A model generated the notes under the pieces. The model did not search any database. It was not told where the DNA came from and saw only the letters and a list, made by a program, of their open reading frames with translations. A stretch of 64,000 bases of DNA from an uncultured Cohaesibacter sp. (GTDB taxonomy: Bacteria; Pseudomonadota; Alphaproteobacteria; Rhizobiales; Cohaesibacteraceae), in the NCBI RefSeq assembly GCF_963666525.1, contig NZ_OY762905.1, positions 3,141,501-3,205,500 of the forward strand, written 5' to 3'. The translations under genes and the position numbers were made by a program. Shown here one piece after another: positions 1-64,000 of this stretch. The stretch's first letter is position 1, and each line of letters opens with the position of its first letter.

Positions 1-745
1 CGAATAGTGGCAGATGGATCTGCCGGTCCCTCACGTCATCAACATAGATCAGGGCATTAGCTTCCCGCTCTTGCAGCAGCCTGTTGAGCCGGAAGGCCGA
101 TTTGCGGCCCGGCGGGAAGAGGAATTGTCCGCGGCGTTTGCGCAACTGATAGACCAGACGGTTGGTAAAGCGGCTTGGCTCTGGCTGGAAGGGGCCAATC
201 AACACAGTGCCCATCGCCTCGGCCAGCGCGAACATCTGTGCTTCCCAATGGCCCACATGCACCGAAACGAAAATCACCCGCTGCCCGCGAGACCGGATCG
301 CGTCAAAATGCTCCTTGCCGGAGACCTCTACAAGTCCGGCCTTGAAATGGCGGTTGGTAACGGAAAACTCGGCAAACACCCGGCCGATATTGTCCCACCA
401 GCTTGTCAGCAGGGCATTCAAGTCCTTATCGGATGCCGCCCGGTCGGGACGCAGGGTGCTAAGGTTCTTCTCGATCCTCCTGGCGAAATTGGATTTTGCA
501 AACCGTGCTCTGGCAAATGGCGCCAACGCTGCGCCGAAGCGGGAGCAGCCGGAGACCGTCAGCAGGCGCAGCGCATGGTGAGTCACATAGTTGAGCCCTC
601 CCATGACCGGCTCCAATACCCAGAACAGCCGCCAGGCCGCCTTCTGGTTTCTGTCAGCAGAAAAGGCCCAGGACAGTGGCGGGCCTTCCGGCTCGGGTGG
701 GCGGGTATCCTCGATCGGAATGTCGGACAGGAGCAGCGGCTTCAT
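1..745 (-). CDS. Lipid A biosynthesis (LpxL/HtrB-type) acyltransferase, 3' end missing
   Basis: About 248 N-terminal residues are visible; the gene runs off the left edge. It resembles the LpxL/HtrB lysophospholipid acyltransferase family, inner-membrane enzymes that move a fatty acyl chain from acyl-ACP onto lipid A precursors or related lipids. The box HVGHWE (His163, Glu168) fits the family's H-x4-D/E catalytic motif, and the following region with FQPEPSRF and FPPGRKSAFRL fits the second conserved acyltransferase block. The ATG at 745 lies 3 nt after the stop of the P450 gene, so the two are almost certainly co-transcribed and translationally linked. The acceptor lipid cannot be told from this fragment; an acyltransferase for another membrane lipid is possible. 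Confidence 0.75.
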   Translation of the reverse strand, partial: MKPLLLSDIPIEDTRPPEPEGPPLSWAFSADRNQKAAWRLFWVLEPVMGGLNYVTHHALRLLTVSGCSRFGAALAPFARARFAKSNFARRIEKNLSTLRPDRAASDKDLNALLTSWWDNIGRVFAEFSVTNRHFKAGLVEVSGKEHFDAIRSRGQRVIFVSVHVGHWEAQMFALAEAMGTVLIGPFQPEPSRFTNRLVYQLRKRRGQFLFPPGRKSAFRLNRLLQEREANALIYVDDVRDRQIHLPLF

Positions 746-748
746 GAC

Positions 749-2173
749 TTATGGCTCTTGTCTGTTCCTGTGATGCACCGTCATTGGCAGGGTGTCACCC
801 GGACGCACGGTGAGGCGGCAGACCGGCTGCACATCCTCGCCCGGCTTCAGGCGCAGCTCCAGATCACGGGCCAGAATGGCAAGGCTGAGGATCGCTTCCG
901 TCATGCCGAAGGCCAGTCCGGGACAGATGCGCGGGCCGATGCTGAAGGGTACATAGCTGTATTTCGAGCGCTTCTCGCCGTTCAGCGATGCTTCCGGCTC
1001 CAGATGGCGCTCCGGATGGAAAACATGCGGGTTGCTCCACAAGTTGGAATTGCGTTGCAACAGCCATGGCACCACCAGCAGCAAGGTTCCCTTGCCGACC
1101 GGGTGGCCATCAATGCTGGTCTCCTCGATGGCTTCGCGGCCCAGAATGGGAACCGGCGGATAGAGGCGCAGGGTCTCCTCTACAACAGCCTTGGTGTAGG
1201 ACAGTTTGCGAACCTCTGAGAAGGCGAGTGGCTTGTCCCCGAGAACGCTATCGAGTTCGGCTGTCAGCTGCTCCGCCACCCGAGGCGATTGTGACAGCAG
1301 ATACCAGGCCCAGGCCAGTGTATTGGCGGTGGTTTCATGCCCAGCCATGAAAATGACCGCAGCTTCGTTGCGGATGGCTTCGCGGCTCAGAGGTTTGCCG
1401 TCCTCGTCGCAGGCTTCCAGCAAGCCGCCAAGCACCGAGACATTGCCTTCCGACTTGGTGTGGCCATAGCGGTCGATGATCTGGTCGAGGACGGAGTGAA
1501 TGCGTTTGATCGACTTCCTGACGGAGGGCTTGGTGAAACGTGGCAACCATTCGGGCAGGCCTAGCAGGGAGACCAGGTCGATCTGGTCGATGTGACGCTG
1601 ATAATCGGAGAAGGCCTCGACAACCTCGGTGGCGAATTCACGCCCCAGATCCTGACCGAAAATGGTCCGGCAGATGATCTCCGCCGTCAGATGGGCCATT
1701 TCCGACAGGGCGTCGATCTCGGCTCCCTCTTCGAGCGCCATCCATTCACGTTTCTTCTCCTCGATGGTCTCGATCATGATTGGCACGAAGCTCGGAACGC
1801 GCGAGCCATGAATGATCGGCGCGACGATCTTGCGCCGGGCCGTCCAGATCTCTCCGTCGCTGATGAACAGGCCATCGCCAATCAGCGGGCTGAGGGCGTT
1901 GCGCATCTGAGGCGTCTTGCGTTGCAGAGCCTGATGGTTGGTCTGGAAGGCTTCCTTGACCACCTCGGGATCGTTGCAGACCATCAACTGGCGGTTCAGA
2001 ATCTTGAAGTCGATGAGGCGCTGGTCGAAGTCCTTGATCGACCAGATGGCCAGATAGTTCTTTCTTGCCTTCTTGAGCAGGCGAAACACCTTGACCTTGC
2101 CCGGATCTCGCGTCGGGCAGGGGGGGCGGAAGTCTTCAACGGCGGTGTTGGCAAGGCTTGGCTGGTTCAACAA
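749..2173 (-). CDS. Cytochrome P450 monooxygenase
   Basis: Full-length P450 of 474 residues without an N-terminal membrane anchor, so probably soluble and dependent on separate redox partners. All signatures are present: the I-helix oxygen-binding AGHETT (277-282), the K-helix ExxR as EETLR (332-336) and the heme loop FSIGPRICPG (410-419) with proximal Cys417. Overall it looks like the long-chain or fatty-acid hydroxylase type (CYP102/CYP4-like), but the substrate is not deducible. The start is a TTG at 2173 with AGGA about 6 nt upstream; no ATG fits better. It sits 3 nt upstream of an acyltransferase, suggesting a role in making or modifying a fatty acid that ends up in a membrane lipid (inference). 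Confidence 0.85.
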   Translation of the reverse strand: MLNQPSLANTAVEDFRPPCPTRDPGKVKVFRLLKKARKNYLAIWSIKDFDQRLIDFKILNRQLMVCNDPEVVKEAFQTNHQALQRKTPQMRNALSPLIGDGLFISDGEIWTARRKIVAPIIHGSRVPSFVPIMIETIEEKKREWMALEEGAEIDALSEMAHLTAEIICRTIFGQDLGREFATEVVEAFSDYQRHIDQIDLVSLLGLPEWLPRFTKPSVRKSIKRIHSVLDQIIDRYGHTKSEGNVSVLGGLLEACDEDGKPLSREAIRNEAAVIFMAGHETTANTLAWAWYLLSQSPRVAEQLTAELDSVLGDKPLAFSEVRKLSYTKAVVEETLRLYPPVPILGREAIEETSIDGHPVGKGTLLLVVPWLLQRNSNLWSNPHVFHPERHLEPEASLNGEKRSKYSYVPFSIGPRICPGLAFGMTEAILSLAILARDLELRLKPGEDVQPVCRLTVRPGDTLPMTVHHRNRQEP

Positions 2174-2459
2174 ACTGGTGTCCTGCTACAAGAGAAAGAT
2201 GCTCAATATAGGAATCTTTAAAGGGCCACTATCGCCGAAAACGCTGCCGATCACCAGCCCTCATCTATGGATTTTTGCGTAATGCGGCATTCCGGTAACA
2301 ACGCCGGAAAAGCACGGGATTTGACATGGTTTAGCACAATAAAACTGTAGGTGTTTCAACTTAAGTTTGTGTCTGTTTTGATCATGTACTTACAATTTAG
2401 GGATTTTTAATCATAAACACCCTACCCTTGATTATCCTTATAATGCAGGAGCGTGGGCG

Positions 2460-4781
2460 ATGTCTGTTGGCAAGAAGATTATCATTGCGTTTGTGTCCAT
2501 TTTCTCGATCTCCTTGTTATGCATTGTGTTTGCAAACGAGTATCTGATGGAAAGGCTCTCGGACACAGCCTTCCGGTCGAAGTTGGAGAGCAACTACAAG
2601 ACCCTCAAGAGCTCTATTATCGCCGAAGCCAGACGCGCAGAGAGTCTGAGCGCTCTGGTTGCCAACATTCCCGAGGCGCAGAAGCGGTTTGACGAAGGCA
2701 AGCGGGATGAATTGCTGGCGATGTTCGCGCCCTCCTTTGAGGTTCTCAAGCAGCAATATGCGGTACGGCAGTTCCAGTTTCACACGCCGCCTGCCACGTC
2801 TTTTGCGCGGGTTCACAAGCCGGAAAAATTCGGCGATGATCTTTCCTCCTTCCGCAAGACCGTCGTCAGCACGAACGCCAGCCAAAAGCCGACCTACGGG
2901 TTGGAGGTCGGGGTTGCCGGGCTTGGCGTGCGGGGCATGGTTCCCGTCTTCAATGAAGGCAGGCATCTGGGATCTGTGGAATTCGGGATGTCCTTCGGGG
3001 CAGCCTTCTTTGAAAAATTCAAGAAGGATTATGGTGTCGATGCGGCACTCTATCTCAAGCGCGAAAACGGTTATGAGAAATTCGCCACGACCTTCGGCGA
3101 TGTTGAACCATTCTCCACATTGGCCCTCGACAGCGCCTTTTCCGGCAAAACACAGTTCTCCGACCTTGATTACAATGACAAGCCCTTTGCCGTCTATGCC
3201 GAGATGGTAACCAACTACTCTGATGAGCCGATCGGGGTGATTGTCGTGGGCAGTTCAACCGAGGCGAACATGCAGGCCCTGTCGACCGCACGCAATCTGT
3301 CGCTGCTGATTTCGTTCGTTGCCCTGCTGCTTGCTCTGCTTGTTTCGGTCATGATCGGGCGCTCTATCGGCAATCCCATTCGCAAGATTGCCGATGTCAT
3401 CGCAGATATGGCCAAGGGCAACATGGATGCTGAAATTCCCCAGTTCAGCAAGAATGCCGAGATGGGTGCCATTGCCTCGGCGATGAGCGTCTTCAAGAGC
3501 AACATACTTGAAATGCGCAAGATGGAGGAAGACGCGCGCCGCATTCAGGAGCGAACCAAGCTCAATACCGACATCGGCCGTATCAGCAACATGGCAACGA
3601 CGCTGGGATCGGTAAACTCGACCGCCATCAACCTCTACCATCTCAACAGGCACTCGGGACAGGTCAGTTCGAATGGCCAGTCGATCGCCGCCGCCGCAGC
3701 CGAACTGGTCACCTCGGTGGACGAGATTTCGAGAAACAGCGAAAGTGCCGCCGAGAATGCACAGGAAGCGGATGAAATGGTCCGGCGCGCCAATGAAGCG
3801 GCCAGCGAAGCGGAACTGGCCATTAGGGACATCTCCAAAGCTGTCGAGACATCGGTACAAAGCCTGTCGGAGCTGTCCAGCGCTTCCGACCAGATCGGTC
3901 AGATCCTCTCGGTGATCGAGGACATTGCCGAGAAGACCAACCTGCTCGCCCTCAATGCAACCATTGAGGCGGCCCGTGCCGGTGAAGCGGGCAAGGGCTT
4001 TGCCGTGGTTGCCAATGAGGTCAAGGGGCTGTCGAACCAGACCAGCAAGACGACCGAGGACATTGCTCGCCGGATCAATCTGTTACGGTCCGGCATGAAC
4101 AACATCTCGGAAACGATGGATCAGACCAGATCTGCCGTCAATGGTGGCAATCAGTCGATCTTGAAGTCGACCGAAACGATGAAGCAGGCCCAGCAGCGGG
4201 TATCCGATGTCACGACCCGCATGCAGGAGATCAACCTGATCCTGTCCCATCAGAAGGAAGCCAGCGCAGAGATTGCCGAAAGGGTGAACGGCGTTGCACA
4301 GCTTGCTGATGAAAGTCAGGCTCAGGTCATGGAAATCTCGAACCTGTTCGCTGAAATCAATGATGAAATGGCCGAGAATGCCGACGACACCTCTGCATTG
4401 AAGGATGCCAGAGGCCTGTGCGAAGTAGCCAAGGTGGATCATATCATCTTCACCAAACGGGTCATCGATGCGGTGATGGACAGGATCAAGCTGAAGTCGA
4501 ACGAACTGAGCAGTCATGATCTCTGTCGGCTCGGCCAGTGGTATGGCTCTCTTGCCGACCGGGATATCAAGGCCATGCCGGAATTCACGCAATTGCTGGA
4601 CCCGCACCGCAAGGTCCACGCCTGCGCGAAGCAGGCGCTGGCTGCCCATGAAGCTGCCGATCAGGACGCTGCGCTCAAGCATCTCGAAGAGATGACCCGC
4701 GCCAGCCACATCGTCATCGACCATCTCGATGTCCTCTCAAGGGCAATCGAACAGTTGGAAACGGCGCGCGACGCAGCCTGA
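2460..4781 (+). CDS. Methyl-accepting chemotaxis protein with Cache-like sensor and CZB zinc-binding domain
   Basis: A 773-residue transmembrane chemoreceptor. Order: TM1 (about 7-26), periplasmic sensor (about 30-275) with the segment around FHTPPATSF and [12 protein letters not shown] typical of dCache_3-like sensors, TM2 (about 280-300), HAMP (about 300-355), and a methyl-accepting signalling coiled coil with the conserved tip [20 protein letters not shown] (491-510). The C-terminal domain (about 655-765) is a CZB domain: His661, Cys689 in CRLGQWYG, His716 and His720 are the expected 3-His/1-Cys zinc ligands. CZB domains sense free zinc or oxidants such as hypochlorite in the cytoplasm, so this receptor may integrate an external ligand with an internal signal. 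ATG 2460 follows AGGAG at about 8 nt. No other chemotaxis genes lie nearby. Confidence 0.93.
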
Positions 4782-5064
4782 CGGGGACAATCGGAAAGCA
4801 CGCTTCGGGCGGCGGGGTGGAGACCTTTTCACCCGAACAGGTTTCTTTCGGCAAGAGGGCATCAGGCGATGTGGTCCGCAACCGAGGGCGACCTCGCGGT
4901 GGCGCTCGAAAGGAACAGACCCCCATCCCTGTCTTTGCCTCTTGCTGCGGGGAGACGGCTGATCCCTGAGCGGGGGATGAATATCCATTTAAAGTGGTAA
5001 AATTCTTTCCCATTCGCCAAGATCGGCGGTAACACCCGGTTTCGAATTGCTGAAAGACCTGACG

Positions 5065-8000
5065 ATGCAACCAACTCAAAGCCTACAGGATCCTGCCGTT
5101 TCTCGCGTTCTGGAAACGGCAAGGAAAAAGCTATTGGAGACTGGTACGCGCAACAGGCTCATTCATGTCAACCGGGCCAATCAGAGAAGCAACGCCCTCA
5201 ACCTCATCAACGAGTCAACCGAGAACACATTCCGCCAGTTAGCCCTAGAAAAGCGAAAAATGCGTTTCAAGGCGATGGGCAAGGACAAGGACGCGGATGA
5301 AGACGAATTGTTGCTCGATGATCTCAGTGATATCGATGGTGTTTCAGACGAGCGCTTGACCGATCAATTTCTCGAAACACCACTGGGACCCAAGGCACAG
5401 CAGAGCCGTCTGTTGAAGATTGCCACACAATCGCGCATCGCCGAGGAAGAGCAGGGGCTCAACATCCTTTATCTTGCGATGGGCTTTCTGACCTGGCGGG
5501 AAGACAAGTCTTCTGCAACGGACAGGCAAGCCCCTCTGATCCTCTTGCCGGTGGAACTGGTCCGAAATGCAAGAACCTCGACATTCGACATCAGGTTTCG
5601 TGATGAGGAAATCTCCACCAACCTGTCGCTGCTCGAACGCCTGAAACAGGACTTCGGGATCGCATTGCCTGAGATCCCCGAACAGGAAGATTGGCTGCCA
5701 GGGGCCTATTTCGATCAGGTGGCCGAGACCATCAGCTCGCGAAAGGAATGGTCCATCGATCGCGACGGCATGCAGCTGGGGTTCTTTTCCTTCTCCAAAT
5801 TGTTGATGCATCGCGATCTCGATCCGGAAAACTGGCCGAACAATGAGCTGGACGGAGATGGTCTGGTTCGTGGCCTGCTGATTGACGGCTTCGAAGGCGG
5901 TGAGCCGCTTTTCGGCCCCGACGACCGGCTGGATACCCTTCTGGATCCTGCAGATATCCTGCAGGTCGTCGACGCCGACGCTTCCCAGACCAAGGTCATC
6001 GAGGAAGTCAGGAAAAGCGCAAGCCTGGTTGTTCAGGGCCCTCCCGGGACCGGAAAATCGCAAACGATTACCAATCTTATCGCCGCCGCCGCCCATGACG
6101 GCAAAACGGTTCTGTTCGTTGCCGAGAAAATGGCCGCTCTGTCGGTGGTTCACAGTCGCCTCGTCAAAACCGGTCTGAAAGACATCTGCCTGGAACTGCA
6201 CTCGCGCAAGGCGAACAAGAAGGAGCTGTCTCAGGAACTGGGGCGTACATTGCAAGCAAGTCTGAAGGCTATCTCTCTGAAGGACTCGTCCCAGTCGCTG
6301 CGGACCATTCGCGACGAGTTGAATGATATCGCCCACATCCTGCATCAGCCGATCCGGCAGGGGTTTGATACGCCTTTCGAGGCCATGGCCACGATCGGGC
6401 ATTTTCTCGGACAGGGTCTGCCCGCTCCGCGCATGTCGCTCGAAGGGCTTGAGCGGATCTCCAGAGAGGAGCGGCGAGCAACCCTTGAGGCGATTGCGCG
6501 ATTTGTCCAGGCGCGGGAAAAGGCAGGAGATCCAACTGCGCACCCGTTTGCCCCGGTTCGCAATCTTGCCCTTCAGCCAACCGATGTCAGCCGTGCCCAT
6601 GACGAGCTCAACGCCGCCATGTCTGCCTTGCAAGATCTGATGGCCGCAGCAACGGAGAAGGCCAGACTGTTAGGCTGGCGAGAATTCAATGCCAGTCTCT
6701 CGGGCGTCGATACGCTGGTCAAAGCCTATGAAGATCTGGCGTCAGTGCCGGAGACGATCGAAGAAGATATCGACGTCCTTTTCCCTCACCTTCGAAGCCT
6801 CCGGATCCGGGAGGGACTGGAAGTGGGGGCCCGGTGGGCAAGCCGGATGGACGAACAGCGGTCGGTCTTCTCCGATGCTGCCTGGTCGCTTGACGCGTCC
6901 CGCCTTCGCCCGGCTCTGGTGAAAGGGGAAGGTTCATTCCTTGCTCGGTGGTTCGGTGGCTATCGGCAGGCTTCCCGGGAGCTGGCGAGTGTGTTGCGTT
7001 CAGAGTTGCCCAAGTCGCCCACCGATCGCAGAAGGCTTGTGGATGGCATTCAGGAAATTCAGCGCTTGCGTCAGACCCTGGCCGAAGAGGAAGACCATCT
7101 GAAGGCCGCCTTGAAGGATGTCTGGCGCGGTGAACGGACTCCCTTCAATCAATTACATGGCAGCATGCAGTGGCTTGCCAGAATGGAGACAACGGCCGGA
7201 CTTGGCTCTGCAGATGCCTGGCGCTCGGTGCTCGCCACAATCGACAACCCCATAGCGGTCGCGGAGGATCTTGCCTTGTCATCGGGGCTCACCCGACAGG
7301 TAATTCAAGCGGTGATCGACCGGTTGCAGTTCAGTGTCGATGCCTTCTCCGCGCAGAATGAAGCCGGTTTGGAGCGTGTCGATCTTCAGGCCCTGAAGCA
7401 TCAGTTTGCAGCAATGGCCTCCGACATGAGCCGCTACGAAGAATGGGCAAGCCTTTGTCGGACCATAGAGGATGCACGGGCCTCAGGGGCAGGAAATCTG
7501 ATTGAGGTCGTGTTGAACGGGACAGTTGCTTCTCGTGAAGCGGCGGACGAGTTTTCCTATGCATGCGCTGAAGCCAGCTGGACCCTCGCCCTGAAGAGCT
7601 TTCCGGACCTGATCCGGATCTCGCATCGAAACCGCCATGAAATCGTGGCCGCATTCCAGCGTCTGGATCGTGGCCGCTTCGAGGAAGTGCGTGCTCAGGT
7701 GCTTGCAGCACATTACGCCCGATCCCCGAAAGGCAGTGTAGGGGAAATGGGGACGATCCGCGGAGAAATCGCAAGAAAGCGGGGGCACAAGCCGATCCGC
7801 TGGCTGATGAAAAACGCAGGCAGCATGGTGCAGCGCATCAAGCCGGTTTTCCTGATGAGCCCGCTGTCGGTTGCGCAATTCATCCCGCCCGGCTCCATGC
7901 GCTTTGATCTGCTGATCATCGATGAAGCCAGTCAGGTCCGCCCGGAGGACGCTCTGGGAGTCGTCGCGCGCGCGGACCAGATCGTGGTCGTCGGCGACCA

Positions 8001-9765
8001 GAAGCAGTTGCCGCCGACATCATTCTTTGACCGTCTTGCAGACGGCATCGAGAGTGATGAGGACGACGAAGCCGAGTTGGCGGCAGCATCCGCAGCCGAA
8101 ATGGAAAGCATCCTGTCCCTGTGTGAAGCAAAAGGCATGCGGTCGAGAATGCTCGAATGGCATTACCGGTCAAGGGATCCATCTCTCATTCGGGTTTCCA
8201 ATGCCGAATTCTATGGCGACAATCTTGTCTTGCCGCCGTCTCCTCTCGAACTGGATGATGATTTCGGGCTGAAGTTCAAACTTGTGCCCGGCGTCTATTC
8301 GAGCAAATCGCGCGGTGGGGGACGCGTTGCAACCAACAAGATCGAAGCCCAGGCAGTCGTCAGGGCGGCTGCCGACCATGCCCGGAACTGGCCAGACCTG
8401 AGTCTTGGCATCGTTACCTTCTCCAAGGCTCAGGCTGACATGATGACCGAGCTTCTGGAATTCGCACGACGGGACGATCCCGTTCTGGACGCCTTTCTTC
8501 GCGAGGGCCAGAATGAAGATGTCTTCGTCAAGAATATTGAAAACGTTCAGGGGGATGAACGGGATGTCATCCTCATTTCGGTCGGCTATGGCCCTCATGA
8601 AGCAAACGGGCGACTTGCCAGCATGAACTTCGGCCCGATCAATGGCGAAGGCGGCGAACGCCGTCTCAACGTGCTGTTCAGTCGTGCCCGGGTCCGGTGC
8701 GAGGTGTTCGCGTCATTCGAGCCGCGAGACATTGATCTCAACAAGACCACCAAAAATGGTCCGCGGGTCCTCAAGCGCTTTCTTGACTATGCCCGGACCG
8801 GGCAGCTTGAACAGTCGACGATCACGGGTCTCGGAGCGGACAGTCCGTTCGAGAAAGATGTGGCACAAGTGCTCAACGACCTCGGCTACGAGGCTGATCT
8901 TCAGGTTGGCAGCGTCGGATTCCGCATCGATCTGGGGGTCAGGAACCCCGATCATCCCGGCCAGTATTTGCTGGCCGTGGAATGTGATGGTGCGACATAC
9001 CATTCTGCCCTATGGGCGCGGGAGAGAGATCGTCTGCGCCAGGATGTTCTGGAAGGCCTTGGCTGGACCTTCCATCGGATCTGGAGCACCGACTGGTTCC
9101 AGCGTCGGGAGATGGAAATCAGGCGCTTGCAAAAGGCTCTTGAAGATGCCCGCTCAAACGCCAGTGGCAAGGCGAAAATCAGGGGGGCAAACAAGGAACG
9201 CCCGATCACGGACACTCCCGCCAGCGTCGAAGACGAGCCGATCGTGCTGGAGGAGCTGCGGATAACCGTCCCACCCTACAGCAGGTCCGTCCTTCATGTC
9301 AGCTCCAGCCACGAGCCACATGAAGTGTCCATGGCATCCATGATGAAATTGGTCACACAAGTCGTTGAGCATGAAGGCCCGATCCATACCGGTGAGGTCG
9401 CAAGACGGATTGCCGAAGCATTTGGCAAGAAGCGGGTCGGCAACCGCATCTACGATGTAACCCTCAGCGCCCTGAGAGAGGCAAGCCGGGCCTCCCCGCA
9501 CATAGCCGTGGCTCATTCCGATTTCTGGATTACCGACACCCAGAGTGCTGACGTCCCGGTTCGGGACCGCAGCGCCGAACGCGGATCTCTCGTCAAGGCG
9601 GAGGTCCTGCCACCTGTCGAGATTCGGGCTGCCGCCAGTTTGATCGACAAGGAATGTGGCCAGCTTGGGCAAGACGAGCGGGTGCGCGCCGTGGCAAGGC
9701 TGCTTGGATATCAGCGGGTCGGGCCAGAGCTGCAGGAACGGATTTCTCGTATCCTCAATGCTTGA
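5065..9765 (+). CDS. DUF4011 helicase - Vsr-like nuclease - DUF3320 protein, putative antiphage defence (Hhe-like)
   Basis: A 1566-residue multidomain protein. The N-terminus (about 10-80, LLETGTRNRLIH) matches DUF4011. A superfamily 1 helicase follows, with Walker A GPPGTGKSQT near residue 325, a long alpha-helical insertion (about 400-900), Walker B LLIIDEASQ near 950 followed by VVGDQKQLPPTSFF, and the C-terminal RecA-like motifs. Residues about 1258-1340 form a PD-(D/E)xK nuclease of the Vsr/MTES_1575 type (SPFE, RIDLGV, VECDG, then ERDRLRQDVLEGLGW). The C-terminus (about 1420-1475) fits DUF3320. From memory this architecture is that of the single-gene Hhe antiphage system. The reading frame opens at TTG 5047, but ATG 5065 is the likelier start; no strong ribosome binding site is seen. 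Neighbours are not defence genes. Confidence 0.85.
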   Translation: MQPTQSLQDPAVSRVLETARKKLLETGTRNRLIHVNRANQRSNALNLINESTENTFRQLALEKRKMRFKAMGKDKDADEDELLLDDLSDIDGVSDERLTDQFLETPLGPKAQQSRLLKIATQSRIAEEEQGLNILYLAMGFLTWREDKSSATDRQAPLILLPVELVRNARTSTFDIRFRDEEISTNLSLLERLKQDFGIALPEIPEQEDWLPGAYFDQVAETISSRKEWSIDRDGMQLGFFSFSKLLMHRDLDPENWPNNELDGDGLVRGLLIDGFEGGEPLFGPDDRLDTLLDPADILQVVDADASQTKVIEEVRKSASLVVQGPPGTGKSQTITNLIAAAAHDGKTVLFVAEKMAALSVVHSRLVKTGLKDICLELHSRKANKKELSQELGRTLQASLKAISLKDSSQSLRTIRDELNDIAHILHQPIRQGFDTPFEAMATIGHFLGQGLPAPRMSLEGLERISREERRATLEAIARFVQAREKAGDPTAHPFAPVRNLALQPTDVSRAHDELNAAMSALQDLMAAATEKARLLGWREFNASLSGVDTLVKAYEDLASVPETIEEDIDVLFPHLRSLRIREGLEVGARWASRMDEQRSVFSDAAWSLDASRLRPALVKGEGSFLARWFGGYRQASRELASVLRSELPKSPTDRRRLVDGIQEIQRLRQTLAEEEDHLKAALKDVWRGERTPFNQLHGSMQWLARMETTAGLGSADAWRSVLATIDNPIAVAEDLALSSGLTRQVIQAVIDRLQFSVDAFSAQNEAGLERVDLQALKHQFAAMASDMSRYEEWASLCRTIEDARASGAGNLIEVVLNGTVASREAADEFSYACAEASWTLALKSFPDLIRISHRNRHEIVAAFQRLDRGRFEEVRAQVLAAHYARSPKGSVGEMGTIRGEIARKRGHKPIRWLMKNAGSMVQRIKPVFLMSPLSVAQFIPPGSMRFDLLIIDEASQVRPEDALGVVARADQIVVVGDQKQLPPTSFFDRLADGIESDEDDEAELAAASAAEMESILSLCEAKGMRSRMLEWHYRSRDPSLIRVSNAEFYGDNLVLPPSPLELDDDFGLKFKLVPGVYSSKSRGGGRVATNKIEAQAVVRAAADHARNWPDLSLGIVTFSKAQADMMTELLEFARRDDPVLDAFLREGQNEDVFVKNIENVQGDERDVILISVGYGPHEANGRLASMNFGPINGEGGERRLNVLFSRARVRCEVFASFEPRDIDLNKTTKNGPRVLKRFLDYARTGQLEQSTITGLGADSPFEKDVAQVLNDLGYEADLQVGSVGFRIDLGVRNPDHPGQYLLAVECDGATYHSALWARERDRLRQDVLEGLGWTFHRIWSTDWFQRREMEIRRLQKALEDARSNASGKAKIRGANKERPITDTPASVEDEPIVLEELRITVPPYSRSVLHVSSSHEPHEVSMASMMKLVTQVVEHEGPIHTGEVARRIAEAFGKKRVGNRIYDVTLSALREASRASPHIAVAHSDFWITDTQSADVPVRDRSAERGSLVKAEVLPPVEIRAAASLIDKECGQLGQDERVRAVARLLGYQRVGPELQERISRILNA

Positions 9766-9943
9766 GAGCCCGATCCGCAACACGGCAGGACCGCCTCAGC
9801 CTTCTGCATGAATGGCGATCAACGATGCGATGGCTGTCGGGCGAGAGCGACGAAGATCACACGGCCAGAGAGGCATTGAGAGCAATCCCCCGCAATACAG
9901 ACAATATCCTGCGAGGGATCCTGTTGGAGCAACTCTTCCCGAT

Positions 9944-11539
9944 CTACCGGCAGCTGTAGCTTTCCAGCTTGTCTGGATCGCCGCCCGTGTAATGTGCCTC
10001 TTGCGGGAAGGCGCAGATCGGCTGGGACTTTCCGGGAAAGCCCTTGCCCGAGGCAGGCATGGACCGGGGTGCTTCCCCGTTGATGGTCCAGTTTTCAAGG
10101 ACTGTCAGCGGGTCGAAGTCATTGAGTGCCGAGCCACCGCCGCAGTGGGTCATCCCGGGCACCATGAACAGGCGGGAGAAATCGGCCCCTGTGTCTTTGT
10201 TGGCTTTGCTGTACCACTCCATGATGTCTGTTGCCGAGAAGATCGGATCGGACAGACCCTGGAATATGATCATCTTGCCACCGCGCTTGGCATAGGTGTT
10301 CATCACGCTATAGGTTGCGTCAAACAGGCCGCCCATGATCGACATGTCACTGGCGGCCTTGCCAAAGTCCATGGTCATGTAGTCAATGTCGGCGGTTTCA
10401 ACGGGCGGGGTCATGAACAGGCGGGAATAGGAGTTGAGGCCTATCGATACCGCAAGCGCGTTGGGGACCGCTGTGTCCGATGTGCCGAGCTTCCACATGC
10501 GCCAGCCCATGCTGTTCAGTCCGGCATCGGCCGGGAACCCGGTATAGACGGCATTTCCATTGTCGGCCTTTGCGCCGCTCATCATGGCCTTGAGGGCATC
10601 AACCTTCTTGTCATCGATCTTGCCCTTGAGGCTTTCATAGTCGAACTTGCAGCTGCCGTAGGCGTTGATGATGCCGTCCTTGATGCCATCCAGATCGTCG
10701 CATGCATCAAGGATTGCACTGCTGACCGTGTCCATATCGGCCTGTGTCAGGGCCTTGGAGAGGATGGGGGCTCCATTCTCTCTGGGAGCGAGTGGCATCA
10801 GCTGTTTGAGGTCCCAGATCTCGCCGAGTGGCGCACGGGAAATGTGGAAAGCCGGGTTGCCGGCCACAACACCATCAAATTCCAGCGGAAAACGCTGGGC
10901 TGCAAGCATTGCCTGACGGCCGCCGTTGGAACAGCCCATGAAGAAGGAATGATCCGGAGTCTTGCCGTAGAACCGGGTGACCAGATTCTTGGCAACGCTG
11001 GTCACCTTGCCGATCGACTGGTAGGCCTCGTCAAACCGGGCCTGCTGGTCCTGGGCAAAGGTCGAGTCGTTCGGTCCCATGCCGTCGTGACCACCGTTCA
11101 TACTGACCACGGCATAACCGCGGGTAAGGGCCGGTTCTGCTGTCGACTGTACCACGGGAACAAAGCCGACAGCCGGAGCGATGAAGCCATCCATGCCACC
11201 GCCACCCTGAAACAGGAAGCGTCCGTTCCAGTCAACAGGAGCCCGGAATTGGAAGCGGGTGCCATACTGTCCTCCGATCCCTTCGCGCGCCTCGATGATA
11301 CCCTCGACAAGGCAATGCGTGCCGACCTGCAAGGCTCTGGGCGAGCCGCCAGTCATGGCTGAGTTCGGATCGGGGGGCAATTCTCCGGCTGCTTTCAAGT
11401 GCGCGATATCAATGCGTACGTTTGGGATGGAGAGATCTTTCAAGGCTTCGCATCTGGCGGCGGGGTCAGATGCGAATGCCGTGGCTGGCAGGGCCACGGA
11501 CCCCATCAGTGCCATGGCAAGCAGGAGGCTGGGTTTCAT
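9944..11539 (-). CDS. Tannase/feruloyl esterase family protein, secreted
   Basis: A 531-residue serine esterase of the tannase family (PF07519 type), which hydrolyses esters of aromatic acids such as gallate, ferulate or phthalate monoesters. A Sec signal peptide ends near residue 23 (AFA/SDP), so it acts in the periplasm or outside. The CS-D-HC arrangement of this family is visible: nucleophile Ser204 inside GCSNGGR preceded by Cys203, Asp in GLSDPIFS, and His followed by Cys in GMTHCGGG; the neighbouring cysteines are expected to pair. The frame is open upstream, but the signal peptide fixes the start at 11539. It is the third gene after the SDR and carboxylesterase (106-nt gap) and probably in the same TetR-controlled operon. 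Confidence 0.88.
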   Translation of the reverse strand: MKPSLLLAMALMGSVALPATAFASDPAARCEALKDLSIPNVRIDIAHLKAAGELPPDPNSAMTGGSPRALQVGTHCLVEGIIEAREGIGGQYGTRFQFRAPVDWNGRFLFQGGGGMDGFIAPAVGFVPVVQSTAEPALTRGYAVVSMNGGHDGMGPNDSTFAQDQQARFDEAYQSIGKVTSVAKNLVTRFYGKTPDHSFFMGCSNGGRQAMLAAQRFPLEFDGVVAGNPAFHISRAPLGEIWDLKQLMPLAPRENGAPILSKALTQADMDTVSSAILDACDDLDGIKDGIINAYGSCKFDYESLKGKIDDKKVDALKAMMSGAKADNGNAVYTGFPADAGLNSMGWRMWKLGTSDTAVPNALAVSIGLNSYSRLFMTPPVETADIDYMTMDFGKAASDMSIMGGLFDATYSVMNTYAKRGGKMIIFQGLSDPIFSATDIMEWYSKANKDTGADFSRLFMVPGMTHCGGGSALNDFDPLTVLENWTINGEAPRSMPASGKGFPGKSQPICAFPQEAHYTGGDPDKLESYSCR

Positions 11540-11645
11540 GAGAGTGCTTTCTTTATGGGCTCGTTGAGTGCCAGTTTGACCCCTGGCTTGCACCAGAGGT
11601 CGCACTTGGCTGGTTTTGCCTGGGACAAAGCGTTCGCGGGGCTGT

Positions 11646-13328
11646 CTATTCCACGCCGGCCCGTTGCCAGAGAATGCCGTGGAAGAGATCGACCATGACG
11701 GAATCCATGTAAGGGGCAACGCGGCTTTCCGTGTTGATATGCAGGCTGGCGCGGCCCTCGGATGAGAAATCCGGCCACTCCGGTGTGCCGTTGGCCGCAG
11801 GTTTGCCTGTTCTGGCAAAGCTGACCCACAACTCCGAAACGGTGTTTGCCAAAGCGGAGGCCCGCGCGCCGCCGCCTGTCATGACCACTCCGGCGCGTGT
11901 GGTGGCATTGTCAAAGACGAAGGGGATTTCGATGGTGTGGGGGGAGTAGAGTTTGCCATTCTCGATCGGTGTCTGCCATTCGAAACGGTAGGCATAGACG
12001 GGAGCCGATTGTGGCGCGGAGCGCACGTCCATGATCTCAGACATCAGCGTTCCCATGGCATAGTCCGAGTAAATGCGGAACCACAAGCCGGAGGGATCGA
12101 ATTGCGGAAAGTCCCGCTTGTATGTGGCAAGAATCAGGTCCTTGTTGTCCTCACCGAAGGCCCGGGCCACTCTTTGCCCCATCGCCTGTTCATCAAGGGA
12201 ATAGGCCGCCTGATCGCGGAGCATGAACAGCGTGAACTCGGTTCCATTCTGTCCGATCATGAGGGGGACTTCCAGACTGCTTGCCGCTGCATCCGGGTCG
12301 AAAACATGACCTGTGATGAAGTCCCCGTCGATGACTGGCCAGAAGCCTGAAGGAAAGCCGGGAGCCTGAAAGTTGAGTGGTGTCTTGGCCATCACCTCGG
12401 CCTGGGCCCTGATGATGTCTTGGTGGGAAAGGGTGTGAAGGGCGTCGGCATTGTCCGGCCTGATGCCCAGGGCATCCAGAACGCTCCGGGCGATGGCATC
12501 AGCCTCGTCCGGCGTCATGAACCGGGTCAGCGGACCGCTTTCGATGATGGCACGGTGGAACAGGCCTTTCGCTGAGGGAACGCCGAGTAGAGTGCTGACC
12601 TTGAAGCCCCCACCGGACTCGCCAAAGATGGTGACGCAATCCGGGTTGCCCCCGAAGCCCGCTATATTGTCGCGCACCCACTCGAGCGCGGCGACCATGT
12701 CCTTGATGCTGAGGTTCGATGAATCGGCAAAGTCTCCTCCGATCAACCGGGAAAGATCGGTAAAGCCGGAAGCGCCAAGGCGATGATTGAGGGTAACGAT
12801 GATCACATCACCTCGGCGGGCCAGATTTTCGCCATCATAGATCGCACATGAACCGCTGCCAGACGTCCAGCCACCACCATGCAGCCAGACCATGACCGGC
12901 AGGGAGCCGTCCGCACCGTCCGGTGTCCAGATATTGAGCGCCAGGCATTCATCCCCGGACCTGACGTAGGACGGCGGACTGAAGGCTGGCGTTACCGGGG
13001 TGCCGCCAATGATGTCCTGTGCGGGCTGTGGTGCATTGTCGGCATAGCGCTGGGCGTCGCGGATCTCGGTCCACGGTACCATCGGCTGCGGAGGCGCGAA
13101 GCGGTTTTTGCCCGAGATTGCCTGAGCGTAGGGAATGCCGAGAAAGCGGTTGACACCCTGAAGGCTCGCACCGCGCACCGGTCCGGCCTTCGTCTTGACC
13201 ACCGGGCCTTCACTGCTGGCCAATGCCATTGGTATGGAGGCAAAGGAGCCTGCCACGGCGGCTGCACCTGCCGCCACCATCATCTCTCGACGGCAAATGC
13301 TGGTGGGGTTTGATGTCACGGCTGTCAT
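11646..13328 (-). CDS. Carboxylesterase type B, Tat-exported
   Basis: A 560-residue alpha/beta-hydrolase of the type B carboxylesterase family. Visible are the oxyanion-hole HGGGW (150-154), nucleophile Ser238 in GESGGG (family norm GESAGG), and the C-terminal His region SPHTIEIPFVFDN. The N-terminus carries CRREMMVAAGAAAVAG followed by an Ala-rich stretch, which fits a twin-arginine export signal. Start ATG 13328 has GGAGG about 8 nt upstream and overlaps the SDR stop in an ATGA of 4 nt, implying translational coupling. With the tannase and the SDR it forms a putative ester-degrading operon: esterases release an alcohol or acid outside the cytoplasm and the SDR oxidises or reduces a product inside (inference). 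Confidence 0.9.
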   Translation of the reverse strand: MTAVTSNPTSICRREMMVAAGAAAVAGSFASIPMALASSEGPVVKTKAGPVRGASLQGVNRFLGIPYAQAISGKNRFAPPQPMVPWTEIRDAQRYADNAPQPAQDIIGGTPVTPAFSPPSYVRSGDECLALNIWTPDGADGSLPVMVWLHGGGWTSGSGSCAIYDGENLARRGDVIIVTLNHRLGASGFTDLSRLIGGDFADSSNLSIKDMVAALEWVRDNIAGFGGNPDCVTIFGESGGGFKVSTLLGVPSAKGLFHRAIIESGPLTRFMTPDEADAIARSVLDALGIRPDNADALHTLSHQDIIRAQAEVMAKTPLNFQAPGFPSGFWPVIDGDFITGHVFDPDAAASSLEVPLMIGQNGTEFTLFMLRDQAAYSLDEQAMGQRVARAFGEDNKDLILATYKRDFPQFDPSGLWFRIYSDYAMGTLMSEIMDVRSAPQSAPVYAYRFEWQTPIENGKLYSPHTIEIPFVFDNATTRAGVVMTGGGARASALANTVSELWVSFARTGKPAANGTPEWPDFSSEGRASLHINTESRVAPYMDSVMVDLFHGILWQRAGVE

Positions 13329-14236
13329 GCGCTGGCCTCCAGATTGAACGTCACGCCGGTTCTTTTCTCGGAAAGCTCCCACAGGTCTCTTGCGAGGCGG
13401 GCGCTCCGGGCCATTGCCGTTGGTTCCACCCGTTCGGGATAGCCACGCATGCCGAACCAGCCTTTCGGTCCGAAGAAATCACCCGATTGGGCGTCCGGGT
13501 CGGTCGCGGCACGAACGGGGCCCAGTACGCCCTGTTCAAGCGGCATGCCCATGATCGGGTTCAGGATGCCCGCAATGCCTGAGTGGCGCTGAAGACTGGT
13601 GCGTGTCCAGCCGGGATGTCCCGCGACGACCATTGGGCCTTTGCCATCGAGTCTTCTGACGAGTTCGTAGGCAAACAGCAGGTTTGCGATCTTGCTGTCG
13701 CCATAGGCCTGCCATGCACTGTATTTGCGCCTTTTCCAGTCGATGTCGTGAAGATCTGGCTTGCCCTGGCGGTGGGCAATGCTCGAGGTGACAGCGATGC
13801 GAGAGTCGGCAGTGGCCATCAGCAGCCCCATCAACCGGCCGGTCAGGGCGAAGTGTCCGAAATGGTTCGTTCCCATTTGCAACTCAAAGCCATCCTCGGT
13901 GTGGCCAAGTGGTGGCACCATGACACCGGCATTGTTGATCAGGATGTCGAGCCGGTCGCTTTCGTCGCATACCGATGTTGCGAAATTCTCGATCGAGGCA
14001 AGGCTGGCCAGATCGAGCTTTCCGACCGAAATGTCGGCGCTTGGCACGGCATTGCGAATGCTGTCCGCGACCCGTTCTCCGCGCGACACATCGCGGACGG
14101 CGAGGCAGACCGCGGCTCCTCTCCGGGACAGGATCCGGGCTGTTTCCAGACCGAGGCCGGAGGTGCCTCCTGTCACGATGGCCTTCTTGCCGGCAAGTGC
14201 GGGAATGTTGTCTTCTGTCCAGTGGTGCAAACTCAT
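13325..14236 (-). CDS. Short-chain dehydrogenase/reductase (retinol dehydrogenase-like)
   Basis: A 303-residue classical-type SDR. The cofactor motif TGGTSGLG (about 22-29), NNAG (about 102-105), the catalytic Ser in VTSSIAHRQG and the catalytic YGDSK pair are all present; the long variable C-terminus with PFGWFGMRG-like sequence resembles retinol dehydrogenase or protochlorophyllide-reductase-like SDRs that act on hydrophobic alcohols and ketones. The substrate is unknown. It is the first gene of the operon running leftwards into the two esterases and is transcribed divergently from a TetR regulator; the shared intergenic region holds three inverted repeats. Confidence 0.88.
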   Translation of the reverse strand: MSLHHWTEDNIPALAGKKAIVTGGTSGLGLETARILSRRGAAVCLAVRDVSRGERVADSIRNAVPSADISVGKLDLASLASIENFATSVCDESDRLDILINNAGVMVPPLGHTEDGFELQMGTNHFGHFALTGRLMGLLMATADSRIAVTSSIAHRQGKPDLHDIDWKRRKYSAWQAYGDSKIANLLFAYELVRRLDGKGPMVVAGHPGWTRTSLQRHSGIAGILNPIMGMPLEQGVLGPVRAATDPDAQSGDFFGPKGWFGMRGYPERVEPTAMARSARLARDLWELSEKRTGVTFNLEASA

Positions 14237-14335
14237 TTCGTTTCCATTACCCTCTGTTGATGGGAGAAACTCCCTTGCGAAGAGATTCAGCCTGCGGCGC
14301 CTGTTAGTTTGTCACGCTTGGCTTTCGGGTCGAAA

Positions 14336-14401
14336 TTGCTATAGTCCACTATATGAAATATAACTGACCTCCAGTCAATTAAATAATGACCGTGGGTCAT
14401 T
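14336..14401. promoter_or_regulatory. Divergent SDR/tetR promoter region with three inverted-repeat operators
   Basis: Three dyads lie in 62 nt: TATAGT-CC-ACTATA (14340-14353), TGAC-N5-GTCA (14365-14377) and AATGACC-GTG-GGTCATT (14385-14401). Dyads two and three share the half-site TGACC/GGTCA. A plausible rightward promoter for tetR is TTGCTA (14336-14341), 17 nt, TATAAC (14359-14364). A plausible leftward promoter for the SDR operon has -35 TTGACT (14378-14373) and a -10 around CATATA/TATAGT over the first dyad. The operators therefore cover promoter elements for both directions, as expected for an autoregulated TetR repressor. Promoters are read by eye. Confidence 0.6.
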
Positions 14402-14446
14402 TATCAAGATGCCGGTCGTCTTGTTCGACCTTCAGGAAGGAAAAAA

Positions 14447-15076
14447 GTGGAGAATAGAAAGAGAGCGCGCTCCGAAGATCAGAAGGAAGCACGACGAGCA
14501 GACATTCTGGACGCTGCGCGGGCGATGATCATGGCCGATGGTTTCGATGGAGTGACCATGAACGCCCTTGCCAGCCGGGCTGGCCTTTCCAAAGGGACGC
14601 TCTATCTCTATGTGCGGAGCAAGGAAGAACTGTTTCTCTGGCTGTTTGTCGACGCGATGGAGCAGCTTGTCGAACAGATAGAAGCAGAAGCCACAAGGGA
14701 GAATTTGCCAACTCTGATGGGGCAGGCGCCGCAGGAGGTGCCGCTTTTTCTGCCTTTGCTGGCGCGTCTTGCCGCCGTTATCGAGACCAATGTGGCCGAC
14801 GACCCGCTGTTCGAGGCCAAGCGCATCATGTGGCGTCTTGGTGCGCGCGTGACCGACGTCATTGCCCGTCTGACCGGGGCCTCGCAGGAAGAAGCGGGAG
14901 AGGCTGCCTCCATTCTGATGATGGCGATGCAGGGGGCGGCCCAGTTCGACATCACGGCCCGCCGCCCGCTCGACACCGTGCCGGATGACATGCGCGAGAT
15001 CTACACATCGCAAACTTTCGCCAGACGCTTTCCTTCTGCAGCCCGCATGATTCTGGGTGGCCTGATGAAAGGCTAG
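14447..15076 (+). CDS. TetR/AcrR family transcriptional regulator
   Basis: A 209-residue regulator with an N-terminal TetR helix-turn-helix: ILDAARAMIMADGFDGVTMNALASRAGLSKGTLYLYVRSKEEL in two blocks around residues 20-62, followed by a ligand-binding alpha-helical domain. The start is GTG 14447 preceded by AGGAAGGA. It faces away from the SDR-carboxylesterase-tannase operon across a 210-nt region with three dyads and most likely represses that operon and itself, released by a substrate of the esterases (inference). Its stop lies 49 nt from the convergent efflux transporter. Confidence 0.9.
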   Translation: MENRKRARSEDQKEARRADILDAARAMIMADGFDGVTMNALASRAGLSKGTLYLYVRSKEELFLWLFVDAMEQLVEQIEAEATRENLPTLMGQAPQEVPLFLPLLARLAAVIETNVADDPLFEAKRIMWRLGARVTDVIARLTGASQEEAGEAASILMMAMQGAAQFDITARRPLDTVPDDMREIYTSQTFARRFPSAARMILGGLMKG

Positions 15077-15125
15077 GGAACCTCGCCTGTATCCTGCCTC
15101 TCTGGCGCCAGACGGCAAGGTCGCC

Positions 15126-16649
15126 CTATTTGCGCGCCGCACCCGGTTTGGGCTTGCGCAGCAACAGCAGCAGTGGAACGGAAACCGTACTGAGCAGCGT
15201 CATGAGCCAGAAGTCATCGATATAGCTCAAGATGGCAGCCTGCTGCGTGACAAGCGCATTGGCGGAATGGAGTGCACTTGCCGTCCCCTCGACCAATCCC
15301 GGAAGGTGCCGGTGAACGGCCTTCGACGTGACAGTCAACCTTTCGGCCAACTCCGAATGGTTTATTTGCATCATGTTGGCGAGGACAGCCGAGACCATGG
15401 AAACCCCGATGCCTTGCCCGAGGTTCCTGACGAGGGCGTACATGGAGGTCGCATCCCCCCGCAGCTTCGTTGACAGGGTGGAGAAGGCCAGCGCAGATAA
15501 CGGAACGAAAATGAAACCCATGCCAAACCCCTGCAAGGCGCCGGTGATGATGATCAGATGGGAATCCATTTGCAGATTGAAGCCGGTCATCATGTAGAGG
15601 GCCGCAGTCATCAGCGTAGCACCAAACAACATCATGAAGCGGGTGTCGATGCGATTGCCGAAACGACCGATGATCATCATGGAAATCATCGAGGTGGCTC
15701 CGCGCGGTGCCATCAATTCGCCGGACGTGATAACCGGATAGCCGAGGAAATTCTGCAACAGCGGTGGCAACAGAGCCAAAGCCGAGAACATCGTCATGCC
15801 AATGAGAAACATGAAGATTGCTGCCAGAGCGAAGTTGCGATCCTTGAAGATACGCAGGTCGACAAAGGGTGACTCAGCTGTCAGCGAGTGGATCAGATAG
15901 ACCCACAAGCCCGAAACGACAAATGCCAGTTCGATCCAGGTTTCGGTCGACTGGAACCAGTCGTTGTCGGACCCGCGGTCCAGCATCAGCTGCAAGGCGC
16001 CGATGCCCAGAGCAAGCATGGCAAAGCCAAAGAAGTCAAACCTGCGGTTTCTCTTGTCGCTGTTAGGCATGTTGAAGATCAACAGCGCGATGCAGATCAA
16101 TCCAACCGGAATATTGACGAGAAACACCCAGCGCCAGTTGACACTCTCGGTCAGCCAGCCGCCAAGGGTCGGGCCAACGATTGGCGCGACCATTACGCCA
16201 ATGCCATAGATTGCCATCGCCTGGGCAACGCGCTCCTTGGGGTTGATGTTGAGGATCACTGTCTGGGCAAGCGGTGCGATCATGGCGCCACACAGACCTT
16301 GCATGATGCGAAACGCAACCATCTCGCCCAGGCTGGTCGCCATGCCACAGAGGGCCGAAGCCAGTGTGAAGCCGCCGATGGCGGCCAGAAACAGCGTCTT
16401 CTGCCCGATGCGGTCACTCATCCAGCCTGTCACTGGCGTGGCAATGGCGGATGCAACGATGTAGGACGTCAGAACCCAGGTGATCTCATGCTGAGCCGCT
16501 CCCAGCGAAGCGGACATGTGAGGCAGAGCCACGTTGGCGATCGTGGTATCCAGCACCTGCATCACCGTGGCCAGCATGATTGCCACAGTCAGCAGCCCCT
16601 TGTTCTTGACAATCACTGCAGGAGCGGATTCAACCGGATTGCTTGCCAT
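15126..16649 (-). CDS. emrB: DHA2-family MFS multidrug transporter, EmrB/QacA type
   Basis: A 507-residue integral membrane protein with about 14 predicted transmembrane helices. It has the DHA2 signatures LDTTIANVALP in helix 1 (motif D1), GWMSDRIGQKT in the helix 2-3 loop (motif A) and GPTLGGWL in helix 5 (motif C). With EmrA and an outer-membrane TolC-like channel such proteins expel hydrophobic drugs across both membranes using the proton gradient. Start ATG 16649 follows GAGAGG. It is last in a marR-emrA-emrB operon; no outer-membrane partner lies nearby. The 79-nt spacer to emrA contains a run of ten C. Confidence 0.92.
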   Translation of the reverse strand: MASNPVESAPAVIVKNKGLLTVAIMLATVMQVLDTTIANVALPHMSASLGAAQHEITWVLTSYIVASAIATPVTGWMSDRIGQKTLFLAAIGGFTLASALCGMATSLGEMVAFRIMQGLCGAMIAPLAQTVILNINPKERVAQAMAIYGIGVMVAPIVGPTLGGWLTESVNWRWVFLVNIPVGLICIALLIFNMPNSDKRNRRFDFFGFAMLALGIGALQLMLDRGSDNDWFQSTETWIELAFVVSGLWVYLIHSLTAESPFVDLRIFKDRNFALAAIFMFLIGMTMFSALALLPPLLQNFLGYPVITSGELMAPRGATSMISMMIIGRFGNRIDTRFMMLFGATLMTAALYMMTGFNLQMDSHLIIITGALQGFGMGFIFVPLSALAFSTLSTKLRGDATSMYALVRNLGQGIGVSMVSAVLANMMQINHSELAERLTVTSKAVHRHLPGLVEGTASALHSANALVTQQAAILSYIDDFWLMTLLSTVSVPLLLLLRKPKPGAARK

Positions 16650-16728
16650 GACGACCTCTCGGAGAGGCCAGCGGCAAAACGCGCCTGACCTCTAGTGTTT
16701 CTTTCTTTGCGGTTGGGGGGGGGGACTT

Positions 16729-17871
16729 CTACAGGCGGTCGAGCGTGGAGAGGCCGGTATCGATGCTGACCACGGCACTCAGGCCCGCCCGGATCGCCAA
16801 AGGCGCCTCACTTGACTCAAGTTCGATACGCACTGGGACACGCTGGACGACCTTGACCCAGTTGCCGGTCGCGTTCTGAGCCGGAATGAGGGAGAATTCC
16901 GCACCGGTCCCCGAACTGATACTACCGACCTTGCCTCTGAAAACCTTGCCGGGATAGGCATCAAAGTTGACCTCGACAGGCATGCCGATGCGGATATGTT
17001 CCAGCTGGGTTTCTTTGAAATTGGCGTCGACCCAACTGTCTTTGACCTCAAACAGCATCGCCATCTCGCTGCCTGCCGTTACATATTGCCCGATATTCAT
17101 GTTGTCGATCTGATTGACGATGCCATCGCCTGGCGCCTTGATGACCGATTTGGCTAAATCGCGCTTCGCACGCTTCAGATCTGCGAGGGCCGAACGCACC
17201 AGAGGGTGACCGTCGGTTGCGATAGTCGCGTTGCCGCCAAGCGCGGCCAGAGCGCTCTCCACCCGCTTTTCCGCATTCATAACGGCACTATTCGCATCAA
17301 CGAGGGACAGTTTGAGTTCATCGAGACTGCTGCTGGAGTTGACACCCTTTTCAACCAGAATTGCCCGGCGGTCGTAGAGGTCCTGTTGGATTTCCAAGGC
17401 CGAGCGGGCGGTTTCAAGCGAAGTGACGGCTGTCTGGTAGCTGACCTTGAGTTGTTCGACATCAAGGCGAACTTTGTTCAGTGTTGCCTCAGCCCGATCA
17501 ATCGCTATCTGGAAGGGCTCCGGGTCAAGTGTGAAAAGGATGGCGCCAGCTTTGACCGGCTGATTTTCCGAAATGCTGACGGAAAGAATGCGCCCCGAAA
17601 CATCGGCAGAAACAGATACCGTCGTCTGCTGGGCGTAGGCGTTGTCAGTTTCTTCGAATCTTCCGCCAGTCAGCCAGACCCAGCAGCCGCCCATCCCAAG
17701 TGCCAGAGGCAAGATGAGCATCAGCAACAGTCGAAGTCGGCTGGTCTTGCGAGTGGGTTGTGTCGACGTTTCGATTTCGTCGTTGGCTGCCTTCGGGTGA
17801 GCCGGAGACCGGGAAGTCCCCGGCATCCTATTGCCGGCTTCTGTCGCCGCTTCTTGATGATTGCCACTCAT
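16729..17871 (-). CDS. emrA: EmrA-type membrane fusion (HlyD family) efflux protein
   Basis: A 380-residue periplasmic adaptor. A cytoplasmic tail (1-45) precedes one transmembrane segment (about 47-66), followed by FEETDNAYAQQTTVSVSADV, the standard entry into the first lipoyl half (here split by a long alpha-helical hairpin, about 110-235), the second lipoyl half (VIKAPGDGIVNQI) and a beta-barrel domain with DSWVDANFKETQL. It links EmrB to an outer-membrane channel. Its ATG overlaps the marR stop by 4 nt, which argues for translational coupling within the operon. Confidence 0.92.
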   Translation of the reverse strand: MSGNHQEAATEAGNRMPGTSRSPAHPKAANDEIETSTQPTRKTSRLRLLLMLILPLALGMGGCWVWLTGGRFEETDNAYAQQTTVSVSADVSGRILSVSISENQPVKAGAILFTLDPEPFQIAIDRAEATLNKVRLDVEQLKVSYQTAVTSLETARSALEIQQDLYDRRAILVEKGVNSSSSLDELKLSLVDANSAVMNAEKRVESALAALGGNATIATDGHPLVRSALADLKRAKRDLAKSVIKAPGDGIVNQIDNMNIGQYVTAGSEMAMLFEVKDSWVDANFKETQLEHIRIGMPVEVNFDAYPGKVFRGKVGSISSGTGAEFSLIPAQNATGNWVKVVQRVPVRIELESSEAPLAIRAGLSAVVSIDTGLSTLDRL

Positions 17872-18344
17872 TTTTCTTTATCCTTTTGGGCAAAGGACAT
17901 GTCACCCAATTCGTCCCGGATGACCCCCAACCCTGTAATCAGCGCTTCCCGTTGGCTGTCGGGAAGACGGCAGAGGACCCGGTCTGCCAGCTTCTGGCCT
18001 ATGCCTTCGCCAATCGCGCGCGCCTCGTTGTAAAGAGCCCTTCCGTCTTCGGTCAGCATCACCTGCTTTGCCCGGCTGTCGGAAGGATCCACGATCCGCT
18101 GCACCAGCTTCCGCTTCTGCAAGCGATCCAGTATTCCGCTGAGCGTCATCGGGTCCATGTCGATGGCTTTCGCGATCGTCTTCTGTGGGAGCCCGGATGA
18201 CGCTTCATGCAGGAAGCTGATCACACGCGCCTGCTGCATCGTAAGCCCCAGCCCCTTGGCTTCTTCTTCGAACCGTCTCCGCATCAGACGGGACACCTCG
18301 AAGATCAGATTGCCGACCTGAAGGTCGACACGATTGTCAGTCAT
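17868..18344 (-). CDS. MarR family regulator of the emrAB efflux operon
   Basis: A 158-residue winged-helix MarR protein. The recognition region (about 40-95) includes QKTIAKAIDMDPMTLSGILDRL and the wing with the conserved DPSDSRAKQVMLTEDG. Proteins of this family usually repress a linked efflux operon and let go on binding a phenolic or drug ligand. It is the first gene of marR-emrA-emrB. A near-perfect 37-bp palindrome sits 17-53 nt upstream over the promoter, so autoregulation is likely. Confidence 0.92.
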   Translation of the reverse strand: MTDNRVDLQVGNLIFEVSRLMRRRFEEEAKGLGLTMQQARVISFLHEASSGLPQKTIAKAIDMDPMTLSGILDRLQKRKLVQRIVDPSDSRAKQVMLTEDGRALYNEARAIGEGIGQKLADRVLCRLPDSQREALITGLGVIRDELGDMSFAQKDKEK

Positions 18345-18360
18345 AAACTCTGTCCGGCTA

Positions 18361-18405
18361 TTTAATAAGTATACATATAATATGTGTACTTATTAAATTG
18401 GTCAA
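18361..18405 (-). promoter_or_regulatory. marR-emrAB promoter and 37-bp palindromic operator
   Basis: Positions 18361-18397 form an inverted repeat with two 18-nt arms around a central A (18379); 17 of 18 positions pair. The outermost half-site is TTTAATAAGTA / TACTTATTAAA. On the minus strand a good sigma-70 promoter overlaps it: -35 TTGACC (18405-18400), a 17-nt spacer and -10 TATTAT (18382-18377). The palindrome covers the spacer and -10, so a bound MarR dimer (or two) would exclude RNA polymerase. Confidence 0.75.
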
Positions 18406-18676
18406 GCTATCGAATTTGGAATTTTGGCGAAGGTGAAGAAAGTGTAAGTTCGATGACCGGCAGGCAAAAGGGCGCCGGTCAATCAGGCCGCATGAGTGCC
18501 GACAAAGCCCGAAAGTGAGGAAACGAAAGGAGGTGGCAGATCTGTTGGCTCTTAGAGGAAGGGGCTTGGCTCCATGGGTTCTGACGCGGTGTTGTGGGAT
18601 AGAATGCGCCCGGTGAGCCGTAAGGTGGCTCATGGCGGCATGAAGCTGCGCCTGCCAGCTTTGCAGGCAAGGGCCA
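18406..18676. other. Intergenic, no gene recognised
   Basis: Between the marR promoter and the stop of the next tetR gene I see no recognisable coding sequence; a 91-codon minus-strand frame (18358-18633) is His/Arg-rich in a way that suggests chance, runs through the MarR operator and has no ribosome binding site. No clear terminator was found. Confidence 0.4.
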
Positions 18677-19321
18677 TCAGGACGGCGAAATGCTTCGGGT
18701 TTGCAGCCCCTTCAGGATGATGTCGAGACGACCTCGAATCATCTGGCTCTGCCACTGTCTGTCGACAGGTTCCCTGGAGCGCCGGCGCGGCAGCATGGCT
18801 CCGAAAACGACATCCATCATCAGGCCAGCACAATCGACGGCATCGTCGATGGGCAACACACCATCGCGCTTTTGTTTCTCCAGCCATTCGATGAGTTCTT
18901 CCCGGGAGCGAATGATGCCCGTGTCGTAAATCAGGTCTGACAGTTCGGGATATTGCAGGCTTTCGCGGGCAACCAGATTGAGCATTGCATCCCGTTCTGC
19001 GGCGGCGCCTTCCTCCAGATCCAGACGAAAGATCCGGCAAAGTGTATCAAGCGGGCCAAGATGCTCGCTCTCAGGTCTTGGCAGATCGAGAATGGCTTGC
19101 CTGCGGGTGCGAACGACTTCGCCGAATATTTCCGCTTTGGAGGAGAACTGTCGGTATAGATCGCGTTTCGAGATTTTCGCTTCGGAAGCGATCAGGGCGG
19201 TTGTCGTCTTGCCAAAGCCATGGTCGATGAAACAGCCATGCGCCGCATCGACTATGCGTCGTCGCAAATCAGCCGGCTCAATTGTCTTTGGCCGCCCTCT
19301 GTTTCCTGCTTCTTTTCCCAT
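18677..19321 (-). CDS. TetR/AcrR family transcriptional regulator
   Basis: A 214-residue repressor with an N-terminal TetR helix-turn-helix (about 20-65: RIVDAAHGCFIDHGFGKTTT, then ASEAKISKRDLYRQFSSKAEIF) and a C-terminal domain of the AefR-like type (LDLPRPESEH...LICRIF-like). A 17-bp perfect dyad GGTACT-N5-AGTACC lies 47 nt upstream of its start, and the same dyad stands in front of the exported esterase gene at 20118. It therefore probably controls itself, the esterase, and perhaps the small exported protein between them. The ligand is unknown. Confidence 0.88.
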   Translation of the reverse strand: MGKEAGNRGRPKTIEPADLRRRIVDAAHGCFIDHGFGKTTTALIASEAKISKRDLYRQFSSKAEIFGEVVRTRRQAILDLPRPESEHLGPLDTLCRIFRLDLEEGAAAERDAMLNLVARESLQYPELSDLIYDTGIIRSREELIEWLEKQKRDGVLPIDDAVDCAGLMMDVVFGAMLPRRRSREPVDRQWQSQMIRGRLDIILKGLQTRSISPS

Positions 19322-19367
19322 GGACTCTCAATGCGGTTGATGATGCACACAGTTTGGATATATTATT

Positions 19368-19384
19368 GGTACTAATTTAGTACC
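19368..19384. promoter_or_regulatory. Operator GGTACT-N5-AGTACC, copy 1
   Basis: GGTACTAA-T-TTAGTACC is a perfect dyad with 8-nt arms. It lies in the intergenic region between tetR (minus, start 19321) and the exported protein gene (plus, start 19470), so it can serve both directions. The core GGTACT-N5-AGTACC is shared exactly with 20026-20042. Confidence 0.65.
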
Positions 19385-19469
19385 TGAATATCACATCTTT
19401 ATGCAAGCTGTCCTGAACGGCTCGTTCTGGTTCAGCCTTGCCCCTTGACAAGACAAAGGATAGCGCTCC

Positions 19470-19934
19470 GTGTCAATGAAAAGAAACAACAAAATTTTGC
19501 TCCACATTGCGGTTACCGGTCTTCTTGCCGTGCCATATGTGGCTCGGGCCATGACGCCGGATGAAGCCATCAGCACCGCCACCAAGAAGCTTGGCCTGAC
19601 CGACGTGTCATTGGATTATCGTGATCTCTACGGTCAGAACATTCGTGCAGCATTGCTTGATGGAACGAGAGCAGCAATTCATCTCGATCGTCAGGGGCAG
19701 ATCAATGAGGTCGAAGGATACAGCAAGCGCGGTTTCCCGGAGCAATCGGTCCGGATGCTCATCCCGACCGGGATCCTGCAGAATCCGTCCTACCCGAAAG
19801 GGACCTATTTTCGGAAGCTCGATTTCAAGGATGGCTACAAGGTTGAAATCGAAGGCTACAGCCTTGATAGCCACCGCTTCAAGGCCGAGTTCCGGCATGA
19901 TGGCAAATTGCTCGAGTTGAAAAAGGAAAAATAG
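19470..19934 (+). CDS. Small exported PepSY-like protein
   Basis: A 154-residue protein with a Sec signal peptide (KRNNKILLHIAVTGLLAVPYVARA) followed by MTPDEAISTATKKLG, the helix that opens PepSY-type domains. Two similar alpha/beta halves are visible (about 40-80 and 110-150, both ending in a beta strand, charged turn and strand), as in PepSY proteins of the periplasm. Function unknown. GTG 19470 is taken as the start because AAGGA lies 9 nt upstream; ATG 19476 is the alternative. It lies between the two copies of the GGTACT operator and may belong to the same regulon. Confidence 0.6.
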   Translation: MSMKRNNKILLHIAVTGLLAVPYVARAMTPDEAISTATKKLGLTDVSLDYRDLYGQNIRAALLDGTRAAIHLDRQGQINEVEGYSKRGFPEQSVRMLIPTGILQNPSYPKGTYFRKLDFKDGYKVEIEGYSLDSHRFKAEFRHDGKLLELKKEK

Positions 19935-20021
19935 CTCAAAGCGCGTGGAAGGCCTTCTCCAGTGCCGCCATCAAGAGCGAGAGAGTAACTGGTTGCACTT
20001 TGCTGATTACAATAGGATACA

Positions 20022-20046
20022 TAAAGGTACTGTGATAGTACCTTTA
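20022..20046. promoter_or_regulatory. Operator GGTACT-N5-AGTACC, copy 2, at the esterase promoter
   Basis: A perfect dyad with 10-nt arms (TAAAGGTACT / AGTACCTTTA) around GTGAT. A possible promoter TTGCAC (19993-19998), 17 nt, GATACA (20016-20021) ends immediately before it, so the dyad would cover the transcription start, a typical repressor site. The esterase ATG is 71 nt downstream. Confidence 0.65.
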
Positions 20047-20117
20047 AATCGGTTATGGGAATGCACAAGTATGGTAAGATACAGCCAAATCAGGGAAACG
20101 CAGCAAGGAAACGCCTC

Positions 20118-21476
20118 ATGACAACCTCATCCCGCAGCAGCCATCAGATCAATCGACGCATCTTTCTGCTTGGCTTGACCTCGGCAGGAGCGCTCGCCAC
20201 CTTGTCGGCACCGTCCTTTGCCAATGCCGCCGCAATCGAGAGCGCAGTGGCCATCACCAAGGTTTATGGGGACGGTCAGCGTTTCGTGGCGGTTGCAGTC
20301 ACCTATGCCAAGGCTATTCCGGCAGAGGCCCTTTCTGTCGACCAGTTCAGCGTTGCCGGACGCACGGTGACCGATGTCTATCCATCTGCATCCGCAGATC
20401 CCTCGGATCGGACAGACGCCGGGCGTGTGGTGATTGTTGCCCTGTCGCCGGATGATGCGGACGCAAGCCTTGCGATCAAGGCCGAACGGCAAGACGACAA
20501 GTCGAGCAACCAGCAGGCCAAGGGCCCCGGCGGACCGGGCAAGGCAGGAGACGCCAGCATCGCCGATACCACATGGGCTGTCCCCCACGCCACGCTGTCA
20601 CAAGCGACTATAAGGCTTGGTGACAAGGAAAGCATTGCGGACGGTTCCTGCGAGACATCCGCCATGACCAATCTGATCGTCGATGACTTTCAGCAACTGG
20701 AATGGCACGACCCGGAGACCGGTGACGTGCTTGCCTACAACCTCTTCATTCCCAAGGGGTATGATCCGGAGAAATCCTATCCGTTGATCAACTTCATGCA
20801 CGATGCCGGAGCGACGAGCAACGAGGTCCTGACCACGCTTAAGCAAGGGCTTGGTGCGATTGCGTGGGCAAGCCCTGAGGATCAGGCCAGACGGCCCTGT
20901 TTCGTGCTGGCGCCCCAATATGGCGAAATCATTGCCGATGATGACTCCAACACCTCCAGCATGCTGGACACGACCATCAATCTGATCAAGGCCCTGACAG
21001 AACAGTATTCGATCGACAGCAACCGCCTTTACACCACGGGACAATCGGGCGGTGGCATGATGTCGATTGCCATGAACATCAAATATCCCGACTTCTTCGC
21101 AGCCTCCTTTCTGGTGGCCTGCCAGTGGGATGCCTCTCTGGTTGCGCCAATGGCCGGCAACCGGCTTTTCATTCTCGTCAGTCAGGATGACAGCAAGGCC
21201 TTTCCCGGACAAAACGCCATCACCGAAGCTCTGGAGAAAGAGGGGGCGACAATCGCCCGGGCAGAATGGGATGGTCACTGGAATGACGAGCAATTCCGCT
21301 TTGCCTTTGATACTCTCAATGCGCAAGGCGCCCGCATCAACTATGTCACCTTCGCCAAGGGTTCGGTGTTTAATGAAGGAGAAAGCACGGAAGGGGCAAG
21401 CGGTCACCGCAACACCTGGCGCGTTGCCTATTCGATCGAGCCGATCCGCGCGTGGCTTTTCCGCGATGCGTCGTGA
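20118..21476 (+). CDS. Tat-exported esterase of the PHB depolymerase/LpqC type
   Basis: A 452-residue exported alpha/beta hydrolase. A twin-arginine signal (NRRIFLLG, residues 12-19) precedes an Ala-rich cleavage region. An N-terminal Ig-like domain (about 38-125) resembles the EstA_Ig_like module, followed by a Gly/Lys linker and the hydrolase. The nucleophile is Ser310 in GQSGGG, the acid probably Asp in VSQDDSKAF, and the His lies in ASGHRNTW. Such enzymes cleave polyester or aromatic esters outside the cytoplasm. ATG 20118 is preceded by AAGGAA; upstream in-frame starts would lie on the operator side and lack a signal peptide. Regulation by the nearby TetR is inferred from the shared operator. 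Confidence 0.82.
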   Translation: MTTSSRSSHQINRRIFLLGLTSAGALATLSAPSFANAAAIESAVAITKVYGDGQRFVAVAVTYAKAIPAEALSVDQFSVAGRTVTDVYPSASADPSDRTDAGRVVIVALSPDDADASLAIKAERQDDKSSNQQAKGPGGPGKAGDASIADTTWAVPHATLSQATIRLGDKESIADGSCETSAMTNLIVDDFQQLEWHDPETGDVLAYNLFIPKGYDPEKSYPLINFMHDAGATSNEVLTTLKQGLGAIAWASPEDQARRPCFVLAPQYGEIIADDDSNTSSMLDTTINLIKALTEQYSIDSNRLYTTGQSGGGMMSIAMNIKYPDFFAASFLVACQWDASLVAPMAGNRLFILVSQDDSKAFPGQNAITEALEKEGATIARAEWDGHWNDEQFRFAFDTLNAQGARINYVTFAKGSVFNEGESTEGASGHRNTWRVAYSIEPIRAWLFRDAS

Positions 21477-21518
21477 AGTGGGAGTGTAGCGCCGATGATT
21501 CTTTCGCAAGAGGTCACG

Positions 21519-22262
21519 ATGATCCGCAGTCTGTTCTTTTGCCTTTGCCTTCTGATCTCGCTGGTTGGCGCAGCACAGGCTCAACGCATGCCCCCAGAAG
21601 GTTCCATCATGGCCGAGGCCAAGGCTGCGACCGATGCGGGAAACCTGGCCGGGGCTATTGCGCTTTATGAAAAGGCCTATGCCGGCAATGAACCCAATGC
21701 TGCCGAGCAACTGGCACGCATCTATCTTGAGGGTGGAGAGGGGCTGGCGGCTGATTATGATGCCGCAAGGGAATGGGCCGAGCGGTCGGTCGATGCCGGC
21801 GAGACAAGAGGGCTGCTCTATCTTGGCAAGATCTGGATGGAGGGACTTGGTGTCTCTGCGGACCTCGACAAGGCTCTTGGCTATTTCCAGCAGGCAGACA
21901 AGGCGGGCGACATGAAGGCAGCGCGCTATATCGGATTGATTGCTCTCGAACGGGGTGACGATGCGGCTGCCGTGCAGTGGTTTGCCAAAGCGGCCGAGGC
22001 GGGCGACATCACCAGCCAATACTATCTGGGTCGGGCTTATCAGACAGGGAAGGGGGTTGCTCAGAACTTTGCCGCAGCGTTCCGATGGTACGGCATCGCG
22101 GCATCCCGTGGCGACCTGATCGCGTCCGATGGCATGGTCGGCTTGGCCTCGCTCTATGAAAAGGGTGAAGGAGTGCCAGCCGATCAGGCAAAAGCACGCG
22201 CCCTTTATGAGAAGGCGGCAGCGCTTGGAAATACCGCCGCCAAGGCGGCTCTCGCAAAATAG
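21519..22262 (+). CDS. Secreted Sel1-repeat (tetratricopeptide-like) protein
   Basis: A 247-residue protein with a Sec signal peptide (MIRSLFFCLCLLISLVGAAQA) and about five Sel1-type repeats of roughly 36 residues, recognisable by A-x2-LG-x2-Y-x2-G-x-GV patterns such as YYLGRAYQTGKGVAQNFAAA and ASLYEKGEGVPADQAKARAL. Sel1 repeats form alpha-solenoids that scaffold protein complexes, often in the periplasm. ATG 21519 is chosen because it opens the signal peptide and has AAGAGG 5 nt upstream; an in-frame ATG at 21495 is possible. It lies 42 nt after the esterase and could be co-transcribed. Confidence 0.8.
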   Translation: MIRSLFFCLCLLISLVGAAQAQRMPPEGSIMAEAKAATDAGNLAGAIALYEKAYAGNEPNAAEQLARIYLEGGEGLAADYDAAREWAERSVDAGETRGLLYLGKIWMEGLGVSADLDKALGYFQQADKAGDMKAARYIGLIALERGDDAAAVQWFAKAAEAGDITSQYYLGRAYQTGKGVAQNFAAAFRWYGIAASRGDLIASDGMVGLASLYEKGEGVPADQAKARALYEKAAALGNTAAKAALAK

Positions 22263-22385
22263 CCTCAACCAGGGGCAGGCTTTCTCAGGAGACACGCCTC
22301 TGGTTCAGCCCCTCAAACCCATCGCCTTTTGCCCCAGTCACGCATCAACTGTCTTGATGAAATTCAAGACCGCATCGGGTCCGGG

Positions 22386-23623
22386 CTATTCCATCGGGCC
22401 GTTATAGCGTGGGCGACGCGGTTCCCGGCTGTATCCGTTGTTGAGGATGCCGATGGCCAGGCCCATGCCGAGGACGCGGCCAATCGCCTCTTCGCGCGTG
22501 TTCCGGTTTTGCGGCCTGATGTCCTGACGCATGACCGGGGCAGGCTGCCTTGCACGATAGACCGGGCTCGCGGGTTTGGCCAATGCGATCCTGATGCAAT
22601 TTGTCTTGTCTGAGATGCCCAGCCTTGCCAATTTCCTGAAAGGATACTGGTAGAGCATTTCAAACAGCTGCTCGTTGTTGCCAGGGGCTTCGAGACGTTG
22701 TTGTTGCAGGAAGGAGGCAATGGCATTTTGTGTTTTCGGACCATCGATGCCATCGGCCCGCCCCGGTTGGTACCCCATGCGGGAAAGTCCGAGCTGGATC
22801 GCCGCCATGATCGGCGTGGATCGGGTTGCTGCCATGGGCTCCATCGGGAAAAAAGCAATGCAGCTGCGGGACGAAGCCTTCATCTGGCGCGGCAACGGGA
22901 CATTGACCAGATAGCCGGCCTCTGCCCCCGGCTCGAGCGAAAGCTGCACGGAACACAATGTCTTGCCGCTTCGGGAGCGCCCGCAGAACAAGTCGTCCAC
23001 TCTGGCCGATGCCGTGATCCAGTCACCCTGCAATGCGCCTTCGATAAAGACGGGTCCTTCATATATGCCATTGCCGGTATTGCTGACGGAGATGCTGAAG
23101 GCGCAGGATTTGCCACTGCGGCATGTTCTTTCATCCTGTCCAATGACAAGATCGATGTGGGCATCTGCCGGATCCAGAGCCTCTATGGTCTCTCCCTGCC
23201 ATCTTCGCTCGGCGACAGAGACTGGAGCTTGATCAGCTTGCCCCCCTTCCTGATGGCAGCCACGACAGTTTCACCGATAAACTGGTCCTCGAGCCTGATA
23301 GCCACGAAACCATTTTCATCTGTTTCGATCACCGCTCCGCCTGAAGCGTCTGCCAAGTTTGCAGCGGGGGGAGTTTCCGACGGTGTTCTGGCGGGCTGAG
23401 CGGGGGCCGCGGCAGCAGGCTGCGCCGGCTCCTGCTGCTCTGTCTCCTCCTAAAAGAGCGCAAGGTCAATCGGGTCTCCATCAAGGGTCTGGAACGAGAT
23501 TTCAGCTTGCGGAACAGGGTCTCCCTCGGTCTGTATGTTGATGTCGACCACAACTGCGAACGCCCCGCTGACCAAGAGCCAGTGTGTCAGCAATGTCGCG
23601 CATAGAAGTTTCAGACGGTACAT
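22386..23623 (-). pseudogene. Decayed exported protein with peptidoglycan-binding domain
   Basis: Three pieces on the minus strand read as one broken gene. ATG 23623 (GGAG upstream) opens a signal peptide and about 57 residues ending at an in-frame TAG (23452-23450). The same frame then continues through a Gln/Pro/Ala-rich linker (QEPAQPAAAAPAQPARTPS) to ETDENGFVAIRLED and a frameshift near 23190-23195, where a GAGAG run suggests a 2-nt duplication. The shifted frame continues with a TCRSGKSCAFSISVSNTG domain and a peptidoglycan-binding-type domain (IMAAIQLGLSRMGYQPGRAD, DGPKTQNAIASFLQQ), ending at 22386. No start codon rescues the later pieces. It lies next to a subtilase remnant on the same strand, so a functional pair has probably been lost. 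Confidence 0.7.
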
Positions 23624-23728
23624 GGGATTCTCCACTCTTTGACTGTGCTTATGTTCTCATCCTAATTTCAGATTGAACCAAGATTCTCTTGTTTCCTTGT
23701 CGCTCCCCTCGATCACCAGCCGGATCGT

Positions 23729-24364
23729 TCATCGCTTGCTTCCTTTGAAAACCGGGGCAGGCAAATCTATCAAGGGGGTCGACGCGGCAGTTTGCCTGAT
23801 GGGGGTCTTGAGGCGAAGCCACCTGTCCGGATTTGCCCCCTCGCCGATGTATAGTGTGGCCTTCGCAAAGCTGCTGGTATTTGCCACGCCGATGACACGC
23901 AGAACGGGCTTTCCGTCTTTCCGCACCATCGTCACGCCGGAAATGCGGCTTTCAATGAAGAAGGCCGGATCCGCTGTGAGGGCCGTATTGGCGTCGAGCA
24001 GTCCACAGCTGGTGTAATCGCCGATTCCCGTGGATGCGATGTCCCGGGCAGAATTCAGAGGCATGCGCTTGACGTCGTCGGCGTTGAGATCAGGGAAACG
24101 CGAGAGGATCAGGGATGCCGTTCCAGAGACAATTGGGGCCGTGAAGTATGTACCACTGGCCCTGAAATAGGCCCTGTCAGCTCCGACAATGCCCTCTCCC
24201 TTGATGTATCTGACGCGGGTGAGGTTGGCGAGGAATCTGTCTTAGTCCTTGGCAATCTGCCGTAGTTCCGATTTGCTGAAAATGGAAGGCACTTCAGTGG
24301 CGTTCGCCGATGGACTATTCAGCAGCAGCAAGGAAGCAACAAGCGAGAACCAAAATTTTTTCAC
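23729..24364 (-). pseudogene. Remnant of a subtilisin-like (S8) serine protease
   Basis: GTG 24364 opens a signal peptide (KKFWFSLVASLLLLNSPSANA) but the frame stops at TAA (24244-24242) after 40 residues. The same frame then reads the C-terminal part of a subtilase: ASGTYFTAPIVSGTASLIL corresponds to the family motif GTS-x-A-x-P-x-VSG-x-A, but the nucleophile Ser is Tyr. The segments that would carry the catalytic Asp and His are absent, so a large internal deletion must have occurred. A C-terminal region (YTSCGLLDANTAL onward) remains intact to the TGA at 23729. Not functional as a protease. Confidence 0.75.
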
Positions 24365-24688
24365 AATACACTCTTCAGGTGGAATTTATTTTTGATATAT
24401 TCAAAAGGTTGAGAGGAGAATATATTTTGCAGCTATGGTGTCAGTAGTTTTTCTTTTGGTATGCAAAGTTTAAAAGGTATCGCCATCATGAGTGTCGCGT
24501 GATGCGTCACTGATCACATTGGGGAATGAATTGCATCCCATCCCATCCCATCCGATGTGCAGCCAATCGCAAAAGCAGGCAGCGACTGTTCATCACGAAC
24601 CTGGATGACCGATCCGGGCAACACCCACTTATCAGTCTGCGTATTCCTGTTCTGTTTCGCGTTCAGGGGTGCGGATCAGGAGAATGAT
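24365..24688. other. AT-rich intergenic region with a short tandem repeat
   Basis: No gene recognised. Four exact tandem copies of CATCC occupy 24534-24553. The segment 24365-24480 is markedly AT-rich compared with the neighbours, which fits promoter sequence for the decayed genes to the left. Confidence 0.4.
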
Positions 24689-25483
24689 ATGCAAAGCACC
24701 CTGCCACCCGTACATCACGACTATCTCGCCCGGGTCCGTGATTTGGTCGCCAGCGACCCAAGATTCGATGCGCTTCTTATTGGCGGTTCATATCTTCACG
24801 GTGGTCTTGATGACCATTCCGATCTGGATTTCGTCGTCGTCGTGAACGAGAGCGACTATCAGAATGTCATGGGGTCACGCCATTCATTTGCTGAAGCGGC
24901 AGGCCCGCTACTCAGTGCCTTTACGGGCGAACATGTTGGCGAGCCGCGCCTCTTGATTTGTCTATACGGACCACCGCTTCTGCATGTCGATTTCAAATTC
25001 GTCTTGATTGCCGACCTGGATCTGCAGGTCGAAGAGCGTCTGGTGCTGTTTGCGCGCGATCCTGTGGCGATCAGGAAGCGTCTGGAGACCGGAAGGGTAG
25101 AGTGGCCAAACCTACCCTCGGACTGGTTCGAAGATCGCGCATGGATCTGGCTGCACTATGCAACCACCAAGCTGGCCAGAGGGGAACTCTATGAGGCTAT
25201 CGGCATGCTTGGCTTCTTTCGCGAACAGATACTGGGGCCGCTGATCTGTCGGCGGGCCGGCAGGAACCAGCGCGGCGTGCGACGGCTGGAGATGCTTGAC
25301 CTTGATGTGCTGGCCAACCTCTCCTCGACAGTTGCACTGCACGACAGGGTTTCAGTTACAAACGCATTGCATGCGGCTATTGCACTCTATCTTGATTTGC
25401 GCGCGGATGATCCCAGTCTGATCCCGACACGGGACATGCCGCATCTGTTGAATGAAATTCTCGAACAGGCTGCAGCGAGATAA
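24689..25483 (+). CDS. Nucleotidyltransferase-fold protein (aminoglycoside adenylyltransferase-like)
   Basis: A 264-residue protein whose N-terminus has the polymerase-beta-type nucleotidyltransferase signature: GGSYLHGGLDDHSDLDFVVV (about 32-51), i.e. GS followed by D-x-D metal ligands, and a third acidic residue in LLHVDFKFV. An alpha-helical C-terminal domain follows. It resembles stand-alone nucleotidyltransferases related to aminoglycoside 6-adenylyltransferases; whether it acts on an antibiotic, another small molecule or a protein is unknown. ATG 24689 has AGGAG 7 nt upstream and is preferred over the longer open frame to 24557. Monocistronic as far as can be seen. Confidence 0.72.
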   Translation: MQSTLPPVHHDYLARVRDLVASDPRFDALLIGGSYLHGGLDDHSDLDFVVVVNESDYQNVMGSRHSFAEAAGPLLSAFTGEHVGEPRLLICLYGPPLLHVDFKFVLIADLDLQVEERLVLFARDPVAIRKRLETGRVEWPNLPSDWFEDRAWIWLHYATTKLARGELYEAIGMLGFFREQILGPLICRRAGRNQRGVRRLEMLDLDVLANLSSTVALHDRVSVTNALHAAIALYLDLRADDPSLIPTRDMPHLLNEILEQAAAR

Positions 25484-25829
25484 CGAGCAGGGCGTTCTTT
25501 CGGCTGGGCCGGGCTCTCGGGAAGAGTTTCCCCCTCTTCTGCAATGGTTTAGCAGAAGCTGTCTCACCGGCTGCTTGACCAGTTGGAAAGCTTTGCGTGT
25601 ATGCTTCACTTGCGATCAGGCTCAAACCACGCTGCGGCTCGCGCTGACGCCCAGAGTGCGGCAGCCGTTTTTGCAGGATGGGCTCGCCAACGAATGGCAT
25701 CTCTGGGCCGTTACCTGAGCACAGAGCACCGACATTTGCCTCATTGCCATATTCCCGTGCTAGTGGCAGCCTATTCCTGACAAAACCGACAAGCAGTCTC
25801 TGCATCGGGAACCAACAGGCAGGGTCGTT
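25484..25829. other. Intergenic region, no gene recognised
   Basis: I see no coding sequence or RNA here. Short frames on both strands lack ribosome binding sites and recognisable protein sequence. GGCAGGG shortly before 25830 may serve as ribosome binding site for the next gene. Confidence 0.35.
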
Positions 25830-27146
25830 ATGACAGGGCAGAAGGCAACGCAGCGGCAACGGAAGACAACACTTGCCCTTCTTGAAGAGGTGGCCAGGGC
25901 GCTCGATGCCGACATCGCCATTGAACTCTGGGACGGAACCAGAGTACCGATGGGCAGCAATCCGGCGCCTGACCTCACCATCCGGATCGCGGATCCGGGC
26001 GTCATTGCCTCACTGCTGCGCCGCCCCGGCCTTGATCGCATCATCCGCCCCTATATCAAGGGTCTCATCGAGATCAAGGGGGGCTCACTCTATGATGTGG
26101 GGCTGCTGTTCGCCTTCACCCCTTCGCGCAAACGCCTGAAGAAGATACCCAAGAGCACCATCCTGTCTTTTCTGACGGCCTTCCTCTTCGCTCCCGGCGT
26201 TAAACTCGACGCCAGCCGGGCTTTTTCCGGCGACGAAAGCCAGCACGGCAAAAGCCGCCCCAAGAGTGACGAAACCGAGTTCATCCAGTTCCACTATGAT
26301 GTTGGCAACGATTTCTACGAGCTGTTCCTCGATGAGCGACGCCTCTACAGCTGCGCCTATTTCGCCGATTGGAACAATTCGCTGGATCAGGCCCAGTGTG
26401 ACAAGCTCGACATGATCTGCCGCAAGCTGCGCCTCAAACCCGGCGAGCGTTTCCTTGATATTGGTTGCGGCTGGGGTGCCCTGATCTTCCATGCAGCCGA
26501 GAACTATGGCGTGCATGCCCATGGCATCACCCTGTCCGAGGCCCAACTGGCCCATGTTCGTGAACGGATCAAGGCAAAGGGCCTCGAAGACAGGGTGAGT
26601 GTGGAACTCAAGAACTACGTCGATCTTGAAGGTCAATTCGACAAGATTGCATCGGTCGGCATGATGGAACATGTCGGGGAAGACAATCTCGACACCTATT
26701 GCGCCACCATAAATCGCCTGCTCGTCGACAAGGGGCTGTTTCTCAACCACGCCATATCCCGTAAGGCCAAGAAGGGAAGGAAACGCTTTTCTTCCCGTCC
26801 AGAACAGCGCGCCCTGCAGAAATATATCTTCCCTGGTGGTGAGTTGATCGATCTGGGCCGGACCATATCCAGCCTTGAGCAAAACAAGTTCGAGGTGATG
26901 GATGTGGAAGGCTGGCGCGAGCATTATCAGCGAACCACAAAACTCTGGCTCGATAGACTGGAGGCCAACCGCGACAGGGCGGTCGAGTTGGCAGGAGAGG
27001 AGGTCTACCGAATCTGGACCGCCTATCTTGCCGGATCATCCCTTGCCTTCCTGCGTGGCTCGGCCCGTCTTTATCAGGTGCTCGTCAGCAAGAATCCCAA
27101 AGGACCGGCAAAGCTGCCACCAAGCAGGGCCGATCTCTACCGCTGA
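25830..27146 (+). CDS. cfa: Cyclopropane-fatty-acyl-phospholipid synthase
   Basis: A 438-residue SAM-dependent enzyme that adds a methylene bridge to unsaturated acyl chains of membrane phospholipids, generally in stationary phase or acid stress. The N-terminal region (1-140) fits the lipid-binding domain; the catalytic domain begins at QFHYDVGNDFYELFLDERRLYSCAYF and has the SAM motif LDIGCGWGALIFHAAE followed by GITLSEAQ, then MMEHVGEDN and FPGGELIDL. The length is slightly above the 380-420 usual for Cfa. Stands alone between intergenic gaps. Confidence 0.92.
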   Translation: MTGQKATQRQRKTTLALLEEVARALDADIAIELWDGTRVPMGSNPAPDLTIRIADPGVIASLLRRPGLDRIIRPYIKGLIEIKGGSLYDVGLLFAFTPSRKRLKKIPKSTILSFLTAFLFAPGVKLDASRAFSGDESQHGKSRPKSDETEFIQFHYDVGNDFYELFLDERRLYSCAYFADWNNSLDQAQCDKLDMICRKLRLKPGERFLDIGCGWGALIFHAAENYGVHAHGITLSEAQLAHVRERIKAKGLEDRVSVELKNYVDLEGQFDKIASVGMMEHVGEDNLDTYCATINRLLVDKGLFLNHAISRKAKKGRKRFSSRPEQRALQKYIFPGGELIDLGRTISSLEQNKFEVMDVEGWREHYQRTTKLWLDRLEANRDRAVELAGEEVYRIWTAYLAGSSLAFLRGSARLYQVLVSKNPKGPAKLPPSRADLYR

Positions 27147-27574
27147 ACGGAGGGGGCTGGTGAACAGGCCTTTTTGATATCCTGTCAACACGCAGGGGCG
27201 CCTGTGTCTCATCCGCCTACACCTGCCGCGCTTGTGCTATTGCTAAGATGCCGGTCGCTTCGTTACACGACAAGGAGGAGACAGGCGCTTCCGAGGGCGG
27301 CTGCTTGAAGCAAAGATCCTGAGACCACCTGCTTGTTCATGGCGACAAGAGATTTCCTTCTGGTGCTTGGATTAAAGATCACTCGTTAGACGAGATCGCC
27401 ATCAATATTGAACCTGATGGAACGGTACAGGTGTCGGCCAGCCCCACAGCGCCTTTTGCTGCCATCCCCAAAGCCGTCAGCGTTCCCGCACTGAGCAGAT
27501 GCGTGTGCGCGCAGCCAAAACCAACACTGATTTTGGGATTGATAACGTTGGGAAAATTAAAACAGGGGAAGAAA
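27147..27574. other. Intergenic region with an 80-codon open stretch lacking a start
   Basis: On the plus strand an open frame from about 27325 to 27589 reads DHLLVHGDKRFPSGAW, then IKDHSLDEIAINIEPDGTV and further, without an in-frame start after the preceding TGA. The composition looks protein-like but I recognise no family; it may be a relic of a gene. It lies on the 3' side of tRNA-Ala, the side where elements integrate, but no integrase or repeat of the tRNA end was seen. Confidence 0.3.
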
Positions 27575-27650
27575 TGGTGGAGCTAAGCGGGATCGAACCG
27601 CTGACCTCGTGAATGCCATTCACGCGCTCTCCCAACTGAGCTATAGCCCC
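27575..27650 (-). tRNA. tRNA-Ala (anticodon GGC)
   Basis: A 76-nt cloverleaf. The acceptor starts GGGGCTA at 27650 and pairs with TAGCTCC; the discriminator is A and CCA is encoded (27577-27575). The D arm has AGCTCAGTTGGGAGAGC, the anticodon stem CGTGA/TCACG encloses ATGGCAT with anticodon GGC, which reads GCC (and GCU by wobble), and the T loop is GGTTCGATCCC-like. A standard Ala isoacceptor. Confidence 0.97.
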
Positions 27651-28026
27651 ACTTCAAAGCGTCACAATCGCTTCGTGGTGAAGCGGAACATATTGAAGCG
27701 CTTATGTGAAATCAATCCCCATTTTCATGAAATTGTGGATTCTTTCCCCAGTTTGATGAAGAAGCTCTTGGGCAGGAAACAGATCGCGCGGGTTTCTGCG
27801 AAGGAAGGCTCTCTTCCGGTTTTGAACAGAGCTGAAAATACTGTTGGAAAACATCTCGCCTCTGCCGGATCTGCGAACGCATGCGGCCAGTCTCCGGGCT
27901 TCCCTTGGTCTTCTCCGAAGCGGGCGTGGCCGGGAATGATCATCCAATGGCGCGTGACAGAAAGAACGAGACGTCAGGAGGAGACCGAAAGAGGGCGAGG
28001 GAAAAGGGCTCAATGACGCACAAACA
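27651..28026. other. Intergenic region upstream of tRNA-Ala, no gene recognised
   Basis: Carries the promoter side of tRNA-Ala (minus strand). Open frames present on both strands are low in recognisable sequence and without ribosome binding sites; I found nothing to support a gene. Confidence 0.35.
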
Positions 28027-28056
28027 AAAAGCGCAGCCGTTGCCAGCTGCGCTTTT
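28027..28056 (-). terminator. Intrinsic terminator of the FYDLN gene
   Basis: AAAAGCGCAGC (28027-28037) pairs with GCTGCGCTTTT (28046-28056) around an 8-nt loop: an 11-bp stem with T-rich flank on the minus strand, about 65 nt beyond the stop at 28122. Confidence 0.85.
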
Positions 28057-28121
28057 GAAAATATACGCTCTGTCTTGCTACCCCGAGGGAAGCTGACGGG
28101 CGTTTGCCGAGAGGCAGAAGA

Positions 28122-28505
28122 TTATTCTTCGTCTTCGCTCGGGACAGCCACATCGAGGCCAATGGCGTCGAGGGCTTCCTCGTCTTCCTCGTCGTCAAGG
28201 AAGACATCCGCGTCGTCGCTGTCGTCATCGTCATCCAGATCCGGAACGTCGATATCGGATGCCTGTTCGGCATCGGCGTCCTCAAGAGAGATGACATCTG
28301 CGTCGTCGTCGCTTCCGCTTGCGGAGGCCGCAGCCATTACATCATCGTCATGATCATCAATTTCCGCCACTTCGATTGCGGAAGGTCTGGTCATCTCGAA
28401 GATAGATCCGCATTTCGGGCAGACAATAGGATCGCGGTTCAGGTCGTAGTATTTAGCGCCGCAATCTGCACAGACGCGTTTGGTTCCAAGTTCTGGTCGT
28501 GCCAC
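28122..28505 (-). CDS. FYDLN-acid (TIGR02300) family protein
   Basis: A 127-residue acidic protein found mainly in alphaproteobacteria. The N-terminus has a zinc ribbon (CADCGAKYYDLNRDPIVCPKCG, with two CxxC pairs at about 12-15 and 29-32) containing the family's YDLN core; the remainder is very rich in Asp and Glu (DLDDDDDSDDADVFLDDEEDEE) and probably disordered. Function unknown; a nucleic-acid or protein-binding role is a guess. The start is GTG 28505 with GAGG 7 nt upstream. Divergent from aroA, the usual arrangement in Rhizobiales. Confidence 0.9.
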   Translation of the reverse strand: MARPELGTKRVCADCGAKYYDLNRDPIVCPKCGSIFEMTRPSAIEVAEIDDHDDDVMAAASASGSDDDADVISLEDADAEQASDIDVPDLDDDDDSDDADVFLDDEEDEEALDAIGLDVAVPSEDEE

Positions 28506-28640
28506 AGCTTTGCCTCTTCACCTAGCAAGGTTTTCGATTCTAAGAATTGACCAACTCCATTAGCTAACCTTGTACGGCCTGTCAAAAGCTAAAAGTCGAA
28601 AAAGGCCGCAAAAAACTCTTTTCTTCGGATGTTGGCGTGA

Positions 28641-30098
<1,458 letters not shown>

Positions 30099-30118
30099 AG
30101 CCGATATCGAGGAAGCCG

Positions 30119-30868
30119 ATGCGCGTGATTTCCCTTGTCCCCAGTTGGACGGAAACCCTGCTCGCCGCGGACATTGCCGTCGTGGGCCGCACGCGCTTCT
30201 GCATTCACCCGTCAGCGACGGTCGGGGCGATCCCGGTCGTCGGAGGTACCAAGGACTGGGACCGGGACAAGGTGCTGGCCGTCAATCCGGACCTCATCCT
30301 GCTTGATCGAGAAGAGAATGCCCGTTTCATGGCCGAACAGGACGAGGTGCCCTGCCACGTCACCCATGTGTCATCGCTTGACGACATGACCGCGGCGTTG
30401 GAGGGGCTTGCCGACCGCCTCGCTTCCGATGGGCTCAGAGCCATGGCGGAGCGGAGCAGGGCGCTGGATGGTCTTTGTCGTCCGACCTGGCTGCCGGATC
30501 AGCCTCTGCCTGCCTTGCTGGACTGGGGACGACGCCCCACACAGCCGATCCGCAAGATTCTCTATCTTATCTGGCGCAAGCCATGGATGGCGGTGAGCCG
30601 ACAAAGCTTCATTGGCGACAGTCTGGCGCGGCTCGGTGTCGAGATCGAGACCTTCGATGAGAAATATCCGGTCATCGATCTTGCCGCTTTCGATCCGGAA
30701 ACGACTCTCCTATTGTGCTCCTCCGAGCCCTATCCCTTTCTGGGACGGAAAAGGCAAATGGCGGATCTGCCCTTTGCCCATGCCTTTGTTGATGGGGAGC
30801 ATCTGAGCTGGTATGGCATCAGAAGCCTTCGGTTCATGGAAAGTGAACTGGCGCGTGGGGCGGGGTGA
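30119..30868 (+). CDS. BtuF-like substrate-binding (cobalamin-binding) protein without signal peptide
   Basis: A 249-residue protein of the helical-backbone metal receptor fold. It opens MRVISLVPSWTETLLAAD, the typical first strand of BtuF/FhuD-type binding proteins, and has VVGGTKDWDRDKVLAVNPDLILLDREEN and SFIGDSLARLG. BtuF proteins deliver vitamin B12 or similar compounds to an ABC transporter in the periplasm, but no signal peptide is present here and no transporter genes are linked. A cytosolic binding role is possible; the family assignment is firmer than the ligand. It follows aroA by 20 nt. Confidence 0.7.
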   Translation: MRVISLVPSWTETLLAADIAVVGRTRFCIHPSATVGAIPVVGGTKDWDRDKVLAVNPDLILLDREENARFMAEQDEVPCHVTHVSSLDDMTAALEGLADRLASDGLRAMAERSRALDGLCRPTWLPDQPLPALLDWGRRPTQPIRKILYLIWRKPWMAVSRQSFIGDSLARLGVEIETFDEKYPVIDLAAFDPETTLLLCSSEPYPFLGRKRQMADLPFAHAFVDGEHLSWYGIRSLRFMESELARGAG

Positions 30869-31015
30869 ACGACAGGGCCAGTCCGGTGCCGAGGTCACAA
30901 GGCCAACCCGCCTGACTGAACTTGGCTGACCGGGCATGGCCTTGCCGGGCATGGTCTGGAAATAAGAGCCAAGACAGAAAGACAAGAAGAAGATTTTGAC
31001 TGAGAGGAACGTCTG

Positions 31016-31642
31016 ATGATCATCGCAATTGATGGCCCGGCTGCGTCTGGCAAGGGCACCATGGCTCGTCGGCTGGCGGAACGCTTCGCCTTGCCGCATC
31101 TTGATACGGGGCTGACCTTTCGTGCCGTGGCCCATGCACTGTTGATCGCAGACAGGCCTCTGGATGATGAGGATCTGGCGGCGGCGGCTGCGCAGGCTCT
31201 TGACCTGGCGGCTCTCGATCGCTCGGTTCTGTCTGCCCATGCCATCGGCGAAGCTGCCTCCAAGGTGGCTGTGATGCCACGCGTCCGGCAGGCCCTTCTG
31301 GAGGCCCAGCGGGCGTTTGCCAATCGTCCGGGCGGAGCCATTCTGGATGGCCGCGATATCGGCACGGTTGTCTGTCCGGATGCTGACGTAAAGCTGTTCG
31401 TGACCGCCAGCGCCGAGGTGCGCGCCCAGCGCCGAACCGACGAAATCCTTGCCAAGGGACAGGCTGCGGACTATGCGCAGATTCTGGAAGATGTGAAGAA
31501 GCGGGACGAGCGGGACCAGAGCCGCGCGGTTGCGCCGCTTGTTCCGGCTGAAGATGCCCACTTGCTTGATACAACAAAATTGGATATAGAAGGCGCATTC
31601 CAGCAAGCTGTTAGGATTGTTGAGGAAACGCAGGAAAAATGA
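31016..31642 (+). CDS. cmk: (d)CMP kinase
   Basis: A 208-residue nucleoside monophosphate kinase that phosphorylates CMP and dCMP with ATP. P-loop [10 protein letters not shown] (6-15), [11 protein letters not shown] in the NMP-binding region, [22 protein letters not shown] and the C-terminal lid RDERDQSR are all standard. ATG 31016 has GAGAGGA upstream. The order aroA-cmk-rpsA is conserved in many proteobacteria. An intrinsic terminator overlaps its stop. Confidence 0.95.
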
Positions 31643-31678
31643 AGGCACGTCAATCGGGGACCCGATTGTGGCCTTTTT
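31642..31678 (+). terminator. Intrinsic terminator after cmk
   Basis: Outer AAGGC/GCCTT and inner CAATCGG/CCGATTG (31651-31668) form a long stem, followed by TTTTT at 31674-31678. It separates the aroA-cmk transcript from rpsA. Confidence 0.8.
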
Positions 31679-31975
31679 GCTATGCATTGAAGTGCGAGCG
31701 TCCGGTGATTTCCTTTATCTATCAGTCTGTTGCGCTGGGGTGATGTCGCAGGCGGATTTGACTGATCAGTTGTTCGTCCTGCTGTCTTGCCGCTGCGGGC
31801 ACTCTTCGGAATGTCGTAAAAATTGAGCTCCCTACCGACCGCATACGCGCCGGACCACTCCTTTATACCAAAGGATGGACTTGTCTTTTAATAGACATGG
31901 TCGGGACAGGGGCATGGTGAAACACGAACCAATTGGCGCGAAGGGCCCCGAAAACGGGGTTATTTAGGAGTTTTT
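31679..31975 (+). promoter_or_regulatory. rpsA upstream region with a hairpin next to the ribosome binding site
   Basis: This 297-nt stretch must contain the rpsA promoter. A small hairpin CCCCG-AAAA-CGGGG (31946-31959, extendable by G-U pairs) ends 7 nt before the AGGAG (31966-31970) of rpsA. In other bacteria S1 represses its own translation through structures in the rpsA leader, so this hairpin could take part in autoregulation (inference). The promoter itself was not identified confidently. Confidence 0.45.
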
Positions 31976-33670
31976 ATGAGCGATCTTAATCCGTCCATGG
32001 AAGATTTTGCCGCCCTTCTTGACGCGTCCTTTAATGAAACCGAGCCGCATGAAGGCACGGTCATCAAAGGCACCGTTGTTGGCATCGAAAAAGACATGGC
32101 AATCATCGATGTTGGCTTGAAAGTTGAAGGCCGCGTCGCACTGAAGGAGTTTGGTGCGCAGGCAAAAGACGGTGGTCTTGAGATTGGCTCCGAGGTTGAA
32201 GTTTACCTCGAGCGTATCGAAAATGCGATGGGCGAAGCTGTTCTGTCTCGTGACAAAGCCCGCCGCGAAGAAAGCTGGGGCAAGCTGGAAAAAGCCTTCG
32301 AAGCAGAAGAAAAAGTTAATGGCACCATCTTCAACCAGGTCAAGGGTGGCTTCACCGTGGATCTGGACGGCGCCGTTGCCTTCCTGCCTCGCTCTCAGGT
32401 GGATATCCGTCCGGTTCGCGACGTGACCCCTCTGATGCACACCCCACAGCCTTTCCAGATCCTGAAAATGGACAAGCGTCGTGGCAACATCGTTGTTTCC
32501 CGCCGCGTCATTCTGGAAGAAACCCGCGCAGAACTGCGCACCGAACTGGTTCAGAACCTCAAGGAAGGCCAGACCGTCGAGGGTGTTGTCAAGAACATCA
32601 CCGATTACGGCGCATTCGTGGATCTGGGCGGTATCGACGGCCTGCTGCATGTCACCGACATTGCATGGCGTCGTATCAACCATCCGAGCGAAGTGCTGTC
32701 CATCGGCCAGACCGTCAAGGTTCAGATCGTTCGCGTCAACCAGGATACCCATCGTATTTCTCTGGGCATGAAGCAGCTTGAAGTTGATCCATGGTCTGAA
32801 ATCGAACAGCGTTATCCGGTTGGTTCCAAGTTCACCGGTCGTGTGACCAACATCACCGATTACGGCGCATTCCTCGAACTGGAGCCGGGCATCGAAGGCC
32901 TGATCCACGTTTCCGAAATGTCCTGGACCAAGAAGAACGTCCATCCGGGCAAGATCGTTTCTACCTCTCAGGAAGTAGAAGTGATGATCCTGGAAGTCGA
33001 TCCTGTAAAACGCCGCGTGTCCCTGGGCCTGAAACAGACCCTCGACAACCCGTGGGCTGTCTTTGCAGAAACCCATCCGGCTGGCACCGTCGTCGAAGGC
33101 GAAGTGAAGAACAAGACCGAATTCGGTCTCTTCATCGGTCTGGAAGGCGAAGTCGACGGCATGGTTCACCTCAGCGATCTGGACTGGAACCGTCCTGGCG
33201 AACAGGTTCTGGAAGAGTTCAACAAGGGCGACGTTGTCAAGGCTGTCATCCTGGATGTGGATGTCGAGAAGGAACGTATTTCCCTCGGTATCAAGCAGCT
33301 TGAATCCGATCCGTTCGAAGACGCTTCTGGCGAACTGAAACGCGGTGCGATCGTATCTTGCGAAATCACCGAAGTGAAAGAGAACGGTCTGGAAGTCAAG
33401 GTTGTTGGCTCTGACATGACCTCCTTCATTCGTCGTGCCGACCTGGCCCGTGACCGCGCCGACCAGCGCACCGACCGCTTCCAGGTTGGTGAAACGGTTG
33501 ACGCTCGCGTTACCCAGTTCGACAAGAAAAACCGCAAGCTCGGCGTATCCATCAAGGCTCTTGAAGTTGCAGAAGAGAAAGAAGCCATTGCACAGTTCGG
33601 TTCTTCCGACGCTGGCGCTTCTCTCGGCGACATCCTTGGTGCTGCCCTCAAGGCTCGCGACGACGAATAA
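31976..33670 (+). CDS. rpsA: 30S ribosomal protein S1
   Basis: A 564-residue protein with six S1/OB-fold repeats, the last less conserved, close to the 557 residues of E. coli S1. It unfolds and recruits mRNA to the 30S subunit. Repeats are recognisable by G-x-V-x-x-ITDYGAFVDLGGIDGLLHVTD-type sequences, e.g. NITDYGAFVDLG and NITDYGAFLELEPG. Codon use is noticeably biased to a small set, as for a highly expressed gene. ATG 31976 follows AGGAG by 5 nt. Confidence 0.97.
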   Translation: MSDLNPSMEDFAALLDASFNETEPHEGTVIKGTVVGIEKDMAIIDVGLKVEGRVALKEFGAQAKDGGLEIGSEVEVYLERIENAMGEAVLSRDKARREESWGKLEKAFEAEEKVNGTIFNQVKGGFTVDLDGAVAFLPRSQVDIRPVRDVTPLMHTPQPFQILKMDKRRGNIVVSRRVILEETRAELRTELVQNLKEGQTVEGVVKNITDYGAFVDLGGIDGLLHVTDIAWRRINHPSEVLSIGQTVKVQIVRVNQDTHRISLGMKQLEVDPWSEIEQRYPVGSKFTGRVTNITDYGAFLELEPGIEGLIHVSEMSWTKKNVHPGKIVSTSQEVEVMILEVDPVKRRVSLGLKQTLDNPWAVFAETHPAGTVVEGEVKNKTEFGLFIGLEGEVDGMVHLSDLDWNRPGEQVLEEFNKGDVVKAVILDVDVEKERISLGIKQLESDPFEDASGELKRGAIVSCEITEVKENGLEVKVVGSDMTSFIRRADLARDRADQRTDRFQVGETVDARVTQFDKKNRKLGVSIKALEVAEEKEAIAQFGSSDAGASLGDILGAALKARDDE

Positions 33671-33709
33671 GTCGCTATCCAAGCCTTCTTGGCATTGGTA
33701 AAAATGACG

Positions 33710-33744
33710 AATGCCGCAGGTGTTTTTCGCCTGCGGCATTTTTG
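33710..33744 (+). terminator. Intrinsic terminator after rpsA
   Basis: AATGCCGCAGG (33710-33720) pairs with CCTGCGGCATT (33730-33740), 11 bp around a 9-nt loop, followed by a T run. Confidence 0.92.
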
Positions 33745-33854
33745 TTTGTCATGTATTTTCAAACTCTTTTTAGAATCCGCACTTATATTGGCGTTGCAAA
33801 TTAGGTCGCCGCGGGCGATAAACCACAGTGGAACAGGGTGAGGGAAGCACAACC

Positions 33855-34820
33855 ATGTCTTTCGATTTGGATCATTTGATAGAGCGCCGCCAGCTCAAGC
33901 GCAAACTCTCGGTTTGGCGCATCATCGCTGTTATCGCGCTGTTCATTCTGGTCATCGGGTCTTCCATGTCTCTCATTCTGGATGCTGCAGATCTAACCAC
34001 CAAGAAGGACCAGATCGCCAAGATCGTCTTTGCGGGCACAATCGTTGGTCAGGAACGCAAACTGAAGCTGATCAAGGATCTGGAGAAGGACGACCACGTC
34101 AAGGGTGTGGTCGTCTCGATCAATAGTCCCGGCGGCGCAACGTCCGGTGGTGAAGCGATTTATGACGCGCTCAAGGAGCTGCGCAAGAAAAAGCCGGTTG
34201 TTGCCAGCATGGATGCCATGGCTGCGTCTGCGGGTTACCTGATCGCGCTACCGACTGAGCGCATCTTTGCTCGTCGCACTTCAATCACCGGGTCCATTGG
34301 TGTCCTGTTCCAATATACCGACCTGTCCAAGTTGATGGAGACAGTCGGCGTCGAGATGCGATCGGTCAAGAGTGCGCCGCTGAAGGCAGAGCCAAACCCG
34401 TTCTCTGGCAAGAATCCGGAGGCCGAGGCAATGATCGCCAAGATGATTGATGATTCTTTTCAATGGTTTGTTGACCTTGTTGCCGAAAATCGACCGTTTG
34501 ATCGGGCCCGCGCCCTCGAACTGGCCGATGGTCGGGTGGTCACCGGCGGGCAGGCTCTGGAGCTGCAACTGGTCGATGAGCTCGGGGGGCCGGAAGAAGC
34601 CAAGAACTGGTTGATTAAACAGCACAATCTCGATACAAATCTGAAGCTGATCGAGTGGAAGCCGGAGCCTATAACCCAGAGCTTCCCGTTCGGTTTTGCC
34701 AGCAGGATGATGGCCAGCCTGTTGCCTCAACCAATTATTGACCTGTTTGCCCAACGAAATGATGCGGTTCAACTTGACGGACTGGTCTCAGTTTGGCAGG
34801 CTCAAAAAAACGAACAATAA
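33855..34820 (+). CDS. sppA: Signal peptide peptidase SppA (36K type)
   Basis: A 321-residue inner-membrane serine protease that degrades cleaved signal peptides. One N-terminal transmembrane segment (about 23-45, VWRIIAVIALFILVIGSSM) precedes the protease domain. SINSPGGATSGGEAIYDAL, the catalytic Ser region TSITGSIGVLFQ and the general-base Lys region SAPLKAEPNPFSG match the Ser/Lys dyad of SppA. ATG 33855 follows AGGGAAG. It precedes ihfB, the usual order in Rhizobiales. Confidence 0.92.
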   Translation: MSFDLDHLIERRQLKRKLSVWRIIAVIALFILVIGSSMSLILDAADLTTKKDQIAKIVFAGTIVGQERKLKLIKDLEKDDHVKGVVVSINSPGGATSGGEAIYDALKELRKKKPVVASMDAMAASAGYLIALPTERIFARRTSITGSIGVLFQYTDLSKLMETVGVEMRSVKSAPLKAEPNPFSGKNPEAEAMIAKMIDDSFQWFVDLVAENRPFDRARALELADGRVVTGGQALELQLVDELGGPEEAKNWLIKQHNLDTNLKLIEWKPEPITQSFPFGFASRMMASLLPQPIIDLFAQRNDAVQLDGLVSVWQAQKNEQ

Positions 34821-34904
34821 GAGCATTTTACGCATTTTGTTTGGTCGGGATCTGCTCAATAATGAATTCGAATCTGTAAGGGTAGCAATGAAGGGGAGCG
34901 GACG

Positions 34905-35198
34905 ATGATCAAGTCCGAATTGGTACAACACATCGCAGAACAAAACCCGCATCTCTATCAGAGAGATGTAGAACATATTGTCAACGCCATCCTTGACGAG
35001 ATTTCCGACGCCCTGGCGCGCGGGGATCGGGTCGAGTTGCGCGGCTTCGGCGCGTTCTCGGTCAAGAACCGTCCGGCACGCGTCGGGCGCAACCCGAGAA
35101 CGGGCGAAAAGGTTCCGGTGGCAGAGAAATATGTTCCTTTCTTCAAAACCGGCAAGGAAATGCGCGAGCGTCTCAACGACGGGGACGATAGCGAATAG
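34905..35198 (+). CDS. ihfB: Integration host factor subunit beta
   Basis: A 97-residue HU/IHF-family DNA-bending protein. [20 protein letters not shown] (45-64) is the beta-arm region, followed by TGEKVPV and [12 protein letters not shown]. Forms a heterodimer with IhfA and shapes promoters, replication origins and recombination sites. Preceded by AGGGGAGCG. Spaced 32 nt from lapA, probably one transcript. Confidence 0.95.
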
Positions 35199-35230
35199 GC
35201 CTTCCGATCAAGACTGGATACCTTTCGATT

Positions 35231-35620
35231 ATGAAAATAATCAAACGCTTTCTGCAGCTGATCATTCTGGTGCCGTTCGGCATCGTGATGATCTCGTTGG
35301 CTGTTGCCAACCGTCATGAAGTCAAACTTGCTCTGGATCCGTTTTCGCCGGAACAGCCGGTGCTGGATTTCACCCTGCCGCTGTATATGGTGATCTTCGG
35401 CGCGCTGCTTGTCGGTGTTTTCATCGGCGGGTTCATGGCTTGGCTGAAGCAGGGCCGCCATCGCAAGGCTGCCCGTGAAAAACGGTATGAAGCGCAGCGA
35501 TGGCGCAACGAAGCGGATCGTCAGCAGAAGCGTCTTGAAAAGCTGGCCGCCGACCCGAAGAGCGATGTTCCGGCATTGCCTGCGTCCGGCTCGACAGCCA
35601 TCACCAAGGTTGCGATGTAG
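35231..35620 (+). CDS. lapA: LapA-domain (DUF1049) inner-membrane protein
   Basis: A 129-residue protein with two transmembrane segments (about 8-25 and 50-70) and a basic, coiled-coil-like cytoplasmic tail (RHRKAAREKRYEAQRWRNEADRQQKR). It matches the LapA/DUF1049 family; in E. coli LapA works with LapB in regulating lipopolysaccharide assembly, but no lapB is adjacent here. Located between ihfB and trpF as is common in Rhizobiales. Confidence 0.85.
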   Translation: MKIIKRFLQLIILVPFGIVMISLAVANRHEVKLALDPFSPEQPVLDFTLPLYMVIFGALLVGVFIGGFMAWLKQGRHRKAAREKRYEAQRWRNEADRQQKRLEKLAADPKSDVPALPASGSTAITKVAM

Positions 35621-35709
35621 GACTTGGCCGTTACACCGCCCTGTGCGTGAGCTGAAGTTTGCGCGGGGCGCGGATGAAACCGCCTGCTGTTCGATCTGAC
35701 ACAGAAGTG

Positions 35710-35735
35710 ATGCCAGCCCTGCGGCTGGCATTTCT
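35710..35735 (+). terminator. Intrinsic terminator after ihfB-lapA
   Basis: ATGCCAGCC (35710-35718) pairs with GGCTGGCAT (35723-35731) around CTGC, followed by TTCTGTTT. Confidence 0.75.
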
Positions 35736-35895
35736 GTTTGCGAGTCTGTTTGCCAGTTTGCTTGTCCGGCAAGTCGTGCAATATCCTGTCCGCAGCCGGA
35801 CCAGTCGGGTCGGTCGAAAGGGGTTTGCCCCATCGGGTGTAGGCTTTCGCATAATGGGGCGAATTGACAAAGCCGTTGCAACAAGAGGGTTCCCA

Positions 35896-36549
35896 ATGTA
35901 TGTAAAGATCTGTGGCCTGTCGACGCCAGAAACGATTGCGACGGGCCTGCAATGTGGTGCCAACTGGATTGGATTTGTTTTCTTTCCGAAAAGCCCGAGG
36001 CATGTAGATTATGGGAAAGCGAAGGAACTGGTGGGTCCGGTACGCGGCAAAGCGTCCATAGTTGCCCTCACTGTCAATGCGAGTGACGATGAGCTTGAGG
36101 CCATCGACCGGTCGATCAATCCCGATATCTGGCAATTGCACGGCACGGAAACGCCCGAACGCGTTTCCCAGATCAAGGCGCTATTCAACCGCCCCGTCAT
36201 GAAAGCCCTGTCCATCCGGGATGAAGCGGATCTTGCTCCCATACCTGCCTATGAGGATGTGAGCGATATCCTGCTGTTCGACGCCAAACCGCCACGGGAC
36301 ATGAATACCGAACTGCCTGGCGGCAATGGCATCACCTTCGACTGGCGCCTCATACAGAATCTCAAGCTCAAGAAGCCATTCGTCCTGTCAGGCGGGCTCA
36401 ATCCGGACAATGTTGCCGAAGCCATTCGCCTGACACGCCCGCAGGGAGTCGATGTTTCCTCGGGCATAGAGAGTGCGCCGGGGGTCAAGGACCGGCAGAA
36501 GATTATTGATTTCGTCCATGCCGCCAAGTCGGCTGCCCGGGAACTCTGA
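35896..36549 (+). CDS. trpF: Phosphoribosylanthranilate isomerase
   Basis: A 217-residue TIM-barrel enzyme of tryptophan synthesis. VKICGLSTPETI (3-14) carries the catalytic Cys, and LLFDAKPP (about 128-135) the catalytic Asp; LSGGLNPDNV and DVSSGIESAPGVKD bind the phosphate. An upstream open extension reaches 35659, but it crosses the lapA terminator, and ATG 35896 with GAGGG upstream opens the protein at the usual residue. First gene of trpF-trpB-trpA. Confidence 0.95.
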   Translation: MYVKICGLSTPETIATGLQCGANWIGFVFFPKSPRHVDYGKAKELVGPVRGKASIVALTVNASDDELEAIDRSINPDIWQLHGTETPERVSQIKALFNRPVMKALSIRDEADLAPIPAYEDVSDILLFDAKPPRDMNTELPGGNGITFDWRLIQNLKLKKPFVLSGGLNPDNVAEAIRLTRPQGVDVSSGIESAPGVKDRQKIIDFVHAAKSAAREL

Positions 36550-36606
36550 GATTGGCTCTGAGAGCGGCAGTCGGGCGTGGACAGCTTTTTGAACGAGGAA
36601 GCAAAC

Positions 36607-37839
36607 ATGACTGACCCGACTTCATTGCCCAACAGCGTCAGCCAGGGGCCTGATGACCGTGGCTTTTTCGGCATCTATGGCGGGCGTTTCGTCTCGGAAA
36701 CCCTGATGCCGCTCATCCTGGATCTGGACACCGCCTATCGCGAAGCCAAGGAAGATCCGGCGTTTCATGCCGAGCTGGCCGACCTGCACAAAAATTACGT
36801 CGGTCGCCAGAGCCCGCTCTATTTCGCCGAGCGCCTGACCGAGCATCTGGGCGGCGCGAAGATCTATCTCAAGCGTGAAGAACTGAACCACACCGGCAGC
36901 CACAAGATCAACAACTGCCTTGGCCAGATCCTGCTTGCCAAACGCATGGGCAAGACCCGCATCATCGCCGAAACCGGTGCCGGTCAGCATGGTGTGGCGA
37001 CGGCCACCGTCTGCGCCCGCTTCGGTTTCCCCTGCGAGGTTTACATGGGGGCAACCGACGTCGAGCGTCAGGCGCCGAACGTCTTCCGCATGAACCTTCT
37101 GGGTGGCGTTGTCCATCCGGTCACCGCCGGGGCTGGAACCCTGAAGGACGCCATGAACGAGGCTCTGCGCGACTGGGTGACCAACGTTGAGGATACCTAT
37201 TATATCATCGGCACGGCGGCAGGCCCGCATCCCTATCCGATGATGGTGCGCGATTTCCAGTCGATCATCGGACAGGAAGTCAAGGAACAGATCATGGCCG
37301 CCGAAGGGCGTCTGCCGGATATGCTCTGCGCCTGCCTTGGTGGTGGCTCGAACGCCATTGGCCTGTTCCATCCGTTCCTTGAGGACAAGGACGTGCAGAT
37401 CGTTGGTGTCGAAGCGGCTGGCTATGGCCTTGATACCGACAAGCATTGTGCCTCGCTCAACGCCGGCAAGCCGGGGGTGCTGCATGGCAACCGAACCTAC
37501 CTGTTGCAGGATCCCGATGGCCAGATCCTAGAAGGGCATTCCATTTCCGCTGGCCTTGACTATCCGGGCATCGGGCCGGAGCATTCCTATCTGCGCGACA
37601 CCGGGCGGGTTGAGTATGTTTCGGCAACCGACACCGAAGCGCTCGAAGCCTTCCAGCTGCTCTGTCTGACCGAGGGCATCATCCCGGCACTCGAGAGCTC
37701 TCACGCCATCGCCGAAGTCGTCAAGCGGGCTCCGACCATGGACAAGGACCAGATCATCGTCGTCAACCTTTCCGGTCGCGGCGACAAGGACGTCAACACC
37801 GTGAGCAAGTTTCTCGGCAAGGGATCCCTTGCGGAATAA
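36607..37839 (+). CDS. trpB: Tryptophan synthase beta subunit
   Basis: A 410-residue PLP enzyme that condenses indole with serine. The PLP lysine is in [13 protein letters not shown], and [28 protein letters not shown] and the C-terminal [11 protein letters not shown] are standard. ATG 36607 with GAGGAAG upstream; an in-frame earlier ATG (36577) would add ten untypical residues. Separated by 57 nt from trpF and 17 nt from trpA. Confidence 0.97.
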
Positions 37840-37856
37840 GGGGCAGGAGCAAGACA

Positions 37857-38687
37857 ATGGAAAAGACACGCATTGATACCCGCTTTGCTGCCTGCAAAGC
37901 CGAAAACCGCGCCGCCCTTGTTGGCTTCATCACGGCTGGCGACCCGGATCTCGACACCTCGCTCGAAATCTTCAAGGCTCTGCCGAAGGCTGGCGTCGAT
38001 GTCATCGAACTGGGCATGCCCTTCTCTGATCCGATGGCCGAAGGGGTGCCTATCCAGCTCGCCACGCAGCGAGCGTTGGCCGGTGGTCACACCATGGCCA
38101 AAACCTTCGACATGGTGCGCGAATTCCGCAAGGAAGACAATGAGACCCCGATCATCCTGATGGGCTATTACAATCCCATCTATATCCGCGATCCGAAGGT
38201 CTTCGTGAAAGACGCCAGGGAAGCGGGCGTTGATGGCCTGATTGTTGTTGATGTGCCTCCCGAGCATGATGACGAATTGTGCCTGCCTGCCCGCGATGCC
38301 GGCGTCAATTTCATCCGTCTGGCAACGCCGACGACCGATGAAAAGCGACTGCCCAAGGTGTTGGCCAATACCTCCGGCTTTGTCTATTACGTCTCGGTCA
38401 CCGGCATCACCGGCACCGGTGCCCTCGATGCCGACAAGGTGGCCATTGCCGTCAAACGCATCAAGGAGCATACGGAACTGCCGGTTGCTGTCGGCTTTGG
38501 TGTCAAGACGCCGGAACAGGCCGAAGCTGTCGGCCGCAATGCCGATGGTGTCGTGGTCGGATCGGTATTGGTCAATGCCATCAGGGACAGCCTCGATGGC
38601 GAGGGCAAGGCGACGGAAAAGACCGTTGCAGCGGTGACTGACATCGTCAAGGGACTGGCTGAGGGGTGCAAACGCGCCAAGGCCTGA
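37857..38687 (+). CDS. trpA: Tryptophan synthase alpha subunit
   Basis: A 276-residue TIM-barrel enzyme that cleaves indole-3-glycerol phosphate and passes indole to TrpB. The active-site segment reads [17 protein letters not shown]: Glu51 matches the E. coli catalytic Glu49, but the position of the second catalytic acid (E. coli Asp60) is Glu62. FGVKTPEQ and GVVVGSVLV bind the phosphate as usual. Followed by a strong terminator at 38718. Confidence 0.96.
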
Positions 38688-38717
38688 TCCATCCTCGCGG
38701 TTGGAAATGCGATCTGG

Positions 38718-38744
38718 AAAGCCCCGGCTCTGACCGGGGCTTTT
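38718..38744 (+). terminator. Intrinsic terminator of trpFBA
   Basis: AAAGCCCCGG (38718-38727) pairs with CCGGGGCTTT (38734-38743) around CTCTGA, followed by TTT. Confidence 0.92.
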
Positions 38745-39076
38745 CTCTGCCTGCGGTTCTCCGGCTGACGCCTGCGCTGTGCCACTGTTAAGGGTGAGGC
38801 GAAAAAAAGCTGTGCGTGGCAAATTAGGGCGTGCCCTGACCACAATTGAATGTTACTCCTGAAGCTCCGATGAACCCGTGCCGGAGCTTTTGCGGTCAAG
38901 GCGAAGCAATCGCCTGCTGTGCGCGGCAGTTCAGAGGATGAGTTGCGGGGCCTAGACAAATATCAGACCTTGCGACCATCAGATTGCATCCCTTGTCGCA
39001 ATGCGATAAGACAGGGTTGCTAATGTGGGGTCATCCCCGTCAAGACTGTTTCAAGGCTCAAGTCAGGAATTGGTTC
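38745..39076 (+). other. trpA-accD spacer with a second, orphan terminator
   Basis: No coding sequence is apparent. AAGCTCCG (38862-38869) pairs with CGGAGCTT (38882-38889), followed by TTTG, giving a second terminator-like hairpin 118 nt beyond the trpA terminator with no gene in between. AGGGC-GT-GCCCT (38826-38837) is another short dyad. The pattern would fit a small transcript of roughly 100 nt, or an attenuator in the accD leader. Confidence 0.4.
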
Positions 39077-40117
39077 GTGAACTGGATTAACACTGTCGTT
39101 CGACCGAAAATTCGTTCGTTTTTGAATCGCCGGGATGTCCCGGAAAATCTCTGGATCAAGGATCCGGTCACCGGTGAAATGGTGTTCCATCGTGATCTGG
39201 AAAACAATCAGTATGTTGTTCCCAATTCCAACTTCCACATGCGGATTAATGCGGCCCAGCGGTTCCAGTATCTGTTTGACGATGCTGATTACACGCTTCT
39301 GGAAGCACCGGAAGTGGTTGATGACCCGCTCAAGTTTCGCGACATCAAGCGCTATTCGGAACGCCTGAAAGAGGCGCGCTCAAAGACCGGCTACAAGGAC
39401 GCCGTGCAGGTGGCACAGGGTGATGTTGAAGGTCTGTTCCTGACCGCAGCCGTCCAGGATCCGAATTTCATGATCGGCACCCTCGGCATGGCCGCCGGTG
39501 AAGCGCTGATCAAGGGCATGATGAAAGCCGTGGAAGACAAGACGCCTTTCATTCTGTTTTCCGCTTCTGGTGGTGCCCGCATGCAGGAGAGCATCCTGTC
39601 GCTGATGCAGATGCCCCGCGTGACCATCGCCGTACAGGCGCTGCGTGAAGCCGGTCTTCCCTATATCGTCGTTCTGACCGACCCGACTACAGGGGGCGTG
39701 ACCGCCTCCTATGCGATGCTGGGTGATATCCACATCGCCGAACCGGGCGCCCTCATCGGCTTTGCCGGACAGCGCGTGATCGAGCAGACCATTCGCGAAA
39801 AGCTGCCGGATGGATTCCAGCGCGCCGAATATCTCAAGGATCACGGCATGGTGGACATGGTCGTCCATCGCCATGACCTCAAGAAGGTCATCGCACGCCT
39901 TTGCCGTTTCTTCACCAATACCGATGTGCCCGAGGATCTCGCTGAAGAGCGGACATCCGAACAGGTTGCCATCGAAAAGGCCATGGCTGAACTGCCTGCC
40001 AAGGCTGCCACAGCCGAAGGCGAGAAGGCCGCCAGCGCCGCCAAGGCAGACGCACGCGAATCTGCCTCTGCAGGCACGAAAGAGAAATCAGGCGACGCCG
40101 ACAAGAAGGCCGACTGA
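39077..40117 (+). CDS. accD: Acetyl-CoA carboxylase carboxyltransferase subunit beta
   Basis: A 346-residue subunit of acetyl-CoA carboxylase, which makes malonyl-CoA. The start is GTG 39077 ([19 protein letters not shown]), AGGAA 9 nt upstream. The crotonase-like core includes [18 protein letters not shown] and [17 protein letters not shown]. The N-terminal zinc ribbon of E. coli AccD (four Cys) has no cysteines here: the segment reads [18 protein letters not shown]. The last 45 residues are a low-complexity Ala/Lys/Glu tail. The accD-folC order is usual for Rhizobiales. Confidence 0.95.
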
Positions 40118-40220
40118 CACCTGCACTGCGGTGCGCGTCATGAAGCCGCTTTCAGCAGGCCTTTCTTCAGGATTTGCCGGCGGTCTCATCGGCTGGCGGC
40201 CCTACAGAGATCAAGCAACG

Positions 40221-40253
40221 GAACATCCTGCGTTTTCAAAACTCAGGATGTTC
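40221..40253 (+). repeat. Long inverted repeat between accD and folC
   Basis: GAACATCCTG (40221-40230) pairs with CAGGATGTTC (40244-40253); inside it GTTTT/AAAAC (40232-40242) pairs again, so the whole 33 nt form one hairpin. It is followed by TTGATTCTGG rather than a T run, so it may be a weak terminator of accD or a protein-binding or RNA processing site. Confidence 0.5.
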
Positions 40254-40394
40254 TTGATTCTGGGCCTTAGGGCTCAATGGGCCCTACAAGGGCCTGCCAA
40301 AAGTGGCCAGTGACTCTGAGCAGGGCAGGGGAGCCCTCCCGACACCCCTGTGCCCGCTGGGCTGACCGGTGCGACCTGAACAGTGACAAAGACG

Positions 40395-41705
40395 ATGACC
40401 GAAGAAACGCAAGCCATTCTGGAGCGCCTTGTTGGCCTCCATCCCAAAAGCATTGATCTGGAGCTGGGCCGCATCGAACGGTTGCTCGCCAAGCTAGGCA
40501 ATCCGCAGCTGTCGCTGCCGCCGACGATCCATATTGCCGGGACCAATGGCAAGGGATCCACGTCCGCCTTTCTGCGCGCGATCGCCGAAGCGGCAGGCAA
40601 GACGGTTCACGTCTACACCTCACCACATCTGGTGCGGTTCTGTGAGCGCATCCGTCTGGCCGGCACCCTCGTCAGCGAAGAGACACTGCTCGATGCCTTG
40701 CGCCGTTGCGAGATTGCCAATGGCGGCGAACCCATCACCTTCTTTGAAATCACCACCACCGCGGCCTTCCTGCTGTTCTCGGAACATCCGGCCGATCTGT
40801 TGATCCTTGAGGTTGGTCTTGGCGGTCGGTTCGATGCGACCAATGTCATTGTTGATCCGCTGGCAACCGTCATCACCCCCATCGCTCATGATCACGAAGG
40901 CTTCTTTGGCTCGAAGATTTCCAGAATCGCCTGGGAGAAAGCCGGGATCATGAAAAAGGGCATTCCTGCCATCTGGGCGCAACAGGAAGAAGAAGTGCGT
41001 GCGGTGCTGGAAGAGGAAGCGGCCAAGGTTGGCGCAGGCCCTCTTGCTATCGGCGGGCAGGACTGGATGAGCTATGAAGAACATGGCCGTCTGCTCTTTC
41101 AGGGTGAAAGCGGCCTGATGGATCTGCCGTTGCCCCGCCTTGGCGGACGGCATCAGCTCGCTAATGCTGGCGTGGCCATTGCGACCACAAGGCAGGTCAT
41201 GCCCGAAATCACCGATGAACAGATCGCCAAAGGGCTGACGTCTGTTGACTGGCCTGCACGCCTGCAGCGCTTGACATCGGGAACCCTGTTGCAGCAACTG
41301 CCCAAGGATGTCGAGCTGTGGCTTGATGGCGGCCACAACCCTCATGCCGGGCTGGCTGTTGCGTCGGCCTTTGCCGATCTGGAAGAAAAGGCGCCGCGCC
41401 CGCTGCATATGATCGTCGGGATGCTGAATACCAAGGATCCGGCAGGCTACTTTGCGCCCTTCAAGGGGTTGGCAAAGGATATCATCACCGTGCCAATTGT
41501 CGGCAATGACGCTGGACGAGATCCGGTCGAGCTTGCCCAGATCGCCCAGCAGGCCGGGATCCCGGCTTCGGCTGCCGGTTCGGTGGACGAGGCGCTCAAG
41601 CGTCTGACGCTGATGAATTTGAAACCAGCCCCCCGAATCCTGATTGCAGGCTCACTCTATCTGGCTGGCAACATCCTGCGAGATAACGGCACCCCGCCGC
41701 AATGA
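40395..41705 (+). CDS. folC: Bifunctional dihydrofolate/folylpolyglutamate synthase
   Basis: A 436-residue Mur-ligase-like enzyme that makes dihydrofolate and adds glutamates to folates. IHIAGTNGKGSTSAFL carries the ATP P-loop, followed by YTSPHLVRFCERI, LEVGLGGRFDATNV, TPIAHDHEGFFG and EKAGIMK; the C-terminal domain has WLDGGHNPHAG. ATG 40395 or the in-frame GTG 40383 may be the start; neither has a strong ribosome binding site. Confidence 0.94.
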   Translation: MTEETQAILERLVGLHPKSIDLELGRIERLLAKLGNPQLSLPPTIHIAGTNGKGSTSAFLRAIAEAAGKTVHVYTSPHLVRFCERIRLAGTLVSEETLLDALRRCEIANGGEPITFFEITTTAAFLLFSEHPADLLILEVGLGGRFDATNVIVDPLATVITPIAHDHEGFFGSKISRIAWEKAGIMKKGIPAIWAQQEEEVRAVLEEEAAKVGAGPLAIGGQDWMSYEEHGRLLFQGESGLMDLPLPRLGGRHQLANAGVAIATTRQVMPEITDEQIAKGLTSVDWPARLQRLTSGTLLQQLPKDVELWLDGGHNPHAGLAVASAFADLEEKAPRPLHMIVGMLNTKDPAGYFAPFKGLAKDIITVPIVGNDAGRDPVELAQIAQQAGIPASAAGSVDEALKRLTLMNLKPAPRILIAGSLYLAGNILRDNGTPPQ

Positions 41706-42325
41706 TCGCTTGAGCCTTGATAGGCTCCTGCAAACCAAATCCCCCGCCCGTTTGCCAATGGCAAGAGGTCCCATGTCTGCTGCATGGCTGCGGTAAGCTG
41801 TTGCCGGGCAACTGCGAGCCATGCCTTTGCGGGATGGCTACACGCTTTGGGACCGGAAAAGCGGCTCTGCACGTCAAGAACAAATAAAATTATATCGATG
41901 CAAACGCTTGATTTGCATTTTTCGACCTGTGAATTGTCCAGGTTTGACCGCGCCGCAAAGCGGTTTCGCCCTCTTTTGCGAGGCATTTGCACCGCTTCAA
42001 TGAGGCAAGATATCCCAAAATGCTCGGCAGTGGAAAATACATAATCCGTTAGTCGTAAAATAGACGATTTTTAAGATATTGAAAAATAACGATAAAAATT
42101 TCAATTTGGCGACATCATGCAAGAAATGCATGGCTAAAATTGAAGGTGCTCTGGAATTGCATGATCGACAAGACAGCTATGCAAACTTGGGGGGTGTAAA
42201 ATTTTGAGCCATGATCTATATACATAATCAAGAAAGCGATGAGGAACTTTAAAACGAAATACTCCGAAGCGCTTTTGAAAAGCAGTAGAAACCAACAAGC
42301 CACGTAGCAACAAAGGATGATGACA
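41706..42325. other. Long intergenic region before the DUF1127 gene
   Basis: No gene seen in 620 nt. A terminator-like hairpin ATGCAAA/TTTGCAT (41898-41918) with a T run to 41922 may end the folC transcript. From about 42020 to 42330 the sequence is unusually AT-rich and must hold the promoter of the DUF1127/RNA unit; a CTTG (42186-42189) 19 nt before CCATGAT (42209-42215) vaguely resembles an RpoH-type promoter, without being convincing. Confidence 0.4.
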
Positions 42326-42481
42326 ATGATCAATACCGTTGTGAAGAACTACCGTCAGTGGCGCAACTACCGCGACACCGTTGAGGAACTGAACCGTTTG
42401 AGCAACCGCGATCTCAGCGATCTGGGTATCTCGCGTTCGGACATCAGCGAAATTGCGCGCGAAGCTGCTATCACTAAATAA
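42326..42481 (+). CDS. Small DUF1127 protein (CcaF1-like)
   Basis: A 51-residue, Arg-rich protein too small for most gene callers. Its C-terminal half, ELNRLSNRDLSDLGISRSDI (21-40), is the DUF1127 signature (L-x-x-L-s-D-R-x-L-x-D-I/L-G-I-x-R-x-x-I). AAAGGA (42312-42317) is 8 nt from ATG 42326; two in-frame ATG codons at 42317 and 42320 are alternatives. The stop at 42481 is followed within a few nt by four hairpins with anti-Shine-Dalgarno loops. In Rhodobacter a DUF1127 gene (ccaF1) is co-transcribed with the CcsR RNAs and its product influences RNA turnover during stress; the same arrangement suggests the same unit here. Confidence 0.9.
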   Translation: MINTVVKNYRQWRNYRDTVEELNRLSNRDLSDLGISRSDISEIAREAAITK

Positions 42482-42640
42482 AAAAGTCTTTCGCTGACGA
42501 CACGTCCTAGCGAAAGCCCCAGTTTCATAGAATTCAGGCTTTTCCTCCTCCCAAAGCCTGATACGATCCAAAACTACCTCCTCCCAGTTTTGGATCCTCC
42601 AACGAAGCCCACCGGACCTCCTCCCCCGGTGGGCTTTCGT
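42482..42640 (+). ncRNA. CcsR/cuckoo-type small RNA with three CCTCCTCCC loops
   Basis: Four consecutive stem-loops follow the DUF1127 stop. SL1: CTTTCGCT (42488-42495) with AGCGAAAG (42509-42516). SL2: TCAGGCTTT (42534-42542) with AAAGCCTGA (42553-42561), loop containing CCTCCTCCC (42544-42552). SL3: GATCCAAAACT (42565-42575) with AGTTTTGGATC (42586-42596), loop CCTCCTCCC (42577-42585). SL4: AAGCCCACCGG (42605-42615) with CCGGTGGGCTT (42626-42636), loop CCTCCTCCC (42617-42625), then TCGTTTG, acting as terminator. The stems differ in sequence while the loops are identical, so the loops are selected. They are complementary to Shine-Dalgarno sequences and match the cuckoo family (CcsR1-4 in Rhodobacter). 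The mature RNAs probably arise by processing of the DUF1127 mRNA. Confidence 0.88.
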
Positions 42641-42715
42641 TTGTCTGGGCATTGCCTTTCTGGGTCGAAACGGCTCTTCTCTTCCCTGGTTTTGCATAAC
42701 ACTCTGTTTCAAATA

Positions 42716-42747
42716 CAAAAAACCCGGCCAATTGAAATTGACCGGGT
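42716..42747 (-). terminator. Intrinsic terminator of trxA
   Basis: On the minus strand ACCCGG (42747-42742) pairs with CCGGGT (42727-42722), with an inner CAATT/AATTG stem, followed by a T run. It faces the terminator hairpin of the convergent small RNA. Confidence 0.85.
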
Positions 42748-42775
42748 CGGGAATTCTTGTCGTATGCGGGCGAAA

Positions 42776-43093
42776 TCAGGCGCCGGTTTCGATCCAGCGA
42801 ACCAGATCGTTCTTCGGAGCAGCGCCCACTTTCATCGCAACCGCTTCACCGCCCTTGAAGAGCAGCAGGGTCGGGATGGACCGCACGCCAAACTGGGCTG
42901 CGGTGTTGGGGTTCTCGTCAACATTCACCTTGACGATCTTGACGCTGTCTTCCTTTTCCTTGGAGATTTCGTCCAGGATAGGAGCGATCATCTTGCATGG
43001 GCCACACCATTCTGCCCAGAAATCGACAACAACAGGCACATCGCCCTGAACTTCCTGAGTGAAGGTTGCGTCGGTTGCATTTACGATAGCCAT
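42776..43093 (-). CDS. trxA: Thioredoxin
   Basis: A 105-residue thioredoxin with the redox centre WCGPC (29-33) inside [20 protein letters not shown], and [12 protein letters not shown] with the cis-proline. It reduces disulfides in cytosolic enzymes such as ribonucleotide reductase. The start [11 protein letters not shown] corresponds to the usual length; an open extension upstream to 43168 is not needed. Last gene of the addB-addA-trxA group, 129 nt after addA. Confidence 0.96.
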
Positions 43094-43222
43094 CTTATGC
43101 CTCTTTCCAATGCGCCCCACCGAACTCCACAAGCGAACGGATCCGGGCTGGTTTCTATCAATATTCATTGATATTTGAATATTGGACTGTTGTTCTGAAG
43201 GTAGGTATTCGCCTTTCCTTCG

Positions 43223-46200
43223 TCAAGGAGCAATAGGTCGATTGACGTCAATCTCATCGAGAGCAGATTGCCGCAAGCCTTTGGAAACCTGCATTATGCT
43301 TGGCCCGGCGGTCCACAGCAACAGGGTTTCGACAGTCTTGCCCGGATAAAGTGGCTCCAGCAGCCGGGCATAAAGCGCCATCTGGCTGCGATAGGCCAGG
43401 GGAATCGCCTCGGGCGACGCCGGTACGGAGCGATTCGTCTTGTAATCGACGATGATCACCCTGTCGTCGCGCACGATCAGTCGGTCGATCTGGCCGGAAA
43501 CTGTATGGTCTTCCCCAGCAACGGTTACAACACCGGCGATGGCCACTTCCGCAAGGCTGTCCGGGCTGAACAGATCAGCGAAATCCGGGTTGGACAAGAG
43601 CAGCAAAACCTCATCCAGAACGGCAATGCGCGCTGTCTCCGGCATGAATTTTGCGACATGGGAAAGATACGAGAGGCCCGCTACTTTTCGTTCATTTTCA
43701 GCGACTTGTGGAAGGTTCTCGATGAGGGCGTGAATGATAGTACCCCGTCTGCGCGGTTCCCAGTCATGCACGGGGCTGTGACTGCTGCCGCTGGCTACGA
43801 GCTGCGGACCACCGCGTTCGGCCTCGATCTTTTCCGCCGCTTTCGAAGGCTGCAACAGGGCCGTCGGGCGTGGTGGCTCACTGGCCTTGCGGAACAGCCA
43901 GTCGGGCAGCACTTCGCCAGCAGTCGCACCGGAAGCCTGTGCCGTCTCGACGGCGTCCCGGTCGCGGAAATTGCCTGCAAGGTGCCAGCGATAGATGGGG
44001 TCGCCGGTGACCGGGTGCGGTATTTCCTGCAATTCTTCCGACAGTGCCCGGCGGGTAACCTCATACCAGCAGTTCTCAGCCGGTGCCCGTACTCCGGTAT
44101 AGCCGGTAAGGTAAAGCCGGTCTTCGGCGCGGGTCATGCCGACATAGAGTAGCCGCAGATATTCTTCTTCCGCTTCCGCATCAAGCCGCGACAGCGCAGC
44201 GGCAACGGGCGCCGGCTGGTTGGCTGAAGAGGCCTTCCAGACCTTCAGATTCGGACTGCCGTCAGGGGTTTCAAGGTCTACAAGATGCGGGTGATGTCTG
44301 GCATTGGCCGGTTTGCCGGTTCCGTCTACCAGAAAGACAATCGGTGCCTCCAGGCCCTTCGAGCCATGCACCGTCATCACGCGGATCTGTCCTTCGGCCG
44401 CGCCCATGTCGCGCTTGATCTCCGCACCGCCCTGCCGCATGGCTGCAAGGAACGATTGCAGGTTTGGCGTCTGCTTTTTCTCGAAATCGAGAGCACGGGA
44501 CAACAGCTCGTCGATGACCTCGTCGGCCTCCGGTCCGAGGCGTTCGATGAAGGCCCGGCGCTTGCCCTCGGGACCGAGAATCTGGGCAAAGAAATCAAAC
44601 GGTGGCTGGAAGTCGATCTGCCCCTGCCAGCGGCTGAGCTGGGCAAAGATTGTGGTGAAATCCTCATCACCTACAGCCCCCGCATCGGCGCGTTTTCGCA
44701 AGATATCCCAGAGGCTTACCGAGCGTCCACCCGCTTCGTGGGCGAGGTCATACAGGCGCTCGTCCGACAGTCCGAACAGCGGGCTGCGCAGCACAGCAGC
44801 CAGCGACAGATCATCCTCCGGCAACAGCATGATGTCGCCCAGTGCCAACAGGTCCATCACCGCAATATGGTCGAGCAGCGCCAGCCGGTCGGCACCGGCC
44901 ACCGGCAGCCCGGCCTCCTTCAGCGCCCGGTTGACGGCATTGACGAACGCCCCGCGTTTGCGCACCAGAACGAGCACGTCCCCTGCCGTTATCTTGCGCC
45001 CGTTGCCTTCCAGATGCTGCCCGGTGTCGAGCCAGTGGCGGATGGTTCGGGCGATGTCCTTTGCCAGCCGTACTTGCGGATCTGCGTCGCCCTGTGCATC
45101 CAGCGGCTTGGCCCAATCCTCGTCCATGGCCGGTTCGGTGCGCTCATAAAGCGGCCAGACCTCGACAAGGCCGGGATCGCGCCCACGGATCGGTTCATGG
45201 TCGGTTTTCTGCTTGTCTGAAGACAGGGCCTCGTAGGTGGTTGCCGACGAGAAAACCTGATCGACCGATTTGAGCACATGAGGCGTCGAGCGGAAGGACA
45301 GCCGCAGCTTGATATCATGGAAGGGCTTTTGCGCGCGTCCGGCCTGACGGCCGAAGTGCTGACGCATATCGGCGAACCATTTTGGCTTGGCGCCTTGAAA
45401 GGAGTAGATCGACTGTTTTTCGTCGCCAACGGCAAAAATTGTGCGATTGATGTCCCGAGCGCTGTCGCCAGAGAAAAATTCTTCTCCGAGTTGCTGGATG
45501 ATTTCCCACTGATGGGGGTTGGTGTCCTGCGCCTCATCAACCAGAATATGGTCGATGCCCTGATCCAGTTTGTAATGCACCCAGGCAGCGGCCCGAACCG
45601 GGCGCAGCAATTGGGCTGCCTTGAGGATCAGGTCTTCGAAATCCATCAGCCCGCGGGCAGCCTTGGCCCGCTCATAATAACTGATCACCCCCTCGGCCAG
45701 CGTGAAGAGCGCCCGGCTGACCTCCAAAGTCACAAGAGCGTTGCGCTTGTCAAACAGCGCGTCGAGCCGTGTTTGCTCTCGCTCGATGGCTCCCTCAAGG
45801 CCGAGGTCGCCTTCGATCATCTTTTTCGAAGCCATGTAGGACAGGGCCTTGGCCTTGCCGTCCTTTTTGCGGAATAGCTCAAGCCAAAGGTTGATCTGCT
45901 CGCCAAGTGGTGGACGGGCAAGAAGAGCGCGCATCAGCACGGCCTGCGCCTTGTCCCGCTTGCCGCCGGTTTCAAACAACGGGGCCAGCGCGCTGAGATA
46001 GTCTGCGGCAAAGTCCGGCCCGAACGGAATGGCAGCATCAAGCGCGGCCAGAGAGTCGCCCACCTCTAGACCGAGTGCCGCCGCCAGACTGGCTACCGCC
46101 GCCTCAAGGCCCGTGGAACCTGCTCCGGGGGCGGAGATTTCAGCACCTTCCATGAAACGGCCAAAGCCTTCGCGGTCGCGCACCACCGAGATGAGCGCGC

Positions 46201-46783
46201 TCTGAATATCCATGTCGCCCATGTGATTGATCAGCAGGCCGAGTGCCGCAGTCCATTGTGGCCGGATCTCGAGGCGGGCTGCCCGCATCACATGGGAAAG
46301 CGACGCCTCCAGCAGCTCCGAGGCCAGCTGGTCGTCGAGAATCTCGAAATGGGCCGGTACGTTGGCCTCGAGCGGGAACTGATGCAAAAGCCGTTCGGCG
46401 AAGGCATGGATGGTCTGGATTTTCAACCCGCCCGGCGTTTCCAGCGCCCGTGCGAACAGGCGGCGGGCCCGCTGGAGCTGAGGATCGGTGGGCCGCTTGC
46501 CGTCAAGGCTGATCAGCTCCTGCCGCAGCGCATCGTCTGAGAGTTCGGTCCAGCCGCTGAGCTGACGAAACACGCGGTTCGACATCTCCGCCGCAGCCGC
46601 CTTGGTGAAGGTGAGGCAGAGGATCTTGGACGGTTCGGTGCCTGCCAGCAACAGCCGGATGACGCGGCGAGCCAGCACGAAGGTCTTGCCCGACCCGGCA
46701 TTGGCGCTCACCCAGGCCGAGTTTTCCGGGTCCGATGCGCGGGACTGGGCTTCCTGTGTCTCGAGAGGAATCTGCATGGCCAT
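43223..46783 (-). CDS. addA: Double-strand break repair helicase AddA
   Basis: A 1187-residue UvrD-like helicase-nuclease of the alphaproteobacterial AddAB type, which resects DNA ends for RecA-dependent repair. Walker A is ANAGSGKT (27-34) after the Q motif TQEAQ; LVDEAQDTNPHQWEII carries Walker B, VGDEKQSIYSFQGA motif III, and MTVHGSKGLEAPIVFLVDG, LLYVGMTRAEDRLYLTGY later motifs. The C-terminal RecB-type nuclease has RRGTIIHALIENLP, QIDRLIV and VDYKTNR. ATG 46783 begins 1 nt after the addB stop, so the two subunits are translationally coupled. Confidence 0.95.
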   Translation of the reverse strand: MAMQIPLETQEAQSRASDPENSAWVSANAGSGKTFVLARRVIRLLLAGTEPSKILCLTFTKAAAAEMSNRVFRQLSGWTELSDDALRQELISLDGKRPTDPQLQRARRLFARALETPGGLKIQTIHAFAERLLHQFPLEANVPAHFEILDDQLASELLEASLSHVMRAARLEIRPQWTAALGLLINHMGDMDIQSALISVVRDREGFGRFMEGAEISAPGAGSTGLEAAVASLAAALGLEVGDSLAALDAAIPFGPDFAADYLSALAPLFETGGKRDKAQAVLMRALLARPPLGEQINLWLELFRKKDGKAKALSYMASKKMIEGDLGLEGAIEREQTRLDALFDKRNALVTLEVSRALFTLAEGVISYYERAKAARGLMDFEDLILKAAQLLRPVRAAAWVHYKLDQGIDHILVDEAQDTNPHQWEIIQQLGEEFFSGDSARDINRTIFAVGDEKQSIYSFQGAKPKWFADMRQHFGRQAGRAQKPFHDIKLRLSFRSTPHVLKSVDQVFSSATTYEALSSDKQKTDHEPIRGRDPGLVEVWPLYERTEPAMDEDWAKPLDAQGDADPQVRLAKDIARTIRHWLDTGQHLEGNGRKITAGDVLVLVRKRGAFVNAVNRALKEAGLPVAGADRLALLDHIAVMDLLALGDIMLLPEDDLSLAAVLRSPLFGLSDERLYDLAHEAGGRSVSLWDILRKRADAGAVGDEDFTTIFAQLSRWQGQIDFQPPFDFFAQILGPEGKRRAFIERLGPEADEVIDELLSRALDFEKKQTPNLQSFLAAMRQGGAEIKRDMGAAEGQIRVMTVHGSKGLEAPIVFLVDGTGKPANARHHPHLVDLETPDGSPNLKVWKASSANQPAPVAAALSRLDAEAEEEYLRLLYVGMTRAEDRLYLTGYTGVRAPAENCWYEVTRRALSEELQEIPHPVTGDPIYRWHLAGNFRDRDAVETAQASGATAGEVLPDWLFRKASEPPRPTALLQPSKAAEKIEAERGGPQLVASGSSHSPVHDWEPRRRGTIIHALIENLPQVAENERKVAGLSYLSHVAKFMPETARIAVLDEVLLLLSNPDFADLFSPDSLAEVAIAGVVTVAGEDHTVSGQIDRLIVRDDRVIIVDYKTNRSVPASPEAIPLAYRSQMALYARLLEPLYPGKTVETLLLWTAGPSIMQVSKGLRQSALDEIDVNRPIAP

Positions 46784-46784
46784 G

Positions 46785-49700
46785 TTAGTCCTCTCCTCCC
46801 TGTTGTTCCCATTCCTTGACGCGGGCCACATGATCATACGGGCTCTCGAAACGCTCGAACATCGGGCGAGCTCGCGATGGATAGGTCTTTGCCGGATCGT
46901 CATAGGCTGAAATCAGCCCCAGAAGACGCTTGCCTACCAGCTCGACGACATCCTCGGCAGCATAGTCCTTTTCGACGCCGGGCTTACACTCGCCCGCGTC
47001 CCGTCCACCGGACAGGCGGATCCATTCCATGTTGCCCACTTCGATGCCGCGGGGGATGGCGTCAAACCCGCCGAGCTTGGCCATGTAGCCTTCCAGCGCC
47101 AGCTGTGGGGCAAAACCGAGCAGCACCTGCTTGGCAGAGGGCGGTTGACCGGTCTTGAAGTCGATGACTTCGAGCCTGTCGTCAAGGGTAACATCGAGCC
47201 TGTCGGCACGGCCTCTGAGGATGAAGTCACCACCGCGCATCGGCAGGGTGATGCGCCCGGAAATCTCGGCATGACGCCCGGCAATGCCATCGGCGCGGGG
47301 CGCCTCCCAGTCGAGCACGAACCACCGGGCGATGCGCTCGAAGCGGGGCCACCAGAAGGCCAGAAGTTCGGGGAAATTTTCCCATTGGGCAAACGCCTCA
47401 CGGCCTAGTTGGAGAAGACGCTCGACGGCTCTGTCATCAAAGGGGCCGGTCCATTGTTCGGTAAAGGTGCCCAGAATGTCATGAATGATCGAGCCCTTTT
47501 CCGCTCCCCCCGGAGCAGACCCTATGGGGTCGAGGACCTTCAAGCCCAGCACATGCTTGGCATAGAGGGCATAGGGATCGCGGACCCATGTCTCGATTTC
47601 GGTGACAGAGAGCGAGCGGGGGCGGGCCTCGAGCGGCGGGCAGGGGGCTGGGCGCTCGATCGTAACCGGCTGGCGCGGCGCGTCCAATTGCCGGGCCCAA
47701 CGGGTAAGCTGGTCGCCCCGTTTGTGCATGGCCTCGCGCGCCTCGGGGCCGGCGACCGCTTCCAGACGTTGTAGCCAGCGGCTTGGCACGCTCGGCGAGC
47801 CGCCTGTCTTGACAGCGCGAACCAGCACGACTTCGCGCCTCCCCATGGCCTGGGCAAAGTCGTGGGCGGCAAGGCCAATCCGGCGTTCAGGCGGTTCCAG
47901 TTTCATCTGGGCGCGCATCGGTCGGGAAAGCCAGGCGTCGGTCTTGGTCTCGGCTGGCCATGAGCCTTCGTTGAGACCGCCGATGACGACCCTGTCCACA
48001 TCGAGCAGGCGCGCTTCCAGCGTTCCGAGCAGTTGCACCCGCTGGTCGCCTTCACCGTGCGACAACACAGTCTCGCCGGACATCAGCGCCACCAGAAACG
48101 GCTCCAGATCGCGGGGTGTCATGTCCGAGGCAATGCCAGCAGCAAGCGACGCGCGATCAAAGAAATCCTGCATCGATCGCCCTGCAGCCTCGTCATAGAG
48201 CCGGTCGGGCGTCCCGTCCCGGTCCATCGCCACCGCCTCAAGGGCGGCGATCACAGATGCAAGCCAATCGGCAAAGGAAGGCTCATCATCGGCATCCACA
48301 AGGGCAAGCAGCGGGGCAACCGCTGCAACAAGCCGGTCGAGCAACTGCGCGGTGAGGGCCCAGGCTTCCGGCAGCGATACATCCGTGCCAAGCCGCTTCT
48401 GTTCATGGTCGCGTTTGCGGGCAAATTCATCCAGCAGTGGCTTCTGGCCATCGCCAAGGCGAGGACCGCGCAGCACACGCAATTCGAGAAAGCGGGCAGC
48501 CCGTCGCACATCGGCGCGGGGCATCCCGAAGGAAGCCAGCGGGTGCTTCATCAGTGCCAGCAGCTTGACCGGATCGAAGCCATTGACGACGCAATCGATC
48601 ATCAGGCGCATCAGCAGCGCTGGCGGTGTTTCGGCCAGTGGCATGCCGGCGGTGTCTTCAACGGTGATGCCCCAGCGCTTGAGTTCGAGCAGAACCCGCC
48701 GCGCCAGCGCCCGATCCGGCGTGACAAGCGCCGTGCGGGCTCCGGGGCGTTCCAGCACCTCGCGCAGCGCAAGAGCGGCAATACGCGCCTCTTCCTGTTC
48801 GTTGCCAGCCTCGGCCAGTGTCACGTTGTCGAGAGCCAGTGCCCGGTCGGCGTGGCTGATCGCTTCAAGGCTTGTCTGCCAGTGCTCGGTGGTTTCTGCC
48901 GGACGCAGAGCTTCGCTGACAAGCCTCTCGCGCAACGCGAGCGTGGTCTCGACGTCGGAGAGCTGGGTCACGTCCGCGCGCTGCAGCGACATGCGGTCGA
49001 GCAATTGCTTGAGGTTGAACTGGGGATGCCCGGCGGAGGGCTCGGCTTCTCCGGCTTGCGGATGCAGATGCCCGATGGCCTGCCAGCTTGCCTCGTCAAG
49101 ACCGGTGTCGAGCCCGGGCAGGATGAGCGCTCCTTGCGGATGACGGGCAACCGCTTCCAGCAGGTCGGCGGTAGCGGGAATGGAGCCTGTCGAACCCGCT
49201 GCAATGACCGGACCGTCATATTGGCCGATCGCCATGATCTCGGCTGCCAGCACAGCATTGCGCCGCTCCACCGGATCGACAAGATCCAGTGCCTTGAGGT
49301 GGTCTGGCCATGTGGCGGTGGCGATCTTGAGGAAGTCGAGGCTCATCTGCCAGAAGGCACCGTAATCCTCAGGCACCAGTTCGTTGAGATAGGCCCAATC
49401 GGAGCGCTCGCGGTGCACGGCATCAATGAGGGCAAGAAGATCAATGGCCAGATAGGCAGCATCGGTCGGGCGGGCCGAAACATGCAGCGGTTGATCCGGC
49501 GTGAGTCCCAGCAGGGCGTGATCAACCTTCTGTGCCCAGTGATGCACCATCCGGGTCATGGTCAGGCGGCGCTCGATGGAATCCATGGCGGTGGGTAGCT
49601 TGCGGAACGAGGCATCGCTGCTGGCCGCCACCTTGAAGGGCAGCAGATCCTCATCCGCATCGCCGATGACATGGATTTTCGGCAGAATGGCACTTTGCCA

Positions 49701-49907
49701 GCCCCGCTTGCGCAAATGCGGCAGAAAGGCTTCCTTGAGGGCGTCGGCAGTGCGGCGCGTCGGCACATAGAGGATGGCGCGGCTGAGGTCGGACGGGTTC
49801 CTGGCGCTGAAGCCCTCGACCAGCCGTCCGTCAATCATCGCGTCGATCAGGGTTTCCAGAAAGGAGCTGGAAGGGGAGATGGTAAAAACATTTGCGGCTC
49901 TTCTCAT
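46785..49907 (-). CDS. addB: Double-strand break repair nuclease subunit AddB
   Basis: A 1040-residue subunit of AddAB with an inactive helicase fold and a C-terminal RecB-family nuclease (GRADRLDVTLDDRLEVIDFKTGQPPS in two parts, residues about 925-955). The helicase region includes RRTADALKEAFLP, GSTGSIPATADLLEAV and VIGGLNEGSWPAETKTDAWLSRPMR. I do not see the four-cysteine iron-sulfur arrangement of Bacillus AddB; only an isolated Cys (ECKPG) lies near the end, as expected for the alphaproteobacterial branch. The first residues MRRAANVFTISPSSSFLETL set the start at 49907. Confidence 0.93.
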   Translation of the reverse strand: MRRAANVFTISPSSSFLETLIDAMIDGRLVEGFSARNPSDLSRAILYVPTRRTADALKEAFLPHLRKRGWQSAILPKIHVIGDADEDLLPFKVAASSDASFRKLPTAMDSIERRLTMTRMVHHWAQKVDHALLGLTPDQPLHVSARPTDAAYLAIDLLALIDAVHRERSDWAYLNELVPEDYGAFWQMSLDFLKIATATWPDHLKALDLVDPVERRNAVLAAEIMAIGQYDGPVIAAGSTGSIPATADLLEAVARHPQGALILPGLDTGLDEASWQAIGHLHPQAGEAEPSAGHPQFNLKQLLDRMSLQRADVTQLSDVETTLALRERLVSEALRPAETTEHWQTSLEAISHADRALALDNVTLAEAGNEQEEARIAALALREVLERPGARTALVTPDRALARRVLLELKRWGITVEDTAGMPLAETPPALLMRLMIDCVVNGFDPVKLLALMKHPLASFGMPRADVRRAARFLELRVLRGPRLGDGQKPLLDEFARKRDHEQKRLGTDVSLPEAWALTAQLLDRLVAAVAPLLALVDADDEPSFADWLASVIAALEAVAMDRDGTPDRLYDEAAGRSMQDFFDRASLAAGIASDMTPRDLEPFLVALMSGETVLSHGEGDQRVQLLGTLEARLLDVDRVVIGGLNEGSWPAETKTDAWLSRPMRAQMKLEPPERRIGLAAHDFAQAMGRREVVLVRAVKTGGSPSVPSRWLQRLEAVAGPEAREAMHKRGDQLTRWARQLDAPRQPVTIERPAPCPPLEARPRSLSVTEIETWVRDPYALYAKHVLGLKVLDPIGSAPGGAEKGSIIHDILGTFTEQWTGPFDDRAVERLLQLGREAFAQWENFPELLAFWWPRFERIARWFVLDWEAPRADGIAGRHAEISGRITLPMRGGDFILRGRADRLDVTLDDRLEVIDFKTGQPPSAKQVLLGFAPQLALEGYMAKLGGFDAIPRGIEVGNMEWIRLSGGRDAGECKPGVEKDYAAEDVVELVGKRLLGLISAYDDPAKTYPSRARPMFERFESPYDHVARVKEWEQQGGED

Positions 49908-50089
49908 CCCGGTTTCTTCCCCTTGAGTGCCCCGTTGGGCGTCTGGTCGTCCGGCATCGGCAGTAAGGCCCATGTCTTGCACGGGCACAACAAATGCCTT
50001 CAGCTGACCGGTGCGCTCCGATCAGCCGATTCAATTCGTGACCATTTGAGGCCAGTTCGCCTCAAGACGCAAGGCGGGTCGATGCAATT

Positions 50090-50833
50090 TCAGGGAAGGC
50101 GTCCACCGGTTGCGCTCTCGTTGAGGGCGCGTTCGGCCCAGCGGATATCCCGCGGCGTGCCGACATGCATCCAGGTGCCATCCATGATCAGACCATAGAG
50201 GCGGCCCTCCTCGATGGACCGGTCGAATTCCTTGTTGAGCGAGTGGACGTCCTTCTTGGAATCCTTGAACAGGCGCGGGTGCAGGATTGCGGCGCCACTG
50301 TAGACATAGGGTGAGACTTCGTGTGCCTTGCGACGGCGCAGGCGCCCATATGGGTCGAGCAGGAAGTCGCCGCGGCCCTTGTAGCCGACGGCTGTGACGG
50401 TCGGTGCCAGCAGCAACAGGCCATCCATGCTGTCGTCCATCCAGTAGTGGGCCAGCAGATCGAGATTGTTGACGGAGCCTTCCATCCAGAAGCTGTCGGA
50501 GTTCAAAAGATAGAACGGGTCATCTCCCAGCAACGGCAGCGCATTGACGACACCACCGCCGGTTTCCAGCAGGCCGTCCCGTTCGTCGGAAATGACAATC
50601 TCGAAATCGTCATATTGACGGACATGGACTTCGACAAGATCGGCCAGATAATGCACGTTGATAACGGTGCGGGTCACCCCGGCCCGAGCCAGCGCGGTCA
50701 ACGGTCGGTCGATGATCGCTCGGCCGCCCACGTTGATCAGTGGTTTCGGTGTAATCGCAGAAAGGGGGCGCATGCGTTTTCCCATTCCGGCGGCGAGGAT
50801 CATTCCGGTTTTTGGGCGGTTGAGCGTGTTCAT
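50090..50833 (-). CDS. murU: N-acetylmuramate alpha-1-phosphate uridylyltransferase (MurU-like)
   Basis: A 247-residue nucleotidyltransferase. GMILAAGMGKRMRPLSAITPKPLI (10-33) is the NTP-binding loop of the sugar nucleotidyltransferase family, followed by ETGGGVVNALPLLGDDPFYLLNSDSFW with the metal-binding Asp and HVGTPRDI near the end. MurU makes UDP-MurNAc from MurNAc-1-phosphate in the cell-wall recycling bypass that avoids MurA and hence fosfomycin. Adjacency to an AmgK-like kinase, its pathway partner, supports this over a generic glucose- or mannose-1-phosphate enzyme. Confidence 0.88.
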   Translation of the reverse strand: MNTLNRPKTGMILAAGMGKRMRPLSAITPKPLINVGGRAIIDRPLTALARAGVTRTVINVHYLADLVEVHVRQYDDFEIVISDERDGLLETGGGVVNALPLLGDDPFYLLNSDSFWMEGSVNNLDLLAHYWMDDSMDGLLLLAPTVTAVGYKGRGDFLLDPYGRLRRRKAHEVSPYVYSGAAILHPRLFKDSKKDVHSLNKEFDRSIEEGRLYGLIMDGTWMHVGTPRDIRWAERALNESATGGRLP

Positions 50834-50965
50834 GGTTCTGTCCGTGCTTTTGTCGTTATTGTCCCTCGGTGACGCAACAGGGGCACCGAGGCTCGGCTTT
50901 GGTTATCGTGTTGAGCCTGATACGCCGTGGGAACCTTGGGATAAGGTCAAACGCATCAGGGCAGG

Positions 50966-52570
50966 TTAGCGGTCGGTTGCGGTCAGCAGGCCTTCGGCCT
51001 CGTACCAGCCCTTCAGGGCACCAAGGAGCGGGTGGTCCATGGCCCGAGAAAGATAGTCCAGACTGCGCGGCACATGGGCAAGATAGCCGGTCCGTCCAGC
51101 CTGATTGGCAGCCCGAGCGAACGCTCCGAGATTCTTGGAGGTGCGTTGGGCGGCAATGATGTGATAGGTCTCGGTGAAAGTTGCGGCAGCTGCGGCATCA
51201 AAGCCGCGCAGGCTCACATAATGGCTGCGCATTGCCTGTTCGAGAGAGGCCGGGATGGTAACCCGGGCATCCATTGAAAGCGCGGCAAGGTCATAGGCGT
51301 GAGGGCCGATAAGGCAATCCTGAAAATCAATGAAGCCGATGGCCCCATCGCGCGCGTCTGCTCCGAGCCAGAAGCAGTTGGGATCCTGCACGTCGCGCAG
51401 CACGAGAACCTGCCCTGTTTCGGTGATCCGGTCGATGAACGGGAGCCACAGCGCCTTGAATTCGGCGCGCTTCTCTTCCGGGCAGGCACTGCCATGGACA
51501 TGCGGCCAGTAGTGGTCAAGGAAGACATCAAGCTCGACCTCGAAGGCGTCGCGATCATAGCGAGAAAGAGTGTGGCGACCGCCTGTGCCCTCGAACCGGA
51601 TCGGCAGGGGCTGCTGGTGCAGATGGGCAAGGGCCGAAACCGTTGCCAGATAGCGGGCATCAACGGGTTCTTCCGGGCCTTCGGCCAGCGTCACGCCGCC
51701 GAAATCCTCCCACAGCATCAGGCCCTCTTCAACGGAGGCCCCGAAGCGGTGAGGCACCCTGAGACCCAAGGTTTCCAGTCCTTCGGCAATCGATAGCATG
51801 GGGGCAAGGGCAGTGACGCGATGGGCGACCTGATCATAAAGCCTGCCGTCTGGCAGCAATGGCCCCGGTTGCCGCTCCGGCATATCCATCAGGATTGCGG
51901 TTTGTTGCAGCTCTTCGGGATGCTCCGATGTCTCGGAAAACGGATCCTGCGGGCGCATCACCCGGTCATAGCTGCGTGGGGAGAGGTCAGAGGCAATGGG
52001 GTGGCGCAAGGCATCGCCCCAACCGGCATCAATCAGCAACCGGCGCTTCTGGCAAAGGCGCATGAGCCGTTCCCGCCAGACGTCATTGCCCGCGATGGTC
52101 AGAACGCGGGCCTCGTCGCTCTCTCCCGCCGAAAAGCATAGCCAGAGGCAGGAGGGGGGCAACAGATCATCGGCTCGATCTGGCCATTCGACCAGAGCGG
52201 CACCGGCCTCCCATGACTCCTCGAAGCCGATTTCGTAAAGCTCTTCGCTGTCGCTGATTCGATAAAGGTCGAAATGGGCGATCTCCAGCGAGGCCTCCCC
52301 GTCTTCATCGGGCATCGCGTAGCCTTGCACCAGAGTGAAGGTCGGGCTGGGAACCTCAAGCCATGGATCACCGGCCCGGGCACGCAACAGGGCGCGGGCA
52401 AAGCTGCTCTTGCCCATGCCCAGATCGCCGGAAAGAGCGATAACATCACCGCAGGCGAGCAGGGGCGCAAGATCGGACGCCAGTGCCGCACTTGCTGCCT
52501 CCGACAGCCGGTCAAACACAAAGCACCAGCCGTGGGTCTCTTGAGACGGTAAGGATGTTCGGTCAGCCAT
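50966..52570 (-). CDS. TsaE - AmgK fusion: t6A synthesis ATPase joined to anomeric sugar kinase
   Basis: A 534-residue two-domain protein. Residues 1-160 are TsaE, the ATPase of the tRNA threonylcarbamoyladenosine complex: Walker A GDLGMGKSS (48-56), SPTFTLVQGY and HFDLYRI, then GFEESWEAGAALVEWPDRA. Residues about 190-534 are an aminoglycoside-phosphotransferase-fold kinase of the AmgK type: LMLWEDFGG, VLVLRDVQDPNCFWLG (catalytic loop) and FIDFQDCLIGPHAYDLAAL (metal-binding). AmgK phosphorylates the anomeric carbon of MurNAc and GlcNAc and feeds MurU, the next gene. ATG 52570 with AGGA upstream. Such fusions are common in Rhizobiales. Confidence 0.9.
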   Translation of the reverse strand: MADRTSLPSQETHGWCFVFDRLSEAASAALASDLAPLLACGDVIALSGDLGMGKSSFARALLRARAGDPWLEVPSPTFTLVQGYAMPDEDGEASLEIAHFDLYRISDSEELYEIGFEESWEAGAALVEWPDRADDLLPPSCLWLCFSAGESDEARVLTIAGNDVWRERLMRLCQKRRLLIDAGWGDALRHPIASDLSPRSYDRVMRPQDPFSETSEHPEELQQTAILMDMPERQPGPLLPDGRLYDQVAHRVTALAPMLSIAEGLETLGLRVPHRFGASVEEGLMLWEDFGGVTLAEGPEEPVDARYLATVSALAHLHQQPLPIRFEGTGGRHTLSRYDRDAFEVELDVFLDHYWPHVHGSACPEEKRAEFKALWLPFIDRITETGQVLVLRDVQDPNCFWLGADARDGAIGFIDFQDCLIGPHAYDLAALSMDARVTIPASLEQAMRSHYVSLRGFDAAAAATFTETYHIIAAQRTSKNLGAFARAANQAGRTGYLAHVPRSLDYLSRAMDHPLLGALKGWYEAEGLLTATDR

Positions 52571-52928
52571 CAGGCATCCTGCAATCTGCGCGAAGAAAAG
52601 CAAAGCTGTGCTCGAAGCTATGCTCGAACCTTTGTTCTGGCCACTGGATATAGCAGGAAAGGGCCACTTGTCGACTCTTATGGTGAAAAACTAAGGGCGC
52701 ATTGGTGGAATGAGAGCCATGAGTGAGGCGCGGGTCTCGCAAGGTGTGGGCAACTGGCCGCAGAAGGCGATCTGGCAGGGCGACCGACCCGGAAAAGACA
52801 TTACGGGCAGTCTACACGTAGGGCCATCAGAAGGGCCAAGAGCTTGCCATGAAAAAAGGGCCGTGATGGCCCCGATTTCGCTGTGGCGGTGTGGTTGAAC
52901 CAACTGGAGGGTCCGTACGGTCGCCGCG
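52571..52928. other. Spacer between divL and tsaE-amgK
   Basis: Contains the divL terminator at 52852-52873 and presumably the promoter for the tsaE/amgK-murU-addBA-trxA group. No gene recognised; a short plus-strand frame (52710-52898) has no recognisable protein sequence. Confidence 0.4.
52852..52873 (-). terminator. Intrinsic terminator of divL
   Basis: On the minus strand GGGCC-ATCAC-GGCCC (52872-52858) is followed by TTTTTTC. Confidence 0.82.
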
Positions 52929-55676
52929 CTATTCTGCTGCGGCGGTGGTGGAGCGGGCGTCTATTTTAGGTTCAATGGGAAAGCTGCAGGTTACGCTCGT
53001 ACCCTTTCCCTCATTGCTGGCGATGGTCACCTTGCCACCATGCAGTTCGACAAAACTCTTGACGATGGAGAGGCCCAGACCGGCTCCGCCGCGGCCATTG
53101 CCGGAAGCCCGACTTTCAAAGCGGTCAAAGGCGGAATCGAGATAATTCTCAGGCATGCCGCAGCCCTTGTCGCTGACCGTGAACAGGATGTCCATCGATG
53201 TCCGTTCTGCCACGATGGAGATATCTGAATCAGGGTCGGAGAAGGCAATGGCGTTGGAAATGAGATTGAACAGCACCTGCCGCACCCGCTTCTGATCGCC
53301 GGTGAACTCGCCCATATTCTCGGCAACCGATATGTCGAGATGGATGTTCTTTTCCGCCAGCCGGTCCTGCAGGCCCTCTGCTGCAGCCCGGATCGAATCG
53401 ACTGGGTCGACCAGATCCAGATCGAGCACGACGATGCCCGCATCAATGGTCGCCAGATCGAGAATGTCATTGACGATGGCCAGCAGCGACGAACTGGAGG
53501 TCATGATGTGGTCGGTGTATTCGCGCTGGCGTTCGTTGAGCGAGCCAAAGGATTCGCTGGTCAGAAGCTCGGTGAACCCGATGATGTTGGTCAAAGGCGA
53601 GCGCAGCTCGTAAGACACATGCTGGATGAAGGTGTTCTTGAGCTGATCGGCGGCGAGCAGGGCTTCGTTGCGTTCCTGCAGGCTGCGTTCGACAGTGACA
53701 TTGCCGGTGACATCGACAAAGGTCATCATGGTTGCACCATCGGGCAGGGGGATGGAGGCATAATCGAGGAACCGGCCGTCGACACATTCCATCCGGCCGA
53801 TCACGCCCTCGCGCTTGTCTTCAAGCCCGACAACACTGCCGATGAGAGTGGCCCAGACCTTGGTGGAATCATATTTCCGGCGGCACAGTTCCAACACGGC
53901 AGCTACATGGGGCTGGCCTTCAAGCTGATCGTTCTGGAAGTCCCACAGGCGGCTGAAGGCGGGGTTGGACATGCGCAGGCGGCCATCGGAACCAAACACC
54001 ACGACGCCGTCGTTGAGATGGTCGAGCGTCTCGCTCTGCATGCGGATAAGGGCGTTGTAGCGCTTTTCGAGGTCCAGACGCTCGGTCACATTCTCGAAGA
54101 TATAGATGACGCCGGCATCCGGATTGGGGGCTGCGATGACGCGCAGAGACTGACCATCGGGAAGGTGCCACCAGTGCTCGTGTGCTTCCACGTCGCGATA
54201 CGAGGAAAGGAATTTCTTCTTCCATTCGTGGAAATTGGCCTGTTCCGGCAGACTGCGGTTGATGCGCAGCTTTTCCAGGATCGCATTCTCGTCCGGATTG
54301 GTGTCAAGGAAGGCCGGGTCAAGCTTGAACTGGCTGCTGTAGGCGGCATTGTAGAATTGTAGCTGCTGGGATGAATCAAAGATCGCAACCGGCGTCGTCA
54401 ACTGGTCCAGGGTGTTGGCATAGAACAGATGCATGCGATCAAGCGCTTTCTCGGCGGCTTCCAGATCGGAGACGTCTGTTGCGATGCCGACAGAGCCCGG
54501 ATGCTGATAGATGTCCGTTACGTCGAAGATCTTGCGTTTGCCTTCAGCAATGATCGGCAGCCGCTTGACGGCCAGATCCTTATTGCCACCCGACTGGCCA
54601 CGGCGCTCGTGAATCTGCAACACGGCTTCCCGGCCCCGCTGGTCCAGAAGTTCGATCTGGTCTTCCAGCACAGCCTCAAGGGTCTTGCCGTCGACCGCCC
54701 GCACATAGGCATCGTTGGCCCAGGTCAGCAGACCATCTTCATCGCGAGACCAGACCGGCATCGGCATGCTGTTGAGCAAGGTGGCAAGACGGGACAGTTC
54801 CTTGCGCTGGCGGGCCGCCTCGTGTTCCATCCGCACGCGGTCATGCTCGTCGCCTTCCAGAATGCGCAGTTGGACAAGAGCCCGACCACCCGATGTGCGG
54901 CCGCGAAATTCCACCAGATTGCCATTGAGCGTCTGGGCCGACTGGACGAAACGCTGTCCGGTTGCGCGCAGCGTGCTGATGGCCTTCTCAACGTCCTGAA
55001 CGCTATCCACTTGCAGCCAGTTGCCAAAGGCCAGAATGGCGTTGCCTACCGGCACAAGATGATCGTTGGTTACAAGATTGCCGATGACGATCGGCTGCTG
55101 GTCCTTGCCGTTCCAGATGATCAGCAACTGGTCGGTCGCATTGAGAAGACTTTCGGAACGATCCAGTTTGGTCTGCAGCGTCTGGATGGCTTCCATGGCG
55201 GACATCAGGCGGGCGCGACTGCGACGGCGTTCGCGGATCACGGCCCAGCCGGCAATCAGCACGAAAATCGCCAGAGCACAGATCAACGCCAGCCCGAGCA
55301 GCTCCCACTGCATCGGATTGCCACCAAAGGATTCTGTAAGGGAAGAGGTCGGGCGTTCGATCAGAGCCGGGATTGATGGCAGCAACTCTCCGGCCAGCAG
55401 GTTTTCGCCAACGCCCTCTGCTTCGGGAGCGGACGGGTTGGTTGCGCCAGCCAGCACGATCGCAGGGAGCGTGAGTGACAGGGCAAGGCAAAGAGACAGG
55501 GACAGAGGCAGTGAGCCGAGAAACTCCGCCGGATGAAGGAGGCTGGAAAGAAGGGAACTGGACGGGGCTGCCGTTGCCTGTGCGTCTGCCTTGTCAGCCT
55601 GATCACGCGAGCCATCCGTCAACCGATCGAGACGATGCTGGTTTGATATGTTTCCGAACAGGCCGTTTTTCGGCAT
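52929..55676 (-). CDS. divL: Cell-cycle pseudo-histidine kinase DivL
   Basis: A 915-residue membrane-bound multi-PAS sensor kinase homologue. Two hydrophobic segments (about 50-75 and 122-145) are followed by several PAS domains (about 200-660), a dimerisation/H-box helix and a HATPase domain with NLISNAIAFSD, DKGCGMP and GGAGLGLSIVKSFVELHGG. In the H-box FIQHVSYELRSPL the phosphoacceptor position (family S-H-E-L-R) is Tyr689 (codon 53612-53610), the hallmark of DivL, which controls CckA and so CtrA rather than acting as a normal kinase. The start is uncertain: ATG 55676 has AAGGA 8 nt upstream, while ATG 55724 and 55781 are in frame. In other alphaproteobacteria divL sits beside tsaE/addAB genes, as here. 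Confidence 0.88.
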   Translation of the reverse strand: MPKNGLFGNISNQHRLDRLTDGSRDQADKADAQATAAPSSSLLSSLLHPAEFLGSLPLSLSLCLALSLTLPAIVLAGATNPSAPEAEGVGENLLAGELLPSIPALIERPTSSLTESFGGNPMQWELLGLALICALAIFVLIAGWAVIRERRRSRARLMSAMEAIQTLQTKLDRSESLLNATDQLLIIWNGKDQQPIVIGNLVTNDHLVPVGNAILAFGNWLQVDSVQDVEKAISTLRATGQRFVQSAQTLNGNLVEFRGRTSGGRALVQLRILEGDEHDRVRMEHEAARQRKELSRLATLLNSMPMPVWSRDEDGLLTWANDAYVRAVDGKTLEAVLEDQIELLDQRGREAVLQIHERRGQSGGNKDLAVKRLPIIAEGKRKIFDVTDIYQHPGSVGIATDVSDLEAAEKALDRMHLFYANTLDQLTTPVAIFDSSQQLQFYNAAYSSQFKLDPAFLDTNPDENAILEKLRINRSLPEQANFHEWKKKFLSSYRDVEAHEHWWHLPDGQSLRVIAAPNPDAGVIYIFENVTERLDLEKRYNALIRMQSETLDHLNDGVVVFGSDGRLRMSNPAFSRLWDFQNDQLEGQPHVAAVLELCRRKYDSTKVWATLIGSVVGLEDKREGVIGRMECVDGRFLDYASIPLPDGATMMTFVDVTGNVTVERSLQERNEALLAADQLKNTFIQHVSYELRSPLTNIIGFTELLTSESFGSLNERQREYTDHIMTSSSSLLAIVNDILDLATIDAGIVVLDLDLVDPVDSIRAAAEGLQDRLAEKNIHLDISVAENMGEFTGDQKRVRQVLFNLISNAIAFSDPDSDISIVAERTSMDILFTVSDKGCGMPENYLDSAFDRFESRASGNGRGGAGLGLSIVKSFVELHGGKVTIASNEGKGTSVTCSFPIEPKIDARSTTAAAE

Positions 55677-56089
55677 CTTGCTCGTCCTTTCGCCGCTCCG
55701 AAAGACCGATATCCGGTCGTTCATTCTTTCACCCGTTGCGCCACGCTGTCCTTCTGGAAAGCGTCTGCGCATGATCGGCATGCACCGATCTCTCTGCCCT
55801 TTCGGTCACTCAATGTGCTCAACACACCATGACCGGAATGCGTTTTCTCTCTCGTGTTTCCTGTGACGAGTATCTCGTCATTGGCACTCAGAATCCGGAA
55901 AAGACACAGACTCCTCCATCGGCCCCTGAATGAAACAAACAGAGGAAAAGCCTCAGGGCCAACATATTGGATACTGCTAGAAACTACGCCATTTAGGGAT
56001 TTGAACCGGGGCCTCCTCCGATCCAAATCGAATCACTTTACATTAACCTTTCCGCGACTCGGGCAGAAGAGTCCGCGTGAAAATTTGGC
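55677..56089. other. Region upstream of divL
   Basis: Holds the divL promoter, not identified precisely. A TTAACC half-site (56043-56048) resembles half of a CtrA box. No additional gene is recognised; the in-frame minus-strand extension of divL up to 55781 may or may not be translated. Confidence 0.4.
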
Positions 56090-56096
56090 TAAAAAA

Positions 56097-56129
56097 AAGC
56101 GCCCTTTTCACATCGGAATAAGGGCGCTT
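56097..56129 (-). terminator. Intrinsic terminator of ahcY
   Basis: AAGCGCCCTT (56097-56106) pairs with AAGGGCGCTT (56120-56129) and, on the minus strand, is followed by a run of eight T. Confidence 0.93.
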
Positions 56130-56178
56130 CATTTCAAATGATTGCTGTTGAGGCGTTAACCCGTTGGATTTTCGCCAT

Positions 56179-56199
56179 TCCTTAACATTTCGTTAAGGA
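56179..56199. promoter_or_regulatory. CtrA-box-like palindrome TTAA-N7-TTAA
   Basis: TTAACATTTCGTTAA (56182-56196) matches the CtrA full-site consensus TTAA-N7-TTAA exactly and lies in a dyad with 8-nt arms (TCCTTAAC/GTTAAGGA). It sits just after the ahcY stop and about 500 nt before divL on the same strand. It may be a functional CtrA site or simply a stem in the ahcY 3' UTR. Confidence 0.4.
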
Positions 56200-56204
56200 T
56201 GTGC

Positions 56205-57596
56205 CTAATAGCGGTAATGATCCGGCTTGAACGGTCCTTCCACAGGCACACCGATGTAATCGGCCTGTTCCTTGCTGAGCGTGGTCAATTTGACGCCCAG
56301 TTTTTCCAGATGCAGCATCGCAACCTTCTCGTCGAGGGCCTTTGGCAGCACGTAAACGTCCTTGCCATACTGATCGTGACGCTGGAACAGCTCGATCTGG
56401 GCAAGGGTCTGGTTGGTGAAGCTGGCGCTCATCACGAAGGATGGGTGGCCGGTGGCGCAGCCAAGGTTGACCAGACGCCCTTCAGCCAGCACGATGATGC
56501 GCTTGCCATCGGGGAATTCCACTTCATCGACCTGCGGCTTCACATTGTGCCACTTGTAGTTTCTGAGAGCGCCGATCTGGATCTCGCTGTCGAAATGGCC
56601 GATGTTGCACACGATGGCGCGGTCCTTCATGGCGCGCATGTGGTCGTGGGTGATGACATCCTTGTTGCCGGTGGTGGTCACGAAGATGTCGCCCTTCGGA
56701 GCGGCGTCTTCCATGGTGACCACTTCATAGCCCTGCATGGAGGCCTGAAGCGCACAGATAGGGTCGATTTCGGTGACCACGACGCGGGCGCCCTGAGAGC
56801 GCAGGGATTCGGCCGAGCCCTTGCCAACATCGCCAAAACCGGCAACGACCGCAACCTTGCCGGAAATCATCACGTCGGTTGCGCGCTTGATGCCATCGAC
56901 GAGGGATTCGCGGCAGCCATAAAGGTTGTCGAACTTGGACTTGGTGACCGAGTCGTTGACGTTGATTGCCGGGAAGGGCAGATCGCCAGCCTTGGCCAGA
57001 TGATAGAGGCGGTGAACACCGGTGGTGGTTTCTTCGGAAACACCGAGGATTCCGTCACGGATCTTGGTGAACCAGCCCGGAGTGGCCTTGGCGCGCTTCA
57101 TGATCTGGGCCTTGACCACTTCCTCTTCCTCGTTGCCGGGGTTCGGGATGATCTCTTCACCGGCATCAACCTTGGCGCCGAGCAGAACATACATGGTTGC
57201 GTCGCCGCCATCATCGAGGATCAGGTTCGGGCCTTTTCCATCCGGCCAGTCGAAGATGCGGTCCACATAGTCCCAGTATTCCACGAGGCTCTCGCCCTTG
57301 ACGGCATAGACCGGCACGCCTGTGGCTGCAATCGCGGCGGCTGCGTGGTCCTGGGTGGAGAAGATGTTGCAGGTGGCCCAGCGTACGTCAGCGCCCAGTG
57401 CCGTCAGTGTCTCGATCAGAACTGCGGTCTGGATGGTCATGTGCAGGGAACCGGTGATCCGGGCGCCCTTCAGCGGCTGCGACGGGCCATATTCGGCTCG
57501 GGTCTGCATCAGGCCGGGCATTTCGGTCTCGGCGATGGTAATTTCCTTGCGTCCCCAGTCAGCCAGGGACAGATCTTTGACGACAAAATCAGCCAT
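56205..57596 (-). CDS. ahcY: Adenosylhomocysteinase (SAH hydrolase)
   Basis: A 463-residue NAD-dependent enzyme that splits S-adenosylhomocysteine into adenosine and homocysteine and so keeps methylation going. Recognisable blocks: [50 protein letters not shown] with the catalytic Lys/Asp/Asn/Cys set, the NAD loop [10 protein letters not shown], and the C-terminal [12 protein letters not shown]. Length is typical of the bacterial form with the 40-residue insert. Divergent from the SDR at 58002, with a structured leader upstream and a strong terminator downstream. Confidence 0.97.
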
Positions 57597-57613
57597 TGTA
57601 ATACCTCAAGTCC

Positions 57614-57692
57614 TGGACCATACGCGTGTGGACGGGTCCAATTGATCGCTGCGAGCAGGCACGGGCATCATCGGCGCCGGATCGCCTGCTCG
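57614..57692 (-). promoter_or_regulatory. Structured 5' leader of ahcY
   Basis: Read on the minus strand, CGAGCAGGC (57692-57684) pairs with GCCTGCTCG (57660-57652), a perfect 9-bp stem around 23 nt, and TGGACC (57640-57635) pairs with GGTCCA (57619-57614), a 6-bp stem. The second stem ends 17 nt before the ATG; GAGG is in that interval. The layout fits an mRNA leader with a regulatory fold. It does not match the SAH riboswitch sequence I remember. Confidence 0.45.
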
Positions 57693-57696
57693 ATTT

Positions 57697-58001
57697 TGCA
57701 CCAGCTATACCCTGCATCGAAGCACAAGGCAATAAGGATATAAAGAATTCTTTATATGATTGAGAAGGTGTGAAGGCGATCATCGAGATGCCGGGATCCG
57801 GCAACTGGCCTCTGCCTTATTGGCACCATTTTTGTGCAGCCATGATCATCACATTCGAAATTCGACACAAAAAGACCTTGAGTTCCCGATCCGGGAACGC
57901 CAGCATTGTCCCACCTTCGTCTGTCGACGTTCCAACCGGTTTGCCAGCACCACACCCATTTGGACCAACACCATTATTGCGAAATTCAAGGAGAGCCGCT
58001 C
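57697..58001. other. Divergent ahcY / SDR intergenic region
   Basis: Contains the promoters for both directions. An AT-rich segment (57728-57770) with TATAAAGAATTC-like sequence is the likely ahcY promoter region. An in-frame TTG extension of the SDR from 57906 has no ribosome binding site. Confidence 0.35.
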
Positions 58002-58697
58002 ATGAAACATTGCATCATTTCCGGAGCCAACAGGGGCGTCGGTCTGGCGCTTGTCAGCCATTATCTCGCCGAGGGAAACTGGCATGTCCACGCCTGCTGT
58101 CGTCAGCCTGAAAAGGCAGACGCCCTGCGCGCACTGGTTCCGGCAAATCTTGGCCGGATCACGCTGCACACGCTCGACGTGACCGATCAGACCTCTGTTG
58201 AAGCTCTGGCCAAGGCGCTGGATGGGCAGCCGATCGACCTGTTGATCAACAACGCCGGCATCAAGGGCAGCAAGCAGCAGTCGCGTGATGACATGGACTA
58301 TGACGCATGGGCCGAGACCTTTGCGGTCAACGCCATGGCACCGCTGCGGGTGACCGAAGCCCTGCTACCCCATCTCAAGGCGGCAGAGAGGGCCAAGATT
58401 GCGACCATCTCAAGCCAGATGGGGGCCATCTGCAATGCGGGCACCGGGCAATATGCCTATCGCTCGTCCAAGGCTGCCGTCAACAAGGTGATGTCGATCC
58501 TGGCTCAGGAAGTGGCCGCCGACGGGTTGACCTGTATTCTCCTGCATCCGGGTTGGGTGAAAACCGACATGGGTGGACCGCACGCCCAGATCACCCCTGA
58601 AGAAAGCGCAGCAGGAATCGCCGCCACCATTGAGAAGGCCACGCAAGGCGACAATGGCGGCTTCTTCAAGTGGAACGGCGAAGCCCATGGCTGGTAG
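58002..58697 (+). CDS. SDR family oxidoreductase
   Basis: A 231-residue short-chain dehydrogenase of the C-factor/carbonyl reductase-like kind. Cofactor loop SGANRGVGLAL (6-16), LLINNAGIKG, catalytic Ser in TISSQMG and YAYRSSKAAVNKV with the Tyr/Lys pair are present; LHPGWVKTDMGGPHAQITPEESA is typical of this subgroup. Substrate unknown. ATG 58002 follows AAGGAG by 8 nt. The next gene begins 3 nt after its stop. Confidence 0.88.
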   Translation: MKHCIISGANRGVGLALVSHYLAEGNWHVHACCRQPEKADALRALVPANLGRITLHTLDVTDQTSVEALAKALDGQPIDLLINNAGIKGSKQQSRDDMDYDAWAETFAVNAMAPLRVTEALLPHLKAAERAKIATISSQMGAICNAGTGQYAYRSSKAAVNKVMSILAQEVAADGLTCILLHPGWVKTDMGGPHAQITPEESAAGIAATIEKATQGDNGGFFKWNGEAHGW

Positions 58698-58700
58698 ATC

Positions 58701-59498
58701 ATGATGGGAACCGCCTTCTTCATTCTCTCAAAGATTGTCGGTCTCTTGCTGCTGGTGGAGAGTTGGTTGTTTCTGGGCTCCCTGTTCAGCCTGATCGCAC
58801 TTTTCTCCGGTGCCATTGTGCCAGCCAAATGGCTGTTGGCGATCACCTTCGTCATTCTGGCGCTGGCTCTGTCACCATTGACGGATGTCGTGCTGGCACG
58901 GCTCGAAACCGCCTATCCGGCCAACCCGGACCTGACCGACGGCAAGCCGGTGGACGGCATCCTCGTGCTGGGGGGGAGCATCATAACCAGCCATTCCGAA
59001 CACTGGCAGCAGCCGGAATTCAACCACGCCGGAGAACGCGTCACGGAAGCAGTCCGGCTTGCCCGGCTGTTTCCGGACTGTCCGATCCTGATCTCGGGGG
59101 GAAACGCTTCACCCCTTGATCTCGTCCTGGGCAATGATGGCGCCAGCGAGGCGGAAATGACCCGCGATCTGCTGGTCGAAATGGGGGTGCCGTCCGAGCG
59201 GATCCTGATCGAGACCAAGTCGCGCAACACGGCCGAAAATGCACTCTTTTCCTCCCGCCTCATGGGGGAGGACAGGCACAAACGCTGGGTTCTGGTCACC
59301 AGCGGCTTTCACATGCTGCGCGCCATGAACAGCTTCGAGACGGCGGGCTGGACCGATCTCATTCCCGATCCGGTCGACCATCGCACCAACCTGTCGAACC
59401 AGCCATTCAGCTGGTATCCCGGCGGCAAGCTGGAACGGGCTGATCTGACGATCAAGGAGCTGGTTGGGTTGCTGGCCTATCATCTGACGGGGCGCTGA
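58701..59498 (+). CDS. YdcF/ElyC family (DUF218) membrane protein
   Basis: A 265-residue protein with two N-terminal transmembrane segments (about 5-30 and 42-62) followed by a DUF218 domain: ILVLGGSIITS, FPDCPILISGGNASP, EAEMTRDLLVEMGVP, ETKSRNTAENALFSSRLM and LVTSGFHMLRA. ElyC and SanA of this family act in envelope and peptidoglycan precursor homeostasis; the chemical reaction is not settled. The ATG lies 3 nt after the SDR stop, so both genes form one transcript. Confidence 0.85.
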   Translation: MMGTAFFILSKIVGLLLLVESWLFLGSLFSLIALFSGAIVPAKWLLAITFVILALALSPLTDVVLARLETAYPANPDLTDGKPVDGILVLGGSIITSHSEHWQQPEFNHAGERVTEAVRLARLFPDCPILISGGNASPLDLVLGNDGASEAEMTRDLLVEMGVPSERILIETKSRNTAENALFSSRLMGEDRHKRWVLVTSGFHMLRAMNSFETAGWTDLIPDPVDHRTNLSNQPFSWYPGGKLERADLTIKELVGLLAYHLTGR

Positions 59499-59824
59499 TC
59501 TTCGGATTGCCACCCTTTCCGCCTTCTGACTGGCTGCCAGCCATATCGGTTAAACCTCTCCCGGCGGGCTGTTCCGGATTGGGCGTGGTGTCATGCCTGT
59601 TGCGTTTTGCAACCAGCTCTGTTTTTGTCAGTAAATCGTTAAACCTAAAATCAGAACGGTTCGATTATCATTCTGTTAATCATGTCGCGTAACCGAATAT
59701 TTTTTAAAACCAGCTAATAATCGCTCACTGGGACGGGATCGAATAAACGGTATTCTGGGATGGAGTGTCTACCGGTGCGGCGATCATCTCCCGAAGGCTT
59801 CGGGAGTTAACAGGTATACAGTCA
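59499..59824. other. Promoter region of the surface polysaccharide genes
   Basis: No gene recognised. AT-rich sequence between about 59620 and 59760 probably contains the promoter of the flippase-glycosyltransferase group; TTAA motifs occur (for example in GTTAAACC and GTTAATCATG) but none with the N7 spacing of CtrA boxes. Confidence 0.4.
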
Positions 59825-61237
59825 ATGACAGAAACGGCTCAATTGCCCCGTTCGGGGATCCGGCTAAAAGTCCGGCAGCTGATGGGAAACAGGGATGCGC
59901 GTGGCATTTTCGGCACCATGGTGTTGAAGGTCGCGAGCGCCGTTATTGCCTTTGCGCTGTTTTCATTGGCAGCCAACGCCGCCGGGGCTGAAGAATTCGG
60001 ACGCTTCTCCATTCTTTTCTCTGCCTTGTCGATCCTGTCGATCGTGGCGGCCTCCGGTCAGGAAATGCAGGTCGTGCGATCCTGGAGTGAATATCTTTCC
60101 AACAACAGACCCGGTCTGGCTCTGGGAGCCTTGCGCTATGGATGGTATGTCTCCATTGCTGGCGTGGTGCTCATTTGCATCCTTTTCTGGATTGCGTTCG
60201 AAATGGACACCAACATTTTCAAGGAAACGATCAAGACGGGCGAGACGATGGCCGTTGCCTCAGTCGCCTTTCTGGCTGGCAACACCCTTGCACTCTACAG
60301 CTCGCACGCAACGCGGGCGATTGTTGGCATCCGCATGGCCGATGGTCACTATGAATTCACCTGGCGCGCATTTGCCGTGGTGTTCCTGATCATGAGCCTG
60401 TTTGTCGGTCATCCGGTTACCAGCACCGAGATCCTAGCCGTCTTTGCCCTGGGGTTGGCCTTCGTGGTTTCAACTCAGGCCTGGGCCGTCAGCAAAGAGG
60501 TCAAAAAGCAGGTCGGAGACGTCGTCGCCGAATATGACGTCAAGCAATGGACCCCGCGCTCCGTGCGCTTCTGGCTGGCTTCCATCATGGAAGTGTCCAA
60601 CCAGCACATGGAGGTCTTCATCATCGGCATGTTGCTCGATCCGATTTCCGCAGGGGCCTATTTTGTTGCAGTAAGGCTGGCCAATGCCTTCGCCTTGGCC
60701 ACCAGCGGTCTGCATACCTTCGGAACGCGGCGGGTGCCCTCGCTCTATTTCTCGCGCAACATACCCGAACTCAAGCACACGCTGAACCTGATGGCAGGCA
60801 TGAGCCTGATCGTTGTGCTTGTCGGCATGTCTGCCGTTGTTGTTGGCGGCGACTACATGCTGATGATCTTCGGCCGATCCTACGCCGACTATTACTGGGT
60901 CTTCCTGATCCTTGCGATCGGAACGGGCATGACGGCGGCCAATGGCGCAGCGCCGGCCCTCCTGATGCTGACCGGCCACGAAGGGCGCTATGTCACCATT
61001 GTCACGGCTTCGGTCATCTTGCGCGTCGCCGGGTTCTTCCTCGTCATCCCGCATTTCGGCATTCTGGGGGCGGCGACGGTTTCCTGTACGGTCATGGTTG
61101 TCATGGCCTGGCTGACCAACTTTTTCTGCCGTAGCCTCACCGGCATGGATTCATCCATTATGCGGTTCATCGTCGAGAGCAGGGATGAGCCTCCAACCAA
61201 GTTTCAAGAAGCAAATCATATTCCTGACAGCCAATGA
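59825..61237 (+). CDS. Polysaccharide flippase (Wzx/MOP superfamily)
   Basis: A 470-residue integral membrane protein with about 12 to 14 predicted helices and the feel of O-antigen or exopolysaccharide flippases: GTMVLKVASAVIAFALFSLAANA near the start and an N-terminal GAEEFGRFSILFSALSILS. Such proteins move lipid-linked oligosaccharides across the inner membrane. ATG 59825 is chosen (AACAGG 10 nt upstream); the open frame extends to 59765. Followed after 9 nt by a glycosyltransferase, so the two are likely translated from one mRNA. Confidence 0.8.
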   Translation: MTETAQLPRSGIRLKVRQLMGNRDARGIFGTMVLKVASAVIAFALFSLAANAAGAEEFGRFSILFSALSILSIVAASGQEMQVVRSWSEYLSNNRPGLALGALRYGWYVSIAGVVLICILFWIAFEMDTNIFKETIKTGETMAVASVAFLAGNTLALYSSHATRAIVGIRMADGHYEFTWRAFAVVFLIMSLFVGHPVTSTEILAVFALGLAFVVSTQAWAVSKEVKKQVGDVVAEYDVKQWTPRSVRFWLASIMEVSNQHMEVFIIGMLLDPISAGAYFVAVRLANAFALATSGLHTFGTRRVPSLYFSRNIPELKHTLNLMAGMSLIVVLVGMSAVVVGGDYMLMIFGRSYADYYWVFLILAIGTGMTAANGAAPALLMLTGHEGRYVTIVTASVILRVAGFFLVIPHFGILGAATVSCTVMVVMAWLTNFFCRSLTGMDSSIMRFIVESRDEPPTKFQEANHIPDSQ

Positions 61238-61246
61238 GGTACTCAT

Positions 61247-62425
61247 TTGACCAACATGGCCCAATCTTTGACCGAAACGTCACCGGATGCGACGGCTGAA
61301 GCTGCGCAGGCGGAACGCCCGATCAGGCTTCTTTTCATACAGACGCAGGCCGAAAATGCCGGCGCACAGGAGATCTCCCGTCTTTTGGGAGAAGGCATGT
61401 CGCCCAAGGGCTATGACATCCATCACCTGTTTTTCTACCGCAAGACCGACGCCTTCGATCATGCTCCCGACACATCCTTTACGGTGCAAGAACGCCCGCG
61501 CAATCCCTTTGCGCTGCTCGTGTTCCTGATCAAGCTGATCTTCCAGATCCGGGCGCTGAAGCCGGATGTGGTGTTGACCTTCCAGCATTACGGCAATCTG
61601 TTCGGAGCCCCGGCGGCCCGTCTTGCCGGTGTGCGCCATGTCATCGCCAATCAGGTCTCGGCTCAGGCAACCATGAATGACACCATTCGTCGTATCGACA
61701 AGCTCTGGGGCCGCATCGGGCTCTATGATGTCATCACGGTGAATTCGGTAGATACCGCAGGGGAATACAAGGATTTTCCCGCCGCCTATACCCGGCGCAT
61801 CATTCATGTGCCGCACGGGTTCAAGGACAAGAGTTCCCGGCTTGGCAAGGCGGAGGCGCGCGCCCGCTTCGGTCTTCCCGACGATGTCATCATGCTGGGC
61901 TCGGTTGCCCGGCTGAACAGGCTCAAACGGCTGGATGTTGCCATCCATGCCCTGACTTTCAATGAATGCTGGCATCTTGTCCTTGGTGGGCAGGGGCCGG
62001 ATGAAATGCGCCTCCGGTCCGTTGCACGAGACCTGGGCGTTGAAGATCGGACCCATTTCACGGGGGAAATGGAATCCGATCAGGTTGGCGATCTGCTTGC
62101 CGCGATGGACATTTTTCTCTTTCCGACCGAGGCTGAAACCTTTGGACTTGCGGCTGTGGAGGCAGCTCAGACAGGACTTCCGGTTGTATGCAACGACATC
62201 CCGGTGCTAAGAGAAGTCATGAAAACCGGTTTAGGGCCCTGCGCCCTGTTTGCAGACAGCAACAATCCTGACAGCTATGCGGAACCGATCCGCAAACTGC
62301 TGCGGGACAAGACGTTGGTCGATCAACTGGCTGAAGCGAGTCGTGCGCTGAAGACCCTCTATTCCATGGGGGCCATGGTGGCGCGCTATGATCAGCTTGT
62401 GCTGGATATGACTGAAACGAACTAA
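61247..62425 (+). CDS. Family 4 glycosyltransferase
   Basis: A 392-residue GT-B enzyme. The N-terminal domain begins RPIRLLFIQTQAENAGAQEISRLLGEG; the C-terminal domain has VPHGFKD, GSVARLNRLKRLDVAIHAL and the GT4 signature FLFPTEAETFGLAAVEAAQTGLPVV in two blocks, containing the E-x7-E motif. It transfers a sugar from a nucleotide donor onto a growing glycan. TTG 61247 has GAGG 7 nt upstream and is preferred over ATG 61256. Part of the polysaccharide group. Confidence 0.88.
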   Translation: MTNMAQSLTETSPDATAEAAQAERPIRLLFIQTQAENAGAQEISRLLGEGMSPKGYDIHHLFFYRKTDAFDHAPDTSFTVQERPRNPFALLVFLIKLIFQIRALKPDVVLTFQHYGNLFGAPAARLAGVRHVIANQVSAQATMNDTIRRIDKLWGRIGLYDVITVNSVDTAGEYKDFPAAYTRRIIHVPHGFKDKSSRLGKAEARARFGLPDDVIMLGSVARLNRLKRLDVAIHALTFNECWHLVLGGQGPDEMRLRSVARDLGVEDRTHFTGEMESDQVGDLLAAMDIFLFPTEAETFGLAAVEAAQTGLPVVCNDIPVLREVMKTGLGPCALFADSNNPDSYAEPIRKLLRDKTLVDQLAEASRALKTLYSMGAMVARYDQLVLDMTETN

Positions 62426-62448
62426 TTCCAGAAGGGGACCCGAGGTCA

Positions 62449-63975
62449 ATGAGATATTGCCTCTATTTTGACCCGTCTTGCAGCCGAAGTTGGCACAGGC
62501 TGCTGATTGAACGGATGTCAAAAAAATTTCAGGCAGAGGCTCACACCTGCCGGTCCGCAGCCGCGGGCCAACCATCGCGTATTGCGCGTGTGCTTGATTT
62601 TGAAAACCGATATCTGTTCAAGGGGAAGCAGCATGCCGCATCTCCCTTGCCGCCCGAGAAGCTGGAAGCCGTGGCGCCAGCCGCAGCCCGGTCCGCCGAG
62701 TTTGATCTGGTGATTGATCTGGTGGGCGATGGCAATGCGCCTCGGGGCAAGACCACTCTGACGCTGCTGTTCAATGGCTTTCCGACCGAAAAGGCGCTCA
62801 TCGGGTCGATCATGCGACAGGGTATGCCGCAGATTGCCCTTTCCGATCAGACCGGCGCGATTGTTGCGACAGCGAACCCGTCGCCGGAACTGGCCAAGGG
62901 CCTTTCCGGGGCAATGGAGCAGACCTATGCAAGGGTGATGACGCTGGTGCTGGCCTATGTCGATCATCCGGACCGCTGGCTCCATCCACTCAGGAAGGTG
63001 AAGGCCGACTGGCCCGGATTCCAGGACGTGGCAAGGTGGATCTTCAAGATGGTTGTCACCCGCTTCGTCAAACAGATCTATTATCGCCTGTTCCTGCCAA
63101 GCCACTGGCGCGTGGGGTGGCGCTGGGTGACCGGTCAGGATGTCTGGAGCAGCCTGTCGCTCGACGGCGAGCCCTGGAGCGTACTCGACGATCGCAACAA
63201 TCATTTCTATGCGGATCCGGTCCCCTGGAAAAAGGGCGGCAACCATTACCTGTTTTTCGAGGATCTGGATCACAAGACCCAAAAGGGCATCATTTCGGTC
63301 GTCAAGATGGAGAAGAATGGCCCGGCTGGTCCCATCAAGCCATGCCTGGAGGAACCGTTCCATCTGTCCTACCCCTTCCTTATCGAGTATGAGGGAGAGA
63401 CCTACATGGTTCCGGAAACTTCGGCTGACCGCAAGATCACGCTCTACAAGAGCAGCAATTTTCCTTTCGGCTGGAAGCCCTTCAAGACGATCCTGAGCAA
63501 TATCGACGCAGCCGATGCGACCATCACAAGACATGAGGGTCGTTGGTGGCTCTTCTGCGTGACGCGCGATGGCGGCGGCGGATATTCCGACTGCCTGTCG
63601 ATTTTTCATGCCGACGATCTGTTCGGACCATGGCTGCCCCATGCGCAGAACCCGGTGCTTATCGACAGGGCAACTGCCCGTCCGGCGGGGAATTTCGTCA
63701 TCCGCAACGGCAGGCTCTGCCGTCCGGTGCAGGATTGCAGCCACTCCTACGGCTGGCGCATGCAACTGGTCGAGGTAACCGAGCTGACGCCGGAGAAATA
63801 TGAGCAGCAGAGCATCACGGAGCTGACGGCCAATGACTTGTGGCCGGGGCGGAAGCTGCACACGTTGAACCGGGCCGGAAATCTGGAAGTCATCGACGGT
63901 GCAGTGCTGCGGCCACGGTCGCACTATTTCAAGCCCATCACCAACTGGCTCTACCGTCCTGCCTCAGACGACTGA
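62449..63975 (+). CDS. GINT1-like beta-propeller protein of the polysaccharide group
   Basis: A 508-residue protein. The N-terminal part (about 1-160) resembles a formyltransferase-like Rossmann region with LVIDLVGDGN. The C-terminal half (about 245-490) reads FYADPVPWKKGGNHYLFFED, HLSYPFLIEYEGETYMVPET, RKITLYKSSNFPFGWKP and WWLFCVTRDGGGG, the repeated blades of the glycosidase-like five-bladed propeller found in glucosamine inositolphosphorylceramide transferase-like (GINT1_N) proteins. Such proteins occur in bacterial glycan gene groups; whether it transfers, cleaves or modifies a sugar is unknown. No signal peptide. It follows the glycosyltransferase by 23 nt. Confidence 0.6.
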   Translation: MRYCLYFDPSCSRSWHRLLIERMSKKFQAEAHTCRSAAAGQPSRIARVLDFENRYLFKGKQHAASPLPPEKLEAVAPAAARSAEFDLVIDLVGDGNAPRGKTTLTLLFNGFPTEKALIGSIMRQGMPQIALSDQTGAIVATANPSPELAKGLSGAMEQTYARVMTLVLAYVDHPDRWLHPLRKVKADWPGFQDVARWIFKMVVTRFVKQIYYRLFLPSHWRVGWRWVTGQDVWSSLSLDGEPWSVLDDRNNHFYADPVPWKKGGNHYLFFEDLDHKTQKGIISVVKMEKNGPAGPIKPCLEEPFHLSYPFLIEYEGETYMVPETSADRKITLYKSSNFPFGWKPFKTILSNIDAADATITRHEGRWWLFCVTRDGGGGYSDCLSIFHADDLFGPWLPHAQNPVLIDRATARPAGNFVIRNGRLCRPVQDCSHSYGWRMQLVEVTELTPEKYEQQSITELTANDLWPGRKLHTLNRAGNLEVIDGAVLRPRSHYFKPITNWLYRPASDD

Positions 63976-64000
63976 TCCGCCACTTGCCTGACGAAGACGA

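Follow-up and report, generated by a model that had tools for sequence, protein, structure and literature searches.

A DUF1127 gene and an ar14-family RNA behind a conserved candidate LysR-type operator in Cohaesibacter

The DUF1127 gene and its four hairpins

The stretch of DNA analysed here (64,000 nucleotides, hereafter the window) carries on its forward strand a gene for a DUF1127 small protein of 51 aa at 42326-42481, with an alternative ATG start at 42317, whose product matches Pfam PF06568 at 55.4 bits against a cut-off of 23.3. Behind it, folding yields four hairpins on the same strand at 42486-42517, 42534-42561, 42565-42596 and 42601-42641 (hairpins 0 to 3), and the last three each expose an exact copy of CCTCCTCCC as an anti-Shine-Dalgarno (aSD) loop (42544-42552, 42577-42585 and 42617-42625), with no others in the 64-kb window. 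Shuffles of the whole window also gave three CCTCCTCCC matches in 3 of 100 cases, a test that does not consider the packing of the copies into 82 nt. The Pfam match, the exact loops and the fold confirm what a sequence-only reading had described, namely a 51-residue DUF1127 gene followed by four hairpins, three of them with this loop. We found no meaning in folC and trxA as the neighbours.

Hairpin 3 has a strong, GC-rich stem (-25.2 kcal/mol by folding) and a broken T run, and is the probable terminator hairpin of the unit; our terminator scan did not call it. Hairpin 0, whose stem pairs CTTTCGCT with AGCGAAAG, has no aSD loop, and no T run follows it, so that by the usual rule it should not be an intrinsic terminator. 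Picked by its exact 3' arm, it is present in 19 of the 37 genus units examined (among L001-L033 and L227-L244), all 19 of which also have an unchanged 5' arm and differ in the loop, whereas in the aSD hairpins it is the other way round. The earlier description of the stems as unrelated in sequence thus holds for hairpins 1-3 and fails for hairpin 0, where it is the stem that is constant and the loop that is variable. A second such unit of the same genome, described below, is without hairpin 0, and its arm was not found in the one same-family unit (L235). In 107 loci from named genomes (among the matches listed) the exact 3' arm stands up to 120 nt before the first loop only once, in L127, and there without the 5' arm. 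Other hairpins take the place of hairpin 0 in L047 and L148.

Family membership, covariation and linkage with DUF1127

Rfam assigns 42529-42641 to the ar14 (NfeR1/cuckoo) sRNA family RF02344 with 92.5 bits over the full model (positions 1-123; cut-off 58.8, E 1.5e-15), and this match and one tRNA are the only ones at the gathering threshold in the window. Three hairpins with identical aSD loops on divergent stems, as found at 42529-42641, are how PMC10746234 describes the family, and the loops are described in PMC3927594 as well. The earlier proposal of a cuckoo/CcsR-like RNA behind a CcaF1-like DUF1127 gene was right, and it was mistaken in treating three loops in one run as a departure, since these are the hallmark of the matching ar14/NfeR1 family. 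The short same-strand DUF1127 gene directly upstream, a trait of ccaF1-CcsR, is likewise present, and DUF1127 together with a CcsR-like sRNA has been termed the "CIN1 locus" (PMC10253847, citing Reinkensmeier and Giegerich 2015). Both the loop architecture (PMC10746234, PMC3927594) and the DUF1127 link (PMC10253847) are thus already in print, and within ar14, a known family of bacterial RNAs, the locus is unexceptional; the putative shared control site before DUF1127 is nonetheless informative.

Like ar14/NfeR1 of Sinorhizobium meliloti (Smr14C2), the RNA has three hairpins each with CCUCCUCCC on divergent stems, a length of about 110-123 nt and a candidate LysR-type site upstream, and it differs in the extra hairpin 0, in the DUF1127 gene between promoter and RNA, and in missing the CTTAGAC-N17-CTATAT promoter immediately before the RNA. 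With ccaF1-CcsR1-4 of Rhodobacter sphaeroides (cuckoo RNAs, CIN1 locus) it shares a short DUF1127 gene followed by same-strand aSD hairpins, whereas there we meet four CcsR RNAs, a CcaF1 of 71 aa and an RpoHI/RpoHII promoter, and here one three-loop RNA, a protein of 51 aa and a candidate LysR-type operator.

We examined 37 of the 40 ar14 matches in the genus and aligned 35 units (33 distinct), leaving out L233 and L251 (contig end or cut) and L235 (another genus of the same family). Of the cells in the 35 pairs that make up the three helices, 95.8% are paired; shuffles give 89.2% and slid partners 28-56%, and both sides have changed at 15 pairs. Of five measures, four had an observed value that none of 500 shuffles reached; for the remaining one, further pair types, the value was 31 versus 28.4 and 52 of 500 reached it. 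In hairpin 3 the three outer pairs are unpaired in 9-13 rows. The three stems are supported by covariation, and conserved pairing, whose absence the earlier reading had named as the result that would count against it, is what these 35 units show. For a wider sample we took at least 120 stretches from named genomes and kept 107 loci, dropping 6 with less than 600 nt upstream and 7 short-span clusters, the titled ones of which are not from Alphaproteobacteria and which we treated as low-complexity chance. These 107 loci (among the matches listed) and that of the window gave 325 hairpins with 255 distinct flank pairs and a mean stem of 8.25 bp, which fell to 3.47 bp on exchanging right arms between hairpins.

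The genome holds two ar14 matches in total. The second (76.5 bits) follows a gene for a DUF1127-like protein of 49 aa, which only just attains the Pfam cut-off, and forms a paralogous unit in which the core of hairpin 3 is identical letter for letter and hairpins 1 and 2 differ. Its first loop lies 24 nt after the last sense codon of the DUF1127 gene, and a separate promoter outside the gene therefore has no room. A third DUF1127 gene (132 aa, L199/L004) has no ar14 match.

DUF1127 precedes ar14 in 35 of the 37 genus units examined. Among the 107 named loci (among the matches listed) 44 have it on the same strand at up to 600 nt upstream, compared with 391 of 20,000 random positions, where the loci compared are not independent and shared descent inflates this linkage as it does the operator counts given below. 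In 26 of these 44 the distance from the last sense codon to the first loop is 19-38 nt. Eight of the 107 have DUF1127 downstream only (L048, L056, L061, L064, L068, L070, L095 and L096), and in 55 the profile did not detect it, a number that may include divergent copies escaping the profile (both among the matches listed).

The candidate operator and its possible regulator

Upstream of the DUF1127 gene we observe a candidate LysR-type operator, TTGCAT-N16-ATGCAA at 42157-42184 on the forward strand, with its core CAAGACAGCTATGCA at 42169-42183, which is the sole such site in the window. The stretch reads TTGCATGATCGACAAGACAGCTATGCAA and is conserved in the genus, and the LysR-type core stands at 0-1 mismatch before DUF1127 in all 35 linked genus units. 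Twelve of the 15 core letters agree with the Brucella VtlR box as quoted in PMC12595884, and its reverse complement fits the form GCAT-N3-TG-N3-T given in PMC7486931. In the 5.18 Mb genome CAAGNCAGCTATGCA occurs exactly at two places, each before a DUF1127-ar14 unit, and allowing 1 mismatch adds a single site. Judged from the window alone the VtlR box was not significant and was set aside on that basis, as it is 3 mismatches from the Brucella form, with 9 such sites where 4.15 are expected, and GCAT-N3-TG-N3-T has 10 matches. Units L246 and L247 of the genus have the operator (2 mismatches) directly before the RNA, and DUF1127 was not found in either; the gene has apparently been lost there, and the adjacency of operator and RNA is as a shared promoter predicts.

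The wider loci tell the same box apart from permuted motifs, comparing the 44 linked loci with 63 'unlinked' ones, that is, the 55 without detected DUF1127 plus the 8 with DUF1127 downstream (all counts among the matches listed). At up to 3 mismatches the Brucella VtlR box is present in 36/44 linked and 30/63 unlinked loci, with permuted motifs giving means of 0.3 and 0.54 (maxima 2 and 7), and at up to 2 mismatches in 23/44 and 22/63, with permuted means of 0.01 and 0.02 (maxima 1). A merged motif, CAANNCAGCYATGCA, is present at up to 2 mismatches in 37/44 linked and 36/63 unlinked loci (among the matches listed), as against 55 of 1500 random 325-nt stretches, and 25 of these 36 unlinked matches stand 73-80 nt before the first loop. 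It is also found in Aliiroseovarius, Rubellimicrobium, Cognatiyoonia, Falsirhodobacter, Thalassovita, Yoonia, Tabrizicola, Loktanella and others, genera which by record name we take to belong to Rhodobacterales. By sequence match, enrichment of a putative VtlR-like operator thus extends to ar14 loci in Rhodobacterales and in Hyphomicrobiales outside the genus, whether DUF1127 is present or not. We did not find a VtlR/LsrB-type operator common to DUF1127-linked and unlinked ar14 loci in print among open-licence PMC papers. In Rhodobacterales loci such as L039, L045, L062 and L084 the operator is repeatedly followed by a further stretch resembling ATTGTGCA-N3-GCAGCA, which may be a second half-site or a -35 region.

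A second LysR-like palindrome, ATGCAAGAAATGCAT at 42117-42131 on the forward strand, is patchily conserved, and holds at 42118-42131 the LsrB form TGCA-N6-GCAT published in PMC10746234. Of 38 unit rows, 37 from the genus and 1 from the same family, 7 have this form; counting either strand, it is present in 34/44 linked and 22/63 unlinked loci (among the matches listed) and in 89 of 2000 random stretches. Downstream of the operator, at 42216-42221 on the same strand, lies a -10-like CTATAT without a good -35, which may serve as promoter, CTATAT being the -10 quoted for NfeR1 promoters too (PMC10746234).

Immediately before the RNA the promoter picture is different from that of NfeR1, as the best of 13 positions for the RpoD promoter CTTAGAC-N17-CTATAT in 42326-42540 has at least 4 mismatches; this promoter is a trait described for NfeR1 homologues and no criterion of the Rfam family. 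Two sigma-70-like matches, each with 4 mismatches, fall in 42326-42530 (at 42452 and 42506), while the 276 nt upstream hold 16 with up to 4 mismatches, the best with 3, and a stricter promoter scan called none on the + strand. The view that the ar14 sRNA is independent of the DUF1127 gene, being merely adjacent and transcribed from a start of its own within or behind that gene, could draw on the two weak matches, on the 55 of 107 loci (among the matches listed) without DUF1127 within the tested distances, and on S. meliloti NfeR1, which has its own RpoD promoter (PMC10746234). We nevertheless consider this decidedly improbable, as both matches are weaker than the best upstream, a transcript from 42506 would start inside hairpin 1, the stricter scan left the + strand empty, and the operator precedes DUF1127 in 35/35 linked units.

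Within the promoter region of the window one can also pick out by eye CTTGGGG-N16-CCATGAT, which in our view resembles RpoH sites. Such a site would suit a stress unit of the CcsR type controlled by an RpoH-type sigma factor, with the LysR-like palindrome secondary or belonging to another regulator, and an RpoHI/RpoHII promoter does drive ccaF1-CcsR1-4 in R. sphaeroides (PMC10253847). The CTTG is lost in L033 (AATG) among 10 aligned genus units, however, and the LysR-type core is kept in 35/35, so that we regard control by RpoH as unlikely and favour a LysR-type regulator.

A candidate for that regulator is encoded elsewhere in the genome, where the order trxB, LysR gene, ar15/AbcR-like RNA is the same as that reported around vtlR in Agrobacterium (PMC7486931). 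LsrB is reported to activate NfeR1 (PMC10746234) and VtlR to activate three DUF1127 genes (PMC12595884), and LsrB is held to be unique to Rhizobiales (PMC11975290). Each of 20 genomes searched gave one clear best match to the LysR gene, the next matches being at 28-34% identity. In 7 Hyphomicrobiales the best match has 59-65% identity and trxB adjoins it in 7/7; in the 13 others identity is 45-50% and trxB was found beside it in 0/13 within about 1.5 kb (less for L224), so that there only the best match, at 45-50% identity, argues for orthology. Co-occurrence with ar14 was dropped as evidence, as the LysR gene (E <= 1e-60) is near-universal at 369 of 397 genomes of the order and ar14 is found in 159 (89 over cut-off), which makes the comparison uninformative.

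The AbcR/ar15-like RNA behind the trxB-LysR pair (L196:2521-2657) scores 31.1 bits against an Rfam cut-off of 40. AbcR/ar15 sRNAs beside lsrB/vtlR share with ar14 a C-rich aSD loop, and AbcR genes are reported LsrB/VtlR targets; they are a separate family, with matches elsewhere in this genome that are below cut-off, the one just given being the best placed. GCAT-N3-TG-N3-T is absent from the intergenic stretch before the AbcR-like gene.

Transcription, processing and possible targets

Taking these observations together, we think it likely that the locus is a DUF1127-ar14 transcription unit, a CIN1-type cuckoo locus, that is LysR-driven and whose sRNA is cut from the 3' UTR and silences GGAGG-type starts. 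An LsrB/VtlR-type LysR regulator would bind 42157-42184 and activate a promoter with its -10 near 42216, giving one transcript that comprises DUF1127 and, as its 3' UTR, the ar14 RNA, and that would end at hairpin 3. Since DUF1127 stands between promoter and RNA here, the RNA is probably a 3'-UTR product. RNase E is the probable enzyme for a cut that would fall near 42529-42533, within the A/U-rich linker preceding hairpin 1, and the DUF1127 protein may assist it. The linker after hairpin 0 ends in GAAUUC immediately 5' of hairpin 1, which presumably suits the preferences of RNase E, and the aligned genus units have similar A/U-rich letters at this place. A precedent is CcsR, which is matured from the ccaF1 3' UTR by RNase E and CcaF1 (PMC10253847). 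The freed sRNA of about 110 nt would then pair through its three equivalent CCUCCUCCC loops with GGAGG-type translation starts and so silence mRNAs.

More tentatively, we suggest that an ancient LysR-controlled module of operator, promoter, optional DUF1127 gene and aSD RNA may underlie rhizobial NfeR1, the Rhodobacterales ccaF1-CcsR arrays and those DUF1127 genes that VtlR controls. Operator and RNA would have stayed fixed while the DUF1127 gene between them was lost or retained, and hairpin 0 may be a site, added in the genus, that a protein or nuclease recognises. If so, small protein and sRNA would be two outputs of one regulator. The locus joins LsrB activation of NfeR1 (the sRNA) with VtlR activation of DUF1127 (the protein), which the papers cited here treat apart. 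The role of DUF1127 proteins is disputed, RNA being the reported binding partner for CcaF1, and protein for those of Agrobacterium and Salmonella (PMC12501420), and a shared operator makes a role in aSD RNA maturation or action directly testable.

As to targets, ntrB is a proven NfeR1 target in S. meliloti, but here its leader offers only GCGGAGAGG and a weak duplex (-10.3 versus -24.1 kcal/mol for a perfect site), so that ntrB is not supported as a conserved target. The full complement of the loop before a start, GGGAGGAGG-N4-9-ATG, occurs at three places in the genome against one for a reversed-pattern control, too few for a test, and we rejected it as a target list. The rarity of such full-length sites, and the strong GC-rich stem of hairpin 3, would suit hairpins that act only in cis, protecting the 3' end of the DUF1127 mRNA and terminating it, with their C-rich loops bound by a protein. 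We think this very improbable, considering that the RNA persists in two genus units without detectable DUF1127 and that the loops of NfeR1 are reported to silence in trans, independently of Hfq (PMC10746234), and we retain silencing by the freed sRNA as the preferred reading. Two of the three GGGAGGAGG sites lead into short frames, 25 and 15 codons long. The third (L186:1501-1518), 3.7 kb past the end of the window, has a cellulase-family gene of 388 aa (PF00150, GH5) 6 nt downstream (G000:C1:3209177), which by its sequence is one plausible candidate target.
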